Assembly (NCBI GenBank): GCA_011089965.1
Contig: JAANAU010000010.1
Span: forward strand, 1-64,000
Reading direction: 5' to 3'
Source of the DNA: Magnetococcales bacterium
Lineage (GTDB): Bacteria > Pseudomonadota > Magnetococcia > Magnetococcales > Magnetaquicoccaceae
DNA: 64,000 nucleotides
Position numbers and translations under genes: made by a program. The first letter of the stretch is position 1. Each line of letters opens with the position of its first letter. Below, one piece after another: positions 1 through 64,000 of the stretch. The notes under the pieces were generated by a model. That model made no database searches and was not told the origin of the DNA. It worked only from the letters and a program-made list of their open reading frames with translations.

Positions 1-108
1 GCGATGGCGAGGAGGCAACACCCGATCCCATTCCGAACTCGGCAGTTAAGCTCCTTTGCGCCGATGATACTTCGTCTCAAGACGCGGGAAAGTAGGACAC
101 TGCCAGGA
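1..108 (+). rRNA. rrf: 5S ribosomal RNA, 5' end outside the window
   Basis: The first 108 bases read as a bacterial 5S rRNA lacking only its first few bases. The loop-A/B segment CCCGATCCCATTCCGAACTC and the following AGTTAAGC are the universally conserved 5S core, and the strand ends in CTGCCAGG, which would pair with the missing 5' end. It implies that a 16S-23S-5S operon lies just upstream. No tRNA follows it before rplM. Confidence 0.95.
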
Positions 109-127
109 AGTTTTTCTTTATCTTGTC

Positions 128-181
128 GCGGAATCTTACGGCTGATCAGTACCAAAAACCATCTGGTCAGCAGAATTCCGC
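128..181 (+). promoter_or_regulatory. Structured leader upstream of rplM (candidate L13 leader)
   Basis: Between the 5S gene and rplM two nested complementary segments can form one long hairpin: GCGGAAT (128-134) pairs with ATTCCGC (175-181), and GCTGATCAG (141-149) pairs with CTGGTCAGC (163-171) with a single G-U pair. The apical loop is about 13 bases. No T-tract follows, so it is not a typical rRNA terminator. Bacterial rplM-rpsI operons are often preceded by autoregulatory leaders, which makes that role reasonable here, but it is inferred from position and fold only. Confidence 0.45.
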
Positions 182-206
182 ATCCATCCAGGGAATCCAG
201 CACGTC

Positions 207-641
207 ATGAAAACCTTTACCCCTTCATCCAAAGAGATCGTCAACGACTGGATCCTGATTGATGCCGCGGACAAGGTTTTGGGTCGTGTGGCCAGTCTGG
301 CTGCCATGCGTCTGCGCGGCAAACATAAACCCACCTTTGCACCGCATATGGATGTGGGCGATTATGTGGTCATCATCAATGCGGACAAGGTTCGCTTGAC
401 TGGCTCCAAAATGGAAGACAAGAAATATTATCGCCATAGCGGTTATCCAGGTGGTCTGAAGACGACCAATGCAGCCACAATTCTGGGGGGCAACTATCCG
501 GAACGGGTGCTGCAAAATGCCATCAACGGCATGTTGCCCAAAAATACTTTGGGCCGTCAATTGGGACGCAAACTCAAAATCTACTCAGGGGGCGATCATC
601 CGCATGCCGGACAGAAACCTCGTGTTTTGACAGTGGATTGA
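207..641 (+). CDS. rplM: 50S ribosomal protein L13
   Basis: L13 is a primary-binding protein of the large ribosomal subunit. The 144-residue product has the normal family length and the conserved blocks WILIDAADKVLGRVAS, the GDYVVIINADKVRLTGSK segment, YYRHSGYPGG and the MLPKNTLGR motif. The ATG at 207 was chosen because L13 proteins begin a few residues before the WxxIDA block; an upstream in-frame start at 123 would add an unrelated tail and run through the leader hairpin. It is followed 33 bp later by rpsI, the usual two-gene operon. Confidence 0.97.
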   Translation: MKTFTPSSKEIVNDWILIDAADKVLGRVASLAAMRLRGKHKPTFAPHMDVGDYVVIINADKVRLTGSKMEDKKYYRHSGYPGGLKTTNAATILGGNYPERVLQNAINGMLPKNTLGRQLGRKLKIYSGGDHPHAGQKPRVLTVD

Positions 642-674
642 GTTCAGATCGATCAACAGTGAAGGTGGATCATC

Positions 675-1070
675 ATGTCATTGACCAACGCCACATATGC
701 CACGGGTAGACGGAAAGAAGCCATTGCCCGTGTTTGGATTCAACCAGGTGCCGGCAAATTTGTGATCAACAAGACATCGATTGATCAATATTTTGATCGT
801 TCGGGTTTGCGTATTACGGCACGCCAGCCTTTTGCAGTCACTCAGACCGATGATCGGTTTGATGTAACGGTCAACATCAGTGGTGGTGGTGTGGCTGGAC
901 AGGCCGGAGCGATCAAGCATGGGATTGCCCGCGCATTGGTGGCGTATGATCCAACCTTTCGCGCTGTTTTGAAGAAGGGTGGGTTTTTGACTCGGGATTC
1001 ACGTGCTGTGGAGCGCAAGAAATACGGTCACCACAAGGCGCGCAAGAGTACGCAATATTCAAAACGTTGA
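675..1070 (+). CDS. rpsI: 30S ribosomal protein S9
   Basis: S9 is a small-subunit protein whose basic C-terminal tail reaches the P-site tRNA. The 131-residue product shows the family pattern: ATGRRKEAIARVW near the N-terminus, the GGGVAGQAGAIKHGIARAL block, the LTRDSRAVERKKYG segment and the invariant end QYSKR. It begins with ATG after the purine-rich AAGGTGGATCATC and is co-transcribed with rplM. A strong terminator follows 35 bp after the stop. Confidence 0.97.
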   Translation: MSLTNATYATGRRKEAIARVWIQPGAGKFVINKTSIDQYFDRSGLRITARQPFAVTQTDDRFDVTVNISGGGVAGQAGAIKHGIARALVAYDPTFRAVLKKGGFLTRDSRAVERKKYGHHKARKSTQYSKR

Positions 1071-1104
1071 CAACAGTTCCTTGGGGATTGCTGTGATTGG
1101 GTGG

Positions 1105-1133
1105 GGGAGGCGTATGCGACGCCTCCCTTTTTT
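1105..1133 (+). terminator. Rho-independent terminator after rplM-rpsI
   Basis: A perfect 9-bp stem, GGGAGGCGT (1105-1113) with ACGCCTCCC (1119-1127), encloses a 5-base loop and runs directly into six T residues. It separates the ribosomal protein operon from argC. Confidence 0.92.
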
Positions 1134-1174
1134 ATTGGTCAATCTTATGTTTGGCATGAGGTCTGGAGTCGGTC

Positions 1175-2618
<1,444 letters not shown>

Positions 2619-2687
2619 CAGTGGCGCTGAGGCGTTGCGGCCGCGTTGACCGAGATGCGCGGATTCGGGCGCATGCTGACATGAAAG

Positions 2688-2720
2688 GGGCGCAATGCAT
2701 TCGGTTGCGCCCTTTTTTTT
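2688..2720 (+). terminator. Rho-independent terminator after the ferredoxin gene
   Basis: GGGCGCAA (2688-2695) pairs with TTGCGCCC (2705-2712) around a 9-base loop and is followed by eight T residues. Confidence 0.9.
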
Positions 2721-2818
2721 ATGCGCGGTACGTTTCCAGCTTTCCTTATTGATTGAACCATTGAAAAAGAGCGCTGGGAGCTGGAGAATGGATCTTTCAG
2801 TGTTCCAATTCTGATTGG

Positions 2819-2985
2819 TTTTAAACCAAAACCATTTTGCAAGGTGTTATTTGTTTTGTTGGGGCATTGCCCCAAACCCCACCAAGGCCGTTGCCCTTGG
2901 ATCCCCCCAGGGGCCAGAGGCCCCTGGATCCCTTTGACAGGAACGACGCATCCCATACAGGTGCGGTTGATAAGGTTTCTTCAAT
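2819..2985 (+). repeat. Composite intergenic repeat, copy 1 (type II only)
   Basis: This stretch matches 7352-7507 closely over about 155 bp. It holds three consecutive hairpins: GGGGC-ATT-GCCCC, an imperfect CCAAGGCC/GCCCTTGG pair, and CCAGGGGCC-AGA-GGCCCCTGG, followed by GACGCATCCC. It lies between the ferredoxin terminator and yicC and accounts for nearly all of the roughly 300-bp gap there. The type I half seen in the other copies is absent. Confidence 0.85.
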
Positions 2986-3019
2986 TTTTTACATGCGGTT
3001 GCGAGGTTCAGGATCAGCC

Positions 3020-3910
3020 ATGGCGCGTGGTATGACCGGGTTTGCCAAGGGGGAGCGCGTGATTGCGGGGTGGCGCGTGCGTTGGCGGATCAAATCGGTC
3101 AATCATCGTCATCTGGATCTGTCGGTACGTTTGCCGGATGGCTTTTCCGAATTGGAGTTGCTGGTTGTCCGTCTTTTGCAGCAGCGGTTTGCTCGCGGCC
3201 ATTTGGAGTGTACCCTTTCTCTGGATGCAGAGGGTGGTGGAGCGCGCAGGTTGCAATTGGATCGTGCGTTGTTGGCAGCGGTGCAGGCTTTGGAGCGTGA
3301 GGTGTTGGCTGGTGAGGAGGGGGTGGTGCGTACTCCGTTCACCATGGATCGGCTGATGGCCTGGCCGGGCATGGTGCATGAGCGTGTGGTGGGTGACGAG
3401 TTGAGCGGGGATGCGGGATGCAACGCACTGCTTGAGTTTCTGGATGAAGTTTGCGGTCAGTTGGCTGCTGCGCGTCAGGCAGAGGGTTTGGCGCTGGTTG
3501 CGGTCATTGAGCGGATTTTGATGGATTTGAGGGGTTGTTTGGACCAGGTTGAGGCTCAGATCCCCAGAGTGCGTACGGCACTGGAGCAACGGGTGCAAGA
3601 GCGAGTTGCGACTTATATTGGCAAGCCTCCGGAGATGGATGAGGGATTGGCGCGGGAGTTGGCTTATTTGTTCACGCGTCAGGATATTGCCGAGGAGCTG
3701 GACCGGTTGCGTGTTCATGTGCGGGAGATGGGTTCGCTGCTCATGCACGAGAGTCCGATTGGGTTGCGTTTGGATTTTTTGTGTCAGGAATTGAATCGGG
3801 AGGCCAACACTCTCTGCTCAAAGGCTCAGGATGGTCCATTGGCCCGTTTGGGAGTTGAGATCAAGGTCTACGTGGAACAACTGCGCGAACAGGCACGGAA
3901 TCTGGAATGA
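3020..3910 (+). CDS. yicC: YicC family endoribonuclease
   Basis: YicC proteins are conserved RNases (YloC/YicC type) implicated in small-RNA decay. The 296-residue product begins MARGMTGFAKGE, the family's signature start, contains KSVNHRHLDLSVRLP near residue 30, and ends with the conserved ESPIGLRLDFLCQELNREANTLCSKA followed by VEIKVYVEQLREQARNLE. The ATG at 3020 was chosen from this alignment; the open frame extends upstream into the repeat but that part has no relation to the family. It overlaps gmk by ATGA, indicating translational coupling. Confidence 0.93.
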   Translation: MARGMTGFAKGERVIAGWRVRWRIKSVNHRHLDLSVRLPDGFSELELLVVRLLQQRFARGHLECTLSLDAEGGGARRLQLDRALLAAVQALEREVLAGEEGVVRTPFTMDRLMAWPGMVHERVVGDELSGDAGCNALLEFLDEVCGQLAAARQAEGLALVAVIERILMDLRGCLDQVEAQIPRVRTALEQRVQERVATYIGKPPEMDEGLARELAYLFTRQDIAEELDRLRVHVREMGSLLMHESPIGLRLDFLCQELNREANTLCSKAQDGPLARLGVEIKVYVEQLREQARNLE

Positions 3911-4539
3911 ACGCACTGGTGGGCAAGGGTTTTTTATTGATCGTGTCCGCGCCATCCGGGGCTGGCAAGAGCACGTTGGCCCGCATACTGAATGAGCGTC
4001 AGTTTGGGTTGATGACGTCGGTATCGACCACGACCCGGGCACCCCGACCTGGGGAGCGTGAGGGAGAATCTTATTTTTTTGTGGACATCCCGACTTTCCG
4101 CGAGCGGATCGATGGGGGGGAGTTTCTGGAGTGGGCAGAGGTTTTTGGCAACTATTATGGCACCTCTCGTCCATTTGTGGAGCAGGCGTTGCGGGACGGG
4201 GTGGTTGTGGTTTTGGACATTGACTGGCAAGGTGCCCGTCAGGTACGCAGCAATATGGGCCGTGAGGATGTGGTCAGTGTATTCATCATGCCTCCCTCCA
4301 AGGAGCAGTTGCATGCCCGTTTGTGTCATCGCGGGCAGGATGCGCCGGAGGTGATTGAGCGGCGCATGGGGGCTGCGGCGCAGGAGGTTTCCCACTGGCA
4401 GGAGTATGATTACATCATCTTGAATGATGATCTGGAACGTGCAGCTGAGGAGCTGGTGGCCATTGTGACTGTGGAGCGGTTGCGGCGCACGCGGAGTTTG
4501 CAGCGTGTGGAAGGAATTTTGCAGACATTTGGGTTGTGA
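3907..4539 (+). CDS. gmk: Guanylate kinase
   Basis: Phosphorylates GMP to GDP with ATP. The 210-residue product carries the P-loop SAPSGAGKSTLARIL near residue 15, the GMP-binding STTTRAPRPGEREGESYFF block and the E-F-x-G/EWAEVFGNYYGT segment, followed by the lid region PPSKEQLHARLCHRG. It is the second gene of a yicC-gmk-rpoZ-rel operon, an arrangement widely seen in Proteobacteria that places GMP metabolism beside (p)ppGpp synthesis. Confidence 0.96.
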   Translation: MNALVGKGFLLIVSAPSGAGKSTLARILNERQFGLMTSVSTTTRAPRPGEREGESYFFVDIPTFRERIDGGEFLEWAEVFGNYYGTSRPFVEQALRDGVVVVLDIDWQGARQVRSNMGREDVVSVFIMPPSKEQLHARLCHRGQDAPEVIERRMGAAAQEVSHWQEYDYIILNDDLERAAEELVAIVTVERLRRTRSLQRVEGILQTFGL

Positions 4540-4578
4540 TTGGGGTATATTCAATCGAGCAGGTGGAGGAGTGCAAGC

Positions 4579-5100
4579 ATGGCTCGGGTAACGGTGGAAG
4601 ATTGTTTGGATCATGTCAACAACCGGTTTGATCTGGTGATTCTGGCGGCCAAGCGGGCGCGGCAGTTGACAGCGGGTGGGGAATCGGTCTTGGCGCGGGA
4701 GAATGACAAGAACACGGTATTGTCGTTGCGTGAGATTGCAGCGGGTGTTCTGGATTTGGAAAAGCTGATGGCCGAAGAGGAGAAGCTGATGGTCCAGGAG
4801 CCGGAGGATGAGCTGTTGCTCATTCCGGAGGAGACGATGGCCATGGCGCGCTCCTTGATTGGGGATGAGGATGACGATGAGTCTGGCAGTGAAGAGGATG
4901 AGGAGGGCGAAGGAGAGGATGAGTTGGATCTGCTCTCTGCGGCCATGGATGTATTGGGTGATGATGTGGATGAGTTGGATCCGGATGCCGAGGCGCGTGC
5001 CATGATGGCTGAGGAGATCCACATTCCTGGTGTTGATGAAGAGCGTTATTCAGGTTTGGGATCGGTGGGCGGCATGATGATTGATGAGGATGACCGCTGA
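4579..5100 (+). CDS. rpoZ: RNA polymerase omega subunit with long acidic C-terminal extension
   Basis: The first 70 residues are a standard omega subunit: [30 protein letters not shown], then [13 protein letters not shown]. Omega assists folding of the beta' subunit and forms part of a ppGpp site in many Proteobacteria. The remaining hundred residues are strikingly acidic, with runs such as [20 protein letters not shown]. Usual omega proteins are 70-130 residues; this one is 173. Start at 4579 follows AGGTGGAGGA. The genetic neighbours gmk and the Rel/Spo gene support the identification. Confidence 0.93.
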
Positions 5101-5158
5101 TTGATCCTGATGCGGATGGACCCCTGGAGCCAGATGGCCGGAAGGCAGGGTAGGCGCT

Positions 5159-7339
5159 GTGAACGCAGAACAGTGGTCGGTATTGGTAGACCGGATCCTG
5201 GGGTATCATCCGGGCGCTGATCAGGCGCTGCTGGAGCGTATGCGTTTGTTTCTGGAGGGGATTTCAGGTCAGGATCCGGTGACCTGTCGTGTTGGGGAGT
5301 TGGACACCCCGTATGAGCCGTTGGCAGTGGCGGCCATTCTGGTGGATTTGCGTTTGGATGTGGCATCGATAGCTGCCGGGTTGTTGGTGGATGCGTTGGC
5401 TGCCTCCTGGATCACCTTGCCACGGATTCGCGAGGAGTTTGGTGAGGATGTTGCGTTTCTGGTAGAGCGGGTATCGCGGATTTCGTTGTTGCCTGCCCGT
5501 CCCAAGAACACGTCCCAGGCCGAAGAGTTTCGCAAGATGATTCTCTCCATGGCCAAGGACATTCGGGTGATTTTGGTTCGTTTGGCCATTTGTGTTTGGC
5601 GCATGCGTCATCTGGCGGCCCGGGCACCAGCGCCGTTGCCGGTGCCCCGGCAGGCCATTCAGGACATTGTGGAGATTCAGGCTCCCATTGCGCATCGTTT
5701 GGGCATTTACTGGATCAAGAACGAGCTGGAGGATTTGGCTTTTCGGTTGTTGGAATATGAGACCTATGAATCCTTGAAAAAGGAGGTGGCCAAGCGTCGT
5801 CGGGGGGGTGCGGATCTGGTTCAGCAGGTGGTTTCCTTGTTGAAAAAGCATTTGCGTCGTCATGGCATTGCCGGTCAGGTATTGGGTCGTGAAAAGCATC
5901 TTTGGTCCATCCATTCCAAGCTTATGCAAAAGAACATCTCATTGGACGAGATGTATGATCTGGTTGGCTATCGGATTATTGTCAAGAAAAAGTCCGATTG
6001 TTACCGGGTGTTGGGTATGATTCACGGCGAGTTCCCGCCGGTTCCAGGGCGTTTCAAAGATTACATTGCGTTACCCAAGAGTAATGGTTATCAATCATTG
6101 CATACGGTGGTGATTGGTCCGTTTGGGGAGCGGATTGAGGTACAGATTCGCAACGAAAAGATGCATCAGGTGGCTGAGAGTGGGGTGGCTGCCCATTGGA
6201 CCTACAAGGAGCGTGGTGGTCTGATTGAGTTGAAGCATGGTACGGCCATGGGGTATGAGTGGTTGCAGCGCATGTTGGAGAACCACAAAAAGGAGGATGA
6301 TGTTGGCAAATTTGTCGAGAATGTAAAAATTGATTTGTTTCCCAATGAGATTTATCTGTTTACCCCAGTTGGGGATGTGATCACCTTACCGGTTGGGGCC
6401 ACGCCGGTTGATTTTGCGTATGCCGTTCATTCCGAGGTGGGGGATCATTGTCAGGGTGCCAAGGTCAACGGTCGCATGGTGCCATTGCACACCATGTTGC
6501 ACACCGGGGATCAGGTATCGATTTTGACTTCAAAGTCGCAGCGACCCAATGGTTCATGGTTACGTTTTGTGGTGACCAGTCGTGCCAAGTATCGGATCAA
6601 TCGTTGGTTGAAGGTTCAGGAGCGGGAGCGGGATTGTGCGTTGGGTCGTGCGATGTTGGAGCGTGAGGTACGCAAGGTTGGGCGTGGTGCGGGGTTGGGT
6701 GAGAAGTTGATTCGGCGGGCGGTTGAGCATTATCGGTTGCCGGATGAAATCGAGTTGATGGTACGCATTGCCCGTGCGCGGTTATCGGCGCTTCAGGTTG
6801 CTTTGATGTTGTTTCCTGGCGCCATACCGGAGCGGAGTGAGCGTAGTGGTGTGGAGGCAGGTGGAGAGGCGGGTGTTGGGGGGGGGGAGGAGGTGCATAT
6901 CAAGGCGCTTCCTTCACGGATTGAGGTACGGGCTGCGCGTTGTTGTGGTCCGGTGCCCGGGGATCGGATTGTTGGGATCATCAGTACGGGTCGGGGGATT
7001 ATGATTCATGCGGAGGGGTGTCCCAATTTGACTCCGTTGGTGGCACAGCCTGAGAGGTGGATGGAGGATTTGGATTGGTCGGGTGAGGAGAACACCCGGT
7101 ATCGCACCCGTTTGCGGGTGATGGCGCGCAATCGGCGGGAGATCATCACGTTGGTGACTCAGGCCGTGACAGCGGCCAAGGGCGGGGTGGCCAGTGTTCA
7201 CGTTTGGGATCGGGAGCGTGATCCATGTGTCTTGATTGTGATGGTTGAGGTGACGGGTATTGAGGAGTTGAATCAGGCCATGCACAATTTGCGTGCATTG
7301 AAGGAGGTATTCAATGTGGATCGGATTCGTGGGGGATAA
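5159..7339 (+). CDS. Rel/Spo (p)ppGpp synthetase with degenerate hydrolase domain
   Basis: Long RSH protein of 726 residues with a GTG start. Order of domains: HD-type hydrolase (about 30-190), synthetase (about 230-350), TGS (about 385-445) and C-terminal ACT (about 645-726). The synthetase looks intact: GREKHLWSI, YDLVGYRIIV, an RFKD motif at 298-301, PKSNGYQSLHT and EVQIRNEKMHQ. In the hydrolase the metal ligands are replaced: E53 instead of His, V77 before a retained D78, A81-A82 instead of Glu-Asp, I144 instead of Asp and R148 instead of Asn (numbering coincides with the Streptococcus Rel enzyme). It is therefore predicted to make but not degrade alarmone. It completes the yicC-gmk-rpoZ operon. 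Confidence 0.93.
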   Translation: MNAEQWSVLVDRILGYHPGADQALLERMRLFLEGISGQDPVTCRVGELDTPYEPLAVAAILVDLRLDVASIAAGLLVDALAASWITLPRIREEFGEDVAFLVERVSRISLLPARPKNTSQAEEFRKMILSMAKDIRVILVRLAICVWRMRHLAARAPAPLPVPRQAIQDIVEIQAPIAHRLGIYWIKNELEDLAFRLLEYETYESLKKEVAKRRRGGADLVQQVVSLLKKHLRRHGIAGQVLGREKHLWSIHSKLMQKNISLDEMYDLVGYRIIVKKKSDCYRVLGMIHGEFPPVPGRFKDYIALPKSNGYQSLHTVVIGPFGERIEVQIRNEKMHQVAESGVAAHWTYKERGGLIELKHGTAMGYEWLQRMLENHKKEDDVGKFVENVKIDLFPNEIYLFTPVGDVITLPVGATPVDFAYAVHSEVGDHCQGAKVNGRMVPLHTMLHTGDQVSILTSKSQRPNGSWLRFVVTSRAKYRINRWLKVQERERDCALGRAMLEREVRKVGRGAGLGEKLIRRAVEHYRLPDEIELMVRIARARLSALQVALMLFPGAIPERSERSGVEAGGEAGVGGGEEVHIKALPSRIEVRAARCCGPVPGDRIVGIISTGRGIMIHAEGCPNLTPLVAQPERWMEDLDWSGEENTRYRTRLRVMARNRREIITLVTQAVTAAKGGVASVHVWDRERDPCVLIVMVEVTGIEELNQAMHNLRALKEVFNVDRIRGG

Positions 7340-7351
7340 TATCAAATTTTA

Positions 7352-7660
7352 TTTTAAACCAAAACCATTTTGGAATGTGGAATTTGTTTTGTTGGGGCGT
7401 TGCCCCAAACCCCACCAAGGGCGTTGCCCTTGGATCCCACCAGGGGCCATTGGCCCCTGGACCCTCTTGACATCAACGACGCATCCCGAAATGGGTGCGG
7501 TTTAATGATTGAGAAAAAAGAGGGGGTCTGGGGGATTCATCCCCCAGGGTTTTAATGTTTTAATATTTTAATATTTTAATATTTTAATAATAAAATTTTT
7601 AAATATTGTTTGTTTAAAAGATTTAAAGTCCCAGGGTGGCTCTTGCCCCTGGATTCCTGA
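7352..7660 (+). repeat. Composite intergenic repeat, copy 2 (type II followed by type I)
   Basis: The longest copy. The type II half (7352-7507) repeats copy 1. The type I half begins with an A-run and AGAGGGGGT, then the palindrome 7528-7547 (9-bp arms CTGGGGGAT/ATCCCCCAG), a spacer of TTTTAATAT-like tandem units (7551-7600), TTTAAAAGATTTAAAG, and a decayed terminal hairpin around 7630-7650. It fills the gap between the Rel/Spo gene and fkbM. Confidence 0.88.
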
Positions 7661-7737
7661 TCGTGTCGCATGATCTCACGGTTGGCGTGATGACTCCTCA
7701 TCCGAGGGGTTGGTTGATAATCTCAGAGGAGCAGGTC

Positions 7738-8625
7738 ATGACAGAAGAAACAGAAGCATTGCAAGTCGTTACGGCACTGTTTCACCATGCGCGCGCCGGC
7801 ACCTTGAGCGACGAGTTGTTTTTTCTGGCACGAAATCAGTTGCAAGAAAGCAATCCGGGCTTGGCTGCCGCATTGGCGAAAGAGTGGCAAACCACACGCA
7901 TGCGCCCGGAGGCATCCCTGGATGACCTGGTCCATTTCGTCAACAAGACCAAAAAACAAAAAATTTTCTTCTTGCAAATCGGTGCCATGGATGGGGTATC
8001 GTTCGATGGGATGTATGCGTACATTCGACGATTTGGCTGGGATGGCATTCTGGTCGAACCTTTGCCGGACATGATCCGTCGGGCACAGGAACACTATCAG
8101 GGACATACGGGCCAACTCTTTTTTGAAAACGTCGCCATCACCGAACAGGAGGAACAACGACCCATTTACCGGATCCCCGCAGAGGTGGCACGCCAGGCCG
8201 GATTGCCGGATTGGACCCTGGGGATCTCCTCCCTGCGCCGTGACCATTTTCCGCAACTGACCCCCTTCATGCAGGAAGAGATGGTGCCCTGTCTGCCACT
8301 GCATCGAGTATTGGCGCGTCATCAACCTGAAAATATTGATGTACTGCTGATCGATACCGAAGGGTATGATTGCGCGATTTTGCGGCAGTTCGATTTTGCC
8401 CGTTATCGCCCCTTGCTGATCAAGGTCGAGGCGGTCCATGTCACAGAATCAGAACGCCAGGCCATGATGGCCTTGCTGATAACGCAACGCTATATTTTCT
8501 ATCCCTTTGAGCAGGACTATCTGGCCCTGGCGCACGAACTGTTCTTTCCTCTGCTGTTTGCCGGGAATCGGGCCGTGCAAGCGGGTGGGGATCGGTCGTG
8601 GTCTGACATTTTATGCGGTGCATGA
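7738..8625 (+). CDS. FkbM family methyltransferase
   Basis: Predicted S-adenosylmethionine-dependent methyltransferase of 295 residues. The SAM-binding motif I is FFLQIGAMDGVSFDGMY (about residue 78), followed by the acidic loop motif ILVEPLPDM, and later the FkbM-type block NIDVLLIDTEGYDCAILRQFDF and LIKVEAVH. The first 70 residues are helical and not part of the core fold. FkbM enzymes methylate sugars, lipids or secondary metabolites; the substrate cannot be read from context. The start at 7738 follows GAGGAGCAGGTC. The gene sits, together with repeat copy 2, between the Rel/Spo gene and ridA, which are adjacent in many Proteobacteria. Confidence 0.85.
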   Translation: MTEETEALQVVTALFHHARAGTLSDELFFLARNQLQESNPGLAAALAKEWQTTRMRPEASLDDLVHFVNKTKKQKIFFLQIGAMDGVSFDGMYAYIRRFGWDGILVEPLPDMIRRAQEHYQGHTGQLFFENVAITEQEEQRPIYRIPAEVARQAGLPDWTLGISSLRRDHFPQLTPFMQEEMVPCLPLHRVLARHQPENIDVLLIDTEGYDCAILRQFDFARYRPLLIKVEAVHVTESERQAMMALLITQRYIFYPFEQDYLALAHELFFPLLFAGNRAVQAGGDRSWSDILCGA

Positions 8626-8641
8626 ACAGACGGAGCCTCTG

Positions 8642-9040
8642 ATGACGAAAAAATATCCACTTGAAACCAAGGATGCTCCCTTGGCCATTGGACCGTACAG
8701 CCAGGCAGTGCGGGTGGGGGAGTGGTTGTATGTATCCGGTCAGATTCCTCTGGATCCAACGAACGGTCAGTTGGTAACCGGGGAGATCGAAACGCAGATG
8801 GAACAGGTGCTGCGCAACATCCAGGCCATACTGACAGCGGCAGAAATGGGATTTGCGGATGTGGTCAAATCAACCTTGTACCTGGTCGATCTGGAGGATT
8901 TTGCCCCAGCCAATGCCGTGTATGGACGCTATTTCGCAGCTCCTTATCCGGCGCGTGCCACCCTGGGAGTGGCGGCTTTGCCCAAAGGGGCGCGGGTGGA
9001 GATGGAGGTTGTGGCCTGGCGTGCTGCGGGAGCCGGTTGA
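8642..9040 (+). CDS. ridA: RidA family enamine/imine deaminase
   Basis: RidA hydrolyses reactive enamine/imine intermediates such as 2-aminoacrylate released by PLP enzymes. The 132-residue product has the normal length and shows APLAIGPYSQAVRVGEWLYVSGQIPLDP, the QMEQVLRNIQAIL helix, and the PARATLGVAALPKGARVEMEVVA end with the conserved arginine that binds the carboxylate. ATG at 8642 has CGGAG upstream. Stop codon overlaps the start of the next gene (TGATG). Confidence 0.95.
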   Translation: MTKKYPLETKDAPLAIGPYSQAVRVGEWLYVSGQIPLDPTNGQLVTGEIETQMEQVLRNIQAILTAAEMGFADVVKSTLYLVDLEDFAPANAVYGRYFAAPYPARATLGVAALPKGARVEMEVVAWRAAGAG

Positions 9041-9465
9041 TGGTCGGCTTCCGACCACTGGTCACAACCGGGCTGTTGATCTGGCTGTGGGGAAGTGGTA
9101 CAGCCAACGCCGGACTGTTTTGCGTGGTCGATTTTGCGGGCAAACGGTGCGATTACCCGGATATCGAGTCGTGCCGCCGGGCAGCGGGTCGGCAGGGCGG
9201 GTGTGTATTGAATGAAGGGGCGCTGCTCAAACCGGTGGGCGGGGCACCGTTCTGTCTGGTGGAGAGCTGGCGCACCGAATGTATCTACATGGATCGTCCT
9301 TCATGTGAACTGCGGGCAGCCCACACACGGACCGTGTGCGTGGAACACCCCAATCGTACCGCAGGTGAACCGGATATGGGCATGGGTGGCACAGGTTCTG
9401 CTGGCGAACCTTCCCGGAATGGCTACCTGCCAAGTCCGGGTTACCGGCCTGGAGTGGATAAGTGA
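9040..9465 (+). CDS. Small exported cysteine-rich protein with two internal repeats
   Basis: Not a family I can name with confidence. The 141-residue product begins with a signal peptide (hydrophobic VTTGLLIWLWGSG, likely cleavage after ANA). The mature part contains two copies of the pattern FC-x-V-x6-C-x-Y-x-D-x2-SC-x3-A-x6-CV, one beginning about residue 28 and one about residue 70, so eight cysteines arranged as two similar four-cysteine units. It resembles small DUF3551-like secreted proteins in spacing. The last 25 residues are Gly/Pro-rich. It overlaps both neighbours by a few bases (ridA upstream, a lipoprotein downstream), so it is likely co-translated with them. Confidence 0.7.
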   Translation: MVGFRPLVTTGLLIWLWGSGTANAGLFCVVDFAGKRCDYPDIESCRRAAGRQGGCVLNEGALLKPVGGAPFCLVESWRTECIYMDRPSCELRAAHTRTVCVEHPNRTAGEPDMGMGGTGSAGEPSRNGYLPSPGYRPGVDK

Positions 9466-9803
9466 ACCGGGTTTGGCACAGTGGGTTGTGGATGGGAATG
9501 ATGGTCTTGATGGCCGGTTGTGCGGTTTTTGAAGGTGCCATGGAGGAGACCCGGGTTGCCAGGCGTCTGGTGGCAGGACGCGACTACCGCAGCCTTTCCG
9601 AGTGTCTGTTCCGCCACGGGGTGGAGGAGGGGCGCCCGCTGGATCTGGCCGTGTATGGCTGCGTGCGTCGGGCCGAATTGGTGGAGGGAGCAGAGCGGGT
9701 CCAGATTGTGGCAGGAGATGGCGGGGTTGTTGTCGAGGGTTCAGGGGCAGGTCTGGCCCGTCTGGAGGGCAATCTACAGCGTTGCGCCGTGCGGTCACCG
9801 TGA
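9462..9803 (+). CDS. Small putative lipoprotein
   Basis: Unrecognised 113-residue protein. The N-terminus has a lipoprotein signal: hydrophobic GLWMGMMVLMAG followed by cysteine (lipobox LMAGC, about residues 16-20). The mature part contains DYRSLSECLFRHGVEEGRPLDLAVYGCVRR, with two further cysteines, and no known motif. The GTG at 9462 overlaps the previous stop (GTGA), so it looks coupled to the cysteine-rich exported protein gene and may act with it at the cell envelope. Confidence 0.6.
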   Translation: MNRVWHSGLWMGMMVLMAGCAVFEGAMEETRVARRLVAGRDYRSLSECLFRHGVEEGRPLDLAVYGCVRRAELVEGAERVQIVAGDGGVVVEGSGAGLARLEGNLQRCAVRSP

Positions 9804-9815
9804 GCAGTTGGTGAA

Positions 9816-11219
9816 TTATTTTTTAGGTACTTGCATGCACCCTTTCTCTTCAAAGAGTTCGGTGGCCTGATCGGCTTCCCGGGCCGATGCAAAAGGACCG
9901 CTGTGTACACATGTCATGGCTGTTGGTCCAATTTGATACTGGGTGAAGACCACTGGCCAGCCCCGTTGTTCGATCTGTTCCCGACGCTGCGCAATCTCTT
10001 GCAAACTGGAAAAACACCCATACGAGACCATGAATCGGGTCGACTGTGCCGATGACTCAATCGGTGAGGTTGCCTCGACCATGATCCGCCTGGGTTTGAT
10101 TTTGGGCAGACGGGGATGGGGCTGGATACGCCGTGGCTTGATCAGGGGAGCATGAATGATCGTGATATCGGTCTCCTCTGCAACACTGGGAGTCAGTTCC
10201 AGGGGTTTGGTGTTGGCCATGGATGGTGTGACAACAGGATCCGCAACCAAGGGTTGAGGATCGACAGGCCGGGGTTCTGACAGGACCAGAGGGGGATCAT
10301 CCACTTCTGTTTTGGAGGAGGCTGCCGTGGCAGCATCGGGCAGAACAGCCGACTCCGGAATGGTGGTGGTACTCTCCGGAATGGTGGTGGTCGAGGTGGT
10401 TGCAGAGGCGATCCGCAGTGGTTCTGGAACCACCACCCCGGATTCGTGCGGCCTCCGGCTTGTGTTCAACCAGTTCACACCGATCAATAACAGCACGACC
10501 GCACCACCGAGAATCCATTTTGACCAACCGTCCCACATCCCTGGTTCTGGATGCATGGGTAAAGCCACATAAGAGGGTGTCGTGATGGTCGATGACACCG
10601 GCTCTTGAGTCGGCTGTAGCGTCGGCTCAGGAGTCGGTTCAGGAGTCGGTTCAGGAGTCGGTTCAGGAGTCGGTTCAGGAGTCGGTTCAGGAGTCGGTTC
10701 AGGAGTCGGTTCAGGAGTCGGTTCAGGAGTCGGCAGCACGATCTCCGGCATGCAAACCGGCAACGGGGGAGGGGGCAACTGCTTTGGGTCAGGAGTCGGC
10801 TCTACAGGCAATTCTGGCAGGATGATCGCTGGCAGTGGTCCATCCAACTCGGGCAGAGGGGCGGGAGTGACCTGCTCTGCCAACATCTCCTCAGTGGGAT
10901 GCTCTGGCTCCTGTACGGTTTCCGGGACAAGGATGGGTTCGCTCTCATCACTGGTCTGAAGCGTACCTTCTGCCTCGACCATTGCTTCTGGAACGGGTTC
11001 CCCCGGTGTTGCCGGGAGCATTGGTTCAGCCTCGCGGGCTGCGATCAGGTGACTCCAGGGCGTCTGGGCCGGACGGTTGCTCTCCACCAAAGCGCGAAAT
11101 CCCGGCAAAGAGGCCAGATCCCCTTCGTGCCTGGATGTTACAGCCACCTGCTCTGGAGCCTCGGTATCCAGGATCCAGGGATTGATGCGCACTTTGGAGG
11201 GGTGGGAGTGAAATGTCAC
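9816..11219 (-). CDS. SPOR-domain membrane protein with proline-rich repeat
   Basis: 467-residue protein. The N-terminal 150 residues are acidic and low complexity; then come nine PTPE units (roughly residues 168-202) and a single transmembrane helix, WILGGAVVLLLIGVNWL, near residue 235. After a Ser/Thr/Pro-rich linker, which includes a duplicated TTTIPES motif, the last 70 residues form a SPOR-like domain (FMVSYGCFSSLQEIAQRREQIEQRG to GPFASAREADQATELFEEKG). SPOR domains bind denuded peptidoglycan at division septa. The predicted start is GTG at 11219 with no clear ribosome site; a start further inside is possible. It converges with the lipoprotein gene. Confidence 0.75.
   Translation of the reverse strand: MTFHSHPSKVRINPWILDTEAPEQVAVTSRHEGDLASLPGFRALVESNRPAQTPWSHLIAAREAEPMLPATPGEPVPEAMVEAEGTLQTSDESEPILVPETVQEPEHPTEEMLAEQVTPAPLPELDGPLPAIILPELPVEPTPDPKQLPPPPLPVCMPEIVLPTPEPTPEPTPEPTPEPTPEPTPEPTPEPTPEPTPEPTLQPTQEPVSSTITTPSYVALPMHPEPGMWDGWSKWILGGAVVLLLIGVNWLNTSRRPHESGVVVPEPLRIASATTSTTTIPESTTTIPESAVLPDAATAASSKTEVDDPPLVLSEPRPVDPQPLVADPVVTPSMANTKPLELTPSVAEETDITIIHAPLIKPRRIQPHPRLPKIKPRRIMVEATSPIESSAQSTRFMVSYGCFSSLQEIAQRREQIEQRGWPVVFTQYQIGPTAMTCVHSGPFASAREADQATELFEEKGCMQVPKK
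10627..10734 (-). repeat. 12-bp minisatellite coding for PTPE repeats
   Basis: About nine near-identical copies of the 12-base unit GGTTCAGGAGTC (plus strand) lie head to tail inside the SPOR protein gene and encode the Pro-Thr-Pro-Glu array. The unit length is a multiple of three, so gain or loss of copies keeps the frame. Confidence 0.92.
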
Positions 11220-11330
11220 GGGAGTTCGGGTGGAATCACACCAGTTTCAGAGGAGTGAAAAGAAGAGAGCTGATCTGGAATTATAGGCAAGACCATGTGC
11301 GCTTGTCCATTTGCAATTCCAATGGAGAGA

Positions 11331-14078
11331 CTACTTTTTGCCGAGACTGTGCTGACAATAGGCCATGTCGCTGATTTGGATATGGTTGAGATACCAGGTG
11401 CGCAGGAATTGCAAGACCATGCTGGAGAGAGCGAACGGATCCTCAATCAGTTTTTGCTGATAACGTTCCACCTGCTGGCAGAAGTTGCGATGTTCGGCCT
11501 GATGGGCTGCCAGGTTCGGAAAATCGATCTGGGCCATGTGTTGCTCTTCGCGGGCAAAGTGGGTCCGTGAATAGTCATACAGATCGGCAAGGATTTGATT
11601 GAGAACGGTTTGCCCCTTGCCCTTCTGAATGGCGGCATGCATGTCATTGATGCGACTGAGCAGGAAACGGTGATCGGCATCCAAGGTTGGCTCCTGGACC
11701 GCCATCTGTTCGTTCCAGACGATCCAGGGTTGTTCTGTTGCCAGCTCCTCGCGTCCGAGATAGAGTTGATCCAACAACTCGAAGAAGGTGCGCTGCAAGG
11801 CGGAGAAGAAACGCAGCGCATCCGTGGCTGCCGGTTCAATCCGCGCTTCGGCCAGGCGTTGGATGATCTCGTTGCTGGTCTGGTGGATCTGCCGATGGGT
11901 CTGTTGCAGACGCTGAAAGAGCGGATGATCCTGGAAAATGGCTTGTGCCTCCTGTTCCCAGGGACAGACCGTGCACAGTGCCGCGATCTCTTCTGAGGTG
12001 AGCGGGACATTGCCATGGGTGGCGATCTCCAGCCGACCCAGCAGATGAAGGATGGACTCTTTCAGTTGGCGGATGTCGAAAGGTTCCGGACCGATCTCCA
12101 GGGTGGATTGGGCGGCATGCAGGGCGTCGCTGATGCTGCTGGCCACATCCCCCAGGGCGTGAAAATGGTTGACCGTACCGTGCAGACGCCCAACCGCTTG
12201 CAGTGCATCGCCAATGCTGCACCGTACGGTCTCCGAAGCGGTCTGGGTGGAGGCAAAGGAGTCCAGTACCGTGCGGACATATTGTTGCGCGGCTTCGGAC
12301 TGTGCCGCCATATGGCGTGCGGCTGTCGCCACTTCGTGACTGGTGGTGGCGATCTCTTCCGTACCTGTAGCCGCTTCCGAGGCCGCATGGGAGACCTGAA
12401 GGGCAGCCTGGTAGAGGGTGTCGGCGTTTTCCGTCACCGTGGCAGTGGCTTCCGACACCTCGGACATGGCTTCATCAATGCCACGCATCATGTTCTGCTG
12501 TTCGTCGATGGCATCCAGGATGTCACCATTCACACCGTCGATCCGTTCCACAATCGTGGAGATGCCTTGGACCCGGGTGACCACGTCTTCGGTATTAGAT
12601 TGAATTGCATCAATTTTTTGCGATATCTGGTGGGTGGCGCGTGCGGTTTGCAAGGCCAGAGCCTTGACTTCGCTGGCCACCACGGAAAATCCTTTGCCTG
12701 CCATACCCGCACCAGCCGCTTCAATGGCTGCGTTCAAGGCCAACAGGTTGGTCTGTTCGGCAATGGCCCGAATCATCTCCACGACCTGCCCGATCTCTGC
12801 CGCCGACTTGGAGAGTTCCTGCACAGCGTTGAGGGCGTTCTGGGCATGGTCGTGAGCCTGTCCGGAGTCGCGGTTGGCCTCAACACATCGCAGCCCCACG
12901 GCAGCCAGTGAACGGGTCATCTCTTGAATCGCGTGCGCCACCCGGTTGACCGAATGGCTGACCTGGGCCAGGCTGCACTGCACTTCGTTGAGGTTGGCCG
13001 TCATCACCTCCGCCGCCTGAGCCATGGTGGAGACATTGTGGTTGGCATGCCCGGCATGGCTGGCAGTCTGACGAATGCCGTCGGCCACGCTGTCTGCGGT
13101 CTGGGCAATGGCGGTGATGTTGATCAGCGAGTGCTGCAAACGCTCCATCATGTGTTCAATCGCTTCAGACAGCCGTTGATTTTCGCTGGCCACCTCGCCG
13201 GAGCGCGCCTGAATGTTGTGGGCATCCGTGCCAATGGTGCTGCGCAGTTTCAATACCTCGCGGATGAAGGCGGTGATGCTGCCGGATTGCAGGTTGATCA
13301 TGCGGATGGTTTCAATCAATTTTTCTTTCAGGCGATTGACATTCACGGCAATGGCCGCAATTTCGTCATCTCCTGGTATGGCGATGCGGCTGGTCAGATT
13401 GCCGTTGGCAACCTCGTCGATGGCAGAACCGATTTGATGCAACGGCTCTTTGAGAGCATGCCGCAAATACCAGCCCAGCCCCAGCAAAAAGCCCACAACC
13501 GCCATCCCGATGCCGAGCATGGCGTGGAATCGGGCTGTCGTGATCTCCTGTTCCAAGGCGCTCAAAGAGACGGTCAATTGAAACAAACCGCGCACGGCAT
13601 GATCGTTGCCATGACAGGTTTGACAGGCGGTCTCATTCAACAACGGCATCAGCAGGGTACGTTGTCGTCCCTGGTCCGAGGATTCGATGAACATGGCGGG
13701 CTGTTTGTGTACCAGAACCTGTTGGATATGCTCCTGAATGGATCCTGTGGCCTGGAAGGCGGTTTCCCCTTCCGGGTGAAAGGCTTCGCGACCATGGCGG
13801 TTCAGGATGCGAAAAACCGTCAAGCCGGGGATGGTGCGCAGATTGTCCGAATAGTTGCGGGCAATTTCGGCATATCCGGCCAGCATGATGGTTTGCAGCC
13901 CTCCTTTGGCATGGGCAGCCAATGAACGCATCTGCTCTTCGTTTTGACGCAACAGACTGGTTTCCAAACTGTGGATCAGAAAGCCACCCAGGATGGTCAG
14001 GCTCAACGTACCGATCACACCGACTGCGGCCAGAATCCGAAAGCTGACCGAGCGCATCCTCTTGGGTGTGGGTGGCAT
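11331..14078 (-). CDS. Methyl-accepting chemotaxis protein with heme-type sensor, CZB and hemerythrin domains
   Basis: Large chemoreceptor of 915 residues. Order: transmembrane helix (about 14-37); periplasmic sensor with a c-type heme motif CQTCH at 152-156, like Tll0287/DUF3365 sensors; second transmembrane helix (about 186-205); HAMP; cytoplasmic MCP signalling domain with the hairpin core EMIRAIAEQTNLLALNAAIEAAGAGMAGKGFSVVA-type sequence; a CZB-like zinc module (CPWEQ...HPLFQRLQQTHRQIHQ); and a C-terminal bacteriohemerythrin domain (about 785-915) with the iron ligands DADH, DMH, THFAREEQH, HQAEH and HIQISD. It should sense redox state, oxygen or metals and signal to CheA. ATG at 14078 has AGGTGA upstream; a TTG start 24 bases earlier is less likely. 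Confidence 0.9.
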   Translation of the reverse strand: MPPTPKRMRSVSFRILAAVGVIGTLSLTILGGFLIHSLETSLLRQNEEQMRSLAAHAKGGLQTIMLAGYAEIARNYSDNLRTIPGLTVFRILNRHGREAFHPEGETAFQATGSIQEHIQQVLVHKQPAMFIESSDQGRQRTLLMPLLNETACQTCHGNDHAVRGLFQLTVSLSALEQEITTARFHAMLGIGMAVVGFLLGLGWYLRHALKEPLHQIGSAIDEVANGNLTSRIAIPGDDEIAAIAVNVNRLKEKLIETIRMINLQSGSITAFIREVLKLRSTIGTDAHNIQARSGEVASENQRLSEAIEHMMERLQHSLINITAIAQTADSVADGIRQTASHAGHANHNVSTMAQAAEVMTANLNEVQCSLAQVSHSVNRVAHAIQEMTRSLAAVGLRCVEANRDSGQAHDHAQNALNAVQELSKSAAEIGQVVEMIRAIAEQTNLLALNAAIEAAGAGMAGKGFSVVASEVKALALQTARATHQISQKIDAIQSNTEDVVTRVQGISTIVERIDGVNGDILDAIDEQQNMMRGIDEAMSEVSEATATVTENADTLYQAALQVSHAASEAATGTEEIATTSHEVATAARHMAAQSEAAQQYVRTVLDSFASTQTASETVRCSIGDALQAVGRLHGTVNHFHALGDVASSISDALHAAQSTLEIGPEPFDIRQLKESILHLLGRLEIATHGNVPLTSEEIAALCTVCPWEQEAQAIFQDHPLFQRLQQTHRQIHQTSNEIIQRLAEARIEPAATDALRFFSALQRTFFELLDQLYLGREELATEQPWIVWNEQMAVQEPTLDADHRFLLSRINDMHAAIQKGKGQTVLNQILADLYDYSRTHFAREEQHMAQIDFPNLAAHQAEHRNFCQQVERYQQKLIEDPFALSSMVLQFLRTWYLNHIQISDMAYCQHSLGKK

Positions 14079-14190
14079 GAGAGGGTCACCTGGAGCGGCC
14101 AATGGCTCTGGAAGAAATGTGGTTAAGTCATCATGAATATATGTTAAAGGAATCTGGCAGGAATGGCAAGAGCGGATGGAAGGTCAGGCC

Positions 14191-14218
14191 GGGCAAGGAG
14201 GCGGCTGCCTCCTTGCCC
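14191..14218 (-). terminator. Strong hairpin downstream of hsp20
   Basis: GGGCAAGGAGGC (14191-14202) pairs perfectly with GCCTCCTTGCCC (14207-14218) around a 4-base loop, a few bases beyond the hsp20 stop. No T-tract follows on the minus strand, so it may stabilise the 3' end or act as a weak terminator rather than a classical one. Confidence 0.6.
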
Positions 14219-14225
14219 GCAGCGG

Positions 14226-14663
14226 TCAGGCCACCTTGACCTGAATGGCACGGGGTTTGGCCTCTTCACGTTTGGGCAGCATCACTTCCAGAACGCCATT
14301 CTTGTAGTTGGCCTGGATGGCGTTGACATCGGTTGTACCAGGCAGTTGGAAAGAGCGGCTGAACCGTCCATAGGCGCGTTCGATCCGGTGGTAGCTCTCC
14401 TGGTGTTTTTCATCCTCGAATTTCCGTTCGCCGGCAATCGTGAGACGACCATTGTCCACATTGACGCTGATATCCTTTTGTTCCATGCCTGGCACATCGG
14501 CCTTGATCAGGATGTGGTGTTCGTCTTCCCGGATATCGACCCGCAGCGGCCATTGCGTCATCATGCCACTGGAGTCGTCCAGATCGCGCTCAAACAGACG
14601 ATTGATCTCCCCTTGCAGGGCGCGAAACGAACGAAACGGATCGTAGTTGATCAAAGTGGCCAT
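14226..14663 (-). CDS. Small heat-shock protein, Hsp20/alpha-crystallin family
   Basis: ATP-independent holdase chaperone of 145 residues that prevents aggregation under stress. It has the N-terminal arm YDPFRSFRALQGEINRLFERDL, the alpha-crystallin domain from about residue 40 (VDIREDEHHILIKADVPGMEQKDISV), the RIERAYGRFSRSFQLP strand region and the conserved GVLEVMLPK motif near the end. GGAGGAAAAA lies directly before the ATG. No clear heat-shock promoter or ROSE thermometer was seen upstream. Confidence 0.94.
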   Translation of the reverse strand: MATLINYDPFRSFRALQGEINRLFERDLDDSSGMMTQWPLRVDIREDEHHILIKADVPGMEQKDISVNVDNGRLTIAGERKFEDEKHQESYHRIERAYGRFSRSFQLPGTTDVNAIQANYKNGVLEVMLPKREEAKPRAIQVKVA

Positions 14664-14832
14664 TTTTTCCTCCGTTGTTGTATTGAATGCCCGTTTTGTG
14701 ATGAATCGGTCTGTTGACCGTTGTCTTCAGTTTGTGAGCATCAGGTAAGCAAAGGAGAGGGGCTGTGCAAGAGGGGGGAGGAAATTTTTTTCCGAAGCTT
14801 CCAGGGAGCACAAAGAAAGGCGAGATCCTGTG

Positions 14833-14864
14833 CCCAAAAAAGAACTGGGGGATCCATCCCCCAG
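14833..14864 (-). terminator. Terminator of the phasin gene, formed by a solo repeat palindrome
   Basis: A perfect 20-bp palindrome at 14845-14864 (arms CTGGGGGATC/GATCCCCCAG) is followed on the minus strand by TTCTTTTTT. It stands 25 bp after the phasin stop, so it is a Rho-independent terminator. It differs by only one position per arm from the palindrome in the composite intergenic repeats and appears to be a solo copy of that module. Confidence 0.85.
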
Positions 14865-14889
14865 ATGTACCAATTGGATTGGTGACGGC

Positions 14890-15246
14890 TCAGTCTTTGT
14901 TCTTGGTTTTCTCGATAAATTGATGTACATTTTTCTCCAGGAAGGATTTCAACTCTTTTTGCCCCTGGGTGAGGATTTCCATGGCGCGCATGGTGTTGGC
15001 ACGCATATCCTTGGCCATTTCCGAGGCGATTTCGGTTTGGGCAGCCAAAAGATCTTTGGGGGATTTGGCAGACGCCAACTGTTCCAGTTGCCGCGCGCCA
15101 GCCGTGTTGAACTCCTCGATGGCATCCAGTTGATGTCTGGCCAGCTCGCGGACCGTGTTGTCGTTGATCTTTTGCAACTCGGTGATCGAATCGAGCATCA
15201 ACCGGGTCATATCGGTCATTTTCTTGGTAATTTTGTCGCTATTCAT
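14890..15246 (-). CDS. Phasin family protein
   Basis: Phasins coat polyhydroxyalkanoate storage granules. The 118-residue product is almost entirely helical and amphipathic, with the typical pattern TRLMLDSITELQKINDNTVRELARHQLDAIEEFNTAGARQLEQLASAKSPKDLLAAQTEIASEMAKDM, where the SPKDLLAAQ segment matches the family core. A PhaR-like operator lies 61 bp upstream and a solo terminator downstream, so it forms its own transcription unit. No PHA synthase genes are in the window. Confidence 0.85.
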   Translation of the reverse strand: MNSDKITKKMTDMTRLMLDSITELQKINDNTVRELARHQLDAIEEFNTAGARQLEQLASAKSPKDLLAAQTEIASEMAKDMRANTMRAMEILTQGQKELKSFLEKNVHQFIEKTKNKD

Positions 15247-15306
15247 GTCCGTGTCCTCGTTTGAATGGAGTTGGGTACGGTAAGATCGTTGGGCTTTGGT
15301 CCGGTT

Positions 15307-15323
15307 ATGTTGCGATGCAACAT
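15307..15323. promoter_or_regulatory. Candidate PhaR operator
   Basis: Perfect inverted repeat ATGTTGC-GAT-GCAACAT. Its core TTGCGATGCAA fits the TTGC-RNY-GCAA type of site described for the polyhydroxybutyrate repressor PhaR of Alphaproteobacteria. It sits 61 bp before the phasin start and 99 bp before the divergent membrane protein gene. The assignment is by pattern and position only. Confidence 0.6.
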
Positions 15324-15421
15324 GGATGGAAAGATTAATTGGATTGCGTTATGGCGTCAAGTATTTTTCGTGAGTCATCAAAATTTTTTTCCCACAAGGA
15401 TTGGATCCAGGGAGCGGTTCT

Positions 15422-15991
15422 ATGAGAAATGGCGGGCATGAAGAGATTCCGGTCAATCTGGAGCTGTTGTCTGACGACAATCGGGTGGGGGTCTTGTTGG
15501 TGCTTGGGGGGGGGTTGTGCGGGGGTGCGGTCGGGGATTGGCTGGGTTGGAGCATGGTTTTTTCCGGTTTGGGTGTGCTGGCCGTGGTGATGCAACCGTT
15601 GGCCTTGGTGATCGGATCCGTGCTGGTGGTGCGGGCAGGACGGCGTTTGTTGACTCCGGGGTGTCGTCCACTGTTGCGGATCAACTTTGGCGGGGTGACG
15701 GATGTGCGTCTGCTGTCGGCTCCGATTCGCTGGTCTGGCATTGTCGATGCGCGTCGTCCGGCTGGGGTGGTGCGTTATCTGTTGCCGGGTGTGGTGTTGC
15801 AGTTGCATGAAGAGTACGAGACCATGGGGGTGGAGACCATGTGGTCGCGTTTGATCCATCTGCCGTGTCGGCTGCGTGGCAAGCACATCCTTTTTTTGGA
15901 GTGCGGCACGCTGGACCATACCACGGATCAGGCCCTGGAGGCGATTCGTTCCCATTTGCGTGCCCGTGTCAAGACTGCTGCCCGGCGTTGA
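15422..15991 (+). CDS. Hypothetical membrane protein
   Basis: I do not recognise this 189-residue protein. Residues about 25-80 contain two or three hydrophobic segments (RVGVLLVLGGGLCGGAVGDWLGW and MVFSGLGVLAVVMQPLALVIGSVLVV), followed by a soluble basic part of about 100 residues. ATG at 15422 follows GGGAGCGG. The long open frame on the opposite strand over the same bases has unlikely codon use and was not accepted. The last 23 bases overlap the convergent bioF gene. Confidence 0.6.
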   Translation: MRNGGHEEIPVNLELLSDDNRVGVLLVLGGGLCGGAVGDWLGWSMVFSGLGVLAVVMQPLALVIGSVLVVRAGRRLLTPGCRPLLRINFGGVTDVRLLSAPIRWSGIVDARRPAGVVRYLLPGVVLQLHEEYETMGVETMWSRLIHLPCRLRGKHILFLECGTLDHTTDQALEAIRSHLRARVKTAARR

Positions 15992-17153
15992 GGTGTTGCA
16001 GTGCGGTCAGCAACTGGTTCAGCTCTGTGGGACCGTGGGCTGCGGTCAAAGAGAGTCGCAGACGGGCGGTATGGTTGGGAACCGTGGGCGGGCGGATGGC
16101 AGGTGCCAGAATGGCCGCCTCCTCTTCCAGAAAGCGGCTGGCTGCCAGGGCTGTACTGCTGGCCCCCAGGATCACCGGCACGATTTGACTGACCGATGCC
16201 CCGGTGTTCCAGCCCCAATTCTGGAGTTTTTGGCGTATGGTTTGGGCGTTGTCCAGCAGGCGTTGGCGGGTTGCGTCCAGGGTGGGCAGAAGGTCCAGTG
16301 CCGCATCCATGGCCCCCAGGACACCCGGGGGCAGGGCCGTGGAGTAGATCAATCCGGCACAGTGTTGCACCAGAAAGGCACGCAGCGTGCGTGAACAGGC
16401 CACATAGGCCCCAAAGCCGCCCAATCCTTTGCTGAAGGTGCCCAACACCAGATCCACGGCACCGGGTCGGGTGGCGGCCACGCCAAAACCGTGCGGGCCA
16501 AAGATGCCCGTGGCATGGGCCTCATCCAGGTACAAAAAGGCACCGTATCGCTCTTTGAGGGTGATCAGGCCGTCCAGATCCACCAGATCCCCATCCATGC
16601 TGAACAGGGTCTCGGTAATGATGAACCGGGGGCCAGGGTGATGGGCACGTGCTTTGAGCAAAGATTCCAGATGGTTCAGATCGTTGTGACGGTAGCGGAT
16701 CTGATGCACGCCGGCAGTGCGGCAGCCGTGATGGAGACTGGCATGGTTCAGTCGGTCGCAATAGACTTGGGCTTCATTTTTGAGTACCTGGGGATCGAGC
16801 AGGGCGGCCAGGATCGTGGCATTGGCCTGAAATCCGGAGTTGAAGACCAGCGCCGTTTCGCTCCCTTTGCCGACAGCCAGTTTGGATTCGATCTCATCAA
16901 AAGGTTCCAGATTGCCGCAGACCAGGCGGGAGGCGGTGGCGCTGCATCCCCAGCGTTCGATCCACTCCCGGGCGCGTTGGATCAAAAGCGGATGGTCGGC
17001 CAGACCCAGATAGTTGTTGGAGGCAAAGTTGAGTTGGGTTTTGCCTTGTTTGAGGATGCGTCCGCCTGCCATCGGCTGCATGGACGTGAGATGACGGCGG
17101 TTGCCGGCAGCGGTCCTTGCATTCAGGAAGGTGTGATAGGCGTCGTATGGCAT
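15969..17153 (-). CDS. bioF: 8-amino-7-oxononanoate synthase
   Basis: PLP enzyme of the alpha-oxoamine synthase family; condenses pimeloyl-thioester with alanine in biotin synthesis. The 394-residue product contains NFASNNYLGLADHP, GSETALVFNSGFQAN, the DEAHATGIFGPHGFG motif and the PLP lysine in LGTFSKGLGGFGAYV, then STALPPGVLGA. Sister enzymes (KBL, ALAS) share this fold, but the N-terminal blocks fit BioF best. Start ATG at 17153. No other biotin genes are adjacent; bpt lies 8 bp upstream, giving a two-gene unit. Confidence 0.85.
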   Translation of the reverse strand: MPYDAYHTFLNARTAAGNRRHLTSMQPMAGGRILKQGKTQLNFASNNYLGLADHPLLIQRAREWIERWGCSATASRLVCGNLEPFDEIESKLAVGKGSETALVFNSGFQANATILAALLDPQVLKNEAQVYCDRLNHASLHHGCRTAGVHQIRYRHNDLNHLESLLKARAHHPGPRFIITETLFSMDGDLVDLDGLITLKERYGAFLYLDEAHATGIFGPHGFGVAATRPGAVDLVLGTFSKGLGGFGAYVACSRTLRAFLVQHCAGLIYSTALPPGVLGAMDAALDLLPTLDATRQRLLDNAQTIRQKLQNWGWNTGASVSQIVPVILGASSTALAASRFLEEEAAILAPAIRPPTVPNHTARLRLSLTAAHGPTELNQLLTALQHLNAGQQS

Positions 17154-17161
17154 GGGGGTGG

Positions 17162-17905
17162 TCACTCCGGGTGGTCGGGCATCAGGATCCAGCGTCGGTT
17201 GACATAGGCTTCCAGGGGTTGGAAACGGGATTTGTATCGCATTTTCGGGCAGTCGGCGATCCAGTATCCCAGGTAGAGCCAATCCAGTTCCATTTGCCGG
17301 GCCATTTCGATCTCCCACAGGATGGCCAGGGTGCCCAGACTGCGCGCACTCTCCTTTGGATCAAAAAAGGTGTAGACCGCAGACAGGGCGTTGCGCAACT
17401 GATCGATCACCGCAGTTTGGATCAGGCGGCCACGCCACCGGAAATCGATGAAACGGACCGCACACCAGTCGGAGTGGAGAAATTCCATGAAATCTTCCGG
17501 GTTGGGGTCTGCCATCGGGCCATCCCCGTGGCGCGAGTCGAGATAGCGTTGATAGAGGCGGAAATGTTCGCCTGAGAAGGTCGGGCGACCGGTACGGATG
17601 GTCAGATCGTGATTGCGTCGGATCACCCGGCGCAAGCCGCGCGTCATCTGGAAATCGGCCACGCGCACCCGAACCGGGATGCAACCGGCGCACTCCGAAC
17701 ACCAGGGTCGATAGACCAGATTGCCGCTGCGTCGGAAACCGGTGGCCAGAAGGTATTCAAACCGGTTCATGTCCATGGGTTGGACCGGATGGACGTGGAG
17801 CGTGTGGGCGGTTTGATGGGACAGATAGCCGCAGGGGTGGGGGGGGCTGAGAATCATCTCCAGAGCCGGGGGGCCGCTGTTGAGGCTCTGGGAGTGGCTG
17901 GTCAT
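17162..17905 (-). CDS. bpt: Leucyl/arginyl-tRNA-protein transferase (Bpt/ATE family)
   Basis: Transfers leucine from leucyl-tRNA to N-terminal Asp or Glu, marking proteins for the ClpS-ClpAP N-degron pathway. The 247-residue product has the family core: [34 protein letters not shown] with the clustered cysteines, [20 protein letters not shown], and [27 protein letters not shown], ending with [11 protein letters not shown]. An early [16 protein letters not shown] segment matches the usual CPYLPGR-like start only loosely, as in other Bpt proteins. It is divergent from hslV. Confidence 0.9.
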
Positions 17906-17974
17906 GCGGCGTCTCCTTGCAATCGGTGGGAAAAGATCGCACCATGCAGATTTTTACTGCAAGGAGTAAAGAGC

Positions 17975-18502
17975 ATGTTCAAGGGAACCACCATATTGTC
18001 GGTACGGCGTGGCGCAACCGTGGTCATGGCCGGGGATGGGCAGGTGACGCTCGGTGCCATGGTGATCAAGGCCAATGCCCGCAAGGTGCGTTTTTTGAAG
18101 GAGGGGCGCGCTTTGGCTGGATTTGCCGGTTCGACGGCAGATGCGTTTACGTTGTTTGAGCGGTTTGAGGCCAAGCTGGTCAAGCATGGCGGCATTTTGA
18201 CCCGTGCGGCTGTGGAGTTGGCCAAGGATTGGCGCACCGACCGGATGTTGCGGCGTTTGGAGGCAATGTTGGCGGTTGCCGATGCCAATTCGAGCCTGTT
18301 GATCTCCGGGACCGGCGATGTGCTGGAGCCGGAAGAGGGGATTCTGGCCATTGGTTCGGGTTCTCCTTACGCATTGTCTGCGGCGCGGGCGTTGTTGCGT
18401 CACACCGATCTGTCGGCGCGTGCCATTGTGGAGCACTCCATGGCGATTGCGTCTGAGATCTGTGTTTATACCAATTCCAACCTGATTATTGAAGAGTTGT
18501 AA
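17975..18502 (+). CDS. hslV: HslV, peptidase subunit of the HslUV protease
   Basis: Proteasome-like threonine peptidase that forms a double hexamer capped by HslU. The 175-residue product starts [13 protein letters not shown]; the catalytic threonine is expected to be exposed after removal of the leader, as in the family's TTI start. [30 protein letters not shown] and the closing SNLIIEEL follow. AAGGAG lies before the ATG at 17975. It ends exactly one base before the hslU start. Confidence 0.95.
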
Positions 18503-19852
18503 ATGTCCGAATTCACGCCGCGCGAGATTGTTTCTGAACTGGACCGTTTCATCATTGGTCAGGATGATGCCAAACGGGCTGTGGCCATTGCCTTGCGCAA
18601 CCGTTGGCGTCGGCAGCGGCTCGATCCGGCCATGCGCGAAGAGGTGTATCCCAAGAACATTCTGATGATCGGACCTACTGGCGTGGGCAAGACCGAGATT
18701 GCCCGCCGTTTGGCCAAGTTGTCGGATGCTCCCTTTTTGAAGGTCGAAGCCACCAAGTTCACCGAGGTGGGGTATGTGGGTCGGGATGTGGAGTCGATCA
18801 TTCGTGATCTCACCGACATGGCGGTCAAGATGGCTTTGGAGCGGGCCAAGCAGGAGGTACGTCTGGTGGCAGAGGATGCTGCCGAGGATCGGGTGTTGGA
18901 TGCTTTGCTTCCTTCCCCTTCCTCTGGTTACAGTGCAACGGAGACCGTGACCGGATTGGCGAATGATTCGACCACACGCCAGAAATTTCGCAAGATGTTG
19001 CGTGAGGGCAAACTGGATGAGCGTGAGGTTGAAATCGAGTTGCGTGAGGCGCGCAATGGACCCACGCTGGAGGTGTTCACTCCCCAGGGGATGGAGGGAA
19101 TCAATCTTCAGGAGATGCTTGGATCGGTTTTGGGGGGGATGCGGTCCACGCGGCGGCGTTTGACGGTCAAAGAGGCTTATAAGTTGCTGATCGATGAAGA
19201 GGCGGGCAAGTTGGTGGATCGGGAGAAGGCCAAGCGCAATGCCTTGGAGCGGGTGGAGCAGGCGGGCATCGTGTTTCTGGATGAGTTGGACAAGGTGTGT
19301 GCCAGGAATGGGGAGATGCGTGGTGGGGCCGATGTTTCCCGCGAAGGGGTGCAGCGGGATCTGTTGCCTTTGGTGGAAGGGACCACGGTGAGCACCAAGC
19401 ATGGCATGGTCAAGACCGATCACATTTTGTTCATTGCGTCGGGTGCGTTTCAGTTGGCCAAGCCTTCTGATTTATTGCCGGAGTTGCAGGGGCGTTTGCC
19501 GATTCGGGTGGAGTTGAAGAGTTTGGGGGTGAAGGAGTTTTTGCGTATCTTGACCGAGCCGGAGAATGCCTTGACCCGACAGTATGCGGCCTTGTTGGCC
19601 ACCGAAGAGGTGGAGTTGGATTTTGTCGAGGATGGGGTCCATGCATTGGCTGAGATTGCTGCCAAGGTCAATGAGACCACGGAAAATATTGGGGCCAGAC
19701 GGTTGCATACGGTCATGGAGAAATTGTTGGATGAGATTTCGTTCACGGCACCGGATCGGCGGGGTGAGCGCTTGGTGATTGATGGGGTGTTTGTGCGTCA
19801 GCAGTTGCAGGATTTGTCGGAAAATGAGGATTTGTCGCGATATATTTTGTAG
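18503..19852 (+). CDS. hslU: HslU, ATPase subunit of the HslUV protease
   Basis: AAA+ unfoldase of 449 residues. It begins with [33 protein letters not shown], has Walker [18 protein letters not shown] (about residue 55), the pore motif [14 protein letters not shown], an I-domain rich in charged residues, Walker B VFLDELDK, sensor region and a C-terminal tail ending SRYIL, the segment that docks into HslV. It follows hslV with no gap, forming the normal two-gene operon. Confidence 0.97.
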
Positions 19853-19883
19853 CGGGGCGTGCGCAGGTCAAGCGAAGCAAGCA

Positions 19884-20063
19884 TCAGGGGTCCAGGGGGG
19901 TTACCCCCCTGGTGGGGTCCAGGGGCAACGCCCCTGGGACTTTAGTCTTTAAGAACAAAAAATTAAAAATTTATTATTTTTAAAACATGAAAACATGAAA
20001 ACATGAAAACATGAAAACCCTGGGGGATGAATCCCCCAGACCCCCTCTTTTTTTTCAATACTT
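19884..20063 (-). repeat. Composite intergenic repeat, copy 3 (type I, inverted)
   Basis: Read on the minus strand it starts with an A-run and GAGGGGGT, then the palindrome (20020-20039), four tandem ATGAAAAC-type units (19987-20018), an A/T-rich spacer, the hairpin CCAGGGGCGTTGCCCCTGG and the hairpin CCAGGGGGGTAACCCCCCTGG. It fills the gap between hslU and dapF; the palindrome followed by T8 in the plus direction could terminate transcription from hslU. Confidence 0.9.
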
Positions 20064-20111
20064 TCGAAGCGAATCTGCCAACCACCTCTTGAGAGGGTGC
20101 ATGGAGAAGCC

Positions 20112-21086
20112 ATGGAACTGCCATTTGTCAAATGTCATGGTTCGGGAAATGACTTTATCCTGATCGATGAGATGGAATACCCTCTGAATCTGAACGATGC
20201 GGAGCGCAGCACTCTGTCTGCGGCCCTGTGTCATCGTGACACCGGCATAGGGGCAGATGGGGTGCTGTTTCACCAGTCTGCTGCGGGTGTGGGTGCCGAT
20301 GCCCGGATGCGCATCTTCAACGCCGATGGTACGGAAGCACGCATGTGCGGCAATGGGATTCGCTGTCTGGGACGCCTGACACTGGAAAAAACCGGACGTG
20401 ATACCGTCACCATTGCGGTCATGTCCGGCGTGTTGCAGGTGCGGCGCGTGACCGGTTTTTATCCCGGGGTCACGGCATGCGAAACCGAAATCGGTCCCAT
20501 CTCACTGGATCCGGCCTCCTTGCCCATGGTCTGGTCCGGGGAACGGGTGCAAGGGGAGATCCTGCCATCCCTCTCCTCGGTCTGGCGCTTTACCGCGATG
20601 TCGGCACCCAATCCCCACATCAGCGCAGAAGTGGATGAGGTGGACCGCGAGGATCTCATTCGGGTCGGACGCCTGGCCAATGGGGATCATCCCCAATTCC
20701 CGGAAGGGGTCAATGTCAGCGTGCGACGCCATCTCGGAGCAGACGCACTCTTTGTGGCCACCTATGAAAGGGGAGTGGGTTGGACCCATTCGTGCGGCAC
20801 TGCCATGACCGCCTCCACCTTCGCTGCCTGCCTGGATGGTCGTTTCCCCTTTGGTCAGCCGATTCAGGTGTTCAATGCCGGGGGACGGGTGATCTGTACC
20901 GCCTTTTGGGGAGAGACCCATTCTGGACTGTTGGCAGGCAATGCCACCTTTGAATGGGATGGAGTGGTGCGCTTTGACCTGACCGATACCGCCAACCCAT
21001 TGCGTCACGTGCGCAGAATCCGCAACCGGGACGACGAAATCCGCGCCTATGAGCGGTTCAAGAGTGCGTCTGCGGTGGGAGCGTGA
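20112..21086 (+). CDS. dapF: Diaminopimelate epimerase
   Basis: Converts LL- to meso-diaminopimelate for lysine and peptidoglycan. The 324-residue product has the two catalytic cysteine motifs, EARMCGNGIRC near residue 80 and the THSCGTAMTAS segment near residue 223, plus the N-terminal FVKCHGSGNDFILID and the GIGADGVL block. At 324 residues it is 35-45 longer than most family members, with the extra sequence mainly in the second half and C-terminus. ATG at 20112 follows GGAGAA. It sits just after repeat copy 3 and converges on hemW with a gap of 3 bp. Confidence 0.95.
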   Translation: MELPFVKCHGSGNDFILIDEMEYPLNLNDAERSTLSAALCHRDTGIGADGVLFHQSAAGVGADARMRIFNADGTEARMCGNGIRCLGRLTLEKTGRDTVTIAVMSGVLQVRRVTGFYPGVTACETEIGPISLDPASLPMVWSGERVQGEILPSLSSVWRFTAMSAPNPHISAEVDEVDREDLIRVGRLANGDHPQFPEGVNVSVRRHLGADALFVATYERGVGWTHSCGTAMTASTFAACLDGRFPFGQPIQVFNAGGRVICTAFWGETHSGLLAGNATFEWDGVVRFDLTDTANPLRHVRRIRNRDDEIRAYERFKSASAVGA

Positions 21087-21089
21087 GGT

Positions 21090-22241
21090 TCAGATCAACT
21101 CTGAAAGTAGCGTATTGAGGAGAGGAAAGCCCTGTTCAGTCACACGGAGATATATGTCATCCAGGGCTAACAAACCGTCGGCAACTCTGTGCTGGATGAT
21201 CTCATGTGTGTTCCTGAGCAGGTCATGGCCTGTGATGTCGCGATAGCGGTTTAGCCTCAGACCTCGGGTCAGCCTCAGCCCCATGAGCAACCATTCGATT
21301 CCGGCCAGATCTTTTGGCAGGGGTTCGGGTGGGGGCAGGGGGTGATGGAGGTAGGTGTGCAGGTCTGCCGGGTTGGCGGTTCGCCAGATTTGACCTGTGG
21401 AATCGGTCCATTTGCCATGGGCGCTGGCACCAATGCCCAGATAATCTCCGTACTCCCAGTAGTTGAGATTGTGGCGGCACTCCTGGCCCGGTTTGGCAAA
21501 GTTGCTCACCTCATAGGGCGGATAGCCTCGTGTTGACAGGAACTTGCGGGTGTTGACAAAGAGTGTCAAAGCCTCTTCTTCCTCTGGCAGGTGTAATTTC
21601 CCTTGGGTGTAACGGGTGTGATAGGGAGTGTCCGGTTCCAGGGTCAGGGCATAGCAGGAGAGGTGGCCCACTTCCCAGCTTGCGGCTTCGGACAGTTCCT
21701 GTTGCCAGCTCTCCCAGGTCTGGCCGGGTGTGGAGTGGATCAGGTCCACATTGATCTGCTGGATGCCGCTTGTTTGCAGGTGGTGCAGTGCTTGCAGGGC
21801 TTCTGCACGGTCATGGGGGCGGCCCAGTTGTTTCAGGCGTTCATTGTTGAGTGCCTGCACGCCCAGGCTGATTCGATTGATGCCAGCCTCCATCCAGGCT
21901 GTGATTTTTTGGGGAGTACAGGATTCTGGATTGGCTTCCAGGGTGATTTCGCAATCCCGGGTCAGCTTCCACTGGGTTTGAATGGTGGACAGGATGGTTT
22001 GGATGGTGTTGGGGTGCATCAACGACGGCGTGCCGCCCCCGAAAAAGATGGCGTGCAGTGGGCGCGGGTCGTTTTGGGTCCAGTGTCGTTGGTATTGCAG
22101 TTCTGTCAGAATCCGGTGCAGATAGGGTTGTTGTTCCCCAATCCGTGTGTCTGGAACCGAGTAGAAGTCGCAATAGGGGCATTTGCGCACGCAAAAGGGG
22201 ATGTGAACGTACAGCGTCAGGTGCGGGCTGTCTTCGTTCAC
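21090..22241 (-). CDS. hemW: Radical SAM heme chaperone HemW
   Basis: HemW binds heme and delivers it to respiratory enzymes; it is often mislabelled coproporphyrinogen oxidase. The 383-residue product begins LTLYVHIPFCVRKCPYCDFYS, with the CX3CX2C radical SAM motif, then FFGGGTPSLM, EANPES, GINRISLGVQ and the late HNLNYWEYGDYLGIGASAHGK motif that marks the HemN/HemW group. GTG start at 22241 overlaps the rph stop codon (GTGA), so the two are translationally coupled. Confidence 0.92.
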   Translation of the reverse strand: MNEDSPHLTLYVHIPFCVRKCPYCDFYSVPDTRIGEQQPYLHRILTELQYQRHWTQNDPRPLHAIFFGGGTPSLMHPNTIQTILSTIQTQWKLTRDCEITLEANPESCTPQKITAWMEAGINRISLGVQALNNERLKQLGRPHDRAEALQALHHLQTSGIQQINVDLIHSTPGQTWESWQQELSEAASWEVGHLSCYALTLEPDTPYHTRYTQGKLHLPEEEEALTLFVNTRKFLSTRGYPPYEVSNFAKPGQECRHNLNYWEYGDYLGIGASAHGKWTDSTGQIWRTANPADLHTYLHHPLPPPEPLPKDLAGIEWLLMGLRLTRGLRLNRYRDITGHDLLRNTHEIIQHRVADGLLALDDIYLRVTEQGFPLLNTLLSELI

Positions 22242-22972
22242 GATCCGAGCATTTCTCCCAGAAAGGTTTTTCTTTGCAAGGCAATCAGTTCGCTGATACC
22301 TTTCGTGGCCAGGCCCGCCATGGAATTGAAGTCGTTCAGGGTGAACGGTGTGGTTTCGGCTGTGCCCTGGATTTCGATGAACCTGCCGTTACCGGTCATG
22401 ACAAAATTCATGTCGGTTTCGCATTCAAAATCTTCCTTGTAGTTGAGGTCCAGCAAAGGAACCCCTTTGACCATGCCGCAGCTTACGGCAGCCACGAAGT
22501 CGGTGATGGGCAAGGATTTGATCAAGCCTTGTTTTTCCAGCCAGCGGCAGGCGTCCATGAAGGCGATGAATCCTCCGGTGATGGAGGCTGTACGTGTCCC
22601 TCCATCGGCCTGGACCACGTCGCAGTCGATCCAGATGGTACGTTTGCCAAGTTTGCTCAGGTCGGTGACAGCGCGCAGGGAGCGACCGATCAGGCGTTGG
22701 ATTTCCAGGGTACGGCCTCCCTGGCGGCCTTGACTGGCTTCGCGGGTGGTGCGGTCGTGGGTGGCGCGGGGGATCATGCCGTATTCGGCGGTGACCCAGC
22801 CTCGGTTTTGGTTTTTCATCCAGCGGGGTTGTTGTTCTTCGACCGAGGCCGTACAGATGACCCGGGTTTGGCCAAAGCTGATCAGGCACGATCCTTCGGC
22901 CCGGTGGTTGAAGGGGCGGGTGATTGTGACTGCCCGCATGTCATCGGGTTGGCGTCCATCGTTTCGGCTCAT
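22238..22972 (-). CDS. rph: Ribonuclease PH
   Basis: Phosphorolytic 3'-5' exoribonuclease that trims tRNA precursors. The 244-residue product shows the family order: RPFNHRAEGSCLISFGQTRVICTASVEE, WVTAEYGMIPRATHDRT-R, QEIQRLIGRSLRAV-type block (here LEIQRLIGRSLRAV), DCDVVQADGGTRTASITG and DLNYKEDFECETDMNFVM. Normal length. It overlaps hemW by one codon; the inosine triphosphatase gene rdgB that often lies between rph and hemW is absent. Confidence 0.96.
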   Translation of the reverse strand: MSRNDGRQPDDMRAVTITRPFNHRAEGSCLISFGQTRVICTASVEEQQPRWMKNQNRGWVTAEYGMIPRATHDRTTREASQGRQGGRTLEIQRLIGRSLRAVTDLSKLGKRTIWIDCDVVQADGGTRTASITGGFIAFMDACRWLEKQGLIKSLPITDFVAAVSCGMVKGVPLLDLNYKEDFECETDMNFVMTGNGRFIEIQGTAETTPFTLNDFNSMAGLATKGISELIALQRKTFLGEMLGS

Positions 22973-23007
22973 GCGTCCTGCTGTCCAAATTGTGTGGAGT
23001 GGTCAAA

Positions 23008-23195
23008 GTATTAAAAAAAAAGAGGGGGTCTGGGGGATTCATCCCCCAGGGTTTTAAAAAATAAAAGATTTAAAAGATTTAAAAGATTTAAAAGATTGAA
23101 AGGCGAGCATAAATTTTTATGTTTAAAAGATTAAAGTCCCAAGGGCTTCGCCCCTGGACCCCACCAGGGGGGTAACCCCCCTGGACCCCTGATAC
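23008..23195 (+). repeat. Composite intergenic repeat, copy 4 (type I)
   Basis: A9 and AGAGGGGGT, then the palindrome at 23030-23049, four units of the 10-mer TTTAAAAGAT (23060-23098), more A/T, the hairpin CCAAGGGCTTCGCCCCTGG (one mismatch in the stem) and the hairpin CCAGGGGGGTAACCCCCCTGG. It lies between the dsrK stop and the rph start, both on the minus strand. Confidence 0.9.
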
Positions 23196-23251
23196 TGGAG
23201 TATGACGCGACGTGTCGGATAAATCAATCCTCTCCGATCCTGGCTCCGATC

Positions 23252-24751
23252 CTAGACCACACCCTCGCGCGCACCCAACTGAATGGCATTGCTCACCAGT
23301 TGATGTACACCCCCCACCATCTCCATGGGAATCCCATACATCGGCAATACCTTGGTGAACTGGGCCTTGCAAATGGCACAAATCAAAGCCATGAAATTGA
23401 CCTTGTCCTGCTCCATCACCCGCTTCAAAGCCGTAACCCTCGGCACGACACCCTTGACCCGCAAATCCATCAACTCGTCGGTCAATAAACCACCACCACC
23501 ACCACAACAGAAAGTCTTCTCCCGAATCGTGTCCTCATCCATGTCAAAGAAATGATTGCAACTGGCACGAATCAAATCACGCGGAATCTCAAACTGACCA
23601 CCTGCCTTCGGACCCATGCGCGTGGCCCGCGCCACATTGCATGAGTCGTGAAAAGTGACACGCAAATTATCATTCGCGCTTTTGTCCAACGTAAGCGCAC
23701 CACGCTGTATCAAATCATGCGTGAACTCGCAAATATGCTGCGGTGCCGGATAACGGGGATCCAGAAAATCAAAAGGCCCGTTCAACGTGTTCCAAAACGC
23801 ATACGCCACACGCCAGGCATGACCACACTCACCCACGACCAACCGCTTCACCTTGAGCGCCCGCGCCTGCTCCACCACCCGCTTGGCAATCTTTTTCTGA
23901 TGCTCGTAAGAACCGATGAACATGCCAAAATTGGCCGCTTCCGAAGCATACGAACTGATGGTGAACGAAATGCCAGCCTGATGAAACACCTTGGCATACC
24001 CCATCAAAGACTGAATGTGCGGCTCGCTGAAAAAATCCGCAGACGGTGCCACCAGCAAAACTTCAGCCCCCTCCTGATCCAAAGGCAAACGCACATCATG
24101 ACCCGTGGAATCCAGAATCTCCTCCTCCAGAAACTCCAGCGTCCCCTTCAAAGCCGGCTTGGGAATGCCCAGATTGTTGCCCAGCTGATGAACCTTGCCA
24201 ATGATCTCCACCGAATACTTGTGACCCACACCAATGGCATTCATGATCTCACGCGCAGCCATGGTGATTTCCGCCGTGTCAATCCCAAACGGACAAAACA
24301 CCGAACAACGCCGACACTGGGAACACTGATGAAAATAGGTGAACCACTTCTGTAACACCTCTTCGTCAAAATCCACCGCACGAACCAGATCCGGAAACAT
24401 CTTGCCCGCCGGCGTGAAATACCGACGATATACGCTGCGCATCAACTCCGCACGCTGCACCGGCATGTTGTGCGCATCCTGAGTGCCAAGATAATAATGA
24501 CACTTGTCCGTACACGCCCCACACTTGACGCAAATGTCCAGATACACCTGCAAGGAACGATACTTCTTGAGCAACTCCCCCAGCTTTTCAATGCCCTTCT
24601 GTTGCCAGTTCTCCACCCGCTCACCGGGAAAACCCATAGGCTCCATGTGCTTGGCCGTGCCCGGATACGGGGCCAGATGCGCCATGGTGTCGGTCTTTAC
24701 CAACGGGGTCTTGATGTCATCCGTGACAATGGGTACAGGATGGTCAGCCAC
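23252..24751 (-). CDS. dsrK: DsrK-like heterodisulfide-reductase-type iron-sulfur protein
   Basis: Cytoplasmic catalytic subunit of the DsrMK(JOP) membrane complex, related to HdrD; it is thought to exchange electrons with the DsrC disulfide/trisulfide. In the 499-residue protein two ferredoxin-type motifs appear, CVKCGACTDKCHYY (about residue 75) and CSQCRRCSVFCPFGID (about 142), followed by the HdrD-type cysteine-rich domains, GECGHAWRVAYAFWN and TFCCGGGGGLLTDELM, and a last CAICK motif. Length fits DsrK. It is the last gene of the dsrC-dsrM-dsrK set. Confidence 0.9.
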   Translation of the reverse strand: MADHPVPIVTDDIKTPLVKTDTMAHLAPYPGTAKHMEPMGFPGERVENWQQKGIEKLGELLKKYRSLQVYLDICVKCGACTDKCHYYLGTQDAHNMPVQRAELMRSVYRRYFTPAGKMFPDLVRAVDFDEEVLQKWFTYFHQCSQCRRCSVFCPFGIDTAEITMAAREIMNAIGVGHKYSVEIIGKVHQLGNNLGIPKPALKGTLEFLEEEILDSTGHDVRLPLDQEGAEVLLVAPSADFFSEPHIQSLMGYAKVFHQAGISFTISSYASEAANFGMFIGSYEHQKKIAKRVVEQARALKVKRLVVGECGHAWRVAYAFWNTLNGPFDFLDPRYPAPQHICEFTHDLIQRGALTLDKSANDNLRVTFHDSCNVARATRMGPKAGGQFEIPRDLIRASCNHFFDMDEDTIREKTFCCGGGGGLLTDELMDLRVKGVVPRVTALKRVMEQDKVNFMALICAICKAQFTKVLPMYGIPMEMVGGVHQLVSNAIQLGAREGVV

Positions 24752-24826
24752 GCGAGAACTCCTGAATGAAAGGTCAACACATCACGGTTGGGTTCTGGAT
24801 TGCATTCCTGGCGTCAACTAGACTGC

Positions 24827-25540
24827 TCAAGGCTCGGCCCAGGGATTGACATGCTTCTGCTCTCTGGGATTGTCCACCTGATTGCGCGTCGGGCTGAAAA
24901 ACAGTCCACCGGCATGCATGAGCTTGCTGAAAGGAAAAATCACAAACAACACAGCCACCAACAGCAGATGCAATAAAAACATGACATCACCCGCTGAATT
25001 CAAAGGCGGCAAACCGGTCACACTGCTCCACATGGCCATGAGATTGGCCTTGATGGCCACAATGTTGGGACGCAAGGCAAAATCCATCAACAACCCGGTT
25101 CCGGCAATGGCCAACAACAAAATCAAAAACAGATAGTCCGCAGGCGACGAGATGTACTTGACACGGTCAATCAATAACCGTCTGAGCAGCAAAAAACCTA
25201 AAGCACCCGCCATCACCACACCCGCCACAATGCCGATGATCTGCAAAGGACCAAAAAAAGCAGGCACCGGATCCACAAAATAACGAATATGCCGGATCAA
25301 AACCACAGCCAATGCCCCGTGAAAAGCCAAACCCCCAGCCCAGGCGAGCTTGTCCCCCTTGAACAGACTGTTGAAAAAGATCACTTCAGTCACAAGCCGC
25401 CAAACCACACCCAGTCGGGTGGTCGGGGCCGGAGTGGTGGCGATTTTCAGTGGAGCCGGAGAACGGGCATATATCACCAAACGGCTCAGAAAACCAACCA
25501 GAAAGATGATCACAACAATATAGGCAAGAACAGTCAACAT
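24827..25540 (-). CDS. dsrM: DsrM-like membrane cytochrome b subunit
   Basis: Integral membrane subunit related to nitrate reductase gamma (NarI), predicted to bind heme b and pass electrons between the quinone pool and DsrK. The 237-residue protein has about five hydrophobic helices, starting with MLTVLAYIVVIIFLVGFLSRL; candidate heme ligands include the histidines in LAFHGALAVVLIRHIRYF and in LLHLLLVAVLFVIFPFSKLMHAGG. ATG at 25540 follows GGGGAAAG. dsrK lies 75 bp downstream. Confidence 0.85.
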   Translation of the reverse strand: MLTVLAYIVVIIFLVGFLSRLVIYARSPAPLKIATTPAPTTRLGVVWRLVTEVIFFNSLFKGDKLAWAGGLAFHGALAVVLIRHIRYFVDPVPAFFGPLQIIGIVAGVVMAGALGFLLLRRLLIDRVKYISSPADYLFLILLLAIAGTGLLMDFALRPNIVAIKANLMAMWSSVTGLPPLNSAGDVMFLLHLLLVAVLFVIFPFSKLMHAGGLFFSPTRNQVDNPREQKHVNPWAEP

Positions 25541-25578
25541 CCGGCTTTCCCCATGGCAAGAAAAGGGATTCTGCACGT

Positions 25579-25614
25579 TAAACCTTGCCGGTTATGGATC
25601 ACCGGCAAGGTTTA
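25579..25614 (-). promoter_or_regulatory. 13-bp stem hairpin between dsrC and dsrM
   Basis: TAAACCTTGCCGG (25579-25591) pairs perfectly with CCGGCAAGGTTTA (25602-25614) around a 10-base loop. It follows the dsrC stop by about 70 bp and only a short TTTA follows, so it looks like a partial terminator or 3' stabilising structure that could raise dsrC output over dsrMK. Confidence 0.65.
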
Positions 25615-25686
25615 CGACACCGCCCAACGCAGCAAGGCTTGAAAACGGTTGGATGTCACAGCATGAAGCAGACTCTGGCTGGTGGT

Positions 25687-26022
25687 TTACACGCAACCGG
25701 TCGGCTTGGGCAGGCCCGCGATTTTGCACGCCTGTTTGGCAGGTCCACCCGGATAAAGGTCATACAGGTATTTGGTGTTTCCTTTTTCCTTGCCCAGCTT
25801 CTTGCCAATGGCTTTGGTCAGGATGCGAATCATGGGAGCGATCTTGTACTCTTCATAATACTCACGCAGAAAGCTAACCACTTCCCAGTGGGCCTCAGAC
25901 ATTTCCACGCCCTCGGTTTTGGCAAGATAGCCGGCCACATCCTGGCTCCAGTCAGAGAGATTGGCCAGGTAGCCGTCCTCATCGGTTTCATAGGTACGGC
26001 CGTTCAGTTCAAAACTCGGCAT
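25687..26022 (-). CDS. dsrC: DsrC sulfur carrier protein
   Basis: DsrC carries sulfur on two C-terminal cysteines and links dissimilatory sulfur pathways to DsrMK. The 111-residue product has the family fold sequence GYLANLSDWSQDVAGYLAKTEG, the EAHWEVVSFLREYYEEYKIAPMIRIL block, KYLYDLYPGGPAKQACKIAGL and ends in GCV. Both functional cysteines are present, C99 and C110 with ten residues between, which separates true DsrC from the TusE type that keeps only the last one. AGGAG before the ATG at 26022. No dsrAB genes are in the window. Confidence 0.92.
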   Translation of the reverse strand: MPSFELNGRTYETDEDGYLANLSDWSQDVAGYLAKTEGVEMSEAHWEVVSFLREYYEEYKIAPMIRILTKAIGKKLGKEKGNTKYLYDLYPGGPAKQACKIAGLPKPTGCV

Positions 26023-26338
26023 GATTGCATCTCCTCGTGTTGCGATGAAAGGGGTGCGAAGGGTATCGCGGACTATGATTCACGACCAGTGGTCACGATA
26101 TGCTTGTGTTAATCGCATTTTCTTTGGTGACGCTCTTGGAACATTAGCATATCATAATTTTCTAGAACAGCAAGGGCCATTCCCGTTTCCATCCAATTTC
26201 TGGTGAAGGCCACTGGGGCGTGCTTCCAGGGGATTGGGGTTGGAAAAAACTCAATTGATTGACTTTCCGGGATTTGGAACCCAAAATCAACCCCTGATCA
26301 TCAATCTCCGTAAAATTCCATGAGAGGGTATCTGGACC
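26023..26338. other. Divergent intergenic region of dsrC and a ferredoxin gene
   Basis: 316 bp without a gene. The only motif noted is the inverted repeat GACCA-G-TGGTC at 26084-26094, which could be an operator for either divergent gene. The stretch around 26120-26165 is A/T-rich and probably holds promoters, but no convincing -35/-10 pair was found. Confidence 0.35.
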
Positions 26339-26647
26339 ATGAAACTCAAGCATCATCTGTTTGTTTGCATGAATCAGCGGCCTGCCGGTCATCCACGTGG
26401 TTCGTGCGGGGGTGCCGGGGCCGGTTCCGTATTTGAGGCGCTGGGGGCCGAGGTGGAGAAGCGGGGTCTGTTCGAGCAGATCATGGTGACCGGAACCTTT
26501 TGCATGGGACCGTGCGACAAGGGACCGACCGTGGTGGTCTATCCGGACGGGGTGTGGTATGGCGGGGTCAAGCCCAAGGATGTGGCAGAGATTTTTGATG
26601 CCCATCTGCTGAAGGGTGAGCCGGTGCAACGGTTGCGGATCATGTAG
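26339..26647 (+). CDS. Thioredoxin-like [2Fe-2S] ferredoxin
   Basis: 102-residue protein of the thioredoxin-fold [2Fe-2S] family, as in Aquifex Fd4 and NuoE-like domains. Seen: HHLFVCMNQRPAGHPRGSCGG near the N-terminus, giving two cysteines, and TFCMGPCDKGPTVVVYPDGVWYGGVKPKDV, giving two more with the family's CxxxC spacing. It is an electron carrier of unknown partner; it is divergent from dsrC and 18 bp upstream of the epimerase gene. Confidence 0.88.
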   Translation: MKLKHHLFVCMNQRPAGHPRGSCGGAGAGSVFEALGAEVEKRGLFEQIMVTGTFCMGPCDKGPTVVVYPDGVWYGGVKPKDVAEIFDAHLLKGEPVQRLRIM

Positions 26648-26665
26648 GGATCGGGACGGCGTGGC

Positions 26666-27631
26666 ATGGCGACCTGGCTGATCACCGGGGGTTGCGGGTT
26701 TATCGGTTCGCATCTGGCGGATGCCTTGGAGGCGCGCGGGGATCGGGTGCGGATTCTGGATGACCTCTCTTCGGGCAGGCGGGAGAATGTCTCTGCCACG
26801 TGCGAGGTGGTGGTGGGGGATGTGGCGGCACCTGGAGAGGTGGCGCGCCTCATGGAGGGGGTGGACGGTTGTTGGCATCTGGCGGCCATCTCTTCGGTGG
26901 CGCGGAGCAACGAAGCGTGGGTGGCCACGCATCAGGTCAATCAGACCGGCACCATTCGTGTGTTTGAGGCAGCGCGCCATGCCGGAGCTGGTCAGATGCC
27001 CGTACCCGTGGTGTATGCCTCATCGGCTGCGGTCTACGGGAACAACTCCGGCATTCCATTGTCTGAACATGTGACCCCTTTTCCCTTTTCGGCCTATGGT
27101 GCGGACAAGCTGGGATCCGAGCATCATGCCCGGGTGGCAGCTTTGGTGCATGGCGTGGCCACCACCGGATTGCGGTTTTTCAATGTGCATGGCCCGCGTC
27201 AGGATCCGGCTTCGCCCTATTCCGGGGTGATTTCGATTTTTGCCCGACAGATTCTGGCGCGGCAGCCGGTATGCATTCATGGCGATGGGGAGCAGACGCG
27301 GGATTTTGTGTTTGTGGCGGATGTGGTGCGGTTTTTGTTGCAGGCCATGGTGCAGACCAGAGGTGCTGCGGCATATTGTTACAATGTTTGTACCGGGCAG
27401 GCCATCTCCATAAGGGCGTTGGCGCACCTGATCGGTCGATTGTGTGGTCATGAGCCTGTGATCCTCTCTGGTCCGGGTCGTCTTGGGGACATTCGCCACG
27501 CGTTGGGCGCACCGGATCTGGCAGCAGAGCGGTTGGGCATGCGTGCGGTTTGGCCAATGGAGAGGGCTTTACGTTTGACATTGCAAGGATTGACCGATTC
27601 AACGCTCAATCTGGCGAGGATGCAACCATGA
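26666..27631 (+). CDS. NAD-dependent sugar-nucleotide epimerase/dehydratase
   Basis: Extended short-chain dehydrogenase of 321 residues, probably a UDP-glucose/UDP-GlcNAc 4-epimerase type enzyme for surface polysaccharide. The NAD-binding GGCGFIGSHLADAL (about 8-21), the catalytic Ser in VYASSAAVYG, and the YGADK catalytic Tyr/Lys pair are visible, along with the RFFNVHGPRQDP and DGEQTRDFVFVADVV blocks. The substrate cannot be fixed. The downstream wecB epimerase supports a role in UDP-amino-sugar metabolism. Confidence 0.85.
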   Translation: MATWLITGGCGFIGSHLADALEARGDRVRILDDLSSGRRENVSATCEVVVGDVAAPGEVARLMEGVDGCWHLAAISSVARSNEAWVATHQVNQTGTIRVFEAARHAGAGQMPVPVVYASSAAVYGNNSGIPLSEHVTPFPFSAYGADKLGSEHHARVAALVHGVATTGLRFFNVHGPRQDPASPYSGVISIFARQILARQPVCIHGDGEQTRDFVFVADVVRFLLQAMVQTRGAAAYCYNVCTGQAISIRALAHLIGRLCGHEPVILSGPGRLGDIRHALGAPDLAAERLGMRAVWPMERALRLTLQGLTDSTLNLARMQP

Positions 27632-29829
27632 ACCAAACGTTGCGGAAGTGGCTGCATTGGACCATGGCTGTGGTATTGGCTGTGGTATTGGTACTGATCG
27701 TGATTCCTGTGGCCTTGCATCCGAATCAGTATCGGGCGCCTTTGGCTGCACTCTTCAAGGGGATCACCGGTCGTCAGGTCACGATTGCCGGTGAGGTCGG
27801 CATGGCCTTGTTTCCCAATGTGGAGTTGATCCTGCGGGATGTCACCCTGGCCGGGGATCCGGAGGTTGGCCCCGATCCTCTGGCCCGGGTGCGCACCCTG
27901 GTTGTCGGGGTCAAATTCATTCCGCTCTTGAGTGGTCGGATCGAGTTGGACCGGGCGGAAATGCGCGGATTGCAACTCCATTTGACCCGTCTGCCGGATG
28001 GCACGACCAGTCTGGATCGGCTGTTGGCCAGTCCCATGGCGGATGGGGAGCGCAAAGAGGGGTTGAGTCCTCTGGAACGGGCGTTGCAACGTTTCCTGGC
28101 CTTGTCTGTGGCTGGAGTGGAGTTGACCGAGACCACGCTTTTCTGGTGGGACCGGAGTACGGATCGCAAGTGGCGTGTGGAGCTTCTGGATTTCAAGACC
28201 GGTCCGGTTCATCCCGGGCGTCCGGTGAGTGTGACGGGTAGTGGGCGGCTGGTTGATCCGGGGCGGTCATTTTCCGGTCAGTTGGAGCTGAAGGGGCAGT
28301 TGCGTGCCGTTCCCCCTGCCCGTTTGTGGCTGGAAGGGGTGGAAGTGAGTGTGGTCGGTGGTGTGGCCGGGGAGCAGTTCCAGGAGATCAAGGGGCGTCT
28401 GGGTGGGGATCTGGCGGTGGATGGTGCCCAGAGACGGGCCGAGTGGAGTCGTTTAGAGCTGGCCGGGCAGTTCTGGACCGGTGGTACCGGGTTGCGCGAG
28501 GTGCAGGTGGGGTGGCAGGGGCGGATGTCCGGGGATTTGTCCGGCGGGCGGTGGTTGGCGCCACAGGGTCAATTGACCGTGATCTCCAAGGGGGATGCCT
28601 TGCCACCGGCAGGCGTGCAGGCGCGCCTGCTGGCGGATGTGATGGTGGATACCCGGGATCCGGCACTCCATCTGGATAAACTGCTGATCGAAGGACCGGC
28701 AGGTGTACGGGTCAAGGGGTCGGTGCGGACCCGGGAGCGGTTGTCGGTGATCGAGGGCGGGTTGGTGGTGGATCGGTTTGATTTCCGTGCCTTGTTGATT
28801 GCCTTGGGGCGGACCATTCCTGCCAATCCGGATGTTCGGATCTGTTCGGGTGCCGAGGCTGAGTTGGATTTTGTCTGGCGCGGCACGGAGATCGCGGTTC
28901 CGCGCATGGCGTTGGGGCTGGATGCCACCCATTGGAGCGGGACCATGGGATGGGATTATGGCCAGCCCGCCTTGCGGTTTGATTGGGAGATCGATCAGTT
29001 GGATCTGGATCGTTTCCGGTTGCTGGTGCCGGAGCGCTGGTCTGGCTGGTCGGCATTGGAGCAGTTGAGTCCGGATCTGACCATGCAGGGTCGTTTGCAG
29101 GTTGGCAATTTGCAACGTGGGGCAGCGCGGTGGAGTGATGTGGCTTTGGTCATGGAGGCACAGGAGCGGGTGTTGCGACTGGATCCGTTGTCCTGGTCCA
29201 TGCATGGTGGTTCCATGGCCGCTCGTCTGGTATTGGATCGGCGTGGGGCCGGGCCGGCGTGGAGTCTGGACCATGTGGCCACCAACGTGCATGTGGGGCC
29301 TCTGTTGCAGGAGTGGGTGGGCTGGAATGGATTGGACGGGGTTGGGGAGTGGTCCGGGCATGTGGAGGCGCGCGGATCGTATGGTGAGGCGCTTCTGTCC
29401 ACGGTGCAGGGACAAGTCGAGGGGCGGTTGGTGGATGGGGTGTTTTCTGGGGTGGATGTGGCAGGGCGCATCCGTCAGGCCCATGCCCAGCATCAACGGT
29501 TGCGTTCTGTCCCTGCCGCTGGTGAGGAGACCCGTCTGTCCCGTCTCTCCGCATCGGCCTTGATCCGCGACGGCGTGCTGCTCAATGCCGATCTGGAGGC
29601 CAATGGCAGTGGTGTGCGTTTGTTTGGGGCCGGGCAGGTGGATATGGTCAAGCGACGTGTGGAGTATCAATGGCAGGCGGATGTGGTGGCTGCCTTGCAG
29701 GGTGGGATGGTGGATGTTGAGCGGTATCAGGGGGTGACCTTGCCGCTTTCCTGGCGTGGGGCGTTTGATGCGTTGAAGAAAATCGAGGTGGGCACCCCGG
29801 CGTGGTCCGAGGAGAGAACTTTTCAATGA
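27628..29829 (+). CDS. AsmA family protein
   Basis: Large envelope protein of 733 residues with one N-terminal membrane helix (WTMAVVLAVVLVLIVIPVALH, about 10-30) and a long mainly beta periplasmic part. The block YRAPLAALFKGITGRQVTIAGEVGMALFPNVELILRDVTLA is the AsmA signature; the C-terminal domain near residue 560-640 (EWSGHVEARGSYGEALLSTVQGQVEGRLVDGVFSGVDVAGRIR) is the AsmA_2-type end. AsmA-like proteins are thought to bridge the envelope and move lipids. ATG overlaps the epimerase stop (ATGA) and its own stop overlaps wecB. Confidence 0.88.
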   Translation: MNQTLRKWLHWTMAVVLAVVLVLIVIPVALHPNQYRAPLAALFKGITGRQVTIAGEVGMALFPNVELILRDVTLAGDPEVGPDPLARVRTLVVGVKFIPLLSGRIELDRAEMRGLQLHLTRLPDGTTSLDRLLASPMADGERKEGLSPLERALQRFLALSVAGVELTETTLFWWDRSTDRKWRVELLDFKTGPVHPGRPVSVTGSGRLVDPGRSFSGQLELKGQLRAVPPARLWLEGVEVSVVGGVAGEQFQEIKGRLGGDLAVDGAQRRAEWSRLELAGQFWTGGTGLREVQVGWQGRMSGDLSGGRWLAPQGQLTVISKGDALPPAGVQARLLADVMVDTRDPALHLDKLLIEGPAGVRVKGSVRTRERLSVIEGGLVVDRFDFRALLIALGRTIPANPDVRICSGAEAELDFVWRGTEIAVPRMALGLDATHWSGTMGWDYGQPALRFDWEIDQLDLDRFRLLVPERWSGWSALEQLSPDLTMQGRLQVGNLQRGAARWSDVALVMEAQERVLRLDPLSWSMHGGSMAARLVLDRRGAGPAWSLDHVATNVHVGPLLQEWVGWNGLDGVGEWSGHVEARGSYGEALLSTVQGQVEGRLVDGVFSGVDVAGRIRQAHAQHQRLRSVPAAGEETRLSRLSASALIRDGVLLNADLEANGSGVRLFGAGQVDMVKRRVEYQWQADVVAALQGGMVDVERYQGVTLPLSWRGAFDALKKIEVGTPAWSEERTFQ

Positions 29830-30962
29830 CCAGATCTTCGACTTTGCCCTTGATTGACATCATTGCCGGTGCCCGTCCCAATTTCATGAAGATCGCCCCG
29901 ATCCTGCATGCCTTGCAGGCGCGACCAGAGGGGTTGAGACGGTTGCGTTACCGTTTGGTGCATACGGGTCAACATTATGATCCGCGCATGTCCGGGGCGT
30001 TTTTTCAGCAGTTGAACATTCCGGAGCCGGATGTCAATCTGGAGGTGGGTTCTGGCACCCAGGCCGAGCAGAGTGCAGCCATCATGGTGCGATATGAACG
30101 GCTGCTGATGGAGCAGCCGAGTGTATTGTGTGTGGTGGTGGGGGATGTCACCTCGACCATGGCATGTGCCATTGCCGCGCAGAAGTTGTGCATACCTGTG
30201 GCCCATGTGGAAGGCGGGATCCGTTCCGGGGATTGGACCATGCCGGAAGAGATCAATCGTCTGGTCACGGATGCGATCACGCATCATTTTTTTACGACGA
30301 GTCATGCGGCCAATGACAATCTGCGTATGAGCGGGGTGGAGGAGGGGCGGATTCATTTTGTCGGCAACACCATGATTGATACTTTGCTGGTCAATCTGCC
30401 CCGTTTGGTGCCCCCCTTGTTCTGGTCAACCTTGGGGCTGGTGGCGCAGAACTACATTCTGGTGACTTTGCATCGTCCGGCCAATGTGGATCAGCCCGGC
30501 CATCTGGAGCGGCTGTTGCGTGCCATTGCGGCGGCTGCGGGCGGGTTGCCGGTGATTTTTCCCGTGCATCCACGCACGGCCAAGAGTCTCGGGTTGCTGG
30601 AGGATGTTCCGACACAAATTCATCTGGTGGATCCGCAGCCCTATTTGGAGTTCAATTATTTGGCGCGTCATGCCAAGGCGGTGATCACCGATTCCGGGGG
30701 GATCACCGAGGAGACCACGGTGATGGGGGTGCCATGCATGACCTTGCGTGACACCACCGAGCGTCCGGAGACTGTGACCATTGGCACCAATGAGTTGCTG
30801 GGGACCGATCCGGCCCGCATTGCCCCGGCCATGGCGCGTCTCATGTCCGGGCAGTGGAAGCAGGGGGGCATTCCGGAGAAGTGGGATGGTCGCACGGGCG
30901 CACGTATTGTGGCCATTCTGGAACGGCTTTATGGCGCTCCGCTGGCATCGCCCCCATCTTGA
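29826..30962 (+). CDS. wecB: UDP-N-acetylglucosamine 2-epimerase (non-hydrolysing)
   Basis: Interconverts UDP-GlcNAc and UDP-ManNAc for capsule, O-antigen or ECA-like polymers. The 378-residue product has DIIAGARPNFMKIAPILHAL, the VHTGQHYDPRMSGAFF block, HVEGGIRSGDWTMPEEINR, ITDSGGITEETTVMGVPC and the ETVTIGTNELLG end, all conserved in the family. It is coupled to the AsmA gene (ATGA overlap) and its last 34 bases overlap the convergent response regulator gene. Confidence 0.93.
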   Translation: MTRSSTLPLIDIIAGARPNFMKIAPILHALQARPEGLRRLRYRLVHTGQHYDPRMSGAFFQQLNIPEPDVNLEVGSGTQAEQSAAIMVRYERLLMEQPSVLCVVVGDVTSTMACAIAAQKLCIPVAHVEGGIRSGDWTMPEEINRLVTDAITHHFFTTSHAANDNLRMSGVEEGRIHFVGNTMIDTLLVNLPRLVPPLFWSTLGLVAQNYILVTLHRPANVDQPGHLERLLRAIAAAAGGLPVIFPVHPRTAKSLGLLEDVPTQIHLVDPQPYLEFNYLARHAKAVITDSGGITEETTVMGVPCMTLRDTTERPETVTIGTNELLGTDPARIAPAMARLMSGQWKQGGIPEKWDGRTGARIVAILERLYGAPLASPPS

Positions 30963-32503
30963 AACGCCCCCTGAATCTCCAGAAACTCGTCCAGATGATC
31001 CAGAAACAGTGCGACCAGATCCGGGTCGAAGTGGCGTCCGCTTTCGGCGCGGAACAGGGAGATGATCTGTTCCAGGGGCCAGGCATCCTTGTAGGGACGT
31101 TTGTTGGCCAGGGCATCGAAGACATCGATGATGGCGGTGATGCGGGCAAAGATATGGATCTTCTGGCCTGCCAGGCCGGCGGGATAGCCGGAGCCATCCC
31201 ATTTTTCGTGGTGTTGTCCTGCGATGATGGCCCCGGTCCGGATCACCTCCTGGTCACTGGTTCCCAGGATGCGCGCTCCGATGGAGGTGTGTTCCCGGAT
31301 CAGGTGCCATTCGTCCGGGGTGAGTTTGTCCGGTTTGTTGAGGATGTGGTCGGGAATGCCGATTTTGCCCAGGTCGTGCATGGGGGAGGCCAGGGACAGC
31401 AGTTCACAGGCATCACCGGACAGTCCGGCCAGCGTGGCCAGCAACCGTGAGCTTTCCGCCACGCGGCGGACATGCTTGCCGGTATCTCCAGAGCGGGCTT
31501 CGATCACCTCGCCCAGGGTAAAGGTGACGCTTTTTTGGGTATTGATCACTTCGCGGGTGAGAAACAGGTTCTCAAAGGCGGAAGCGATATGGATGGCAAA
31601 GACCCGGATCAGTTCCCTGTCGACCGGGAGCAGCGGGCGGTCTGCCTGAAGATACAGAAGATTCTGAAAGCCGCGTCTGGTGGTGAAAAAACCGCAATAG
31701 TGGTTGCCTTGAAAGAGACTCTCCTGGTTGGTCAGAGCCTGTTGAATCAGGGTCAGCACCTCGGTTGAGACGACGTTTTCCACAGGCTGGCCAATGGCTT
31801 CGGAAAAATGGCCCAGGCCGGCATAGAGGTTGAGCGAGCCTTTCTTGGTGGTGGCGGCAAAACAGTGCGATGCCGCAGATGAATCCGATGGTTGCAAAGG
31901 TTGGAGCAGGGCGACCAGTTGGGTCAGAATGCCGACTGCCAGATCCCCCAGAGAGGAGTATTCGTAAAAATGGGCGGCCCCCTCGATCATCCGGTTGAGT
32001 CCCTGGCGTGTGGTTTCGATGGTATGCAGATCCCGGTAGGAGCGCAGCGAAGTGGTCATGGCCGTGACCAGGGACTGATGGCTCAATGTGGATTTTTCTT
32101 TGTAATCATTGATATCATAATCATCAATCACGCGAGATTCCGGTGCCTGGCCCGGCTGTCCGGTACGCAGGATGATCCTTACCAGTCGGTTCTTCAGCTC
32201 GGAACGGATGTAACGGGCGGCTTCCAGGCCGGCATGGTCGTTCTCCATCACCACATCCAGCAGAATGACGGCTGTTTCCGGATAGTCGCGCAGCAGGCGT
32301 TTGGCGTCGTGACCTGAAAAACCGCTGATAAAGGCAATGGGGCGTTGTTCAAAGGTGTAGGAACGAAAAACAACTTCAGTCAAGGCGTGAACATCAGGAT
32401 CGTCATCGATGATCAATACGCGCCAGGGAGGGAGTGCATAAGGTTCTGGGATGGATTGTTGCGGTTGAGTTGTTGTCGGGTTGAACAGCAGCCGCTCATT
32501 CAT
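30929..32503 (-). CDS. Response regulator with DUF3369-like and HD-GYP domains
   Basis: Predicted c-di-GMP phosphodiesterase of 524 residues under phosphorelay control. Receiver domain first: IIDDDPDVH, phospho-acceptor in VILLDVVMEN, and the lysine in DYKEKS. The middle (about 165-325) matches the DUF3369 region usually found between receiver and HD-GYP. The catalytic domain shows LGEVIEARSGDTGKHVRRVAE, HDLGKIGIPD, and the HHEKWDGSGYPAGL motif, so the metal ligands and GYP signature are present. Its ATG overlaps the stop of the upstream sensor kinase. Confidence 0.92.
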   Translation of the reverse strand: MNERLLFNPTTTQPQQSIPEPYALPPWRVLIIDDDPDVHALTEVVFRSYTFEQRPIAFISGFSGHDAKRLLRDYPETAVILLDVVMENDHAGLEAARYIRSELKNRLVRIILRTGQPGQAPESRVIDDYDINDYKEKSTLSHQSLVTAMTTSLRSYRDLHTIETTRQGLNRMIEGAAHFYEYSSLGDLAVGILTQLVALLQPLQPSDSSAASHCFAATTKKGSLNLYAGLGHFSEAIGQPVENVVSTEVLTLIQQALTNQESLFQGNHYCGFFTTRRGFQNLLYLQADRPLLPVDRELIRVFAIHIASAFENLFLTREVINTQKSVTFTLGEVIEARSGDTGKHVRRVAESSRLLATLAGLSGDACELLSLASPMHDLGKIGIPDHILNKPDKLTPDEWHLIREHTSIGARILGTSDQEVIRTGAIIAGQHHEKWDGSGYPAGLAGQKIHIFARITAIIDVFDALANKRPYKDAWPLEQIISLFRAESGRHFDPDLVALFLDHLDEFLEIQGAFQDGGDASGAP

Positions 32504-35328
32504 GCTGTTTCTCCTTTGGTTGTCTCATGGCGTGGAAAGCGCATACGGAAGGTGACGCCTTTTCCTTCCGTGGATTCGCACGCGATGGATCCGCCCATTT
32601 GTTGGGTGACGATGTTGTAGACCACATGCATCCCAAGTCCGCTGCCGCCAGCATTGCGTCGGGTCGTGAAGAAGGGTTCAAAGATCTGTTTCCTGACCTC
32701 TGGTGTCATACCCTGGCCATTGTCTTGATAGATGAGGGTCAGGTGTTTTGGATCTTCCGACGTGACCTGGATGATGATGACACCGATTTTCCCTGGAGGA
32801 AAGGCGTGGATCAGGGAGTTGAGAATCAGGTTGGTGATGATCTGCGCCAAGGATCCGGGCCAGGTTGACCACTCCAGTTGGTCTGGACAGTCGATGGCAA
32901 TGCGATGGGCGCATGTTCTGAGCTGGGGACGCAGGCTCAGGATGATCTGTTCCAGATACTCTTTGAGACGGATTTGGCGTTTGGTTTCACTGGTCTGGTC
33001 CACGGCCACTCCTTTGAAGCTGTGAACCAGGTCGTTTGTGCGTGCGAGATTGGTCACGATCAGCCGTACGGCTTCGTTGGCGTCCAGCATGAATTTGGCA
33101 AGAACTTCGTTGCGAAGAGGTTCCTGACGGCAGCAGGCACCGAGGGTGGCCAGTTGGGCTTGCAGATGGGTGGAGGCGGTATAGCCGATACCGATTGGGG
33201 TGTTGATTTCGTGGGACAGTCCGGCCACCATGGTTCCAAGGGCAGCCATGCGTTCGGAGCGGATCAGTTGTTCCTGGTAGCGGTGCAGTTCTGCCACGTG
33301 GTGTTCCAGTTTCCGGGTTCGTTCCTGGATCCGTTCTTCCAGCATCTGGTTGGTGTGACGCAACTGTTCCTGGTGTTCCCAGCGTTCGATGATGGCAGCG
33401 ACCGTATGGCCGAGGCCTTGGATCATCTCTTTTTCTGTTGATGCATGGGCGTGATCGTCTTGCAGATGGAAGGTCATCACGCCCAACAGTCGATCCTGGG
33501 CCAGCAAAGGTACGACGTAATGGTCATGGGGTTGGATGTGGGGATCATGGATGTCGTGGCGTTCATCCAGAGCGGCATGATGGGTCAATTCACGGCTGAC
33601 GGCCACGCGTCCACACAGGCAGTGGTCAAGAGGGAGGTTGCGAACCTGTTGGAGCTGTTCGGGATGCAGGCCACGTTGCACGGTCATGACCAGACGGGAT
33701 GGGGTGTCGGGATCGGTCAGAAAGATCACCCCACTGGATGGCATGAACAGCCAGGGAATGGTCAGAATGGCATCCAACGCCTGTTCCAGTTGGTCAGTCA
33801 GGGGGATCGGTTTGAAGGATGCGGCATGGATGCGGTTGATCACCTGTTGGAACATCAGGTTTTGTTGTTGCTGGCGTTCAGCCGTCTGGCGTGCGCGGAC
33901 ATCCCGGAATACCACGACCGCGCCTGTGATCTCTTGATCATCCACAATCGGGGTGGAGGTGTATTCCACGGGGATGGCTGTGCCATCGGCTCTCCAATAG
34001 AGTTCATTTTCCACAAGTCGGGTTTCACCGGATTGCAGGGATGCATAAGTGGGACAGCTTTCAAACGGGTAGGGGGTGCCATCCGGGCGGGTATGATGGA
34101 TCAGGGCGTGATGAAAGTGGCCAATCAGTTCGGTTGGTGCAAAGCCAAGAATTTTCAAGCCGGCAGGATTGATGAATGTGGTTTTTCCGGTGCGGTCGAT
34201 GCCAAAAATGCCGTCTCCGACTGCTTCGAGCATCATGCGGTGCTGTCGTTCCAGTTGGCGCATGGTGGATTCACTGGCCTGGTGGGCGGCAACAGTGGTC
34301 AGCAACTGTTGGCCCTGGGTTTCCATATGGTGTTCCACCCTTTTCAGGGTGGTCATATAGAATCCGATCAGCAGGCTGCCTGTTATCAGAATTCCAGGAA
34401 TCAGTATCAGAAAATGGGAGCGGGCCAGCAGGCGTTGTTCCTGTTCATCGATCAGGGCCACGATTTTTCCCACTTCGCGTCCGGCGACATCCGTGACCGG
34501 GATGTGCAGAGCGTGCAGATGGAATTTGCCGAACAGCAGGCGTTGCAGGTGTGATGCCCAGCCTGGTTCGGCAAACATCAGATCGTCATTCAGCTCTTTT
34601 GGAAGTTTTGGAGTGGTGCCACCGATCCATACCCACCGGGAAAACCGTTCCCAAATGTCTGTCGGAAAGGGGGTCAATTGTTGTCTGCTATGCCATTGGT
34701 CGTTATGGATCATGGCTTTGTCCAGAAACAGGTGCAATTGGGTCACCATGCCATTTGTCGACATTTCTTTCAGGATCAGACTGAACTCTCTGCCTGTTTC
34801 CATAAAGCCAAGGAAAGAACCGTGTTGATCCTTCCATGGCATGACGACGCGCAGGGTGAGTGTGCCCAAAGGTCCAAGTTCGACACCTTGAGAGGTGGTT
34901 GATTTTTCGTAAGCCCGCTGGTTGACCAGGCGCAAAACTGTATCACCGTGGCGTTCCGGCTGATGCACTCTGAGAAAAGTGATCATCTCCGGGGTATGAA
35001 AATAGAGATGAGAAATCGTGTTGTGGGCACGCAGATGAGCAAGGAGTGGTTGAGCTGCTTGTTGCAAGGCGGACCGGTCTTGTTGTCGGAAGGGAGTTTG
35101 CAATGCTTCCACCTGGGTCAATATTGTGGTGGCTGCCTGGATTTCCTGGAATGAATGGTGTAGATGGCTGGTGATTTTCTGGTGCAGTTCCTGTTGGATG
35201 CGCGCCAGATTATCGGTTTCCTGATGCAGGTGGAATGCCTGCATGGCACTTATCAATGCCAGCGTGATCCCGATGAATCCGACCCAGAGAGGAATGATCA
35301 ATTTGTTTCTGAATTTGAAATTATTCAT
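32500..35328 (-). CDS. Hybrid-sensing histidine kinase with periplasmic, PAS and GAF domains
   Basis: 942-residue membrane kinase. Two transmembrane helices (about 10-32 and 295-318) bracket a periplasmic sensor of 260 residues with the double-Cache-like pattern ISHLYFHTPEMITFLRVHQPERHGD. Then a PAS domain (AVGDGIFGIDRTGKTTFINPAG), a GAF domain with LDHCLCGRVAVSRE, a coiled coil, the HisKA motif MVAGLSHEINTPIGIGYTAS (phospho-acceptor His) and an ATPase with NLILNSLIHAF and DNGQGM. It ends overlapping the HD-GYP response regulator by ATGA, so they are probably cognate. ATG at 35328 was preferred; a TTG start at 35367 would overlap the upstream cyclase and is possible. Confidence 0.88.
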   Translation of the reverse strand: MNNFKFRNKLIIPLWVGFIGITLALISAMQAFHLHQETDNLARIQQELHQKITSHLHHSFQEIQAATTILTQVEALQTPFRQQDRSALQQAAQPLLAHLRAHNTISHLYFHTPEMITFLRVHQPERHGDTVLRLVNQRAYEKSTTSQGVELGPLGTLTLRVVMPWKDQHGSFLGFMETGREFSLILKEMSTNGMVTQLHLFLDKAMIHNDQWHSRQQLTPFPTDIWERFSRWVWIGGTTPKLPKELNDDLMFAEPGWASHLQRLLFGKFHLHALHIPVTDVAGREVGKIVALIDEQEQRLLARSHFLILIPGILITGSLLIGFYMTTLKRVEHHMETQGQQLLTTVAAHQASESTMRQLERQHRMMLEAVGDGIFGIDRTGKTTFINPAGLKILGFAPTELIGHFHHALIHHTRPDGTPYPFESCPTYASLQSGETRLVENELYWRADGTAIPVEYTSTPIVDDQEITGAVVVFRDVRARQTAERQQQQNLMFQQVINRIHAASFKPIPLTDQLEQALDAILTIPWLFMPSSGVIFLTDPDTPSRLVMTVQRGLHPEQLQQVRNLPLDHCLCGRVAVSRELTHHAALDERHDIHDPHIQPHDHYVVPLLAQDRLLGVMTFHLQDDHAHASTEKEMIQGLGHTVAAIIERWEHQEQLRHTNQMLEERIQERTRKLEHHVAELHRYQEQLIRSERMAALGTMVAGLSHEINTPIGIGYTASTHLQAQLATLGACCRQEPLRNEVLAKFMLDANEAVRLIVTNLARTNDLVHSFKGVAVDQTSETKRQIRLKEYLEQIILSLRPQLRTCAHRIAIDCPDQLEWSTWPGSLAQIITNLILNSLIHAFPPGKIGVIIIQVTSEDPKHLTLIYQDNGQGMTPEVRKQIFEPFFTTRRNAGGSGLGMHVVYNIVTQQMGGSIACESTEGKGVTFRMRFPRHETTKGETA

Positions 35329-35344
35329 ATTCTTAAATTTTTGA

Positions 35345-37087
35345 TCATGTATTGGTGTTGATTTCAACCCATTCGAGATCGTTCAGATTTGGATCGTGAA
35401 ACAGTTGGAAAGCGTTTCTGCCGTTGGTTTTGACCGTATAGAGTGCCTTGTCGGCCATTTGCAGCAGCAGATCTCCGGTCAGGCCATGTTCCGGATAGAG
35501 GCTGCATCCGATGCTGACTCCGATGCGGATCGTGTGTCCATCGATCAGGAATGGTTGATTGAGCAGGCGGATGATTTTTTCCGCCACGATTCCGGCCCCT
35601 GTGGGATCGGAGTTGGGCAAGACGATGGAGAACTCATCACCGCCGATGCGGCCCATCAGGTCGGTTTCGCGCAGGACATGTTTGATGCGTTGTACGGTTT
35701 GCATCAGGAGCAGGTCACCATATTTGTGGCCCAGGTTGTCATTGACCTGTTTGAAGCGATCCAGGTCCAGATAGAGTACGGCCAGGCGGGTGAGATTCCG
35801 TTTGGAACGGGCGATTTCATGTTGGAGCGCCTCCAGATAGGAGCGTCGGTTCATGATTCCGGTCAAGCTGTCGGTATTGGCGAGGATGGTGATTTGTTCT
35901 TCGGAGGATTTGCGTTGGATGATGCCGGCCAGGGTGTTGGCCACCGTGGTCAGAAACAGTTCCTGATCCGGGCTGTGTTGGTGGTTGTGGGCGACATAGA
36001 GGTTCAGCACTCCCAGCAGGGCATTGTCGGCGATGATGGGCAGGCAGTAATGGCCGTGTTCCGTGATGCCATCGAAGCGGACATCGTGTCGGTTGTCCAG
36101 ACATGAGGAGAAAACGGTCGTTTTTTCCTGGGCAGCTCGTCCGCACAGGCAGTATCCGAGTGGAACCTCCTGGCAGAGTGTCAGAAGAGGGGCGGAGAGA
36201 TTGCGTTGGGTTGTCATGACCAGGGTGTTGCGGGTGTTCTGGTAGAGAAAAATCGATCCTTTGGACATGATGGAGATCCAGGGGATTGACAGGATCAGAT
36301 CCAGGCAGGTTTCCAGCATGCGATCCAGGGTGATCGGTTTGAGCGCGGTTTCCAGCAGGTTGGCGATCACGATTTTGGAGCGGTATTCGAGCTGGTGGCG
36401 TTTTTCCACTTCCGAGTGTTTGCGGGCGTTGCGGATCGAGTCGATGCCGAACGCAATGTCTTTGGTCATGCCGGAAAGCAGTGCGATCTCTTCGGCGGTA
36501 AAGGCTTTGGGTTCCCGGGCATAGATGTTGATCGTGCCGATGGTGGATTCGTCTTGAAGTTGGAATGGCAGGCTGACCGAGGAGGCGTAGCCTCGTTTGA
36601 TCGCCTCTTCCCGCCAGACAAAGTGGGGGTCGGTTGCGATATCCTGGGCGGTTTCCGGGGTGAGTGTGCGGATGGCGCGTCCGGTTGGTCCTTGTCCCCG
36701 TTCGCTGGCAGCATCCCAACTGATGTGCAGTTGTTCAAGGTAGCCGTATTCAAATCCGTATTGGGCTGCTGGCGTGACGGTTTTGTCTGAGTCCTGATTG
36801 GCAAAGCCGATCCAGGCCATCTGGTATTCTCCGCTTTTGACGATCAATTCGCACAGCTGGAGCAGGAATTGTTCTTCTGTCGTGGAGCGGACCAGGGCTT
36901 CGTTGCAGCCGGTCAGGGCATTGGCGATGCTGCGGGATTTACGCAATTCCGCTTCGAGTTGTTTGATCAACCGTTCCTGTTCTGTGTTGTTTTGCTGGCG
37001 GATAGACCGTTCATGGGTGGCAGTGGTGACCAGTTCGGTCACCATTTTTTCGATGTTATGAATTTTTTTTGTTATTTTATTGCCCAT
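35345..37087 (-). CDS. Diguanylate cyclase with two GAF domains
   Basis: Makes c-di-GMP from two GTP. The 580-residue protein has an N-terminal coiled coil, GAF 1 (about 65-215), GAF 2 (about 230-410) and GGDEF (about 415-575). The active site GGDEF is intact, and the inhibitory RxxD site is present five residues before it (RETD). GAF 2 contains LGYCLCGRAAQEK, the same CLCG-R motif as the GAF of the next gene. TGGAGCG precedes the ATG at 37087. It heads an operon of cyclase, kinase and phosphodiesterase. Confidence 0.92.
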   Translation of the reverse strand: MGNKITKKIHNIEKMVTELVTTATHERSIRQQNNTEQERLIKQLEAELRKSRSIANALTGCNEALVRSTTEEQFLLQLCELIVKSGEYQMAWIGFANQDSDKTVTPAAQYGFEYGYLEQLHISWDAASERGQGPTGRAIRTLTPETAQDIATDPHFVWREEAIKRGYASSVSLPFQLQDESTIGTINIYAREPKAFTAEEIALLSGMTKDIAFGIDSIRNARKHSEVEKRHQLEYRSKIVIANLLETALKPITLDRMLETCLDLILSIPWISIMSKGSIFLYQNTRNTLVMTTQRNLSAPLLTLCQEVPLGYCLCGRAAQEKTTVFSSCLDNRHDVRFDGITEHGHYCLPIIADNALLGVLNLYVAHNHQHSPDQELFLTTVANTLAGIIQRKSSEEQITILANTDSLTGIMNRRSYLEALQHEIARSKRNLTRLAVLYLDLDRFKQVNDNLGHKYGDLLLMQTVQRIKHVLRETDLMGRIGGDEFSIVLPNSDPTGAGIVAEKIIRLLNQPFLIDGHTIRIGVSIGCSLYPEHGLTGDLLLQMADKALYTVKTNGRNAFQLFHDPNLNDLEWVEINTNT

Positions 37088-37323
37088 GGATTGCGCTCCA
37101 GTTATATGATTTCCGAAAAATCGTTATAGAGCAGATTAATATATCTTTCATTATGCATGCAGATGTCACGAACATGGGGTGCAGTTCTGGTGATGATGCA
37201 GAAATAAGCGAATGATTATTTCTGGTTACCAGATGTGAGTTCAGATTAACACGGATGGATTGATAAAGTAAATGACTCTGTTTTGTCATGAAAATATTGA
37301 CAAGAGTGTGGATGGGGGTGGCA
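37088..37323. promoter_or_regulatory. A/T-rich region upstream of the diguanylate cyclase operon
   Basis: 236 bp without a gene. It contains the perfect inverted repeat AGAAATAA (37200-37207)/TTATTTCT (37216-37223) with an 8-base spacer, a possible operator. On the minus strand TTTACT-17-TTAATC is a weak candidate promoter. The base composition is much richer in A/T than the neighbouring genes. Confidence 0.35.
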
Positions 37324-37950
37324 TCAGGGGGTGGTCAGGATTTGGTTGAGTTGTTGCCACAGTTCCGGGATGCCTGTACCGGTGAGGGAGGAGATGGGCA
37401 TGGGGGGTGAGATGGCGAGGCGGGTGTGTTGTTGGAGGGTTTGGGTCAGGGTGCGGAGGGCTTGGTTTTTGGGGTTGGTATTGAGTTTATCGATTTTGGT
37501 AGCGACGGGGAGGAAGCCGATGCCGCGTTGTTCCAGGTAGTGGATCAGTTCCAGGTCGGCTGGGAGCAGGCCGCGGCGCAGGTCGATGAGGAGGATGACG
37601 CCGCGCAGGGAGCGGCGGTTGGAGAAGTAGGCTTCGGCCACGCGGTCCCAGATGAGGCGTTGGTGTTGGCCCACGGCGGCGTAGCCATAGCCTGGGAGGT
37701 CCACCAGGCGTGCAAGGGTTCCGAGGGTGAAGAAGTTGATTTCCCGGGTACGGCCTGGGGTACGGCTGACGCGGGCGAGGTTACGGCGATTGATCAAGCG
37801 GTTGAGCAGGGAGGATTTACCCACGTTGGAGCGGCCTGCCAGGGCGATTTCCGGGAGGTCATCGGGTGGGAATTGGTTATGGGACACAGCGCCGGTGAGA
37901 AAATGGGCGGGTTGTGTGGAGAGGTATGGCACAGGTATGTTCATTATCAT
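37324..37950 (-). CDS. engB: GTPase EngB/YsxC (ribosome assembly)
   Basis: Essential small GTPase needed for 50S assembly. The 208-residue product has G1 GRSNVGKSSLLN, the SRTPGRTREINFF switch, G3 DLPGYGYA and G4 TKIDKL, in the proper order. Two ATG codons, at 37950 and 37944, are possible; both are just inside the end of repeat copy 5 and neither has a strong ribosome site. Upstream in-frame sequence only reads into the repeat. Confidence 0.93.
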   Translation of the reverse strand: MIMNIPVPYLSTQPAHFLTGAVSHNQFPPDDLPEIALAGRSNVGKSSLLNRLINRRNLARVSRTPGRTREINFFTLGTLARLVDLPGYGYAAVGQHQRLIWDRVAEAYFSNRRSLRGVILLIDLRRGLLPADLELIHYLEQRGIGFLPVATKIDKLNTNPKNQALRTLTQTLQQHTRLAISPPMPISSLTGTGIPELWQQLNQILTTP

Positions 37951-37978
37951 ATCATGCTGTGGCAGTGAGATGGAGACA

Positions 37979-38160
37979 GTATTGAAAAAAAAGAGGGGGT
38001 CTGGGGGATTCATCCCCCAGGGTTTTAATGTTTTAATGTTTAAAAATAAAAAAATTTAAATATTATTTTTTTTAAAAAATTTAAAAGATTTAAAAGATTT
38101 AAAGTCCCAGGGGCGTTGCCCCTGGACCCCACCAGGGGCCAATGGCCCCTGGACCCCGAT
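37979..38160 (+). repeat. Composite intergenic repeat, copy 5 (type I)
   Basis: A-run and GAGGGGGT, palindrome at 38001-38020, an A/T-rich spacer with TTTTAATG and then TTTAAAAGA units (38080-38105), hairpin CCAGGGGCGTTGCCCCTGG and hairpin CCAGGGGCCAATGGCCCCTGG. It fills the space between the divergent engB and dusB genes (28 bp from one start, 25 bp from the other). Confidence 0.92.
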
Positions 38161-38184
38161 AACTGAAACCACGCTGGATCATCC

Positions 38185-39180
38185 ATGCACAAACCGGATC
38201 CCATTGCCCGATTGTTTCGTGACAAAAGTCGCCCCCCTCTGATTCTGGCCCCCATGGCCGGAGTGACCGATGCTCCGTTCCGCAGTCTGGCCAGCCGGTT
38301 CGGAGCCGATTGGACAGTATCCGAAATGGTGGCCTCACAAGCAATGATCCGCAAGGTGGAACGATGCTTTAAAATTTCCCAGGCTGCTCTTGGAGACTCC
38401 CCTCTGGTGGTGCAGATCGCTGGATCTGACCCGGAAATCATGGCCAAGGCCGCCCAGATGCAGGTGGAGTTGGGTGCTGAGGTGATCGATATCAATATGG
38501 GTTGCCCGGTCAAAAAGATCGTCGGCACCGGAGCCGGAGCCGCTCTGTTGCGGGATGAACGCCTGGCAGGCCAGATCATGGAGAAAGTGGCCACCGCCGT
38601 GTCTGTCCCGGTGACCGTGAAAATCCGCCTCGGCTGGGATGACCAAAACCGCAATGGTCAAAACATGACCCGAATCGCCGCACTCTCCGGTATGCGCGCC
38701 ATCACCGTGCATGGCCGAACACGGGCACAAATGTACTCTGGACAGGCCGACTGGCAGGCCATTGCCGAGATCAAGAACATCAGCACCATTCCGGTGATCG
38801 GCAATGGGGATGTCACCACCCCGGAACAGGCACTGCACTGCTGGCGCATGAGCGGCGTGGATGGACTGATGATCGGTCGCGCCGCCATGGGACGCCCCTG
38901 GATCTTTCGGGAGATCGCCGGCTACCTGGAACATGGACACCCTCCCCAATCTTTGACATGGGATGAACGGGCAACCGTGATTGTGAACCATTTTCATGCG
39001 ATGATGGCACATCATGGCCCGCATCGTGGCCATTTGCTGGCGCGCAAACACCTGGGGTGGTTCACGCGCGGTTTTCCGAACGGAGCTGCCTTGCGGGACC
39101 GGATCAATCACACCGCTCATGCCGAGGAGGTTTTGGAGTTGCTGCAACGTTTTTTTGATCAACAAACCGAGGCTGCATGA
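38185..39180 (+). CDS. dusB: tRNA-dihydrouridine synthase B
   Basis: FMN enzyme that reduces uridines in the tRNA D-loop; known as nifR3 in Alphaproteobacteria. The 331-residue product shows ILAPMAGVTDAPFRSLASRFGA, VVQIAGSDPEIM, the active-site cysteine in INMGCPVKKI, VTVKIRLGWD, HGRTRAQMYSGQADW and GLMIGRAAMGRPW. It is coupled to ntrB by an ATGA overlap, and this nifR3-ntrB-ntrC order is characteristic of Alphaproteobacteria. Confidence 0.95.
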   Translation: MHKPDPIARLFRDKSRPPLILAPMAGVTDAPFRSLASRFGADWTVSEMVASQAMIRKVERCFKISQAALGDSPLVVQIAGSDPEIMAKAAQMQVELGAEVIDINMGCPVKKIVGTGAGAALLRDERLAGQIMEKVATAVSVPVTVKIRLGWDDQNRNGQNMTRIAALSGMRAITVHGRTRAQMYSGQADWQAIAEIKNISTIPVIGNGDVTTPEQALHCWRMSGVDGLMIGRAAMGRPWIFREIAGYLEHGHPPQSLTWDERATVIVNHFHAMMAHHGPHRGHLLARKHLGWFTRGFPNGAALRDRINHTAHAEEVLELLQRFFDQQTEAA

Positions 39181-40244
39181 ACGGTGAGACGATTTTTGCA
39201 CCGTCTGTCCTGTGGGATCACCTGACGCTGGGGGTTTTGGGGGTGGATGCCCGGGGGGAGGTGCGGGCGGTCAACGACGCAGCCGAACGCCTGCTGGGCA
39301 AACCCCGTGGCCGATTGATCGGTATGGATCTGGCCAGCCTGTTGCCAGGCCATCCTGTGGCCATGGAACTGTTGAACCGGGCGCAAAGCCTGCATATGCC
39401 ATGTCGGATCCGTGGGGCACAACTGACTCCGGCCCCGGATCGTCTGGTGTCCGTGGCCTTGACTGCTGTCCCGCTGCTCTCTGCGGAAGGGGAGTGGCTG
39501 GGTGCCTTGCTGCAAATGGAAGAACTGGGCAACTCCGAACGGATCGAAGAGGGACAACGGATCTACGACGCCCTGGATTCACTGGGTGATCTGGCCATGA
39601 CCGTGGCCCACGAGATCAAAAATCCCCTGGCCGGGATACGCGGGGCAGCCCAGCTTCTGGAAGGAGGAGCCAATAACGCGGATCAGGCATGCGTGACGTT
39701 GATTCGTACCGAGGTGGATCGGGTCAGCCGACTGCTGGATGATCTGCTGGGACTGGCGGAAAAAGAGCTGGTGCGGGAACGGGACTGGAATATTCACGAA
39801 ATCCTCGATCACGTGACCCGGCTGTGTCTGTCCAGCGGCGAACAGCCGGTGCCAAAACACGATTATGATCCATCCCTGCCCTTGGTGCGCGGGGACCGGG
39901 ATCAACTGGTGCAGCTTTTTTTGAATCTGGTGAAAAATGCCATGCAGGCGGCAGGCCGCAGTGGTCAGGTGCGGCTGGTCACCCGTTTTTCCCAACGCAC
40001 CCGTTTGGAACAGGGACGCAGACGCCGCCATGTGGAGGTGGCGGTGTGCGACAACGGACCCGGCGTGCCGGAAGAGCTGCGCCAGCGCATCTTTCTGCCC
40101 TTGGTCTCCACCAAGGCCAATGGCACGGGACTGGGACTGTCGATCTGCCAGAAGATCGTCCAGGCCCACAATGGCCAACTGGAGATGGAGAGCATCCCAG
40201 GCCAGACCGTGTTCCGGGTCTTGCTGCCGGTGGCCCAATCATGA
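39177..40244 (+). CDS. ntrB: Nitrogen-regulation sensor kinase NtrB
   Basis: Cytoplasmic PII-controlled histidine kinase, 355 residues. It has an N-terminal PAS domain (LTLGVLGVDARGEVRAVNDAAERLLG), the HisKA motif AMTVAHEIKNPLAGIRGAAQLLE with the phospho-acceptor His near residue 143, NLVKNAMQAAG (N box), DNGPGVPEELRQRIFLP (G1) and the TGLGLSICQKIVQAHNG end. No membrane segment. It overlaps dusB and ntrC by ATGA on both sides. Confidence 0.93.
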   Translation: MNGETIFAPSVLWDHLTLGVLGVDARGEVRAVNDAAERLLGKPRGRLIGMDLASLLPGHPVAMELLNRAQSLHMPCRIRGAQLTPAPDRLVSVALTAVPLLSAEGEWLGALLQMEELGNSERIEEGQRIYDALDSLGDLAMTVAHEIKNPLAGIRGAAQLLEGGANNADQACVTLIRTEVDRVSRLLDDLLGLAEKELVRERDWNIHEILDHVTRLCLSSGEQPVPKHDYDPSLPLVRGDRDQLVQLFLNLVKNAMQAAGRSGQVRLVTRFSQRTRLEQGRRRRHVEVAVCDNGPGVPEELRQRIFLPLVSTKANGTGLGLSICQKIVQAHNGQLEMESIPGQTVFRVLLPVAQS

Positions 40245-41737
40245 CCACGCCCCGAACCATCCTGGTGGCCGATGATGATCGGGCCATTCGTTTTGTTCTG
40301 GAACAGGCCTTGACCCGTGCCGGTTTTCTGGTGCGCAGCTTTGACAGCGGGCGGGCACTGCTCGAACACGCGGCCAGTGGAACCGGGGATGTGGTGATCA
40401 CGGATATCATGATGCCGGGGGGATCCGGACTGGACGTGATGAAAACCCTCAAGGCCAGCCGTCCCTGGCTGCCGGTGATCGTGATCACGGCCCAAAGCAC
40501 CCTGCGCCACGCGGTCCAGGCGTTTGAGGGCGGGGCCTTTGAATATCTGGCCAAACCCTTTGATATCCATCAGGTGGTGGAGCTGGTGAAACGGGCGCTG
40601 GAGCAGACCCAACGGGTCGTACACCGTGATCCGGCCCAGGAGATGGATCGGTTTGGCGGGGTGATCGGTGCTTCGCGCGCCATGCAGGAGCTGTTCCGCA
40701 CCATCGGCAGACTGGCCAACTCGGAGATGACGGTGCTGATCCATGGGGAGTCCGGAACCGGCAAAGAGCTGATCGCCCGTGCTGTGCATGCCCACAGCCC
40801 GCGCCGCCATGGCCCGTTCGTGGCTGTGAACATGGCTGCCATTCCCGCCAATCTGATCGAAAGCGAACTGTTCGGTCATGAGAAAGGGGCCTTTACCGGG
40901 GCCATTGCCCGCCATATCGGTCATTTCGAGCGGGCACGTGGCGGGGCGTTGCTGCTGGATGAGATCGGAGACATGCCGCTGGAGGCCCAAACCCGGCTGT
41001 TGCGGGTGTTGCAAAACGGTTCGTTCACCCGCGTGGGGGGGACCGAAACCGTGCAGGCCGATGTACGCATTCTGGCTGCCACCCACCAGAACCTGGCCGC
41101 TGCCATTGCCGCCGGACGGTTCCGCGAAGATTTGTATCACCGTCTGAACGTGACCCCTCTCCATGTTCCGGCCTTGCGGGCGCGCAAGGAAGACATCCCG
41201 GTGCTGGCCGAATTCTTCCTGGCGCGGGCAGCCCGGCAAATGAACGTTCCACCCAAACGGTTCACACCCGAAAGCATGGAACAGCTCCTGGCCTACTCCT
41301 GGCCGGGCAACATACGCGAGCTGGAAAACCTCATCTGGCGGCAGATGGCCTTGACGCCGGGTGCTTTGATCCATCCGGAGTATCTGCACCTGCCTTTGGC
41401 CAACGGCCAGACGAGCCAGTCAACCCCGGCATCTGTTTCTTCCTCCTCGCCCATGGTGACGGTTCCCTCCCTGGGCATGGCCGTGGAACAGACGATCACC
41501 AGTCATCTGGAGAGCCTGAATGGAGCGGAACCTGATAACCTTTATGATGTCATCATTGGACAGGTGGAACAGATCCTGGTGCGCCGGGTGTTGAGAGATA
41601 CACGCGGCAATCAGGTCCGGGCAGCACGCCTGCTCGGCATCAATCGCAACACCTTGCGCAAAAAAATGCAGGAGAGCGTACCCGAAAACCGTGAAATGGC
41701 AGATCGAAACCTTGACACGGGACACGAGGCTTTCTAG
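40241..41737 (+). CDS. ntrC: Nitrogen-regulation sigma-54 activator NtrC
   Basis: Response regulator of nitrogen assimilation, 498 residues. Receiver domain with LVADDDRAI, phospho-Asp in VVITDIMMPGG and the lysine in YLAKPFD; AAA+ domain with Walker A GESGTGKELIARAVH, the sigma-54 contact GAFTGA, and Walker B GGALLLDEIGD; C-terminal Fis-type helix-turn-helix (RDTRGNQVRAARLLGINRNTLRKKM). The start at 40241 is fixed by the overlap with ntrB; the open frame continues upstream but lacks the receiver start. Confidence 0.95.
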   Translation: MTTPRTILVADDDRAIRFVLEQALTRAGFLVRSFDSGRALLEHAASGTGDVVITDIMMPGGSGLDVMKTLKASRPWLPVIVITAQSTLRHAVQAFEGGAFEYLAKPFDIHQVVELVKRALEQTQRVVHRDPAQEMDRFGGVIGASRAMQELFRTIGRLANSEMTVLIHGESGTGKELIARAVHAHSPRRHGPFVAVNMAAIPANLIESELFGHEKGAFTGAIARHIGHFERARGGALLLDEIGDMPLEAQTRLLRVLQNGSFTRVGGTETVQADVRILAATHQNLAAAIAAGRFREDLYHRLNVTPLHVPALRARKEDIPVLAEFFLARAARQMNVPPKRFTPESMEQLLAYSWPGNIRELENLIWRQMALTPGALIHPEYLHLPLANGQTSQSTPASVSSSSPMVTVPSLGMAVEQTITSHLESLNGAEPDNLYDVIIGQVEQILVRRVLRDTRGNQVRAARLLGINRNTLRKKMQESVPENREMADRNLDTGHEAF

Positions 41738-41764
41738 GATGTGCGGCAGTGCGGAACGAGAGGC

Positions 41765-42076
41765 ATGAACAGATCCTCACCAGAACCAGAGACCAGACCA
41801 GACACGCCCACAGCGACCAGACCTCCCCATGGCCTGAGCATGGCCATGCGCATGAGTACGGAGCTGGTTTCAGCCGTGTTTGTTGGCGGAGGGATTGGAT
41901 ATCTGTTGGATTATTGGCTGGACACGCAACCATGGCTGACCCTGATCTTTTTTATTTTCGGGTTGGCAGCCGGGTTTCGCGACATGTATCGTTTTGCCAT
42001 GCAACATACCCCGGGTCGGGACCGGGCGGCACCAGGCAACACCTCTGCCGATCACCCCGAAGAGCCACCACGCTGA
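41765..42076 (+). CDS. atpI: ATP synthase protein I
   Basis: Membrane factor that assists assembly of the c-ring. The 103-residue product has two transmembrane helices, about residues 28-48 (STELVSAVFVGGGIGYLLDYWL) and 53-73 (PWLTLIFFIFGLAAGFRDMYRF), the usual AtpI pattern, with charged ends. ATG at 41765 was chosen; a GTG 24 bases upstream is in frame. First gene of the F0 operon, 28 bp after ntrC. Confidence 0.85.
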   Translation: MNRSSPEPETRPDTPTATRPPHGLSMAMRMSTELVSAVFVGGGIGYLLDYWLDTQPWLTLIFFIFGLAAGFRDMYRFAMQHTPGRDRAAPGNTSADHPEEPPR

Positions 42077-42109
42077 ATCTTAGCTGCACAGTAAAGGCCG
42101 GAGACGCCC

Positions 42110-42901
42110 ATGGATTTTGCTCTTATTGCCGCTGCGCATGCCCAAACCGCACAACAGGCGGCCAACGCAGCTCCGAAAATGGATCCTTTGCACCATTTTC
42201 AGGTGGTCAATTACATCAACATTGCACCACTCGGCTTTGACATCTCCATCTCCAACTCGGTGTTGTGGATGTGGATCGTGGTGGCCGTGGTTTTCGGACT
42301 GTTCCGTTACGCCCTGCGCAACCCTTCCCTGGTGCCGGGACGCATGCAAAGCGTGGCCGAGGCCGGTTATCTGTTTGTTGATAACATGATCAACGAGATC
42401 ATCGGTCACGAAGGGAAAAAATTCTTTCCCATCGTCTTTACGCTTTTTTTCTTTGTGTTGTTTTGCAACTGGACCGGTTTGATCCCGGGATCATTCACCG
42501 TCACCTCGCAACTGATCGTGACCGGAACCCTGGCCCTGGCGATTTTCGTGTTTTGCATTTTTCTTGGTGCTTATCACCATGGTTGGAAATTTCTCGGTTT
42601 TTTTGTGCCTCACGGATTGCCGCCTGCACTGCTTCCTTTGATGGTCCCGATTGAAATCATTTCGTTTCTGGCCCGTCCGGTTTCACTGTCCGTCCGTTTG
42701 TTTGCCAACATGACTGCTGGTCATACGGTGTTGGGCGTGCTTTTCTTTTTCACGGCCACCATGGCCTGGTTTGGTGCCTGGTTGCCGTTCGGATTTACGG
42801 TGGTCTTTACCGGAATGGAGATTTTCATCGGCTTTATCCAGGCCTATATCTTCACCATTCTGACGTGTGTCTACATCAACGATTCGCTGCACATGCATTG
42901 A
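42110..42901 (+). CDS. atpB: ATP synthase subunit a
   Basis: Membrane subunit of F0 that forms the proton path with the c-ring. The 263-residue protein has about six helices. The essential arginine is in LARPVSLSVRLFANMTAGH, and the C-terminal helix GMEIFIGFIQAYIFTILTCVYINDS contains the conserved Glu/Gln. The N-terminal stretch MDFALIAAAHAQ is hydrophobic. It follows atpI and precedes the c subunit, the normal order. Confidence 0.95.
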   Translation: MDFALIAAAHAQTAQQAANAAPKMDPLHHFQVVNYINIAPLGFDISISNSVLWMWIVVAVVFGLFRYALRNPSLVPGRMQSVAEAGYLFVDNMINEIIGHEGKKFFPIVFTLFFFVLFCNWTGLIPGSFTVTSQLIVTGTLALAIFVFCIFLGAYHHGWKFLGFFVPHGLPPALLPLMVPIEIISFLARPVSLSVRLFANMTAGHTVLGVLFFFTATMAWFGAWLPFGFTVVFTGMEIFIGFIQAYIFTILTCVYINDSLHMH

Positions 42902-42972
42902 ATTGCGAATGTGATGTTCTTTTTGTCCCTGGGACTTGGTGATTTTCGTTTGCATGAGGAGAGATAAAAAAT

Positions 42973-43200
42973 ATGGAAAGCCTTCCCGCCTCTTTCATCG
43001 GAATGGGTTTGGCCGCCACGGGGTTGGGTGGCGCGGGCATTGGACTGGGTTACATGTTTGGCAAGGCCATTGAAGCCTTTGCCCGGCAGCCGAGTGCCGA
43101 GGGGCAGTTGGCCAAGTATGTTTGGATCGGAGCTGCCTTTGTGGAAGCCATTGCCTTGTATGGCCTGGTGCTCGCCTTCATCATCATGGGTAAGGGCTGA
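42973..43200 (+). CDS. atpE: ATP synthase subunit c
   Basis: 75-residue hairpin protein that forms the rotor ring. Helix 1 has the GxGxGxG-type packing motif (GGAGIGLGYMFG), the loop is RQPSAEGQ, and helix 2 has the proton-carrying carboxylate as glutamate E58 in FVEAIALYGLV. A short GAGGAGAG lies before the ATG at 42973. The stop overlaps the next start (TGATG). Confidence 0.96.
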   Translation: MESLPASFIGMGLAATGLGGAGIGLGYMFGKAIEAFARQPSAEGQLAKYVWIGAAFVEAIALYGLVLAFIIMGKG

Positions 43201-43760
43201 TGATTGCCTCCGCGCATGCCTCGGCGGGGGGCGCCGCCGCGTCGTCGGGCTTGCCGCAATTTGAGCCCAGTGTCTTCGGCTCCCAGATCTTCTGGACCGT
43301 TGTTTCGTTTTTCCTGTTGATGATGCTGCTCAAAAAATATGTTCTGCCTGCCATCATCAACATTCTTGACAGCCGTGCCAGCCGCATTTCCGATGACTTG
43401 CAAAAGGCCGAGCAGGCCCGCAAGGAAGGGGAGCGTTTGCTGACCAATTATCAGGGGCAACTGGTGGCTGCACGTCAGGTGGCTGCCCAGACTCTGGAAG
43501 AGGCCCGGCAAGAGTCGGCGCGTCAGCGTGATCAGGCTTTGGAGGAACTCAACAAAGAGTTGGCCAAAAAGAAGAATGCGGCTCTCATTGAGATCGAACA
43601 GGCCAAACAGAAAGCCATGGAAGAGGTGCGTGGCGCTGCCGTGGAGCTTTCCATGCTGGTTGCTGAAAAGTTGATTGTCCAATCCATCGGACAGGACAAT
43701 GCCCGTCGCATGGTGGATGAGGCCGTCAAGCAGCTTGGGGAGTCTCCCCGGCTGCACTGA
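43200..43760 (+). CDS. atpF: ATP synthase peripheral stalk subunit b or b'
   Basis: 186-residue stator protein: an N-terminal extension of about 27 residues, one membrane helix (IFWTVVSFFLLMMLLKKYVLP) and a long charged coiled coil. The motif GLPQFEPSVFGSQIFW before the helix and the extension are more like the b' type of Alphaproteobacteria than the plain b subunit. Only this one b-type gene is present; Alphaproteobacteria normally have two side by side. F1 genes are not in the window. Confidence 0.9.
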   Translation: MIASAHASAGGAAASSGLPQFEPSVFGSQIFWTVVSFFLLMMLLKKYVLPAIINILDSRASRISDDLQKAEQARKEGERLLTNYQGQLVAARQVAAQTLEEARQESARQRDQALEELNKELAKKKNAALIEIEQAKQKAMEEVRGAAVELSMLVAEKLIVQSIGQDNARRMVDEAVKQLGESPRLH

Positions 43761-43849
43761 GAGCTTTTACCCAGCGGGAGGTTACGATCTGCCCGTCCTT
43801 TGGGCGGCCAGTCGTCTCCCGTATGGGGAAAGAACATAAGCGCGCGCGT

Positions 43850-44608
43850 ATGAATCGATTCCCCCATCAGGGTGCCTCACACTATTTATATCTGGTTGGC
43901 AATACGCTGCTTTCCGTGTTGACCTGGACTGCCTGGTCAGCAGGTCGGCGTCATTATCTGGTGACGCACACCACCCAACAAGTTTATTTCACGGCCCTTC
44001 AGAGTTTCAAGCTGGCTTTTTTCATTGGCTTGGCTTTGGGTCTTTTGGTTGTTCTGCCTTTCTCCTCCCTCGGTTTCACCGATTTGCACATGCTGACCAT
44101 GCTGATGCAAAAGGTTCTTTTTCATCAATTGGTGCCTTTTATAACGGCGATTGTGGTGATCGGACGTTCGGGCACTTCGATCACCGCAGAAATCGCCAGC
44201 ATGCAGAGCCAGCAGGCCATTGAAGGGTTGTTGATCGTGGGTGTGGATCCGCATCAACTTCTGGTTTTGCCACGGGTTTTGGGTGTGACCATCTCCATGT
44301 TGCTTTTGGCGGTTTGGATGATGGCGGGTGCCATTTTCGGTTCCGGAGTGTTGGTTGTTCTGGTGGATGGGGTTTCGCTTTCACAGGTATGGCGGGCCAG
44401 TGCTGCCCCCATCACGGTGGTTGAGTTGTTCATGGCCGCTTTGATGATGGTGTGGTTTGGGATTTCCATTGCCACCATACATTGTTATTACGGTTTTTTG
44501 TCACGCAATGCGGTGGAGACTTCACGCAATTTGCCTCGTGCGTTTGTGCGTTCGTTTCTCACCTGTTTGCTGGTGATTGTACTTTTTTCCTGGGTGCGGT
44601 ATGGATAA
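43850..44608 (+). CDS. mlaE: MlaE-like ABC transporter permease
   Basis: Inner-membrane permease of the Mla/Ttg2 type that exchanges phospholipids with the outer membrane. The 252-residue protein has five or six hydrophobic segments and the family blocks VVIGRSGTSITAEIASMQ, LPRVLGVTISMLLLAVWMM and a conserved GFLSRNAVE-type loop near the C-terminus. ATG at 43850 (an earlier ATG at 43823 is possible). It is separated from the ATPase gene by repeat copy 6. Confidence 0.85.
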   Translation: MNRFPHQGASHYLYLVGNTLLSVLTWTAWSAGRRHYLVTHTTQQVYFTALQSFKLAFFIGLALGLLVVLPFSSLGFTDLHMLTMLMQKVLFHQLVPFITAIVVIGRSGTSITAEIASMQSQQAIEGLLIVGVDPHQLLVLPRVLGVTISMLLLAVWMMAGAIFGSGVLVVLVDGVSLSQVWRASAAPITVVELFMAALMMVWFGISIATIHCYYGFLSRNAVETSRNLPRAFVRSFLTCLLVIVLFSWVRYG

Positions 44609-44657
44609 GCCGTTCCAGATACGTATTGATTGTCAACCAAGGAGTAATAATACTCCA

Positions 44658-44852
44658 TGATCAGGGGTCCAGGGGGGTTACCCCCCTGGTGGGGTCCAGG
44701 GGTGAAACCCCTGGGACTTTAATCTTTTAAATCTTTTAAATCTTTTAAATCTTTTAAACGAAAAAATTTAATAATTATTTTTTTTAAAAACATTAAAACA
44801 TTAAAATCCTGGGGGATGAATCCCCCAGACCCCCTCTTTTTTTTCAATACTT
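44658..44852 (-). repeat. Composite intergenic repeat, copy 6 (type I, inverted)
   Basis: On the minus strand: A-run and GAGGGGGT, palindrome (44810-44829), A/T spacer with four units of TTTAAAAGAT (44722-44757), hairpin CCAGGGGTTTCACCCCTGG and hairpin CCAGGGGGGTAACCCCCCTGG. It lies inside the Mla operon, between mlaE and mlaF, and ends 12 bp before the mlaF start. Confidence 0.92.
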
Positions 44853-44864
44853 GGATACCTGTGA

Positions 44865-45608
44865 ATGGCTCAGGCATCACCAAAAAGCCTCTTTGACATG
44901 GTCGGCGGCGTGCTGCCCATGGAAGAGAGCAGCCCAAGCAACCTGACGGTTTTGCCTGGTGAGATCTGGGTGGTGACCGGACCTGCGGGCAGCGGCAAAT
45001 CGACTCTGTTCAAGGTGATGGCCGGGCTGATCCAATCCCTGGACGGGGAACTGCACCTGTTTGGCCACGACCTGCGCCAAATCTCCCCGCGTCGACTGCT
45101 GCGCCTGCGGCGTCGCCTGGGCGTGATGCTGGAAAAAGATGGATTGGTGCCATCCTGGACCGTGCATGAGTGCCTGGAACTCCCCTGGCGCTACCATCAG
45201 GGATTGCCCACCCAAACCCTGGATGCCCGGTTGATCGGCATCATGGAACAATATGGCGAAGAGCCGGAACTGCTGGGACGGGTGGTGGCCACCCTGACTT
45301 TGGAACAGCAGATCCGCATGGGATTGCTGCGCGCCATGCAGATGGAACCTGAACTGCTGCTGATCGATAACGATCTGGTCTGCTCTTTGTTGCCGGGCTA
45401 TTTCCAGGTCTCGTTTGCCCGACGCCTGCAAGAGCACCAATGCGCCCTGGTGGTGCGCGCCATGCCCGGCATCTATGCCATTCTGCCCAAAGAGGCCGTG
45501 CAGGTGGCCGTGGTCTGGAAAGGGACAATCGTGGCCACCGGCACCCGCGAAACGCTGCGACGCCATGCCGACCCCTTGGTCAGAAAACATGTGGAGCGAT
45601 TTGGATGA
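44865..45608 (+). CDS. mlaF: MlaF-like ABC ATPase with degenerate catalytic motifs
   Basis: 247-residue nucleotide-binding subunit placed between mlaE and mlaD. Walker A is normal (G39-PAGSGKST), but the signature is LTLEQQ (144-149) instead of LSGGQ and the Walker B end is IDND (167-170) where a catalytic glutamate is expected, so ATP hydrolysis may be weak or absent. The rest follows the family (LRRRLGVMLEKDGLVPSWTVHECLELPWR). The identification rests partly on its neighbours. The stop overlaps mlaD (ATGA). Confidence 0.75.
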   Translation: MAQASPKSLFDMVGGVLPMEESSPSNLTVLPGEIWVVTGPAGSGKSTLFKVMAGLIQSLDGELHLFGHDLRQISPRRLLRLRRRLGVMLEKDGLVPSWTVHECLELPWRYHQGLPTQTLDARLIGIMEQYGEEPELLGRVVATLTLEQQIRMGLLRAMQMEPELLLIDNDLVCSLLPGYFQVSFARRLQEHQCALVVRAMPGIYAILPKEAVQVAVVWKGTIVATGTRETLRRHADPLVRKHVERFG

Positions 45609-46594
45609 CCCTGCCAACTCACAATAATCCCATGAGTTCACGCCGGGACCGTGACCGAAGCTTCAAACGCTCGGTCAGCCTGTTTTTTTTGTTCTCCATG
45701 CTGTTGGTATTGGGAACCATCTGGCTGGGCAATACCCCGATCAACCCCTTTGAGAACAAATACCGGCTTTATTTCATCACCAGCCATGTTCTGGGGATCC
45801 AGATCGAAACCCCGGTCTCTTTGGCCGGGATCCTGATCGGCAAGGTGGAGAATATGGAGTTCTCCAAAGACAACAATATCCGGGTCACCCTGCGTCTGCT
45901 CAAACGATATCAGGAGCGGATCCGGGGGGACTCGCACATCACCTTCACGCAACCCATGGTGGGCAATCCATCACTGGATATCTCATTGGGATCCGCCGAT
46001 CAGCCGATATTGAAGGATGGAGATCTCCTGCCGCTGGAACGAACCCAGGAGATCAGCGCATTTCTGGACCGTTTGACCCCGATTCTGGAGAGTGTGGATC
46101 GCATCATGACCCATGTGGCCATCCTCACCGGTCAATGGGTGGATCCGAAGCAGCCGTTCCAGGAGAGCTTGCGTCACGTGGCCCAATTGACCGGTCAGAG
46201 TGCACGATTGATGGCCAGGCTGGAAACCGAACTGCCCGAGACCGTCGCCAGCGTGCGTCAAACAGTGCAACAGGCCGAAGGAGTGCTGGTGGAGACACGC
46301 AAAGGGGTGCGGGCCGTGCCCCCGGTGTTGGGCAAGGCCGAAGGGGTGCTGATGACCGTGCAAGAGATGGCCACCCATCTGGCAATGGTGAGCCGCCAAC
46401 TGGAACAGTTGGCACCCAAGATGCCGGGCCTGGTGCAACAAAGCCGCGATGCCATGCAGGAGGCTGAAAAGCTGATGCGCAATGTCAACCATTCGATTCT
46501 GTTCGACGATCCCCAACAGAGGATCACACGGGAGCGTCATCCGTCGGCTGTATCCCCGCGCGCGTTGCCACTCTCCGTGCCCAAAGTGCCTTGA
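45605..46594 (+). CDS. mlaD: MlaD-like MCE domain protein
   Basis: Periplasmic substrate-binding ring subunit of the Mla system, 329 residues. One membrane anchor (SVSLFFLFSMLLVLGTIWLG, about 21-40) and an MCE domain (YRLYFITSHVLGIQIETPVSLAGILIGKVENMEF), followed by a helical tail of about 150 residues rich in heptads (TVQQAEGVL..., MATHLAMVSRQLEQLAPKMP) that could form a tunnel or coiled coil. ATG at 45605 overlaps mlaF; an alternative start lies at 45632. Confidence 0.85.
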   Translation: MTLPTHNNPMSSRRDRDRSFKRSVSLFFLFSMLLVLGTIWLGNTPINPFENKYRLYFITSHVLGIQIETPVSLAGILIGKVENMEFSKDNNIRVTLRLLKRYQERIRGDSHITFTQPMVGNPSLDISLGSADQPILKDGDLLPLERTQEISAFLDRLTPILESVDRIMTHVAILTGQWVDPKQPFQESLRHVAQLTGQSARLMARLETELPETVASVRQTVQQAEGVLVETRKGVRAVPPVLGKAEGVLMTVQEMATHLAMVSRQLEQLAPKMPGLVQQSRDAMQEAEKLMRNVNHSILFDDPQQRITRERHPSAVSPRALPLSVPKVP

Positions 46595-46605
46595 GGAGAA
46601 CCGTG

Positions 46606-47463
46606 ATGCGTACCTGGACAGCCTGGCTGTTGGCATGCACGCTGGCGGGCTGTCTCTCCCGCTCGGGTCCGGAGCGCCCACCCTTGCAGGCGCAGGGGCT
46701 GCTGAGTCAGGAAAAGGCGCGTGCCCTGTGGCACGCCTGCAAGGTGGGTCAATCGGTGCAGGAGAGCGAACACACCCTGTATCTGGCCCAGTTGCGGGAT
46801 GATCGGACAGCCATGGCCACAGCTCTGCTGGAGCTGGGTCATGGACATCTGGCCCTGGGTGAGTTGACCCTGGCCTTTGAACGTTACATGCAGGCCGAAG
46901 GGCGTTTCCTGCGCTTGCAGGATGAATATGGGCTGTTCCAGGTGGCTGTGGGTCAGGCCCGCCTGCTGCTGGCCCAGGGCCGTCATGCGCAGGCCGAGGC
47001 GCGGTTCGAGAGTCTGTTGAGCCGGGTGGCGTTTGTGCCGGAGGAAAAAGAGGCGTGGCGTGCCACGCTGTACAATGGCCTGGCCATGGCCAGACGCGGT
47101 GCAGGTGCGTATCGGTTGGCACTGGAGGATCTGAACCAGGCGGAACAGTGGGCAGCAGCGGGTGGCGTGCGTCTGGAGCTGGCCAGTGTGTGGATGAATC
47201 GCGCCCGGATCCATTGGGATCAGAAGCAGCATCAGGCTGCCCGCGAGGCGGTCCATCGTGCCCTGGCCTTGGATCGGGAGTTGGAAAACGTGCCCGGGAC
47301 TGCTGCGGATCTGGTCATGCTGGCAGCCATTGCCGAAGCGGAAGGTCAGATGCGTGAGACCAGAGAGTTGTTGCAGCAGGCGGCGGATCTGTTTGACTAC
47401 TGCGGTTTGAGTGCCCAGCACGCGGCAACCCTGATGCGTGTCAGACAGTTGATCGGTCCGTAA
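46606..47463 (+). CDS. TPR-type lipoprotein
   Basis: 285-residue protein with a lipoprotein signal (WLLACTLAGC, lipidated cysteine near residue 16) followed by helical pairs of TPR type, for example ALLELGHGHLALGELTLAFERYMQAEGRF and AREAVHRALALDRELENVPG. It follows mlaD after 11 bp, with GAGGAGAA before the ATG at 46606, so it is part of the same operon and may be its outer-membrane-side partner. No more specific family is recognisable. Confidence 0.7.
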   Translation: MRTWTAWLLACTLAGCLSRSGPERPPLQAQGLLSQEKARALWHACKVGQSVQESEHTLYLAQLRDDRTAMATALLELGHGHLALGELTLAFERYMQAEGRFLRLQDEYGLFQVAVGQARLLLAQGRHAQAEARFESLLSRVAFVPEEKEAWRATLYNGLAMARRGAGAYRLALEDLNQAEQWAAAGGVRLELASVWMNRARIHWDQKQHQAAREAVHRALALDRELENVPGTAADLVMLAAIAEAEGQMRETRELLQQAADLFDYCGLSAQHAATLMRVRQLIGP

Positions 47464-47511
47464 CCCGGGGGAGAACCGGGTCACGGACCGGATCGAGGAG
47501 GAAAACGTGCG

Positions 47512-49281
47512 TCAGTGGGCCTTGGCCATGGCACCTGCACTGCCTTTCTGGAAGGCATGCAACTTCTGGTCCGCCTCTTGTTGGCTGGCAAACGGACCCA
47601 CCATCACATGGGTGTACTCCTTGCCTTCAATGGAGGAGACCTTGGTGTAGGAGGCAATCCCCTGCTCGGTCAATCGTCTGCGCATCTGATTGGCACTCTC
47701 CGGGGTGGTGAATGAACCGGCAATGGCCACATATTCGGCACTGCGCGGCTTGCTGGCCGTCTCTTTGGCAGGCACGGCCTTGGCTGTGACCGTCACGCTC
47801 TTGACCGGAGCTGCCGGGGTGGCCTTGGCCACAACGGCCTCCTTCTCCTTGGCCGGAGCCGGAGCCTTGACCGGAGCTGCCTTGGCAGTGGTGGTCTCTT
47901 TCTCTTTGGTGGGCGTGGCACTCTTGGCTGCTGTCGCGGCCTTGGGCGCGCTCTGCTCCTTTTCTGCCACTGGTGCAGCCTTGGCTGTGACCACGGCCTT
48001 GGCCGGAGCCGCCTTGTTGACCGCCGTCTCCTTGGCAACACTCTCCTTGACCGCAGAAGAGGAGGCGGGTTTGGCCACAGTCACAGGCGATTTGCCACTT
48101 TTGGCAGCCTGGGGATTGGCTTCCGGCATGGTGACATAACGTGCCTCAATCCCGGTGCGTGCCTTGATTGTGGCCACTGCCTGAGTGGCGATCTCCACGT
48201 TGGCAAAAGGACCGGTCAACAGGTGATGCACCGCATGGTTGTTGACCAGGCTCTTGCGCAACCGTACCGGAATTCCGGCATCGGTCAGTTTCTTCTGAAT
48301 TTTTTCTGCCCCTTGCGCATTGGCGTACGAACCGGCGGTCACCAGGAAGAGTCCGTCCGGCTGGGCCGACGGGAAACCGCTCTTGGCATCGGCATGGGTG
48401 GTCGCCGTGGCTTTGGCTTCCGATTTGACTGCCGGAGCTGCCTTGGCTTCGGTTTTGGCTTCGGTTTTGGCTTCTGCCTTGATCGGAGCCGGGGCCGGTT
48501 TGGGATCGATCAACGGTTGGGCCAGCATGGGCGGCCTGGGGGCGCTGATCGGGGCCACTTTGGCTTCGCTCTTGGGCTGGGCCGTGACCTTGGTGGCAAC
48601 ATCGGCAGTCGGTTGTGACTCTGCCTTGGCCTTGATCACCGGGACCAACTCATCGTGCTCTTTTTTGGCTTCTGCCTGACCCGGTTCATCCAGGGGGTCC
48701 AGCTCGGCACTGACCGCATCATCCATCAGTTCGATGGCGGGAATGGCGCCACCCTTGGAGTGCATATCCGGTGTTGCCCCCCCTTTTTTCTCATCGATTT
48801 TGGCCGTGTTGGCTGCCAACGGTGCATGCGTCGGCGTGGCCGCAGCCAGATTCATCTGGGTCGGAGCAGGCAGGGTGATCGGCTCGAAACGGGTGGTGGT
48901 CTGGGCCTGATCCTTGTTGGGGGTCAAGGCTGCTGTCGTGGCCTCTCCGTGCAGAGCGCGGATCTCCACCTTGTTCGGAGCGGGTGCAGCGGGTTGTGCC
49001 AGATTGGTGGCCATCACCCCCTTGTCCTGGGCTGCCGAAGCCATGGGTTTGATTTCCGGGGTCTGGGTTGCGGGCGCTGTGGCCTGCTGCCAGACCATGA
49101 TGGTGACCACCCCACCCACGACTGCAGCGATCAGTGCCTCGGAGAGATGTTTGCCAATCCGTTTCCGGCGTTGCATGGCCGCAGCACGGCGTTGACCCTC
49201 GGTGGGGCTGGTGAAGAGATCGGGTTTGCCTTGAGGGGCATCTTGACGGTTTGGTTCCAACTCGGTAGGGGCGCCGGTCAC
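47512..49281 (-). CDS. SPOR-domain membrane protein with Ala/Lys-rich linker
   Basis: 589-residue protein of the FtsN/DamX kind. A short cytoplasmic part with basic residues is followed by one membrane helix (ALIAAVVGGVVTIMVW, about 51-66) and a long Ala-, Lys- and Pro-rich periplasmic region. Two SPOR domains are visible: about 345-420 (LFLVTAGSYANAQGAEKIQKKLTDAGI) and the C-terminal 80 residues (YVAIAGSFTTPESANQMRRRLTEQGI, GPFASQQEADQKL). GTG at 49281 is supported by AAAGGAG upstream. It likely binds septal peptidoglycan. Confidence 0.85.
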   Translation of the reverse strand: MTGAPTELEPNRQDAPQGKPDLFTSPTEGQRRAAAMQRRKRIGKHLSEALIAAVVGGVVTIMVWQQATAPATQTPEIKPMASAAQDKGVMATNLAQPAAPAPNKVEIRALHGEATTAALTPNKDQAQTTTRFEPITLPAPTQMNLAAATPTHAPLAANTAKIDEKKGGATPDMHSKGGAIPAIELMDDAVSAELDPLDEPGQAEAKKEHDELVPVIKAKAESQPTADVATKVTAQPKSEAKVAPISAPRPPMLAQPLIDPKPAPAPIKAEAKTEAKTEAKAAPAVKSEAKATATTHADAKSGFPSAQPDGLFLVTAGSYANAQGAEKIQKKLTDAGIPVRLRKSLVNNHAVHHLLTGPFANVEIATQAVATIKARTGIEARYVTMPEANPQAAKSGKSPVTVAKPASSSAVKESVAKETAVNKAAPAKAVVTAKAAPVAEKEQSAPKAATAAKSATPTKEKETTTAKAAPVKAPAPAKEKEAVVAKATPAAPVKSVTVTAKAVPAKETASKPRSAEYVAIAGSFTTPESANQMRRRLTEQGIASYTKVSSIEGKEYTHVMVGPFASQQEADQKLHAFQKGSAGAMAKAH

Positions 49282-49427
49282 AGGGGTTCTCCTTTGCACA
49301 GTAGTCAAACAGTTGCCGTTCCGAAATCGGGAGCGGCGGTTGGGATGTGCAGAGGTTCTGAGCAAATTGTGTGCCGTTTGTGATTGACGATAGCCAGAAA
49401 CCTGAAAAGTGTAACAATGACGTTTGA

Positions 49428-50573
49428 TTAAGGGATCTCAGGCAGATGATGACGGGGAACGCGCATGCCGAATCGACAGATCACCTCATAGGGAATGGTC
49501 GCACTCCAGTCGGCCATCTCTTCAATGCCGATAAAGCCGTCGCCATCTGCGCCCAGGAGCGTCACCCGGCTGCCGGTGACGGCTTGCGGGATGTCGGTGA
49601 CATCGACCAGGGTCAGATCCATGGAGATGCGACCCACGACCGGTGCGCGCTGGCCATGTGTCAAAATTTGTGCATGCCCCTTGAGGATCCGGGGATAGCC
49701 ATCCGCATACCCCACGGGCAGCAGCGCGATGCGGGAGGGGCGTTGGGTGACATATTCATGACCATAGCCCAAAGGGGTTCCGGATGGAACCTGACGGATC
49801 GACAGGACATGGGTGATCCAGCGCACCACCGGGCGCAATCCATCCATTTGTGCGGTGCGGTAGGGATGGAACGGGGAGGCACCATACAGCATGATGCCCG
49901 GGCGCACCCAGGAGAGACGGGCCTCGGGATAGGCAAGCAGCCCGGCGCTGTTGGCACAGGAGAGCTGCAACGCTGCACCGCGTACACCCAGGGAGGCATG
50001 AGCCTGATGAAACCGTTGCAGCTGGTTTCGGGTTGCGGTTTGGCCTGCCGCCTCATCGGCCCAGGCAAAGTGGGAGAGCAACGAATGGACACGGATGCCT
50101 GGCAAACGGTCCAATTCGGTCATCACCGGGTGGAGTTGTTCAGCGTCAAAACCGATCCGCCCCATGCCTGTGTCGATTTTGACATGGACAATCAGGGGCG
50201 GGTCTTGAGGGCCACGCAACCGGCTCAAACGGTGTGCCGCCTCCAGATCAAAGATCACCGGCTCCAGATCGAGTGCCACCACCTGCTGTTCCAGCCCGGG
50301 AATGAATCCGGAGAGCAACACGATGGGCTGGTCAATGCCCGCTGCCCGCAGCGGGATGGCCTCTTCGGTCATGGCCACACAGAATCCCCGGGCGCCGGCC
50401 CGGGCAAGCGTCCTGGCTATCGGTACCGCGCCAAGACCATAACCATTGGCCTTGATGGCTGGATAGATGGCGCAATCCGGTCCAACCGTGCGTTGGACCA
50501 CCTGAAAATTATGGACAATGGCGGACAGATCGATCTCCAGCCAGGTGGGTCGTCCGGGTGGGTGACGCATCAT
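49428..50573 (-). CDS. alr: Alanine racemase
   Basis: PLP enzyme making D-alanine for peptidoglycan. The 381-residue product has the PLP lysine in YPAIKANGYGLGAVPIA, the HVKIDTGMGRIGF block, SNSAGL-like SCANSAGLLAYP, RPGIMLYGASP and the second catalytic tyrosine in LGYGHEYV. ATG at 50573 overlaps the dnaB stop (ATGA), a coupling also known from other Proteobacteria. Confidence 0.96.
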   Translation of the reverse strand: MMRHPPGRPTWLEIDLSAIVHNFQVVQRTVGPDCAIYPAIKANGYGLGAVPIARTLARAGARGFCVAMTEEAIPLRAAGIDQPIVLLSGFIPGLEQQVVALDLEPVIFDLEAAHRLSRLRGPQDPPLIVHVKIDTGMGRIGFDAEQLHPVMTELDRLPGIRVHSLLSHFAWADEAAGQTATRNQLQRFHQAHASLGVRGAALQLSCANSAGLLAYPEARLSWVRPGIMLYGASPFHPYRTAQMDGLRPVVRWITHVLSIRQVPSGTPLGYGHEYVTQRPSRIALLPVGYADGYPRILKGHAQILTHGQRAPVVGRISMDLTLVDVTDIPQAVTGSRVTLLGADGDGFIGIEEMADWSATIPYEVICRFGMRVPRHHLPEIP

Positions 50574-52030
50574 CCTTTGCCCCCGTGTTCGTTCAGATAG
50601 TCTGTCGTGGCATGGTTTTCAAAACGGGTGAACTGTTTCTGGAAGGTGAGCCGGACCGTGCCAATGGGACCGTTGCGCTGTTTGGCCACGATCAATTCCG
50701 CCAGACCAGCCAGGGAGGGGTCATTCTCCTTGTAGACCTCTTCGCGATAGACGAACAGCACAATATCCGCATCCTGTTCGATGGAGCCGGACTCGCGGAG
50801 ATCGGACAGGATCGGTCGCTTGTTGGGGCGTTCTTCCACTTTGCGGGAGAGCTGGGACAAGGCCAGAACCGGGATGTCCAGCTCCTTGGCCAGCCCTTTG
50901 AGACCACGGCTGATCTGGGAGATCTCCTGCACCCGGTTCTCCTGGTCGTTGTCTCCTTGCATCAATTGCAGATAGTCCACAACCAGCAGTTGGATCCCCT
51001 TTTCCCGTTTCAGGCGTCTGGCCTTGGCACGCAGGGACATGATGGACAAGGCCGGAGAGTCGTCGATGTAGATCGGGGCCTGGGACAACTCCTGGGCAGC
51101 GTGGACCAGTTTGTGATAATCCTCGTCACGGATCCGTCCGGTGCGCAATCCCTGGGCGTCGATGCGCGCCGTGGAGGCGAGCAGACGGGTGGCCAACTGC
51201 TCCTTGGACATTTCCAGGGAAAAGACCGCCACCGGAACCTGGTGGTGCAGGGCTGCGTTGGAAGCCATGTTCATCACCAGTGTGGTCTTGCCCATGGCCG
51301 GACGACCTGCCAGGATCAACAGATCCGATTTCTGGAGTCCGGAAAGCAGGCGATCCAGATCGGTAAAGCTGGTGGGAACACCGGTCACCAGCTCCTGACG
51401 GGACATCAGCCGTTCGAGCCGTTCAAAAATGGGAGGCAGAATCGCTTTGATGGGCGTATAATTGGAGCGACGACGGGCACGGTTTTCGCCCACCGAGAAG
51501 ATGCGCTGTTCGGCACTGTCCAGAAGCTCTTCCACCGTGAACTGAGAGTCCCGATAGACCTCGTCGGCAATGGAAGAGGCGGCCTGTACCAGACTGCGCA
51601 AGGTGGCCTTGTCCCGGACCATCATGGCATAGGATTTGGCATTGGCCGTGGCGGGAACCGTGTCCATCAGGCGGGCGAAATAGCCGCTGCCACCGACGGT
51701 TTGGAGTTCATTGTGCTGTTCCAGATACTCCTTGAGCAACACCGGATCTGCCGGATCGCCCCGATCCAGCAAGGTCAGCATGGCCTGATAGGTGACCCGG
51801 TGGGCACCGACATAAAAATCCTCGGGGATCAGGATGTCCGTGACCTGATCCATCACCGTGTTGTCCAGCAGGATGGCTCCGAGAACCGATTGTTCGGCTT
51901 CGTGGGCATAACTGGGACGACGCGCCGGGCTGGTCGTTGGGGCTGTGGGGGTCAGAGGGGGATCGGGCAGGGGGGGATCGTCAATCACACGGCTCTCCGG
52001 TGGCGGCAGCATGGATGGGGACACAGTCAA
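50570..52030 (-). CDS. dnaB: Replicative DNA helicase DnaB
   Basis: Hexameric 5'-3' helicase of 486 residues. N-terminal primase-interacting domain starts with YAHEAEQSVLGAILLDN (about 41-57); the RecA-like domain has Walker A LILAGRPAMGKTTL, the H1a/H3 segments FSLEMSKEQLATRLL and LLVVDYLQLMQG, and RDLRESGSIEQDADIV-type motif (here SDLRESGSIEQDADIVLF). The first 35 residues are a Pro/Ser-rich tail. The start is uncertain: TTG at 52030 or ATG at 52012. It is transcribed with alr. Confidence 0.96.
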   Translation of the reverse strand: MTVSPSMLPPPESRVIDDPPLPDPPLTPTAPTTSPARRPSYAHEAEQSVLGAILLDNTVMDQVTDILIPEDFYVGAHRVTYQAMLTLLDRGDPADPVLLKEYLEQHNELQTVGGSGYFARLMDTVPATANAKSYAMMVRDKATLRSLVQAASSIADEVYRDSQFTVEELLDSAEQRIFSVGENRARRRSNYTPIKAILPPIFERLERLMSRQELVTGVPTSFTDLDRLLSGLQKSDLLILAGRPAMGKTTLVMNMASNAALHHQVPVAVFSLEMSKEQLATRLLASTARIDAQGLRTGRIRDEDYHKLVHAAQELSQAPIYIDDSPALSIMSLRAKARRLKREKGIQLLVVDYLQLMQGDNDQENRVQEISQISRGLKGLAKELDIPVLALSQLSRKVEERPNKRPILSDLRESGSIEQDADIVLFVYREEVYKENDPSLAGLAELIVAKQRNGPIGTVRLTFQKQFTRFENHATTDYLNEHGGKG

Positions 52031-52084
52031 GAAAGGGATCTCATGTTACCATTTTGGAGCGGTTCAGAATAGGCAGCGCGTCTC

Positions 52085-52786
52085 ATGGATAAAAAACTCA
52101 CGCACAACGGTCTGCATCATGGTCATCGTCAACGGTTGCGACGCCGCTTCCTGGAGGAGGGATTGGAAGGGTTTGAGGACCATCAGGTTCTGGAGCTGTT
52201 GCTGTTCAACGTTCTGCCCCGTCAGGACACCAATGCCCTGGCCCATTTGCTGATCAAACGGTTTGGAGGCTTTTCCGCCGCTCTGGAGGCGGATCCGACC
52301 GATCTGGCAGCCATCCCGGGAGTGGGGGAGGTGGCAGCCTCGTTTCTGTCTTTGATCCCGGCTTTGACCCGTCGTTATCTTGAGGATCAGGTGCGCCGGG
52401 ACAAGCCGGCCCTCAATGATCCGGACAAGGCCACGGCCTATGTGTTGGCGCTGTTGGCCGGACGTACCGAGGAGGTGTTTTATGTGCTGTGTCTGGATCA
52501 GCGTGCCCGTTTGTTGTTTCCGGCCTTGTTGACGCGGGGTACGGTGAATGAAGCCCATGTGCATCCGCGTCAGGTGGTGGAGGTGGCCTTGCGTCACAAG
52601 GCGGTTGAGGTGATATTGGCGCACAATCATCCGTCGGGCAACATGCATCCGTCAGCTGCGGATCGTCATTTGACCAGGATCTTGCTGAATGCCCTGACGC
52701 CGATTGGGATTCGGTTGGCAGATCATTTGATCGCGTCTGGTGATCGCTGTTTGAGCATGGCCCGGGAGGGGATGCTTGGCGTATGA
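52085..52786 (+). CDS. radC: RadC-like JAB domain protein
   Basis: 233-residue protein of the RadC/YeeS family. N-terminal helix-hairpin-helix-like region (ALEADPTDLAAIPGVGEVAASFL) and the C-terminal JAB/MPN domain with the metal-binding HNHPSG motif and the SAADRHLTR continuation. Despite the name, a role in DNA repair is not established for this family. Divergent from dnaB. Confidence 0.92.
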   Translation: MDKKLTHNGLHHGHRQRLRRRFLEEGLEGFEDHQVLELLLFNVLPRQDTNALAHLLIKRFGGFSAALEADPTDLAAIPGVGEVAASFLSLIPALTRRYLEDQVRRDKPALNDPDKATAYVLALLAGRTEEVFYVLCLDQRARLLFPALLTRGTVNEAHVHPRQVVEVALRHKAVEVILAHNHPSGNMHPSAADRHLTRILLNALTPIGIRLADHLIASGDRCLSMAREGMLGV

Positions 52787-52896
52787 ACCGGATGGGGCGG
52801 ATGGTTTTTTTTGGTTGCAACCGGTAAGAATTGCACGGATCATGGATAACGATGGGTTGGTGTGTTGTCACATGGCCTGAGGGTGTGGGGGTGAAG

Positions 52897-53664
52897 ATGG
52901 CGGATGATCAGAGCGGTGTCTGGAGGGTGCCTGAAGAGATTGAGCGATTGTTGGCGGAAGCGCGCGATTTGAACCTGCGGGATGGTGAAGGGTGGACGCC
53001 GCTCCATCGGACCATTCAGGAGGGGCATGTGGCGTTGGCCGAGCGCCTGCTTGCGGCTGGCGCCGAGGTGAATGTGATGGATCCCCAGCGTTGGACTCCG
53101 TTGCACTGGGTGGCTGTTCGGGGATTTGCTTCGTTGGCCAGGCACCTGGTTGCGCGCGGTGCGGATCCGAATGTGCGCGATCTGGACAAAGAGACCCCAC
53201 TCCATTGGGCAGCCTCCTGGGGTCATCTGGAGACAGCGGAGGTGTTGTTGGATGCCGGGGCTGAGATCGATGCCCGGGATCGGCATGGGGAGACGCCGTT
53301 GTTTCAGGCGTCTCAGGAAGGGGATGTGGCCATGGTTGAGTTGTTGTTGGCTCGGGGGGCGGATGTGGATCATCGCAATGCGGATGGTGGTCCGCCGTTG
53401 CATTGTGCGGTGTTTCACGGTCAGCCCGAGGTGGCCAGGTTGTTGTTGGAGCATGGGGCTGAGATTGATTCCCGCAACAAGTTTGGCAAGACCGCTTTGC
53501 ATTTTGCCGCCATTCGGGGTCGGATCGACGAGGCAGAGTTGTTGTTGGCCCGGGGTGCGGAGATCAACGCTCAGGATTTGACCGGGCGCACGCCGTTATT
53601 GGCAGCGCGTGAAAATCGCCGGCCTGAGATGGAGGCGTTTTTGCAGGGTTATGGTGGTCGGTGA
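52897..53664 (+). CDS. Ankyrin-repeat protein
   Basis: 255 residues consisting almost wholly of ankyrin repeats: six complete units and a partial seventh, starting about residue 30, each with the TPLHxAxxxGHxexaelLLxxGAxvnarD pattern (for example ETPLHWAASWGHLETAEVLLDAGAEIDARD). No signal peptide or enzymatic domain. Such proteins mediate protein contacts; the partner is unknown. ATG at 52897 was preferred because the upstream in-frame part does not form a repeat. Confidence 0.9.
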   Translation: MADDQSGVWRVPEEIERLLAEARDLNLRDGEGWTPLHRTIQEGHVALAERLLAAGAEVNVMDPQRWTPLHWVAVRGFASLARHLVARGADPNVRDLDKETPLHWAASWGHLETAEVLLDAGAEIDARDRHGETPLFQASQEGDVAMVELLLARGADVDHRNADGGPPLHCAVFHGQPEVARLLLEHGAEIDSRNKFGKTALHFAAIRGRIDEAELLLARGAEINAQDLTGRTPLLAARENRRPEMEAFLQGYGGR

Positions 53665-53673
53665 TGGGATGTT

Positions 53674-53697
53674 GATCAGGGGATGGTTCCCCTGATC
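53674..53697. terminator. Bidirectional terminator-like hairpin
   Basis: GATCAGGGG (53674-53682) pairs perfectly with CCCCTGATC (53689-53697) around a 6-base loop between the convergent ankyrin and DedA genes. It lacks a T-run on either side. Confidence 0.55.
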
Positions 53698-53716
53698 TGG
53701 GTGGATCGGATCGGGT

Positions 53717-54298
53717 TCAACCGCTTTGCACGGCTTTGGCCTGTTGCAGTCGTCGTTTGATCCAGATGCCGATGAGCAGAAAGCCCACGCCGCTGAAGAA
53801 ATAGATCTGGTAGTGTTTGATTTGATCCAGGAACGCCTCCATGGCGTGGCCGAAGATGTAGCCCCCATAGGCAAAGCTGACTGCCCAGACAATGGCGGCA
53901 ATGGCGTTCAGCACCATGAAGCGGACGGCGGGCAGGGTGGTGGCACCCAGGGCAAAGGGGGTTACGTTGCGCACGCCATACACAAAGCGGAATCCAAGGA
54001 TGAACCAGGTATTGTAGCGTTCCAGCAGGTACATCACCCGATCCGTGCGTCGTTTCCAGGTTTCGCTACTGGTTTTCCTGACGATCAGGTGGCCCCAGCG
54101 TCGTCCGATGAAAAAGTAGAGTTGGTCTCCGAAATAGGTGCCGGTAAAGGAGGAGAGGATCACCAGATTGAGATCAAGGACTCCGGTTTTGGCAAGGTAT
54201 CCGGCGACAAGCACCATGGTTTCGCCTTCCAGGAAGGTGCCGACAAACAGGACGATATAGCCATATTCCCGCAAAAAGCCTTCGAGCGTTTCCAACAT
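53717..54298 (-). CDS. DedA family membrane protein
   Basis: 193-residue member of the DedA/SNARE-associated family, which includes undecaprenyl phosphate and lipid flippases. Visible family blocks: YGYIVLFVGTFLEGETMVLVAGYLA, SSFTGTYFGDQLYFFIGRRWG, the helix-capping RFVYGVRNVTPFALGATTLP with its conserved arginine and proline, and a C-terminal helix. Its start at 54298 lies just beyond repeat copy 7. Confidence 0.9.
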   Translation of the reverse strand: MLETLEGFLREYGYIVLFVGTFLEGETMVLVAGYLAKTGVLDLNLVILSSFTGTYFGDQLYFFIGRRWGHLIVRKTSSETWKRRTDRVMYLLERYNTWFILGFRFVYGVRNVTPFALGATTLPAVRFMVLNAIAAIVWAVSFAYGGYIFGHAMEAFLDQIKHYQIYFFSGVGFLLIGIWIKRRLQQAKAVQSG

Positions 54299-54337
54299 GC
54301 CGTGTTCCCTTTGATATACACGTTGCAGGTGAAATGG

Positions 54338-54470
54338 ACAGGGGTCCAGGGGCGAGAGCCACTCTGGGACTTTAAATCCTTTAAAAATAAAAAATTAAAT
54401 TTATTTCATAAACAAAACATGAAACATTAAAACCCTGGAGGATGAATCCCCCAGACCCCCTCTTTTTTTG
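54338..54470 (-). repeat. Composite intergenic repeat, copy 7 (type I, inverted, decayed)
   Basis: Shorter copy. On the minus strand: A-run, AGAGGGGGT, palindrome with a mismatch (54434-54453), A/T spacer without clear tandem units, then a mutated first hairpin (CCAGAGTGGCTCTCGCCCC) and only the start of the second. It lies between the PstS-like gene and DedA. Confidence 0.8.
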
Positions 54471-54492
54471 ATGATGGGTGCCTGAGAGCTGC

Positions 54493-55383
54493 TCATGGCG
54501 GGGGGATGTAACCGTTGCGCGTCAGGATCTCCCGCCCCTCACGCCCCTGAATCCAGACCAGGAATTTTTTCAATGGCGCAGCAGGTTCCCCCATCGTGTA
54601 CAGATAAAGAGAACGGGCCAAGGGATAAACCTGATCCACCGTGGCACTCATGGTGGGAGGAACACACGGGGCATTGGGGGCATGGTCCTTGGAAACACAC
54701 AACGTCTTGACCGCATTGGTGACAAAGGCTGTCCCGGAATAGCCAATGGCACACGGAGCCTGAGCCACCATGGCCACAATGGCATCCGCCGACTCGGTGC
54801 TGACCTTCTGGGAGTCGAATTGATCATGCTTGTCCAGAATGGTCTGACGGAAAAAGAGATAGGTTCCGGAGTTGTTCTTGCGCCCGATGGGCAGAATCTT
54901 CTGCTCCGGACAACCCGGCACCTGTACCCCCAACTCGGTCCAGGTCATGGCCTGACTGCTCTTGCTGTAAATATCCGTCAATTGCTGCAACGATACCCCG
55001 TTGATGGGATTGGAAGGATGCACAACCACCGAAACCGCATCCCGTGCCACAACATGTTCAACCGGAACCACGTGGGCGTTTTTTTTGCGAAACAGTTGCC
55101 ATTCACGCTCCCGCAAAAGACGACTGGAGGATGCCACCTCGACATGACCGTTGATCAGAGCGGCAATGCCATTGCCTGATCCGCCTCCGCTCACCTCAAA
55201 ACGTACCCCGGGTTCGCGCTCCTGATAAACCCGTACCCACTCCTTGAGGGCTTTGGTCAGGGTGTCGGATCCTTTGATGCGAATCAAAGTCACCCCTTCT
55301 GCTGCCAAGACCACTGTCGGCCAGACACCCATGCCAAGGCATCCAAACAACAGCCACAAGAGTCGGATCCAATGGGTTTTCAT
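54493..55383 (-). CDS. PstS-like periplasmic phosphate/ligand-binding protein
   Basis: 296-residue exported protein. Signal peptide (WIRLLWLLFGCLGMGVWPTVVLAA) followed by a type-2 periplasmic-binding fold with the phosphate-binding signatures IKGSDTLTK, SGGGSGNGIAAL and GRKNNSGTYLFF. In true PstS these residues hold phosphate; the fit is good but the substrate is not certain. No pstCAB genes are nearby. It is the last gene of a minus-strand operon headed by the DUF2782 protein. Confidence 0.8.
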   Translation of the reverse strand: MKTHWIRLLWLLFGCLGMGVWPTVVLAAEGVTLIRIKGSDTLTKALKEWVRVYQEREPGVRFEVSGGGSGNGIAALINGHVEVASSSRLLREREWQLFRKKNAHVVPVEHVVARDAVSVVVHPSNPINGVSLQQLTDIYSKSSQAMTWTELGVQVPGCPEQKILPIGRKNNSGTYLFFRQTILDKHDQFDSQKVSTESADAIVAMVAQAPCAIGYSGTAFVTNAVKTLCVSKDHAPNAPCVPPTMSATVDQVYPLARSLYLYTMGEPAAPLKKFLVWIQGREGREILTRNGYIPPP

Positions 55384-55395
55384 AAACCGTCCCAA

Positions 55396-57612
55396 TCAGG
55401 TTGGCAAGGCACGAAACGTCAAACAGTCCACATGCCGGGCAGGGGCGGGGAGAGCCGAATCCAACTCCTTGGCGGTCAACCAGATCTGCGTACCACCACG
55501 CCCGAATCCTTGCAACAAGGCCAACATCTCCTGGGCTGCCCGACGATCCAGAAGCGTGAACGGCGCATCCATCAACATCACATATCTCTGCCCGGGAAAA
55601 CGGGCCTCCCAGGCCAGACACAAGGCCATGCGCACAGCCAAGGCAAGCTTGTGACGCAGACCGCTGGAAAGCTCTGCCATGGACAACACCGCAGAATCGG
55701 TCGCCCGCACCAGGGTGATCGTACCATCAACCGCCACCTGCGGTCTGCCCGGACCGGAAACCAACAACCCCATGATCCGACCCATCTCCTGCAAGAACAC
55801 GCCATGCAGCTCCTGACAAGCCTGGTCCAGAACGGCACGCGCCTCCTGACGTACAACGACCTGCTGTTGCACAGCGGCCTTTTCCTGACTCAATGCCATG
55901 ATGGTGGCACGCAGGCGACTGCGCGTGCGCCGCCGTCCCTGTTCATGAGCCACCTCTTGAGCCGTGCGCCAGGTGATCTGACCCAGACGTACCGGTTCAG
56001 AAGCGGCCTGCTGTTGCTGAACCTGCAACAGACCATATACAGCCTGAACCTGCTCCTGACACGCCAGAAGCGCCTCTTGCAGTTGATGACACTCCTGACT
56101 CCATAACGTCTCATCCAGCAGCGGCAGCCCGGTGTCACGCATCCAGCTGCGCATTTCCAATGCCTGTGGCAAGGCATCCAACGTCTCCAACGTGTTCACC
56201 TGGTCCGACAGTGAAAGACCTCCTGTCTGCGGGACGGTATCGATGATCTGCCAGGCTGTGATCACCTGTTGATCCAACCCGGCAGCCTGCCGCTCCAGGG
56301 AACGCAGTCTGGCCCCGGAACGCCAGCGTCCGGTCAGAGCGCACAGGAGCAACAAGAGAGGCAAAGCCGTGACCGTCATCATCACCAGAGTCGATGTGAG
56401 CACCATGCCCGGCAGATGCTGGTTGAGCAGACCGGTCAACAGCGGTGCGAATCTGGCCTGAAGCACTTGATTCCAAAGGATGCCTGAAGCAAACCAGAAG
56501 ATCGGGATCAACAGCGCGAACAGTTGCGCGCGACGACCTTGACGGATGCGCTTCTGCTGCGCCTGATGACGACTCTGCTCCAGCAGGATGCGTTGGGTGG
56601 CCAGGGTTGATGTGGAGGAGTCTGCGGCAGGCTCCTCCCCAAGCCAGACCAGCAGCCGGTTCCGTTCCGCATCCATCTGCTGCAACACGGCTTCCAAGGC
56701 AGCCAGGCGGGTGTGGAGACGGCCAAGCCAACTGCTGACATGTGTGGTGGGAGCGCCCTGGTTGGCCAGGTGTTCCGTGGCAAACGCTCCTTCCATCTCC
56801 CCCAGGGCCTGTTTCAGGGCAGAGGTGGCCTGACGCCATGCGGTCAGCGGGGCTGATGCGGTCAGAGTGGTGATCCGGGTTGCGGCCTTGTCGATCCGTT
56901 GGGCAGCCTGCCGGAGCGCCTCTTCCAGGCCGGTCCAGCGGGCACAGATGGCGTGGGCGCGGGCAAGCTGATCCTGTGCGCGGTCGTGGTCCGCCTCCAG
57001 CCGGTTCAGGAGATCATCCCGAACGCCCAGAGAGACGATCTCCTCCTGGCAAGCCTGTTGCGCACGGGTAAGCTCGGCGATTTGACCGTCAAGCCGGGTC
57101 GTTTCGGCATGCAGCATGGCAGCGATTTGTGCCAAAGCGGTTTCACCCGACACAGGGGCAACCGAGGCAAACGGTTTGGCATGACGGCTTCTGGCCAGAT
57201 ACCAGGAGTCGATGGCCCATGCGAAATCGCCTCCCAAAAGTTGGATCATGGCCTGATCCACGGATTCCGCCCCGATGGCCATGGGCTGATCCGCACCCGC
57301 GCGGGTGAGGGTGACCTGATGGCTGCCCTGGGTGTCGAGGGTGCGGTGCAAGGTATAATGGCTCTGGTCAACGGTCTGGAAGTCCAGGGTGACCCAGGCG
57401 CGTTCTGCACCCCAGCGGATGGCCCTGGTCAAGGTGTTGCGTGCGAGATGCGCCGTGCGGCCATACAACGCACAACAAAGGATTTCCAGGATGGCCGATT
57501 TGCCCGAGTCGCCAGGACCGGTGAGCAGAATCACTCCTTCCATCGGCAGATCATGCAGATCCAGACGGTTGAAGCAGAACAGGTTTTCGGATTGCAACCT
57601 CTGAATGATCAT
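55396..57612 (-). CDS. Membrane-anchored SMC/Rad50-like ATPase
   Basis: 738-residue ATPase of the SMC/Rad50/YhaN kind, not assigned to a named family. Walker A is TGPGDSGKS (31-39); two long coiled-coil regions (about 165-355 and 430-640) flank two transmembrane helices at about 364-381 and 402-427; the ABC-type signature ELSSGLRHKLALA is near 647 and Walker B near 682 reads LMDAPFTLLD, with alanine where a catalytic Glu is usual. It would thus be a split ATPase anchored by its hinge in the membrane. It overlaps the small upstream gene by ATGA. Function unknown. Confidence 0.75.
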   Translation of the reverse strand: MIIQRLQSENLFCFNRLDLHDLPMEGVILLTGPGDSGKSAILEILCCALYGRTAHLARNTLTRAIRWGAERAWVTLDFQTVDQSHYTLHRTLDTQGSHQVTLTRAGADQPMAIGAESVDQAMIQLLGGDFAWAIDSWYLARSRHAKPFASVAPVSGETALAQIAAMLHAETTRLDGQIAELTRAQQACQEEIVSLGVRDDLLNRLEADHDRAQDQLARAHAICARWTGLEEALRQAAQRIDKAATRITTLTASAPLTAWRQATSALKQALGEMEGAFATEHLANQGAPTTHVSSWLGRLHTRLAALEAVLQQMDAERNRLLVWLGEEPAADSSTSTLATQRILLEQSRHQAQQKRIRQGRRAQLFALLIPIFWFASGILWNQVLQARFAPLLTGLLNQHLPGMVLTSTLVMMTVTALPLLLLLCALTGRWRSGARLRSLERQAAGLDQQVITAWQIIDTVPQTGGLSLSDQVNTLETLDALPQALEMRSWMRDTGLPLLDETLWSQECHQLQEALLACQEQVQAVYGLLQVQQQQAASEPVRLGQITWRTAQEVAHEQGRRRTRSRLRATIMALSQEKAAVQQQVVVRQEARAVLDQACQELHGVFLQEMGRIMGLLVSGPGRPQVAVDGTITLVRATDSAVLSMAELSSGLRHKLALAVRMALCLAWEARFPGQRYVMLMDAPFTLLDRRAAQEMLALLQGFGRGGTQIWLTAKELDSALPAPARHVDCLTFRALPT

Positions 57613-57812
57613 GCGCTTGGCTCTCCAGACGAACGCAGGGTGTGCAGACGCTCCAGCAGCAGTTCCGTGGCAGCCTTGCCGGATGCGGGCTGGCGACCCG
57701 CAGCAGCGGGCTGGGGCTGTTCCAGTCGTTGGCGGCAGAATTGTTCCAGAAAGAGCAGAGGATCTGCAACGCGGAAACGGGCGTCAGGGTTTTCGGGAGC
57801 GGACAAGGGCAT
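57609..57812 (-). CDS. Small protein coupled to the SMC-like ATPase
   Basis: 67 residues, no recognisable family. It is hydrophilic, with a Pro/Ala-rich middle (QPQPAAAGRQPASGKAA) and a short helical end. GAGGTG precedes the ATG by five bases, and its stop overlaps the ATPase start (ATGA), so it is probably a real gene translated together with it. It may be a partner or regulator of the ATPase. Confidence 0.55.
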   Translation of the reverse strand: MPLSAPENPDARFRVADPLLFLEQFCRQRLEQPQPAAAGRQPASGKAATELLLERLHTLRSSGEPSA

Positions 57813-57931
57813 GAGTACACCTCGCGGGCCAAAGGGTCGCTGCGTTTGGTCAGGTTTGGGATCCTGTTTGGAGCAAGCGTGGGGATCGCTGTCATCATAG
57901 ACATTTTGTACCGGCAGGTAAACCCGGCATC

Positions 57932-59020
57932 TTAAATAGAGATTTGGACCGGCAGAAAGCCGTTGCCCGGCTCACGGAAATTGGTCACCTGACCGCGATA
58001 GGCGCGGGCTGCCACCCCCAGGATCTGGTCGCGATAGACGAACAGGCGGATGTCATACTTGAAGAGTGTGCCGGATGGTGCCATGCGCAGGGTGGGAGGG
58101 GGCACAAGGCTTTGCACCAGGGTTGCGCCATCCAGGCTGTCGAAGCGGGTGCGGCTGATTTTATCCCCCAACAGCACGCCCCGGCCCCCAAATCCTTGAG
58201 AGGGCTTGAAGACCCAGCGGGCGCGCTCCTTCCAGAGGGCGGTGCGGTCGAGGGTGGAGAGGAGTCGGGTGGTGGGGATGGTGTCAGTCAGCAGGCGGAT
58301 GGCATCCGGGGCAACACCCCGGGCGAGCAGGGTGTCAGGGTCTGACCAGGTGATCAGATGGCGTTTGTCGGCCAAAAGGGCATAGGCGCGCGGGTTGGGG
58401 GTCAGACAGAGTTGACGGTTGAGCCAGGCGGCACGCAGTCCGGCCAGGGAAGGGGTCTCCAGATAGAAATCACAGTGGCGGTTGTAGATCAGGTCAACCG
58501 GCGCGCCATGCAGGGTCACTCCGGAGGCGTCCATCCGGAGTTCGGCAGGGTCGTGGATGGAGCAGGGTATGCCGACCGCGTTCAACAGTGCGGCACAGGC
58601 TTGCATCTCGGGATAAAGAAACTGGTTGGCGGGTTGTTCGTCCAGGATCACCATGCGGTTGATAACGGGCCGGGGTGTTTGGCGGAAAAGGGCCATCTCT
58701 TGCATAAAGGTGGCCAGCAGTCGCTGCGGGTGACGGGACAAAGGATCCAGAGGTTGGGTTTGATCGGGATGCTGGGCGGTATGGGCCATGAGGGCACCGC
58801 CTGCATTGGTGTTGACTTCGATCAGGCGCGGTCCGTTCGGGGTCAGGTGAAAATCATAGCCCATCATCACGGCTTCATGACCGGGATCAAAGCGGGCGGT
58901 GTCCGGGGTGTCGGGCCAGGGTTGGGCCTGCTGGAGTGCCAATCGGCGCAATAGACGGGTCATGCGGATCATGGTGCGCAGATGTTTTCTTGCAAGGATG
59001 ACGACATTTTGGGTGGTCAT
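57932..59020 (-). CDS. ATP-grasp family protein
   Basis: 362-residue member of a conserved uncharacterised group with an ATP-grasp-like C-terminal domain. Seen: MMGYDFHLTPNGPRLIEVNTNAGGALM near the N-terminus, the DLIYNRHCDFYLETPSL segment, the nucleotide-binding WVFKPSQGFGGRGVLLGDK block and the end YDIRLFVYRDQILGVAARAYRGQVTNFREPGNGF. The enzyme probably joins a carboxylate to an amine, but the substrates are unknown. ATG at 59020 overlaps the stop of the MFS carrier. Confidence 0.75.
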   Translation of the reverse strand: MTTQNVVILARKHLRTMIRMTRLLRRLALQQAQPWPDTPDTARFDPGHEAVMMGYDFHLTPNGPRLIEVNTNAGGALMAHTAQHPDQTQPLDPLSRHPQRLLATFMQEMALFRQTPRPVINRMVILDEQPANQFLYPEMQACAALLNAVGIPCSIHDPAELRMDASGVTLHGAPVDLIYNRHCDFYLETPSLAGLRAAWLNRQLCLTPNPRAYALLADKRHLITWSDPDTLLARGVAPDAIRLLTDTIPTTRLLSTLDRTALWKERARWVFKPSQGFGGRGVLLGDKISRTRFDSLDGATLVQSLVPPPTLRMAPSGTLFKYDIRLFVYRDQILGVAARAYRGQVTNFREPGNGFLPVQISI

Positions 59021-60183
59021 GGGGCAATCCCGGTGCGGGCAAACAACGTGGCGGCACGCCAGGAGGCCAGGGTGCCGAACAGGGCGGCCAATGCCAACAT
59101 GGCAAACATGGTTTCGTGACCGAATCGTTCCAGCACCAGACCGGAGAGGGCCATGCTCACTCCGCCGCCCAGGCCATAGGAGAGGGCGCCCAGCCATCCC
59201 TGGGCAGTGCCACGGGCCTGGATCGGAGCCAGATCGTGTACGCGGCGGATCGAGGCCACATGAAAGGCCCCAAAGGTGAAGGCGTGCAGGAGTTGGGCAG
59301 CGCCCAGCCAGATCCACTCCGTGGTGGTGGCGTAGACCGACCAGCGCACTGCTGCCAGCAACAGTGAAAAGGTGAGCAGACGGGTCACGCCGACCCGGTC
59401 GAGCAGGGTGCGTGAGCGGCTCATCAACACCACTTCGGCCACCACACCCACAGCCCACAGCAGTCCGATCAGGGTGCGGGAGAAACCGTGTTGTTGCAGG
59501 TGGAGGGACATGAACCCATAATACCCGCCATGGGAGAACTGCATCAGGGTGGCGCTGAAATAGAACCATTTGACATCGGCCCGGGCAAACAGGGTGCGGA
59601 TCGAGGTGTGTTGACCCGCATGGTTCGGGGTGCGGGGCAGCCGCAAGGCGCAGAGCAGATTAGCCAGCAGCAACAGCAGGATCACCATCGGGATGGTCTG
59701 GAGTCCGAGTTGATCGCTGATCGGACCCAACCCCAGGGAACAGAGGATGAATCCCCAGGAACCCCAGAGGCGCAACTGGCCGTAATCCCAATGATGTTTG
59801 ACGGACAGCTCCATGGCCGTGGCATCGGTCAAAGCCAGAGGTCCGGCGTGAAAGAGGCTGTAAAGAATGGTGACCCCCAGGATCCAGTCGAGCCGGGTAT
59901 CCAGGAAGAAGAGGCCAAAGGAGACCAGAGAGCCGGTACAGGTCAGAACCACCACGTTGTAACGGCTGCCCCGGTCGGCCACGTAGCCCCAGCCTGGCGG
60001 GGCCGGGATGCGCATCCACTGGGTCAGGGCGGTCAACAGGCCGATGGTTTGGGGAGTGACCCCCAGGCTGGTCAGATGGAGCGGCCAATAGGGGATCCAG
60101 ACGCCCACCACGGCAAAGTAGGTGGCGTAGAATCCGATCAGCGGCCAACGGGATGGCGTGGTCAATAGCGGAACAGCACCCAT
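59017..60183 (-). CDS. MFS transporter, HcaT-like
   Basis: 388-residue twelve-helix carrier of the MFS_1-like group that includes the phenylpropionate transporter HcaT and nucleoside permeases. The N-terminus FYATYFAVVGVWIPYWPLHLTSLGVTP, the QLRLWGSWGFILCSLGLGPISDQ motif and the GLQTIP helix match this group. Its start overlaps the end of the DUF2782 gene by 22 bp. Substrate not known. Confidence 0.82.
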   Translation of the reverse strand: MGAVPLLTTPSRWPLIGFYATYFAVVGVWIPYWPLHLTSLGVTPQTIGLLTALTQWMRIPAPPGWGYVADRGSRYNVVVLTCTGSLVSFGLFFLDTRLDWILGVTILYSLFHAGPLALTDATAMELSVKHHWDYGQLRLWGSWGFILCSLGLGPISDQLGLQTIPMVILLLLLANLLCALRLPRTPNHAGQHTSIRTLFARADVKWFYFSATLMQFSHGGYYGFMSLHLQQHGFSRTLIGLLWAVGVVAEVVLMSRSRTLLDRVGVTRLLTFSLLLAAVRWSVYATTTEWIWLGAAQLLHAFTFGAFHVASIRRVHDLAPIQARGTAQGWLGALSYGLGGGVSMALSGLVLERFGHETMFAMLALAALFGTLASWRAATLFARTGIAP

Positions 60184-60539
60184 TGCGGAACCACGATCTG
60201 GGGTTCGTGGCCATGGGAGCGGGTTTCAAACAGACCGTCGCCATCGGTATCGATCAGGTAGTAGGCCGGACCGTTCACCGGGACCACCTCGATCTGGTAG
60301 AGTGAGCCGTTGGCCAGGAACTCTCGTACCTGGTTGCCCTGGGCATCTTCATATTTGCGGATGACGGTTTCGTGTTGCGGGTGGTCGGGATCGAGTTGTT
60401 CGCGCAACTCTGAAACGAGCGGTCCTTTGGCAGGCACGGGATGGGCGGTGCCCGTTGCTTCAGCCCGGGCATCCGCGGCCACGAGCAGCCAGGCCGTTGT
60501 CAAGAGCGGTACAACGAACAGAGGGGTGATCCATTTCAT
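60162..60539 (-). CDS. DUF2782 family exported protein
   Basis: 125-residue exported protein. Signal peptide (WITPLFVVPLLTTAWLLVAADARA), then the family's core YLIDTDGDGLFETR near the C-terminus and the EDAQGNQVREFLANGSLYQIEV segment. The function of DUF2782 is not known. GGAGAG lies before the ATG at 60539. First gene of the minus-strand operon. Confidence 0.75.
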   Translation of the reverse strand: MKWITPLFVVPLLTTAWLLVAADARAEATGTAHPVPAKGPLVSELREQLDPDHPQHETVIRKYEDAQGNQVREFLANGSLYQIEVVPVNGPAYYLIDTDGDGLFETRSHGHEPQIVVPQWVLFRY

Positions 60540-60711
60540 GCAGGCTCTCCGGTATCGTGTGCGGGGTGGTTGCAGGCATTTTGATTGCGGTGCATTTTCG
60601 GCGGATTGGGGGCAATTGGCAAGGAGCTGTCGGTGGTGTGGAACAAGGAAGGTGCGACCGGGTGGAAGTGCGGAAATTTCGGATTGCGTCATGGTTCCGT
60701 TTGCAATGTGC

Positions 60712-60740
60712 TTGACTCATCCATCGGATTTGATTATACA
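60712..60740 (+). promoter_or_regulatory. Sigma-70-type promoter
   Basis: TTGACT (60712-60717) and TATACA (60735-60740) with a 17-bp spacer, close to consensus. It fires in the plus direction into repeat copy 8 and then murI. The 290-bp region 60540-60830 has no gene; a transcript from here would be either a long murI leader or a short RNA ending at the repeat's palindrome (60851-60870). Confidence 0.65.
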
Positions 60741-60830
60741 AAAATATTTGTGGTGCGATCTCTTCGCGAGACGGATGGGTACGCTCAGAGGCTGTTTGGT
60801 GATTCCTGAGCCGAGTATGAATATCCAATG

Positions 60831-61014
60831 ATTGAAAAAAAAGAGGGGGTCTGGGGGATTCATCCCCCAGGGTTTTAATGTTTTCATGTTTAAAAAAATA
60901 ATTTATTAATATTTTTGTTGATTTTTTAAAAGATTTAAAAGATTTAAAAGATTAAATTCCCAGGGGTTTCACCCCTGGACCCCACCAGGGGGGTAACCCC
61001 CCTGGACCCCTGAT
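60831..61014 (+). repeat. Composite intergenic repeat, copy 8 (type I)
   Basis: A8 and GAGGGGGT, palindrome at 60851-60870, A/T spacer with three TTTAAAAGAT units, hairpin CCAGGGGTTTCACCCCTGG and hairpin CCAGGGGGGTAACCCCCCTGG, almost the mirror image of copy 6. It lies between DUF2782 and murI. Confidence 0.92.
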
Positions 61015-61128
61015 CCTTGGATCATGGTGTATTGACTCTCGATTTGTCATATAAGAATCACTAAACAACCTCTCAATCTGCGGTCCGGTTGCTCCGTTCA
61101 ATGATCATTGTTTATCCTGGAAAAGTGC

Positions 61129-61941
61129 ATGAACAAAAATTTCGATTCACGACCGATTGGTGTGTTTGATTCGGGTGTCGGCGGCTTGACCGTGCTGCGT
61201 GCCATGCTGCATGCGTTTCCATCAGAACATTTCATTTATCTGGGAGATACGGCACGGGTTCCCTATGGAACCAAATCGGCCAGCACCATCGAACGCTACT
61301 CCTTGCAGGTGACACAACACCTGCTGAACCGGGGCGTCAAGGCCCTGGTGGCAGCCTGCAATACTGCCTCCGCACTGGGACTGGATGCCATCCGCAATCA
61401 TTGCCTCATACCGGCCATGGGTGTGATCGAACCGGGTTGTCGTGCCGCTCTCCGGGCAACGACACACGGACGCATCGGGATCATTGGCACGCGGGCCACC
61501 GTGCGCAGCGATGCCTATCGTCAAACCCTGATCTCCATGGATCCATCGGTCACCACGGTGTCATACCCGTGTCCCCTCTTCGTGCCTCTGGTCGAAGAGG
61601 GCTGGTTTCACCACCCGGCAACCCGATTGATCGTCGAAGAGACCCTGGCACCACTGCACCAGGAAAATCTGGATACCTTGATCCTCGGTTGCACCCACTT
61701 TCCCTTGTTGAAGTCGGTCATTGCCGAGATCCTGGGTGCCAGAATCCGGTTGATCGACTCCTCGGAAGCCATTGTTGATGAGATCAACCAACAATTGACA
61801 ACACGGATCGTCCCGGCATCCCCTGACCAGAAGGGAACACTCACCTGTCTGGTCACCGATGCCACCGAACGGTTCCTGGAAGTGGCCGGGCGCATCATTC
61901 ATGATCTGCCGATTGAACATGTTGAAATGATTGATCTGTAG
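61129..61941 (+). CDS. murI: Glutamate racemase
   Basis: Cofactor-independent racemase supplying D-glutamate for peptidoglycan. The 270-residue product has IGVFDSGVGGLTVLRAM, YLGDTARVPYG, the first catalytic cysteine in VAACNTASALG and the second in LILGCTHFPLLK. Normal length. ATG at 61129; a TTG seven codons upstream is less likely. A weak promoter-like TTGACT is at 61032. Confidence 0.95.
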   Translation: MNKNFDSRPIGVFDSGVGGLTVLRAMLHAFPSEHFIYLGDTARVPYGTKSASTIERYSLQVTQHLLNRGVKALVAACNTASALGLDAIRNHCLIPAMGVIEPGCRAALRATTHGRIGIIGTRATVRSDAYRQTLISMDPSVTTVSYPCPLFVPLVEEGWFHHPATRLIVEETLAPLHQENLDTLILGCTHFPLLKSVIAEILGARIRLIDSSEAIVDEINQQLTTRIVPASPDQKGTLTCLVTDATERFLEVAGRIIHDLPIEHVEMIDL

Positions 61942-61986
61942 ATTTTTCAATAATCACACCAGAATGGAATCAACAGGAGTCTGTTC

Positions 61987-64000
61987 ATGTCGTCATTGAA
62001 TATCCTGCCAGACAGGTTTGTCACGGCATTGCTTCAGTTCACCACCCGATCTGCCGGTCAGAATGGTCGCAAAATCCTGATTTTCAGTAGTTTCGACTCT
62101 GATCACCTGTCTGTTGCCATGCAGGATCAACTGGTCCCGTTCGTTGTGGCCAGCGGCGTTTCCACGGTTGTGACCCATGGTGACGATCTCCTCCAGAGTT
62201 TGCGCGCCCAAATGCCCGGATCCATACAAGGACCGCACTTCCCAGCCGGTTTCACATTGGAGTCCTGCCATCAGATGATCTGTCGGGATGAAGACCTGGT
62301 TCTGATTCTGGCTGCCGGTCCGGTCGGCAACCGGCTCGACTTTTTGAACCCGGCCAATGAGCGCGTGATGATCGTCTCTGACGAAGAACCGCCCATCACG
62401 CCAGATGTCAGTACCACCCCGAACGCCGTCCACATCCTCCAGACCATCATGGCCGTACCGAATGCCGAAGATCAGACGGCATACAAACATGCACTGCGCC
62501 AGAATGTCAAACAGTGCTCGGCCATCATGGCCCATGAAGCCGAAAAACTGGGGATGAAGGTTGACTTTGTCACCAAGGATATTTACTCCATCCGCAGCGG
62601 CGATCAGGAAATATTCCTCTTTGAAAATTCGTCGGTCAGCCTGCCGATTCGCAAATTGACCGCAGACAAAGGGGTGACCAAGAAGCTCCTTGACAAGAAA
62701 GGGGTGCGCGTGCCCAAGGGTAAGACGTTCAGTTCACTGGCCCAGGGCATGACCTATTTCAAATCCGTGTCTGCGCCGCAGGTCGTCAAGCCTCTTGACA
62801 TGTCATGGGGGGTTGGGGTGGCCGTCAACCTCATCAGTCGTGATGAGTTTGAAGCGGCGGTCAAGGCAGCACTCAAGCTCCGCAGCCAGTATATCGTGGA
62901 GGAGTATTTCCAGGGGTACGATGTCCGGGTGCTGGTGATTGGCGGTCAAACCGTGGCCGCCTTTCTGCGCGACCCGGCCAATGTCATCGGAGATGGTCAA
63001 CAGACGATTGCACAACTTGTCGACAGCAAGAATCGCATCCGCAACCGGATGGTTTATGCCCCGGCCATCAAACTGACCGATGCGGTTTTGGCCCATCTGC
63101 ATATGCAAGGCGTGGATCCTGCCTCTGTTCCGGAGGCTGGAACCAAAATTTATCTTAACAAGGTTGCCAATATCAGTTCTGGTGGTGACAGTGTTGTCAT
63201 TTTTGATCATCTGCACAGAAGCTACCACGATCTCGCTGTCCAAGCGGTCCAGGCATTTCCGGGACTGGAGTATGCCGGTGTCGATTTTCTGATCCGCGAC
63301 TTTACACAGCCTGCCGATGAGAACAATTATGTCATCATCGAGATGAATGCCAATGCCGCCATAACCGGTGCCATGTTTCCGATGTTCGGTGCCGGAGTCA
63401 ATGTGGCCCGTCTCTACCTGGACCACTATTTCCCGCATCGGGAAAAAAACCTCAACCCGGTGGTGCCAACCGTGGTTCCCGAGGCCCGGCAATGCCTGCT
63501 GAAACCAGAAAAAGAGGTGACCACTCCTCCTCTTCCCCCACAGCAACACCCCTCACCAAAGACCGATGAGGCACCCCAAACCAGGGGGCGATCCGTCTTC
63601 GCCAGTCCGTCCAATGCCCGCATCATCCGTTCATTGCTTGAGAATCATGCCAATGATTATGCCAAATCCCCCTATCTGATCAAGCAGGGATTCCTGCCCC
63701 GTCGCCTGTTGCTCGAAACAGCCAAGAAACATGGTTTTTCCGTCGATAAACAGAAAAACACCTTCTTTGTTTTCAATAAAAACAAGAGAGCGGTATTCAA
63801 GCCGAACGCGCCGGATGCCTCTGTGGTGTGTCATGCCATAGCATCCAACAAACATCTGGCCAAGGATGTCCTGGCGCACTATGACATCCCGGTTCCGTTG
63901 GGGAGTGTCTTCGCGGATCGTCGCAAGGCCTGGTCATATCTGCGTTCCAGACCGTGTGCCCAAATTGTCAAGCCACTCAACAGTTATCACAGCAATGGCG
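61987..64000 (+). CDS. Tandem ATP-grasp ligase, 3' end outside the window
   Basis: Open from ATG at 61987 to the window end without a stop (671 codons seen). Residues 1-215 are an unassigned N-terminal domain. The first ATP-grasp domain (about 219-480) shows VTKKLLDKKGVRVPKGKTF, VVKPLDMSWGVGVAVNLIS, VEEYFQGYDVRVLVIGG and the metal-binding IIEMNANAAITGAMF. After a Pro/Thr-rich linker a second ATP-grasp region starts about residue 570 (LIKQGFLPRRLLLETAKKHGFSV) and reaches QIVKPLNSYHSNG at the edge. It resembles the ATP-grasp cores of cyanophycin synthetase and GshF-type enzymes, but the product is unknown. Confidence 0.75.
   Translation, partial: MSSLNILPDRFVTALLQFTTRSAGQNGRKILIFSSFDSDHLSVAMQDQLVPFVVASGVSTVVTHGDDLLQSLRAQMPGSIQGPHFPAGFTLESCHQMICRDEDLVLILAAGPVGNRLDFLNPANERVMIVSDEEPPITPDVSTTPNAVHILQTIMAVPNAEDQTAYKHALRQNVKQCSAIMAHEAEKLGMKVDFVTKDIYSIRSGDQEIFLFENSSVSLPIRKLTADKGVTKKLLDKKGVRVPKGKTFSSLAQGMTYFKSVSAPQVVKPLDMSWGVGVAVNLISRDEFEAAVKAALKLRSQYIVEEYFQGYDVRVLVIGGQTVAAFLRDPANVIGDGQQTIAQLVDSKNRIRNRMVYAPAIKLTDAVLAHLHMQGVDPASVPEAGTKIYLNKVANISSGGDSVVIFDHLHRSYHDLAVQAVQAFPGLEYAGVDFLIRDFTQPADENNYVIIEMNANAAITGAMFPMFGAGVNVARLYLDHYFPHREKNLNPVVPTVVPEARQCLLKPEKEVTTPPLPPQQHPSPKTDEAPQTRGRSVFASPSNARIIRSLLENHANDYAKSPYLIKQGFLPRRLLLETAKKHGFSVDKQKNTFFVFNKNKRAVFKPNAPDASVVCHAIASNKHLAKDVLAHYDIPVPLGSVFADRRKAWSYLRSRPCAQIVKPLNSYHSNG

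Follow-up and report, generated by a model that had tools for sequence, protein, structure and literature searches.

A Rad50-type ATPase with a predicted membrane hairpin and an overlapping small partner gene in Magnetococcales

Rad50-type ATPases are usually regarded as soluble partners of nucleases, and the C-terminal region of Mre11 is known as the Rad50-binding domain. Around this core lies a wider range of related systems: ABC ATPases with coiled coils, defence systems with a Rad50-like ATPase (Lamassu) and YhaN-type proteins with membrane peaks are all either known already or seen here, and it is possible that the ATPase family treated below has itself been described earlier. Within Lamassu, the LmuB protein has lost the Walker-B glutamate (PMC10586767). 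The locus considered here lies on the minus strand of a 64,000-nucleotide stretch from a Magnetococcales bacterium (assembly GCA_011089965.1, contig JAANAU010000010.1, positions 1 to 64,000), called the window throughout, and comprises an ATPase gene and a small gene that overlaps its start.

The ATPase and its apex

The ATPase is encoded by an intact open reading frame with the following features, helical arms being taken from the secondary structure of an AlphaFold model:

55396..57612, minus strand: Rad50-type ABC ATPase, 738 aa, with a predicted membrane hairpin at the coiled-coil apex (open reading frame; relatives, PDB profile and Foldseek)
57496..57519, minus strand: Walker A, GPGDSGKS, residues 32-39 (sequence; Lys38 in 83/83)
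57190..57192, minus strand: Q-loop position 141, Arg in the window copy (Gln in 74/83 relatives)
56539..57144, minus strand: N-terminal arm, helical, residues 157-358 (AlphaFold)
56473..56529, minus strand: predicted transmembrane helix 1, residues 362-380 (Kyte-Doolittle 1.81; conserved among relatives)
56335..56391, minus strand: predicted transmembrane helix 2, residues 408-426 (Kyte-Doolittle 2.37; conserved among relatives)
55759..56325, minus strand: C-terminal arm, helical, residues 430-618 (AlphaFold)
55660..55671, minus strand: ABC signature LSSG, residues 648-651, intact (Ser649 in 83/83)
55558..55581, minus strand: Walker B, VMLMDAPF, residues 678-685, with codon 683 GCG = Ala (Glu in 82/83)

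The head is thus split into an N-lobe with the Walker A motif and a C-lobe with the signature, the Walker B motif and the D-loop (Asp689), and the two lobes are separated by long helices in the AlphaFold model. AlphaFold models of both proteins of the locus, which the first-pass annotation had proposed as a check, were run; that of the ATPase has a mean pLDDT of 82.7 and a pTM of 0.44, i.e., its local structure is good and the overall geometry of its arms is of low confidence. Against the PDB, the profile of the ATPase family finds the Rad50 of M. jannaschii as its best match (E 2e-34), and the top Foldseek match of the model is the Rad50 of the Mre11-Rad50-Nbs1 complex 7zr1 (E 8e-16). The global TM-scores of the Foldseek matches are low and their rmsd values high, so that reliance is limited to the head and to the helical nature of the arms. 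Rad50 is a far better match to the head than transporter ATPases are, and the split Rad50-like head and long helical arms that characterise the fold of the Rad50/SbcC superfamily are both present in the window ATPase. Among curated families, none scores above its own cut-off except the generic AAA_23, and the best score against the NCBIfam equivalog models for Rad50/SbcC is 39.5 bits vs a cut-off of 1087.

The apex of the window ATPase has neither the CxxC zinc hook nor the globular hinge of SMC proteins; in their place, the arms are broken by the two hydrophobic helices, and no kleisin was seen in the neighbourhoods. Exactly two central hydrophobic peaks are found in 77 of the 83 ATPase relatives, the remainder having one or an extra weak peak, and the number of Lys and Arg per 15 residues falls from 4.5 before the first helix to 0.8 in the loop, rising again to 3.8 behind the second. 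By the positive-inside rule, positively charged flanks mark the cytoplasmic side of the membrane. The conservation of two peaks, taken together with this charge pattern, therefore suggests a hairpin rather than chance hydrophobicity, and the apex is predicted to be a membrane hairpin, which would place the heads in the cytoplasm. These observations sustain much of what the first-pass annotation had read from this DNA, namely an SMC/Rad50-like ATPase with a split head (motifs, PDB profile and Foldseek agree), two membrane helices replacing the hinge, and a protein that fits no named family.

Departures from this architecture are seen in a few relatives. Two of them (L073, 409-3687, and L074, 307-3579) have an ATPase frame of about 1090 aa, extending far past the usual end, with no Walker B near the C-terminus by the pattern used, and in two planctomycete ATPases (L131 and L135) the head is followed by a long C-terminal tail rich in proline and charged residues.

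The small partner gene and the spread of the pair

Directly upstream of the ATPase, and overlapping it, lies the second gene:

57609..57812, minus strand: small partner gene, 67 aa, predicted two-helix hairpin, helices 18-31 and 42-61 (HMM, AlphaFold)
57609..57612, minus strand: ATGA overlap of the small-gene stop with the ATPase start (sequence; translational coupling presumed)

A search with an HMM built from 25 copies places the small gene directly upstream of the ATPase in 32/32 Magnetococcales loci and beside most of the gammaproteobacterial ATPases examined, and the 4-nt overlap recurs in 42 of 57 matches from other lineages. At one further locus (L125) a copy was recovered by gene clustering; another (L096) has in this slot a 100-aa ORF that is a candidate homologue only, and in planctomycete loci the slot is held by ORFs of about 76-128 aa. 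Taken together, nearly every locus examined in gammaproteobacteria and planctomycetes has a small gene directly upstream of the ATPase. The small proteins of Magnetococcales, gammaproteobacteria and planctomycetes form one family in HHalign comparisons between the groups (probability 93-99, E 3e-7 to 1e-17). The AlphaFold model of the 67-aa protein has two main helices at a pLDDT of 73.7, and no meaningful match to the protein was found in Pfam, among PDB sequences or, by Foldseek, among PDB folds; the family is without a name in any library used here. The small frame is evidently a real gene. The first-pass annotation had described a translationally coupled 67-residue gene, suggested examining its co-occurrence with the ATPase and held that a frame that is not conserved would count against its proposal; the overlap and the co-occurrence in Magnetococcales and most gammaproteobacterial loci bear this description out, with the coupling itself being predicted from the overlap, and the frame proves to be conserved. 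The same annotation's remark that a partner nuclease is missing likewise stands, as no nuclease adjoins the pair at the window locus.

Relatives of the ATPase occur in 33 of the 61 genomes searched among the relatives of the source genome, and a sample of 399 genomes from the phylum yielded 33 matches at E 1e-20, every one of them within Magnetococcales; a scan of contigs adds gammaproteobacteria and planctomycetes. The occurrence is thus restricted and not universal, and the ATPase and the small gene constitute, judging from these matches, a conserved two-gene module in at least three bacterial groups, its carriers being Magnetococcales, sulphur-oxidising gammaproteobacteria and planctomycetes. 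Viral contigs have only short head-level matches to the ATPase, and a viral origin was rejected as no full-length viral relative was found. One copy of the ATPase was found in the source genome; a candidate second copy on its contig C22 is a weak match that was read as RecF and rejected. Elsewhere in Magnetococcales, two matches with identical scores in G008 (contigs C5 and C373) suggest an assembly duplicate, whereas two with differing scores in G023 (contigs C69 and C75) suggest two copies.

The module is embedded in a neighbourhood that in Magnetococcales often comprises MFS, ATP-grasp and PstS-like genes, of which the latter two adjoin it in the window:

57932..59080 (start approximate), minus strand: upstream operon neighbour, ATP-grasp-like protein (gene order; weak ATP-grasp Pfam matches below cut-off; Magnetococcales context only)
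54493..55395, minus strand: downstream neighbour, PstS-family substrate-binding protein (PBP_like_2 1e-34, ptsS_2 2e-53; adjoins in most Magnetococcales loci)

In gammaproteobacteria the neighbours are genes that we take from their sequences to be an RNase II-like gene, ygfZ, lysS, hrpB, rho or hslU, and across lineages the only constant element is the ATPase/small-gene pair. The window also carries a short palindromic repeat, CTGGGGGATTCATCCCCCAG, in eight copies (at 7528, 14845, 20020, 23030, 38001, 44809, 54434 and 60851) vs 0 expected, with about 150 in the genome; T-runs follow the copies that flank the ATPase operon, and the repeat might be a REP-like or terminator-like element.

Phylogenetic position, the nuclease slot and competing readings

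When the heads are placed on a tree rooted on SbcC, YhaN falls into one clade with the clostridial ATPases (100/98), and the window family joins the membrane ATPases of Hermodarchaeota and Ktedonobacteria that are paired with a nuclease (94/87); the ATPases paired with the small gene fall on one side of a branch with moderate support (80/68). The layout is similar when this alignment is run under a second model. The suggestion in the first-pass annotation that YhaN-like proteins are the closest type did not hold: the window ATPase has no match to the Pfam YhaN model AAA_27, against which a rhizobial YhaN scores 215 bits, no YhaO adjoins it and the YhaN clade is another one, and YhaN membership was rejected on these grounds. 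Moreover, relatives such as G001, G028, G035, G042, G045 and G047 carry bona fide YhaO/YhaN gene pairs as genes separate from the module, along with the ATPase/small-gene pair. The source genome encodes SbcCD elsewhere and gave no match to YhaO. Among the Magnetococcales genomes (G001-G047), strong matches to SbcD and matches to YhaO tend to occur in separate genomes, as if the two nuclease-ATPase pairs replace each other.

The sister group bears on the origin of the small protein. In Hermodarchaeota and Ktedonobacteria, a Mre11/YhaO-type metallophosphoesterase lies immediately upstream of the membrane ATPase, which is the very slot of the small gene; within the searched neighbourhoods such an enzyme was found only at L137, L138 and L139, L141 too having one in that slot, and none was found near small-gene-paired ATPases in the Magnetococcales, gammaproteobacterial and planctomycete neighbourhoods searched. 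Given that the nuclease of the nearest relatives occupies this slot, the small protein may correspond to a stand-alone Rad50-binding tail; the Foldseek results of the ATPase model include 5da9, a Rad50 with the Rad50-binding domain of Mre11. When the HMM of the planctomycete small proteins is run against nuclease tails, those of Hermodarchaeota score best: the tail of L141 reaches 10.0 bits (shuffle p 0.0007), higher than any of the 789 background tails, and that of L138 reaches 3.7 bits, in the top 0.4% of the background (shuffle p 0.01), though a low p-value or two among 36 shuffle tests lends weak support. Most other nuclease tails have no resemblance to this HMM, and local HHalign gave no significant match between the small proteins and the tails, a reversed-sequence control once giving an equally low value. 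Homology of the small protein to the nuclease tail is plausible, the sequence resemblance being no more than suggestive. We would rate the chances as about even that the module is related to the Mre11-Rad50 (SbcCD) complex, consists of two genes without a nuclease and is tethered to the inner membrane; the more specific scenario, wherein a Mre11-Rad50 lineage lost its nuclease domain, kept the Rad50-binding tail as a tiny protein and anchored its arm tips in the membrane to yield a nuclease-free, membrane-docked DNA clamp, is put forward tentatively, as something short of probable.

From these sequence comparisons we infer a function along the following lines. As in Rad50, the heads of two ATPases would come together over ATP and close around duplex DNA or a DNA end. 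The hairpin would anchor the arm tips in the membrane and thereby keep the bound DNA there. The small protein may sit at the base of the arms, where the Rad50-binding tail of Mre11 normally docks, and might bridge or gate the two heads, leaving the DNA uncut. If this is right, the DNA-clamping half of the machine has been separated from its cutting half, and one is led to ask what such a module lets bacteria keep at the membrane.

A tentative alternative makes the small protein a partner of separate descent, e.g., a chaperone, a kleisin-like clip or a regulator of the ATPase, that arose or was recruited on its own; that it shares its slot with Mre11-type nucleases would then be coincidence or a convenience of the operon. 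The non-significant HHalign comparisons are in keeping with this, as are the limitation of the resemblance to Hermodarchaeal tails, the empty Foldseek search with the small model and the commonness of two-helix hairpins among folds. It sits less easily with the strict replacement in the slot between sister lineages, the similar two-helix anatomy and the fall of the best tail scores on precisely the sister group.

The window copy departs from its family at two catalytic positions. At Walker-B position 683 it alone among the 83 has Ala, Glu being kept in 82, and at Q-loop position 141 it has Arg where 74 of the 83 have Gln. The first-pass annotation's reading of the Walker-B glutamate as alanine is therefore correct for the window protein and fails as a trait of the family, for which loss of the residue was rejected. 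The codons are GCG at 683, for which a single-base error is possible in principle, and AGA at 141, which is more than one change away from any Gln codon. The end branch of the window ATPase measures 0.87 vs a median of 0.38, and its identity to the outgroup L034 is 33%, compared with 40-45% for the sister ATPases, whereas the ATP-grasp, PstS and next genes of the window are about as close to L034 as are those of the sisters, i.e., the neighbours evolve normally. The Walker-B and Q-loop losses are best read as private changes of a fast-evolving window copy. Judged by what is known of ABC ATPases in general, the window ATPase, with Ala for Glu and Arg for Gln, should, if made, still bind ATP while hydrolysing little or none of it; it would then serve as a static clamp, or else its gene would be under relaxed selection. 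That it is a decaying, non-functional remnant in the source genome appears rather unlikely: the loss of both residues, the long branch and a divergence faster than that of the operon neighbours speak for decay, and against it are the full 738-codon frame, the retention of Walker A, the signature, the Walker-B Asp, the D-loop, the membrane hairpin and the partner gene, and a base composition by codon position that remains gene-like. Either way, the window ATPase offers a natural Walker-B mutant for study.

Instead of a DNA clamp, the module might be an envelope ATPase, e.g., one coupling ATP binding to transport or a cell-wall process together with its MFS, ATP-grasp and PstS-like neighbours. 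The membrane hairpin and the transporter and binding-protein neighbourhood conserved in Magnetococcales would fit such a role, and they are all that backs the "envelope" half of the membrane-linked DNA or envelope machine proposed in the first-pass annotation. We consider this improbable because those neighbours were not seen in gammaproteobacteria and planctomycetes, which have varied housekeeping-type genes there, the head is far nearer to Rad50 than to transporter ATPases, and the nuclease-paired sisters carry a membrane hairpin too. Anti-phage defence of the Lamassu or MADS type, which would draw on the match of the PADLOC LmuB and mad3 models to the head in 30/30 members and on the loss of the Walker-B Glu in LmuB too (PMC10586767), is the least probable reading and was rejected as an assignment, as the PADLOC matches are head-level only (in the window they cover just the head region), no conserved effector gene adjoins, the module is common and syntenic within Magnetococcales rather than patchy or mobile, no full-length viral relative was found and the family at large keeps its Glu.

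Comparison with known systems

The putative membrane-tethered clamp can be set beside several known systems. With SMC-ScpAB and MukBEF the module shares the architecture of a coiled-coil ABC ATPase, but it is without a hinge domain, no kleisin or KITE genes were seen and its arms are much shorter. With the Lamassu proteins LmuB and LmuC it shares a Rad50-like ATPase whose arms are relatively short and, in the window copy, the absence of the Walker-B Glu, as in LmuB (PMC10586767); in contrast to the set of an LmuA effector with LmuB and LmuC, it has no conserved effector neighbour or defence context, resembles LmuB at the level of the head only, carries a membrane hairpin and, as a family, keeps the Glu. 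YhaN (SbcE)/YhaO is likewise a two-gene unit with an SMC-like ATPase, and central transmembrane peaks are seen in one YhaN-type protein from clostridia (L173) as well; however, YhaN has the AAA_27 domain and the YhaO nuclease, belongs to a separate clade and, in the rhizobial YhaN proteins examined, is without such peaks. The module parallels Rad50/SbcC in its split Rad50-type ABC head, antiparallel helical arms, the LDEP Walker B of the family and a partner gene directly upstream, while differing in having a membrane hairpin at the apex instead of a zinc hook, no nuclease subunit and short arms, and SbcCD is encoded separately in the same source genome. The nearest on the tree are the membrane ATPases of Hermodarchaeota and Ktedonobacteria (L137-L139 and L141), the sister group, which have the same two central transmembrane helices and Rad50-type head and which have kept a Mre11/YhaO-type nuclease where the module has its small gene.
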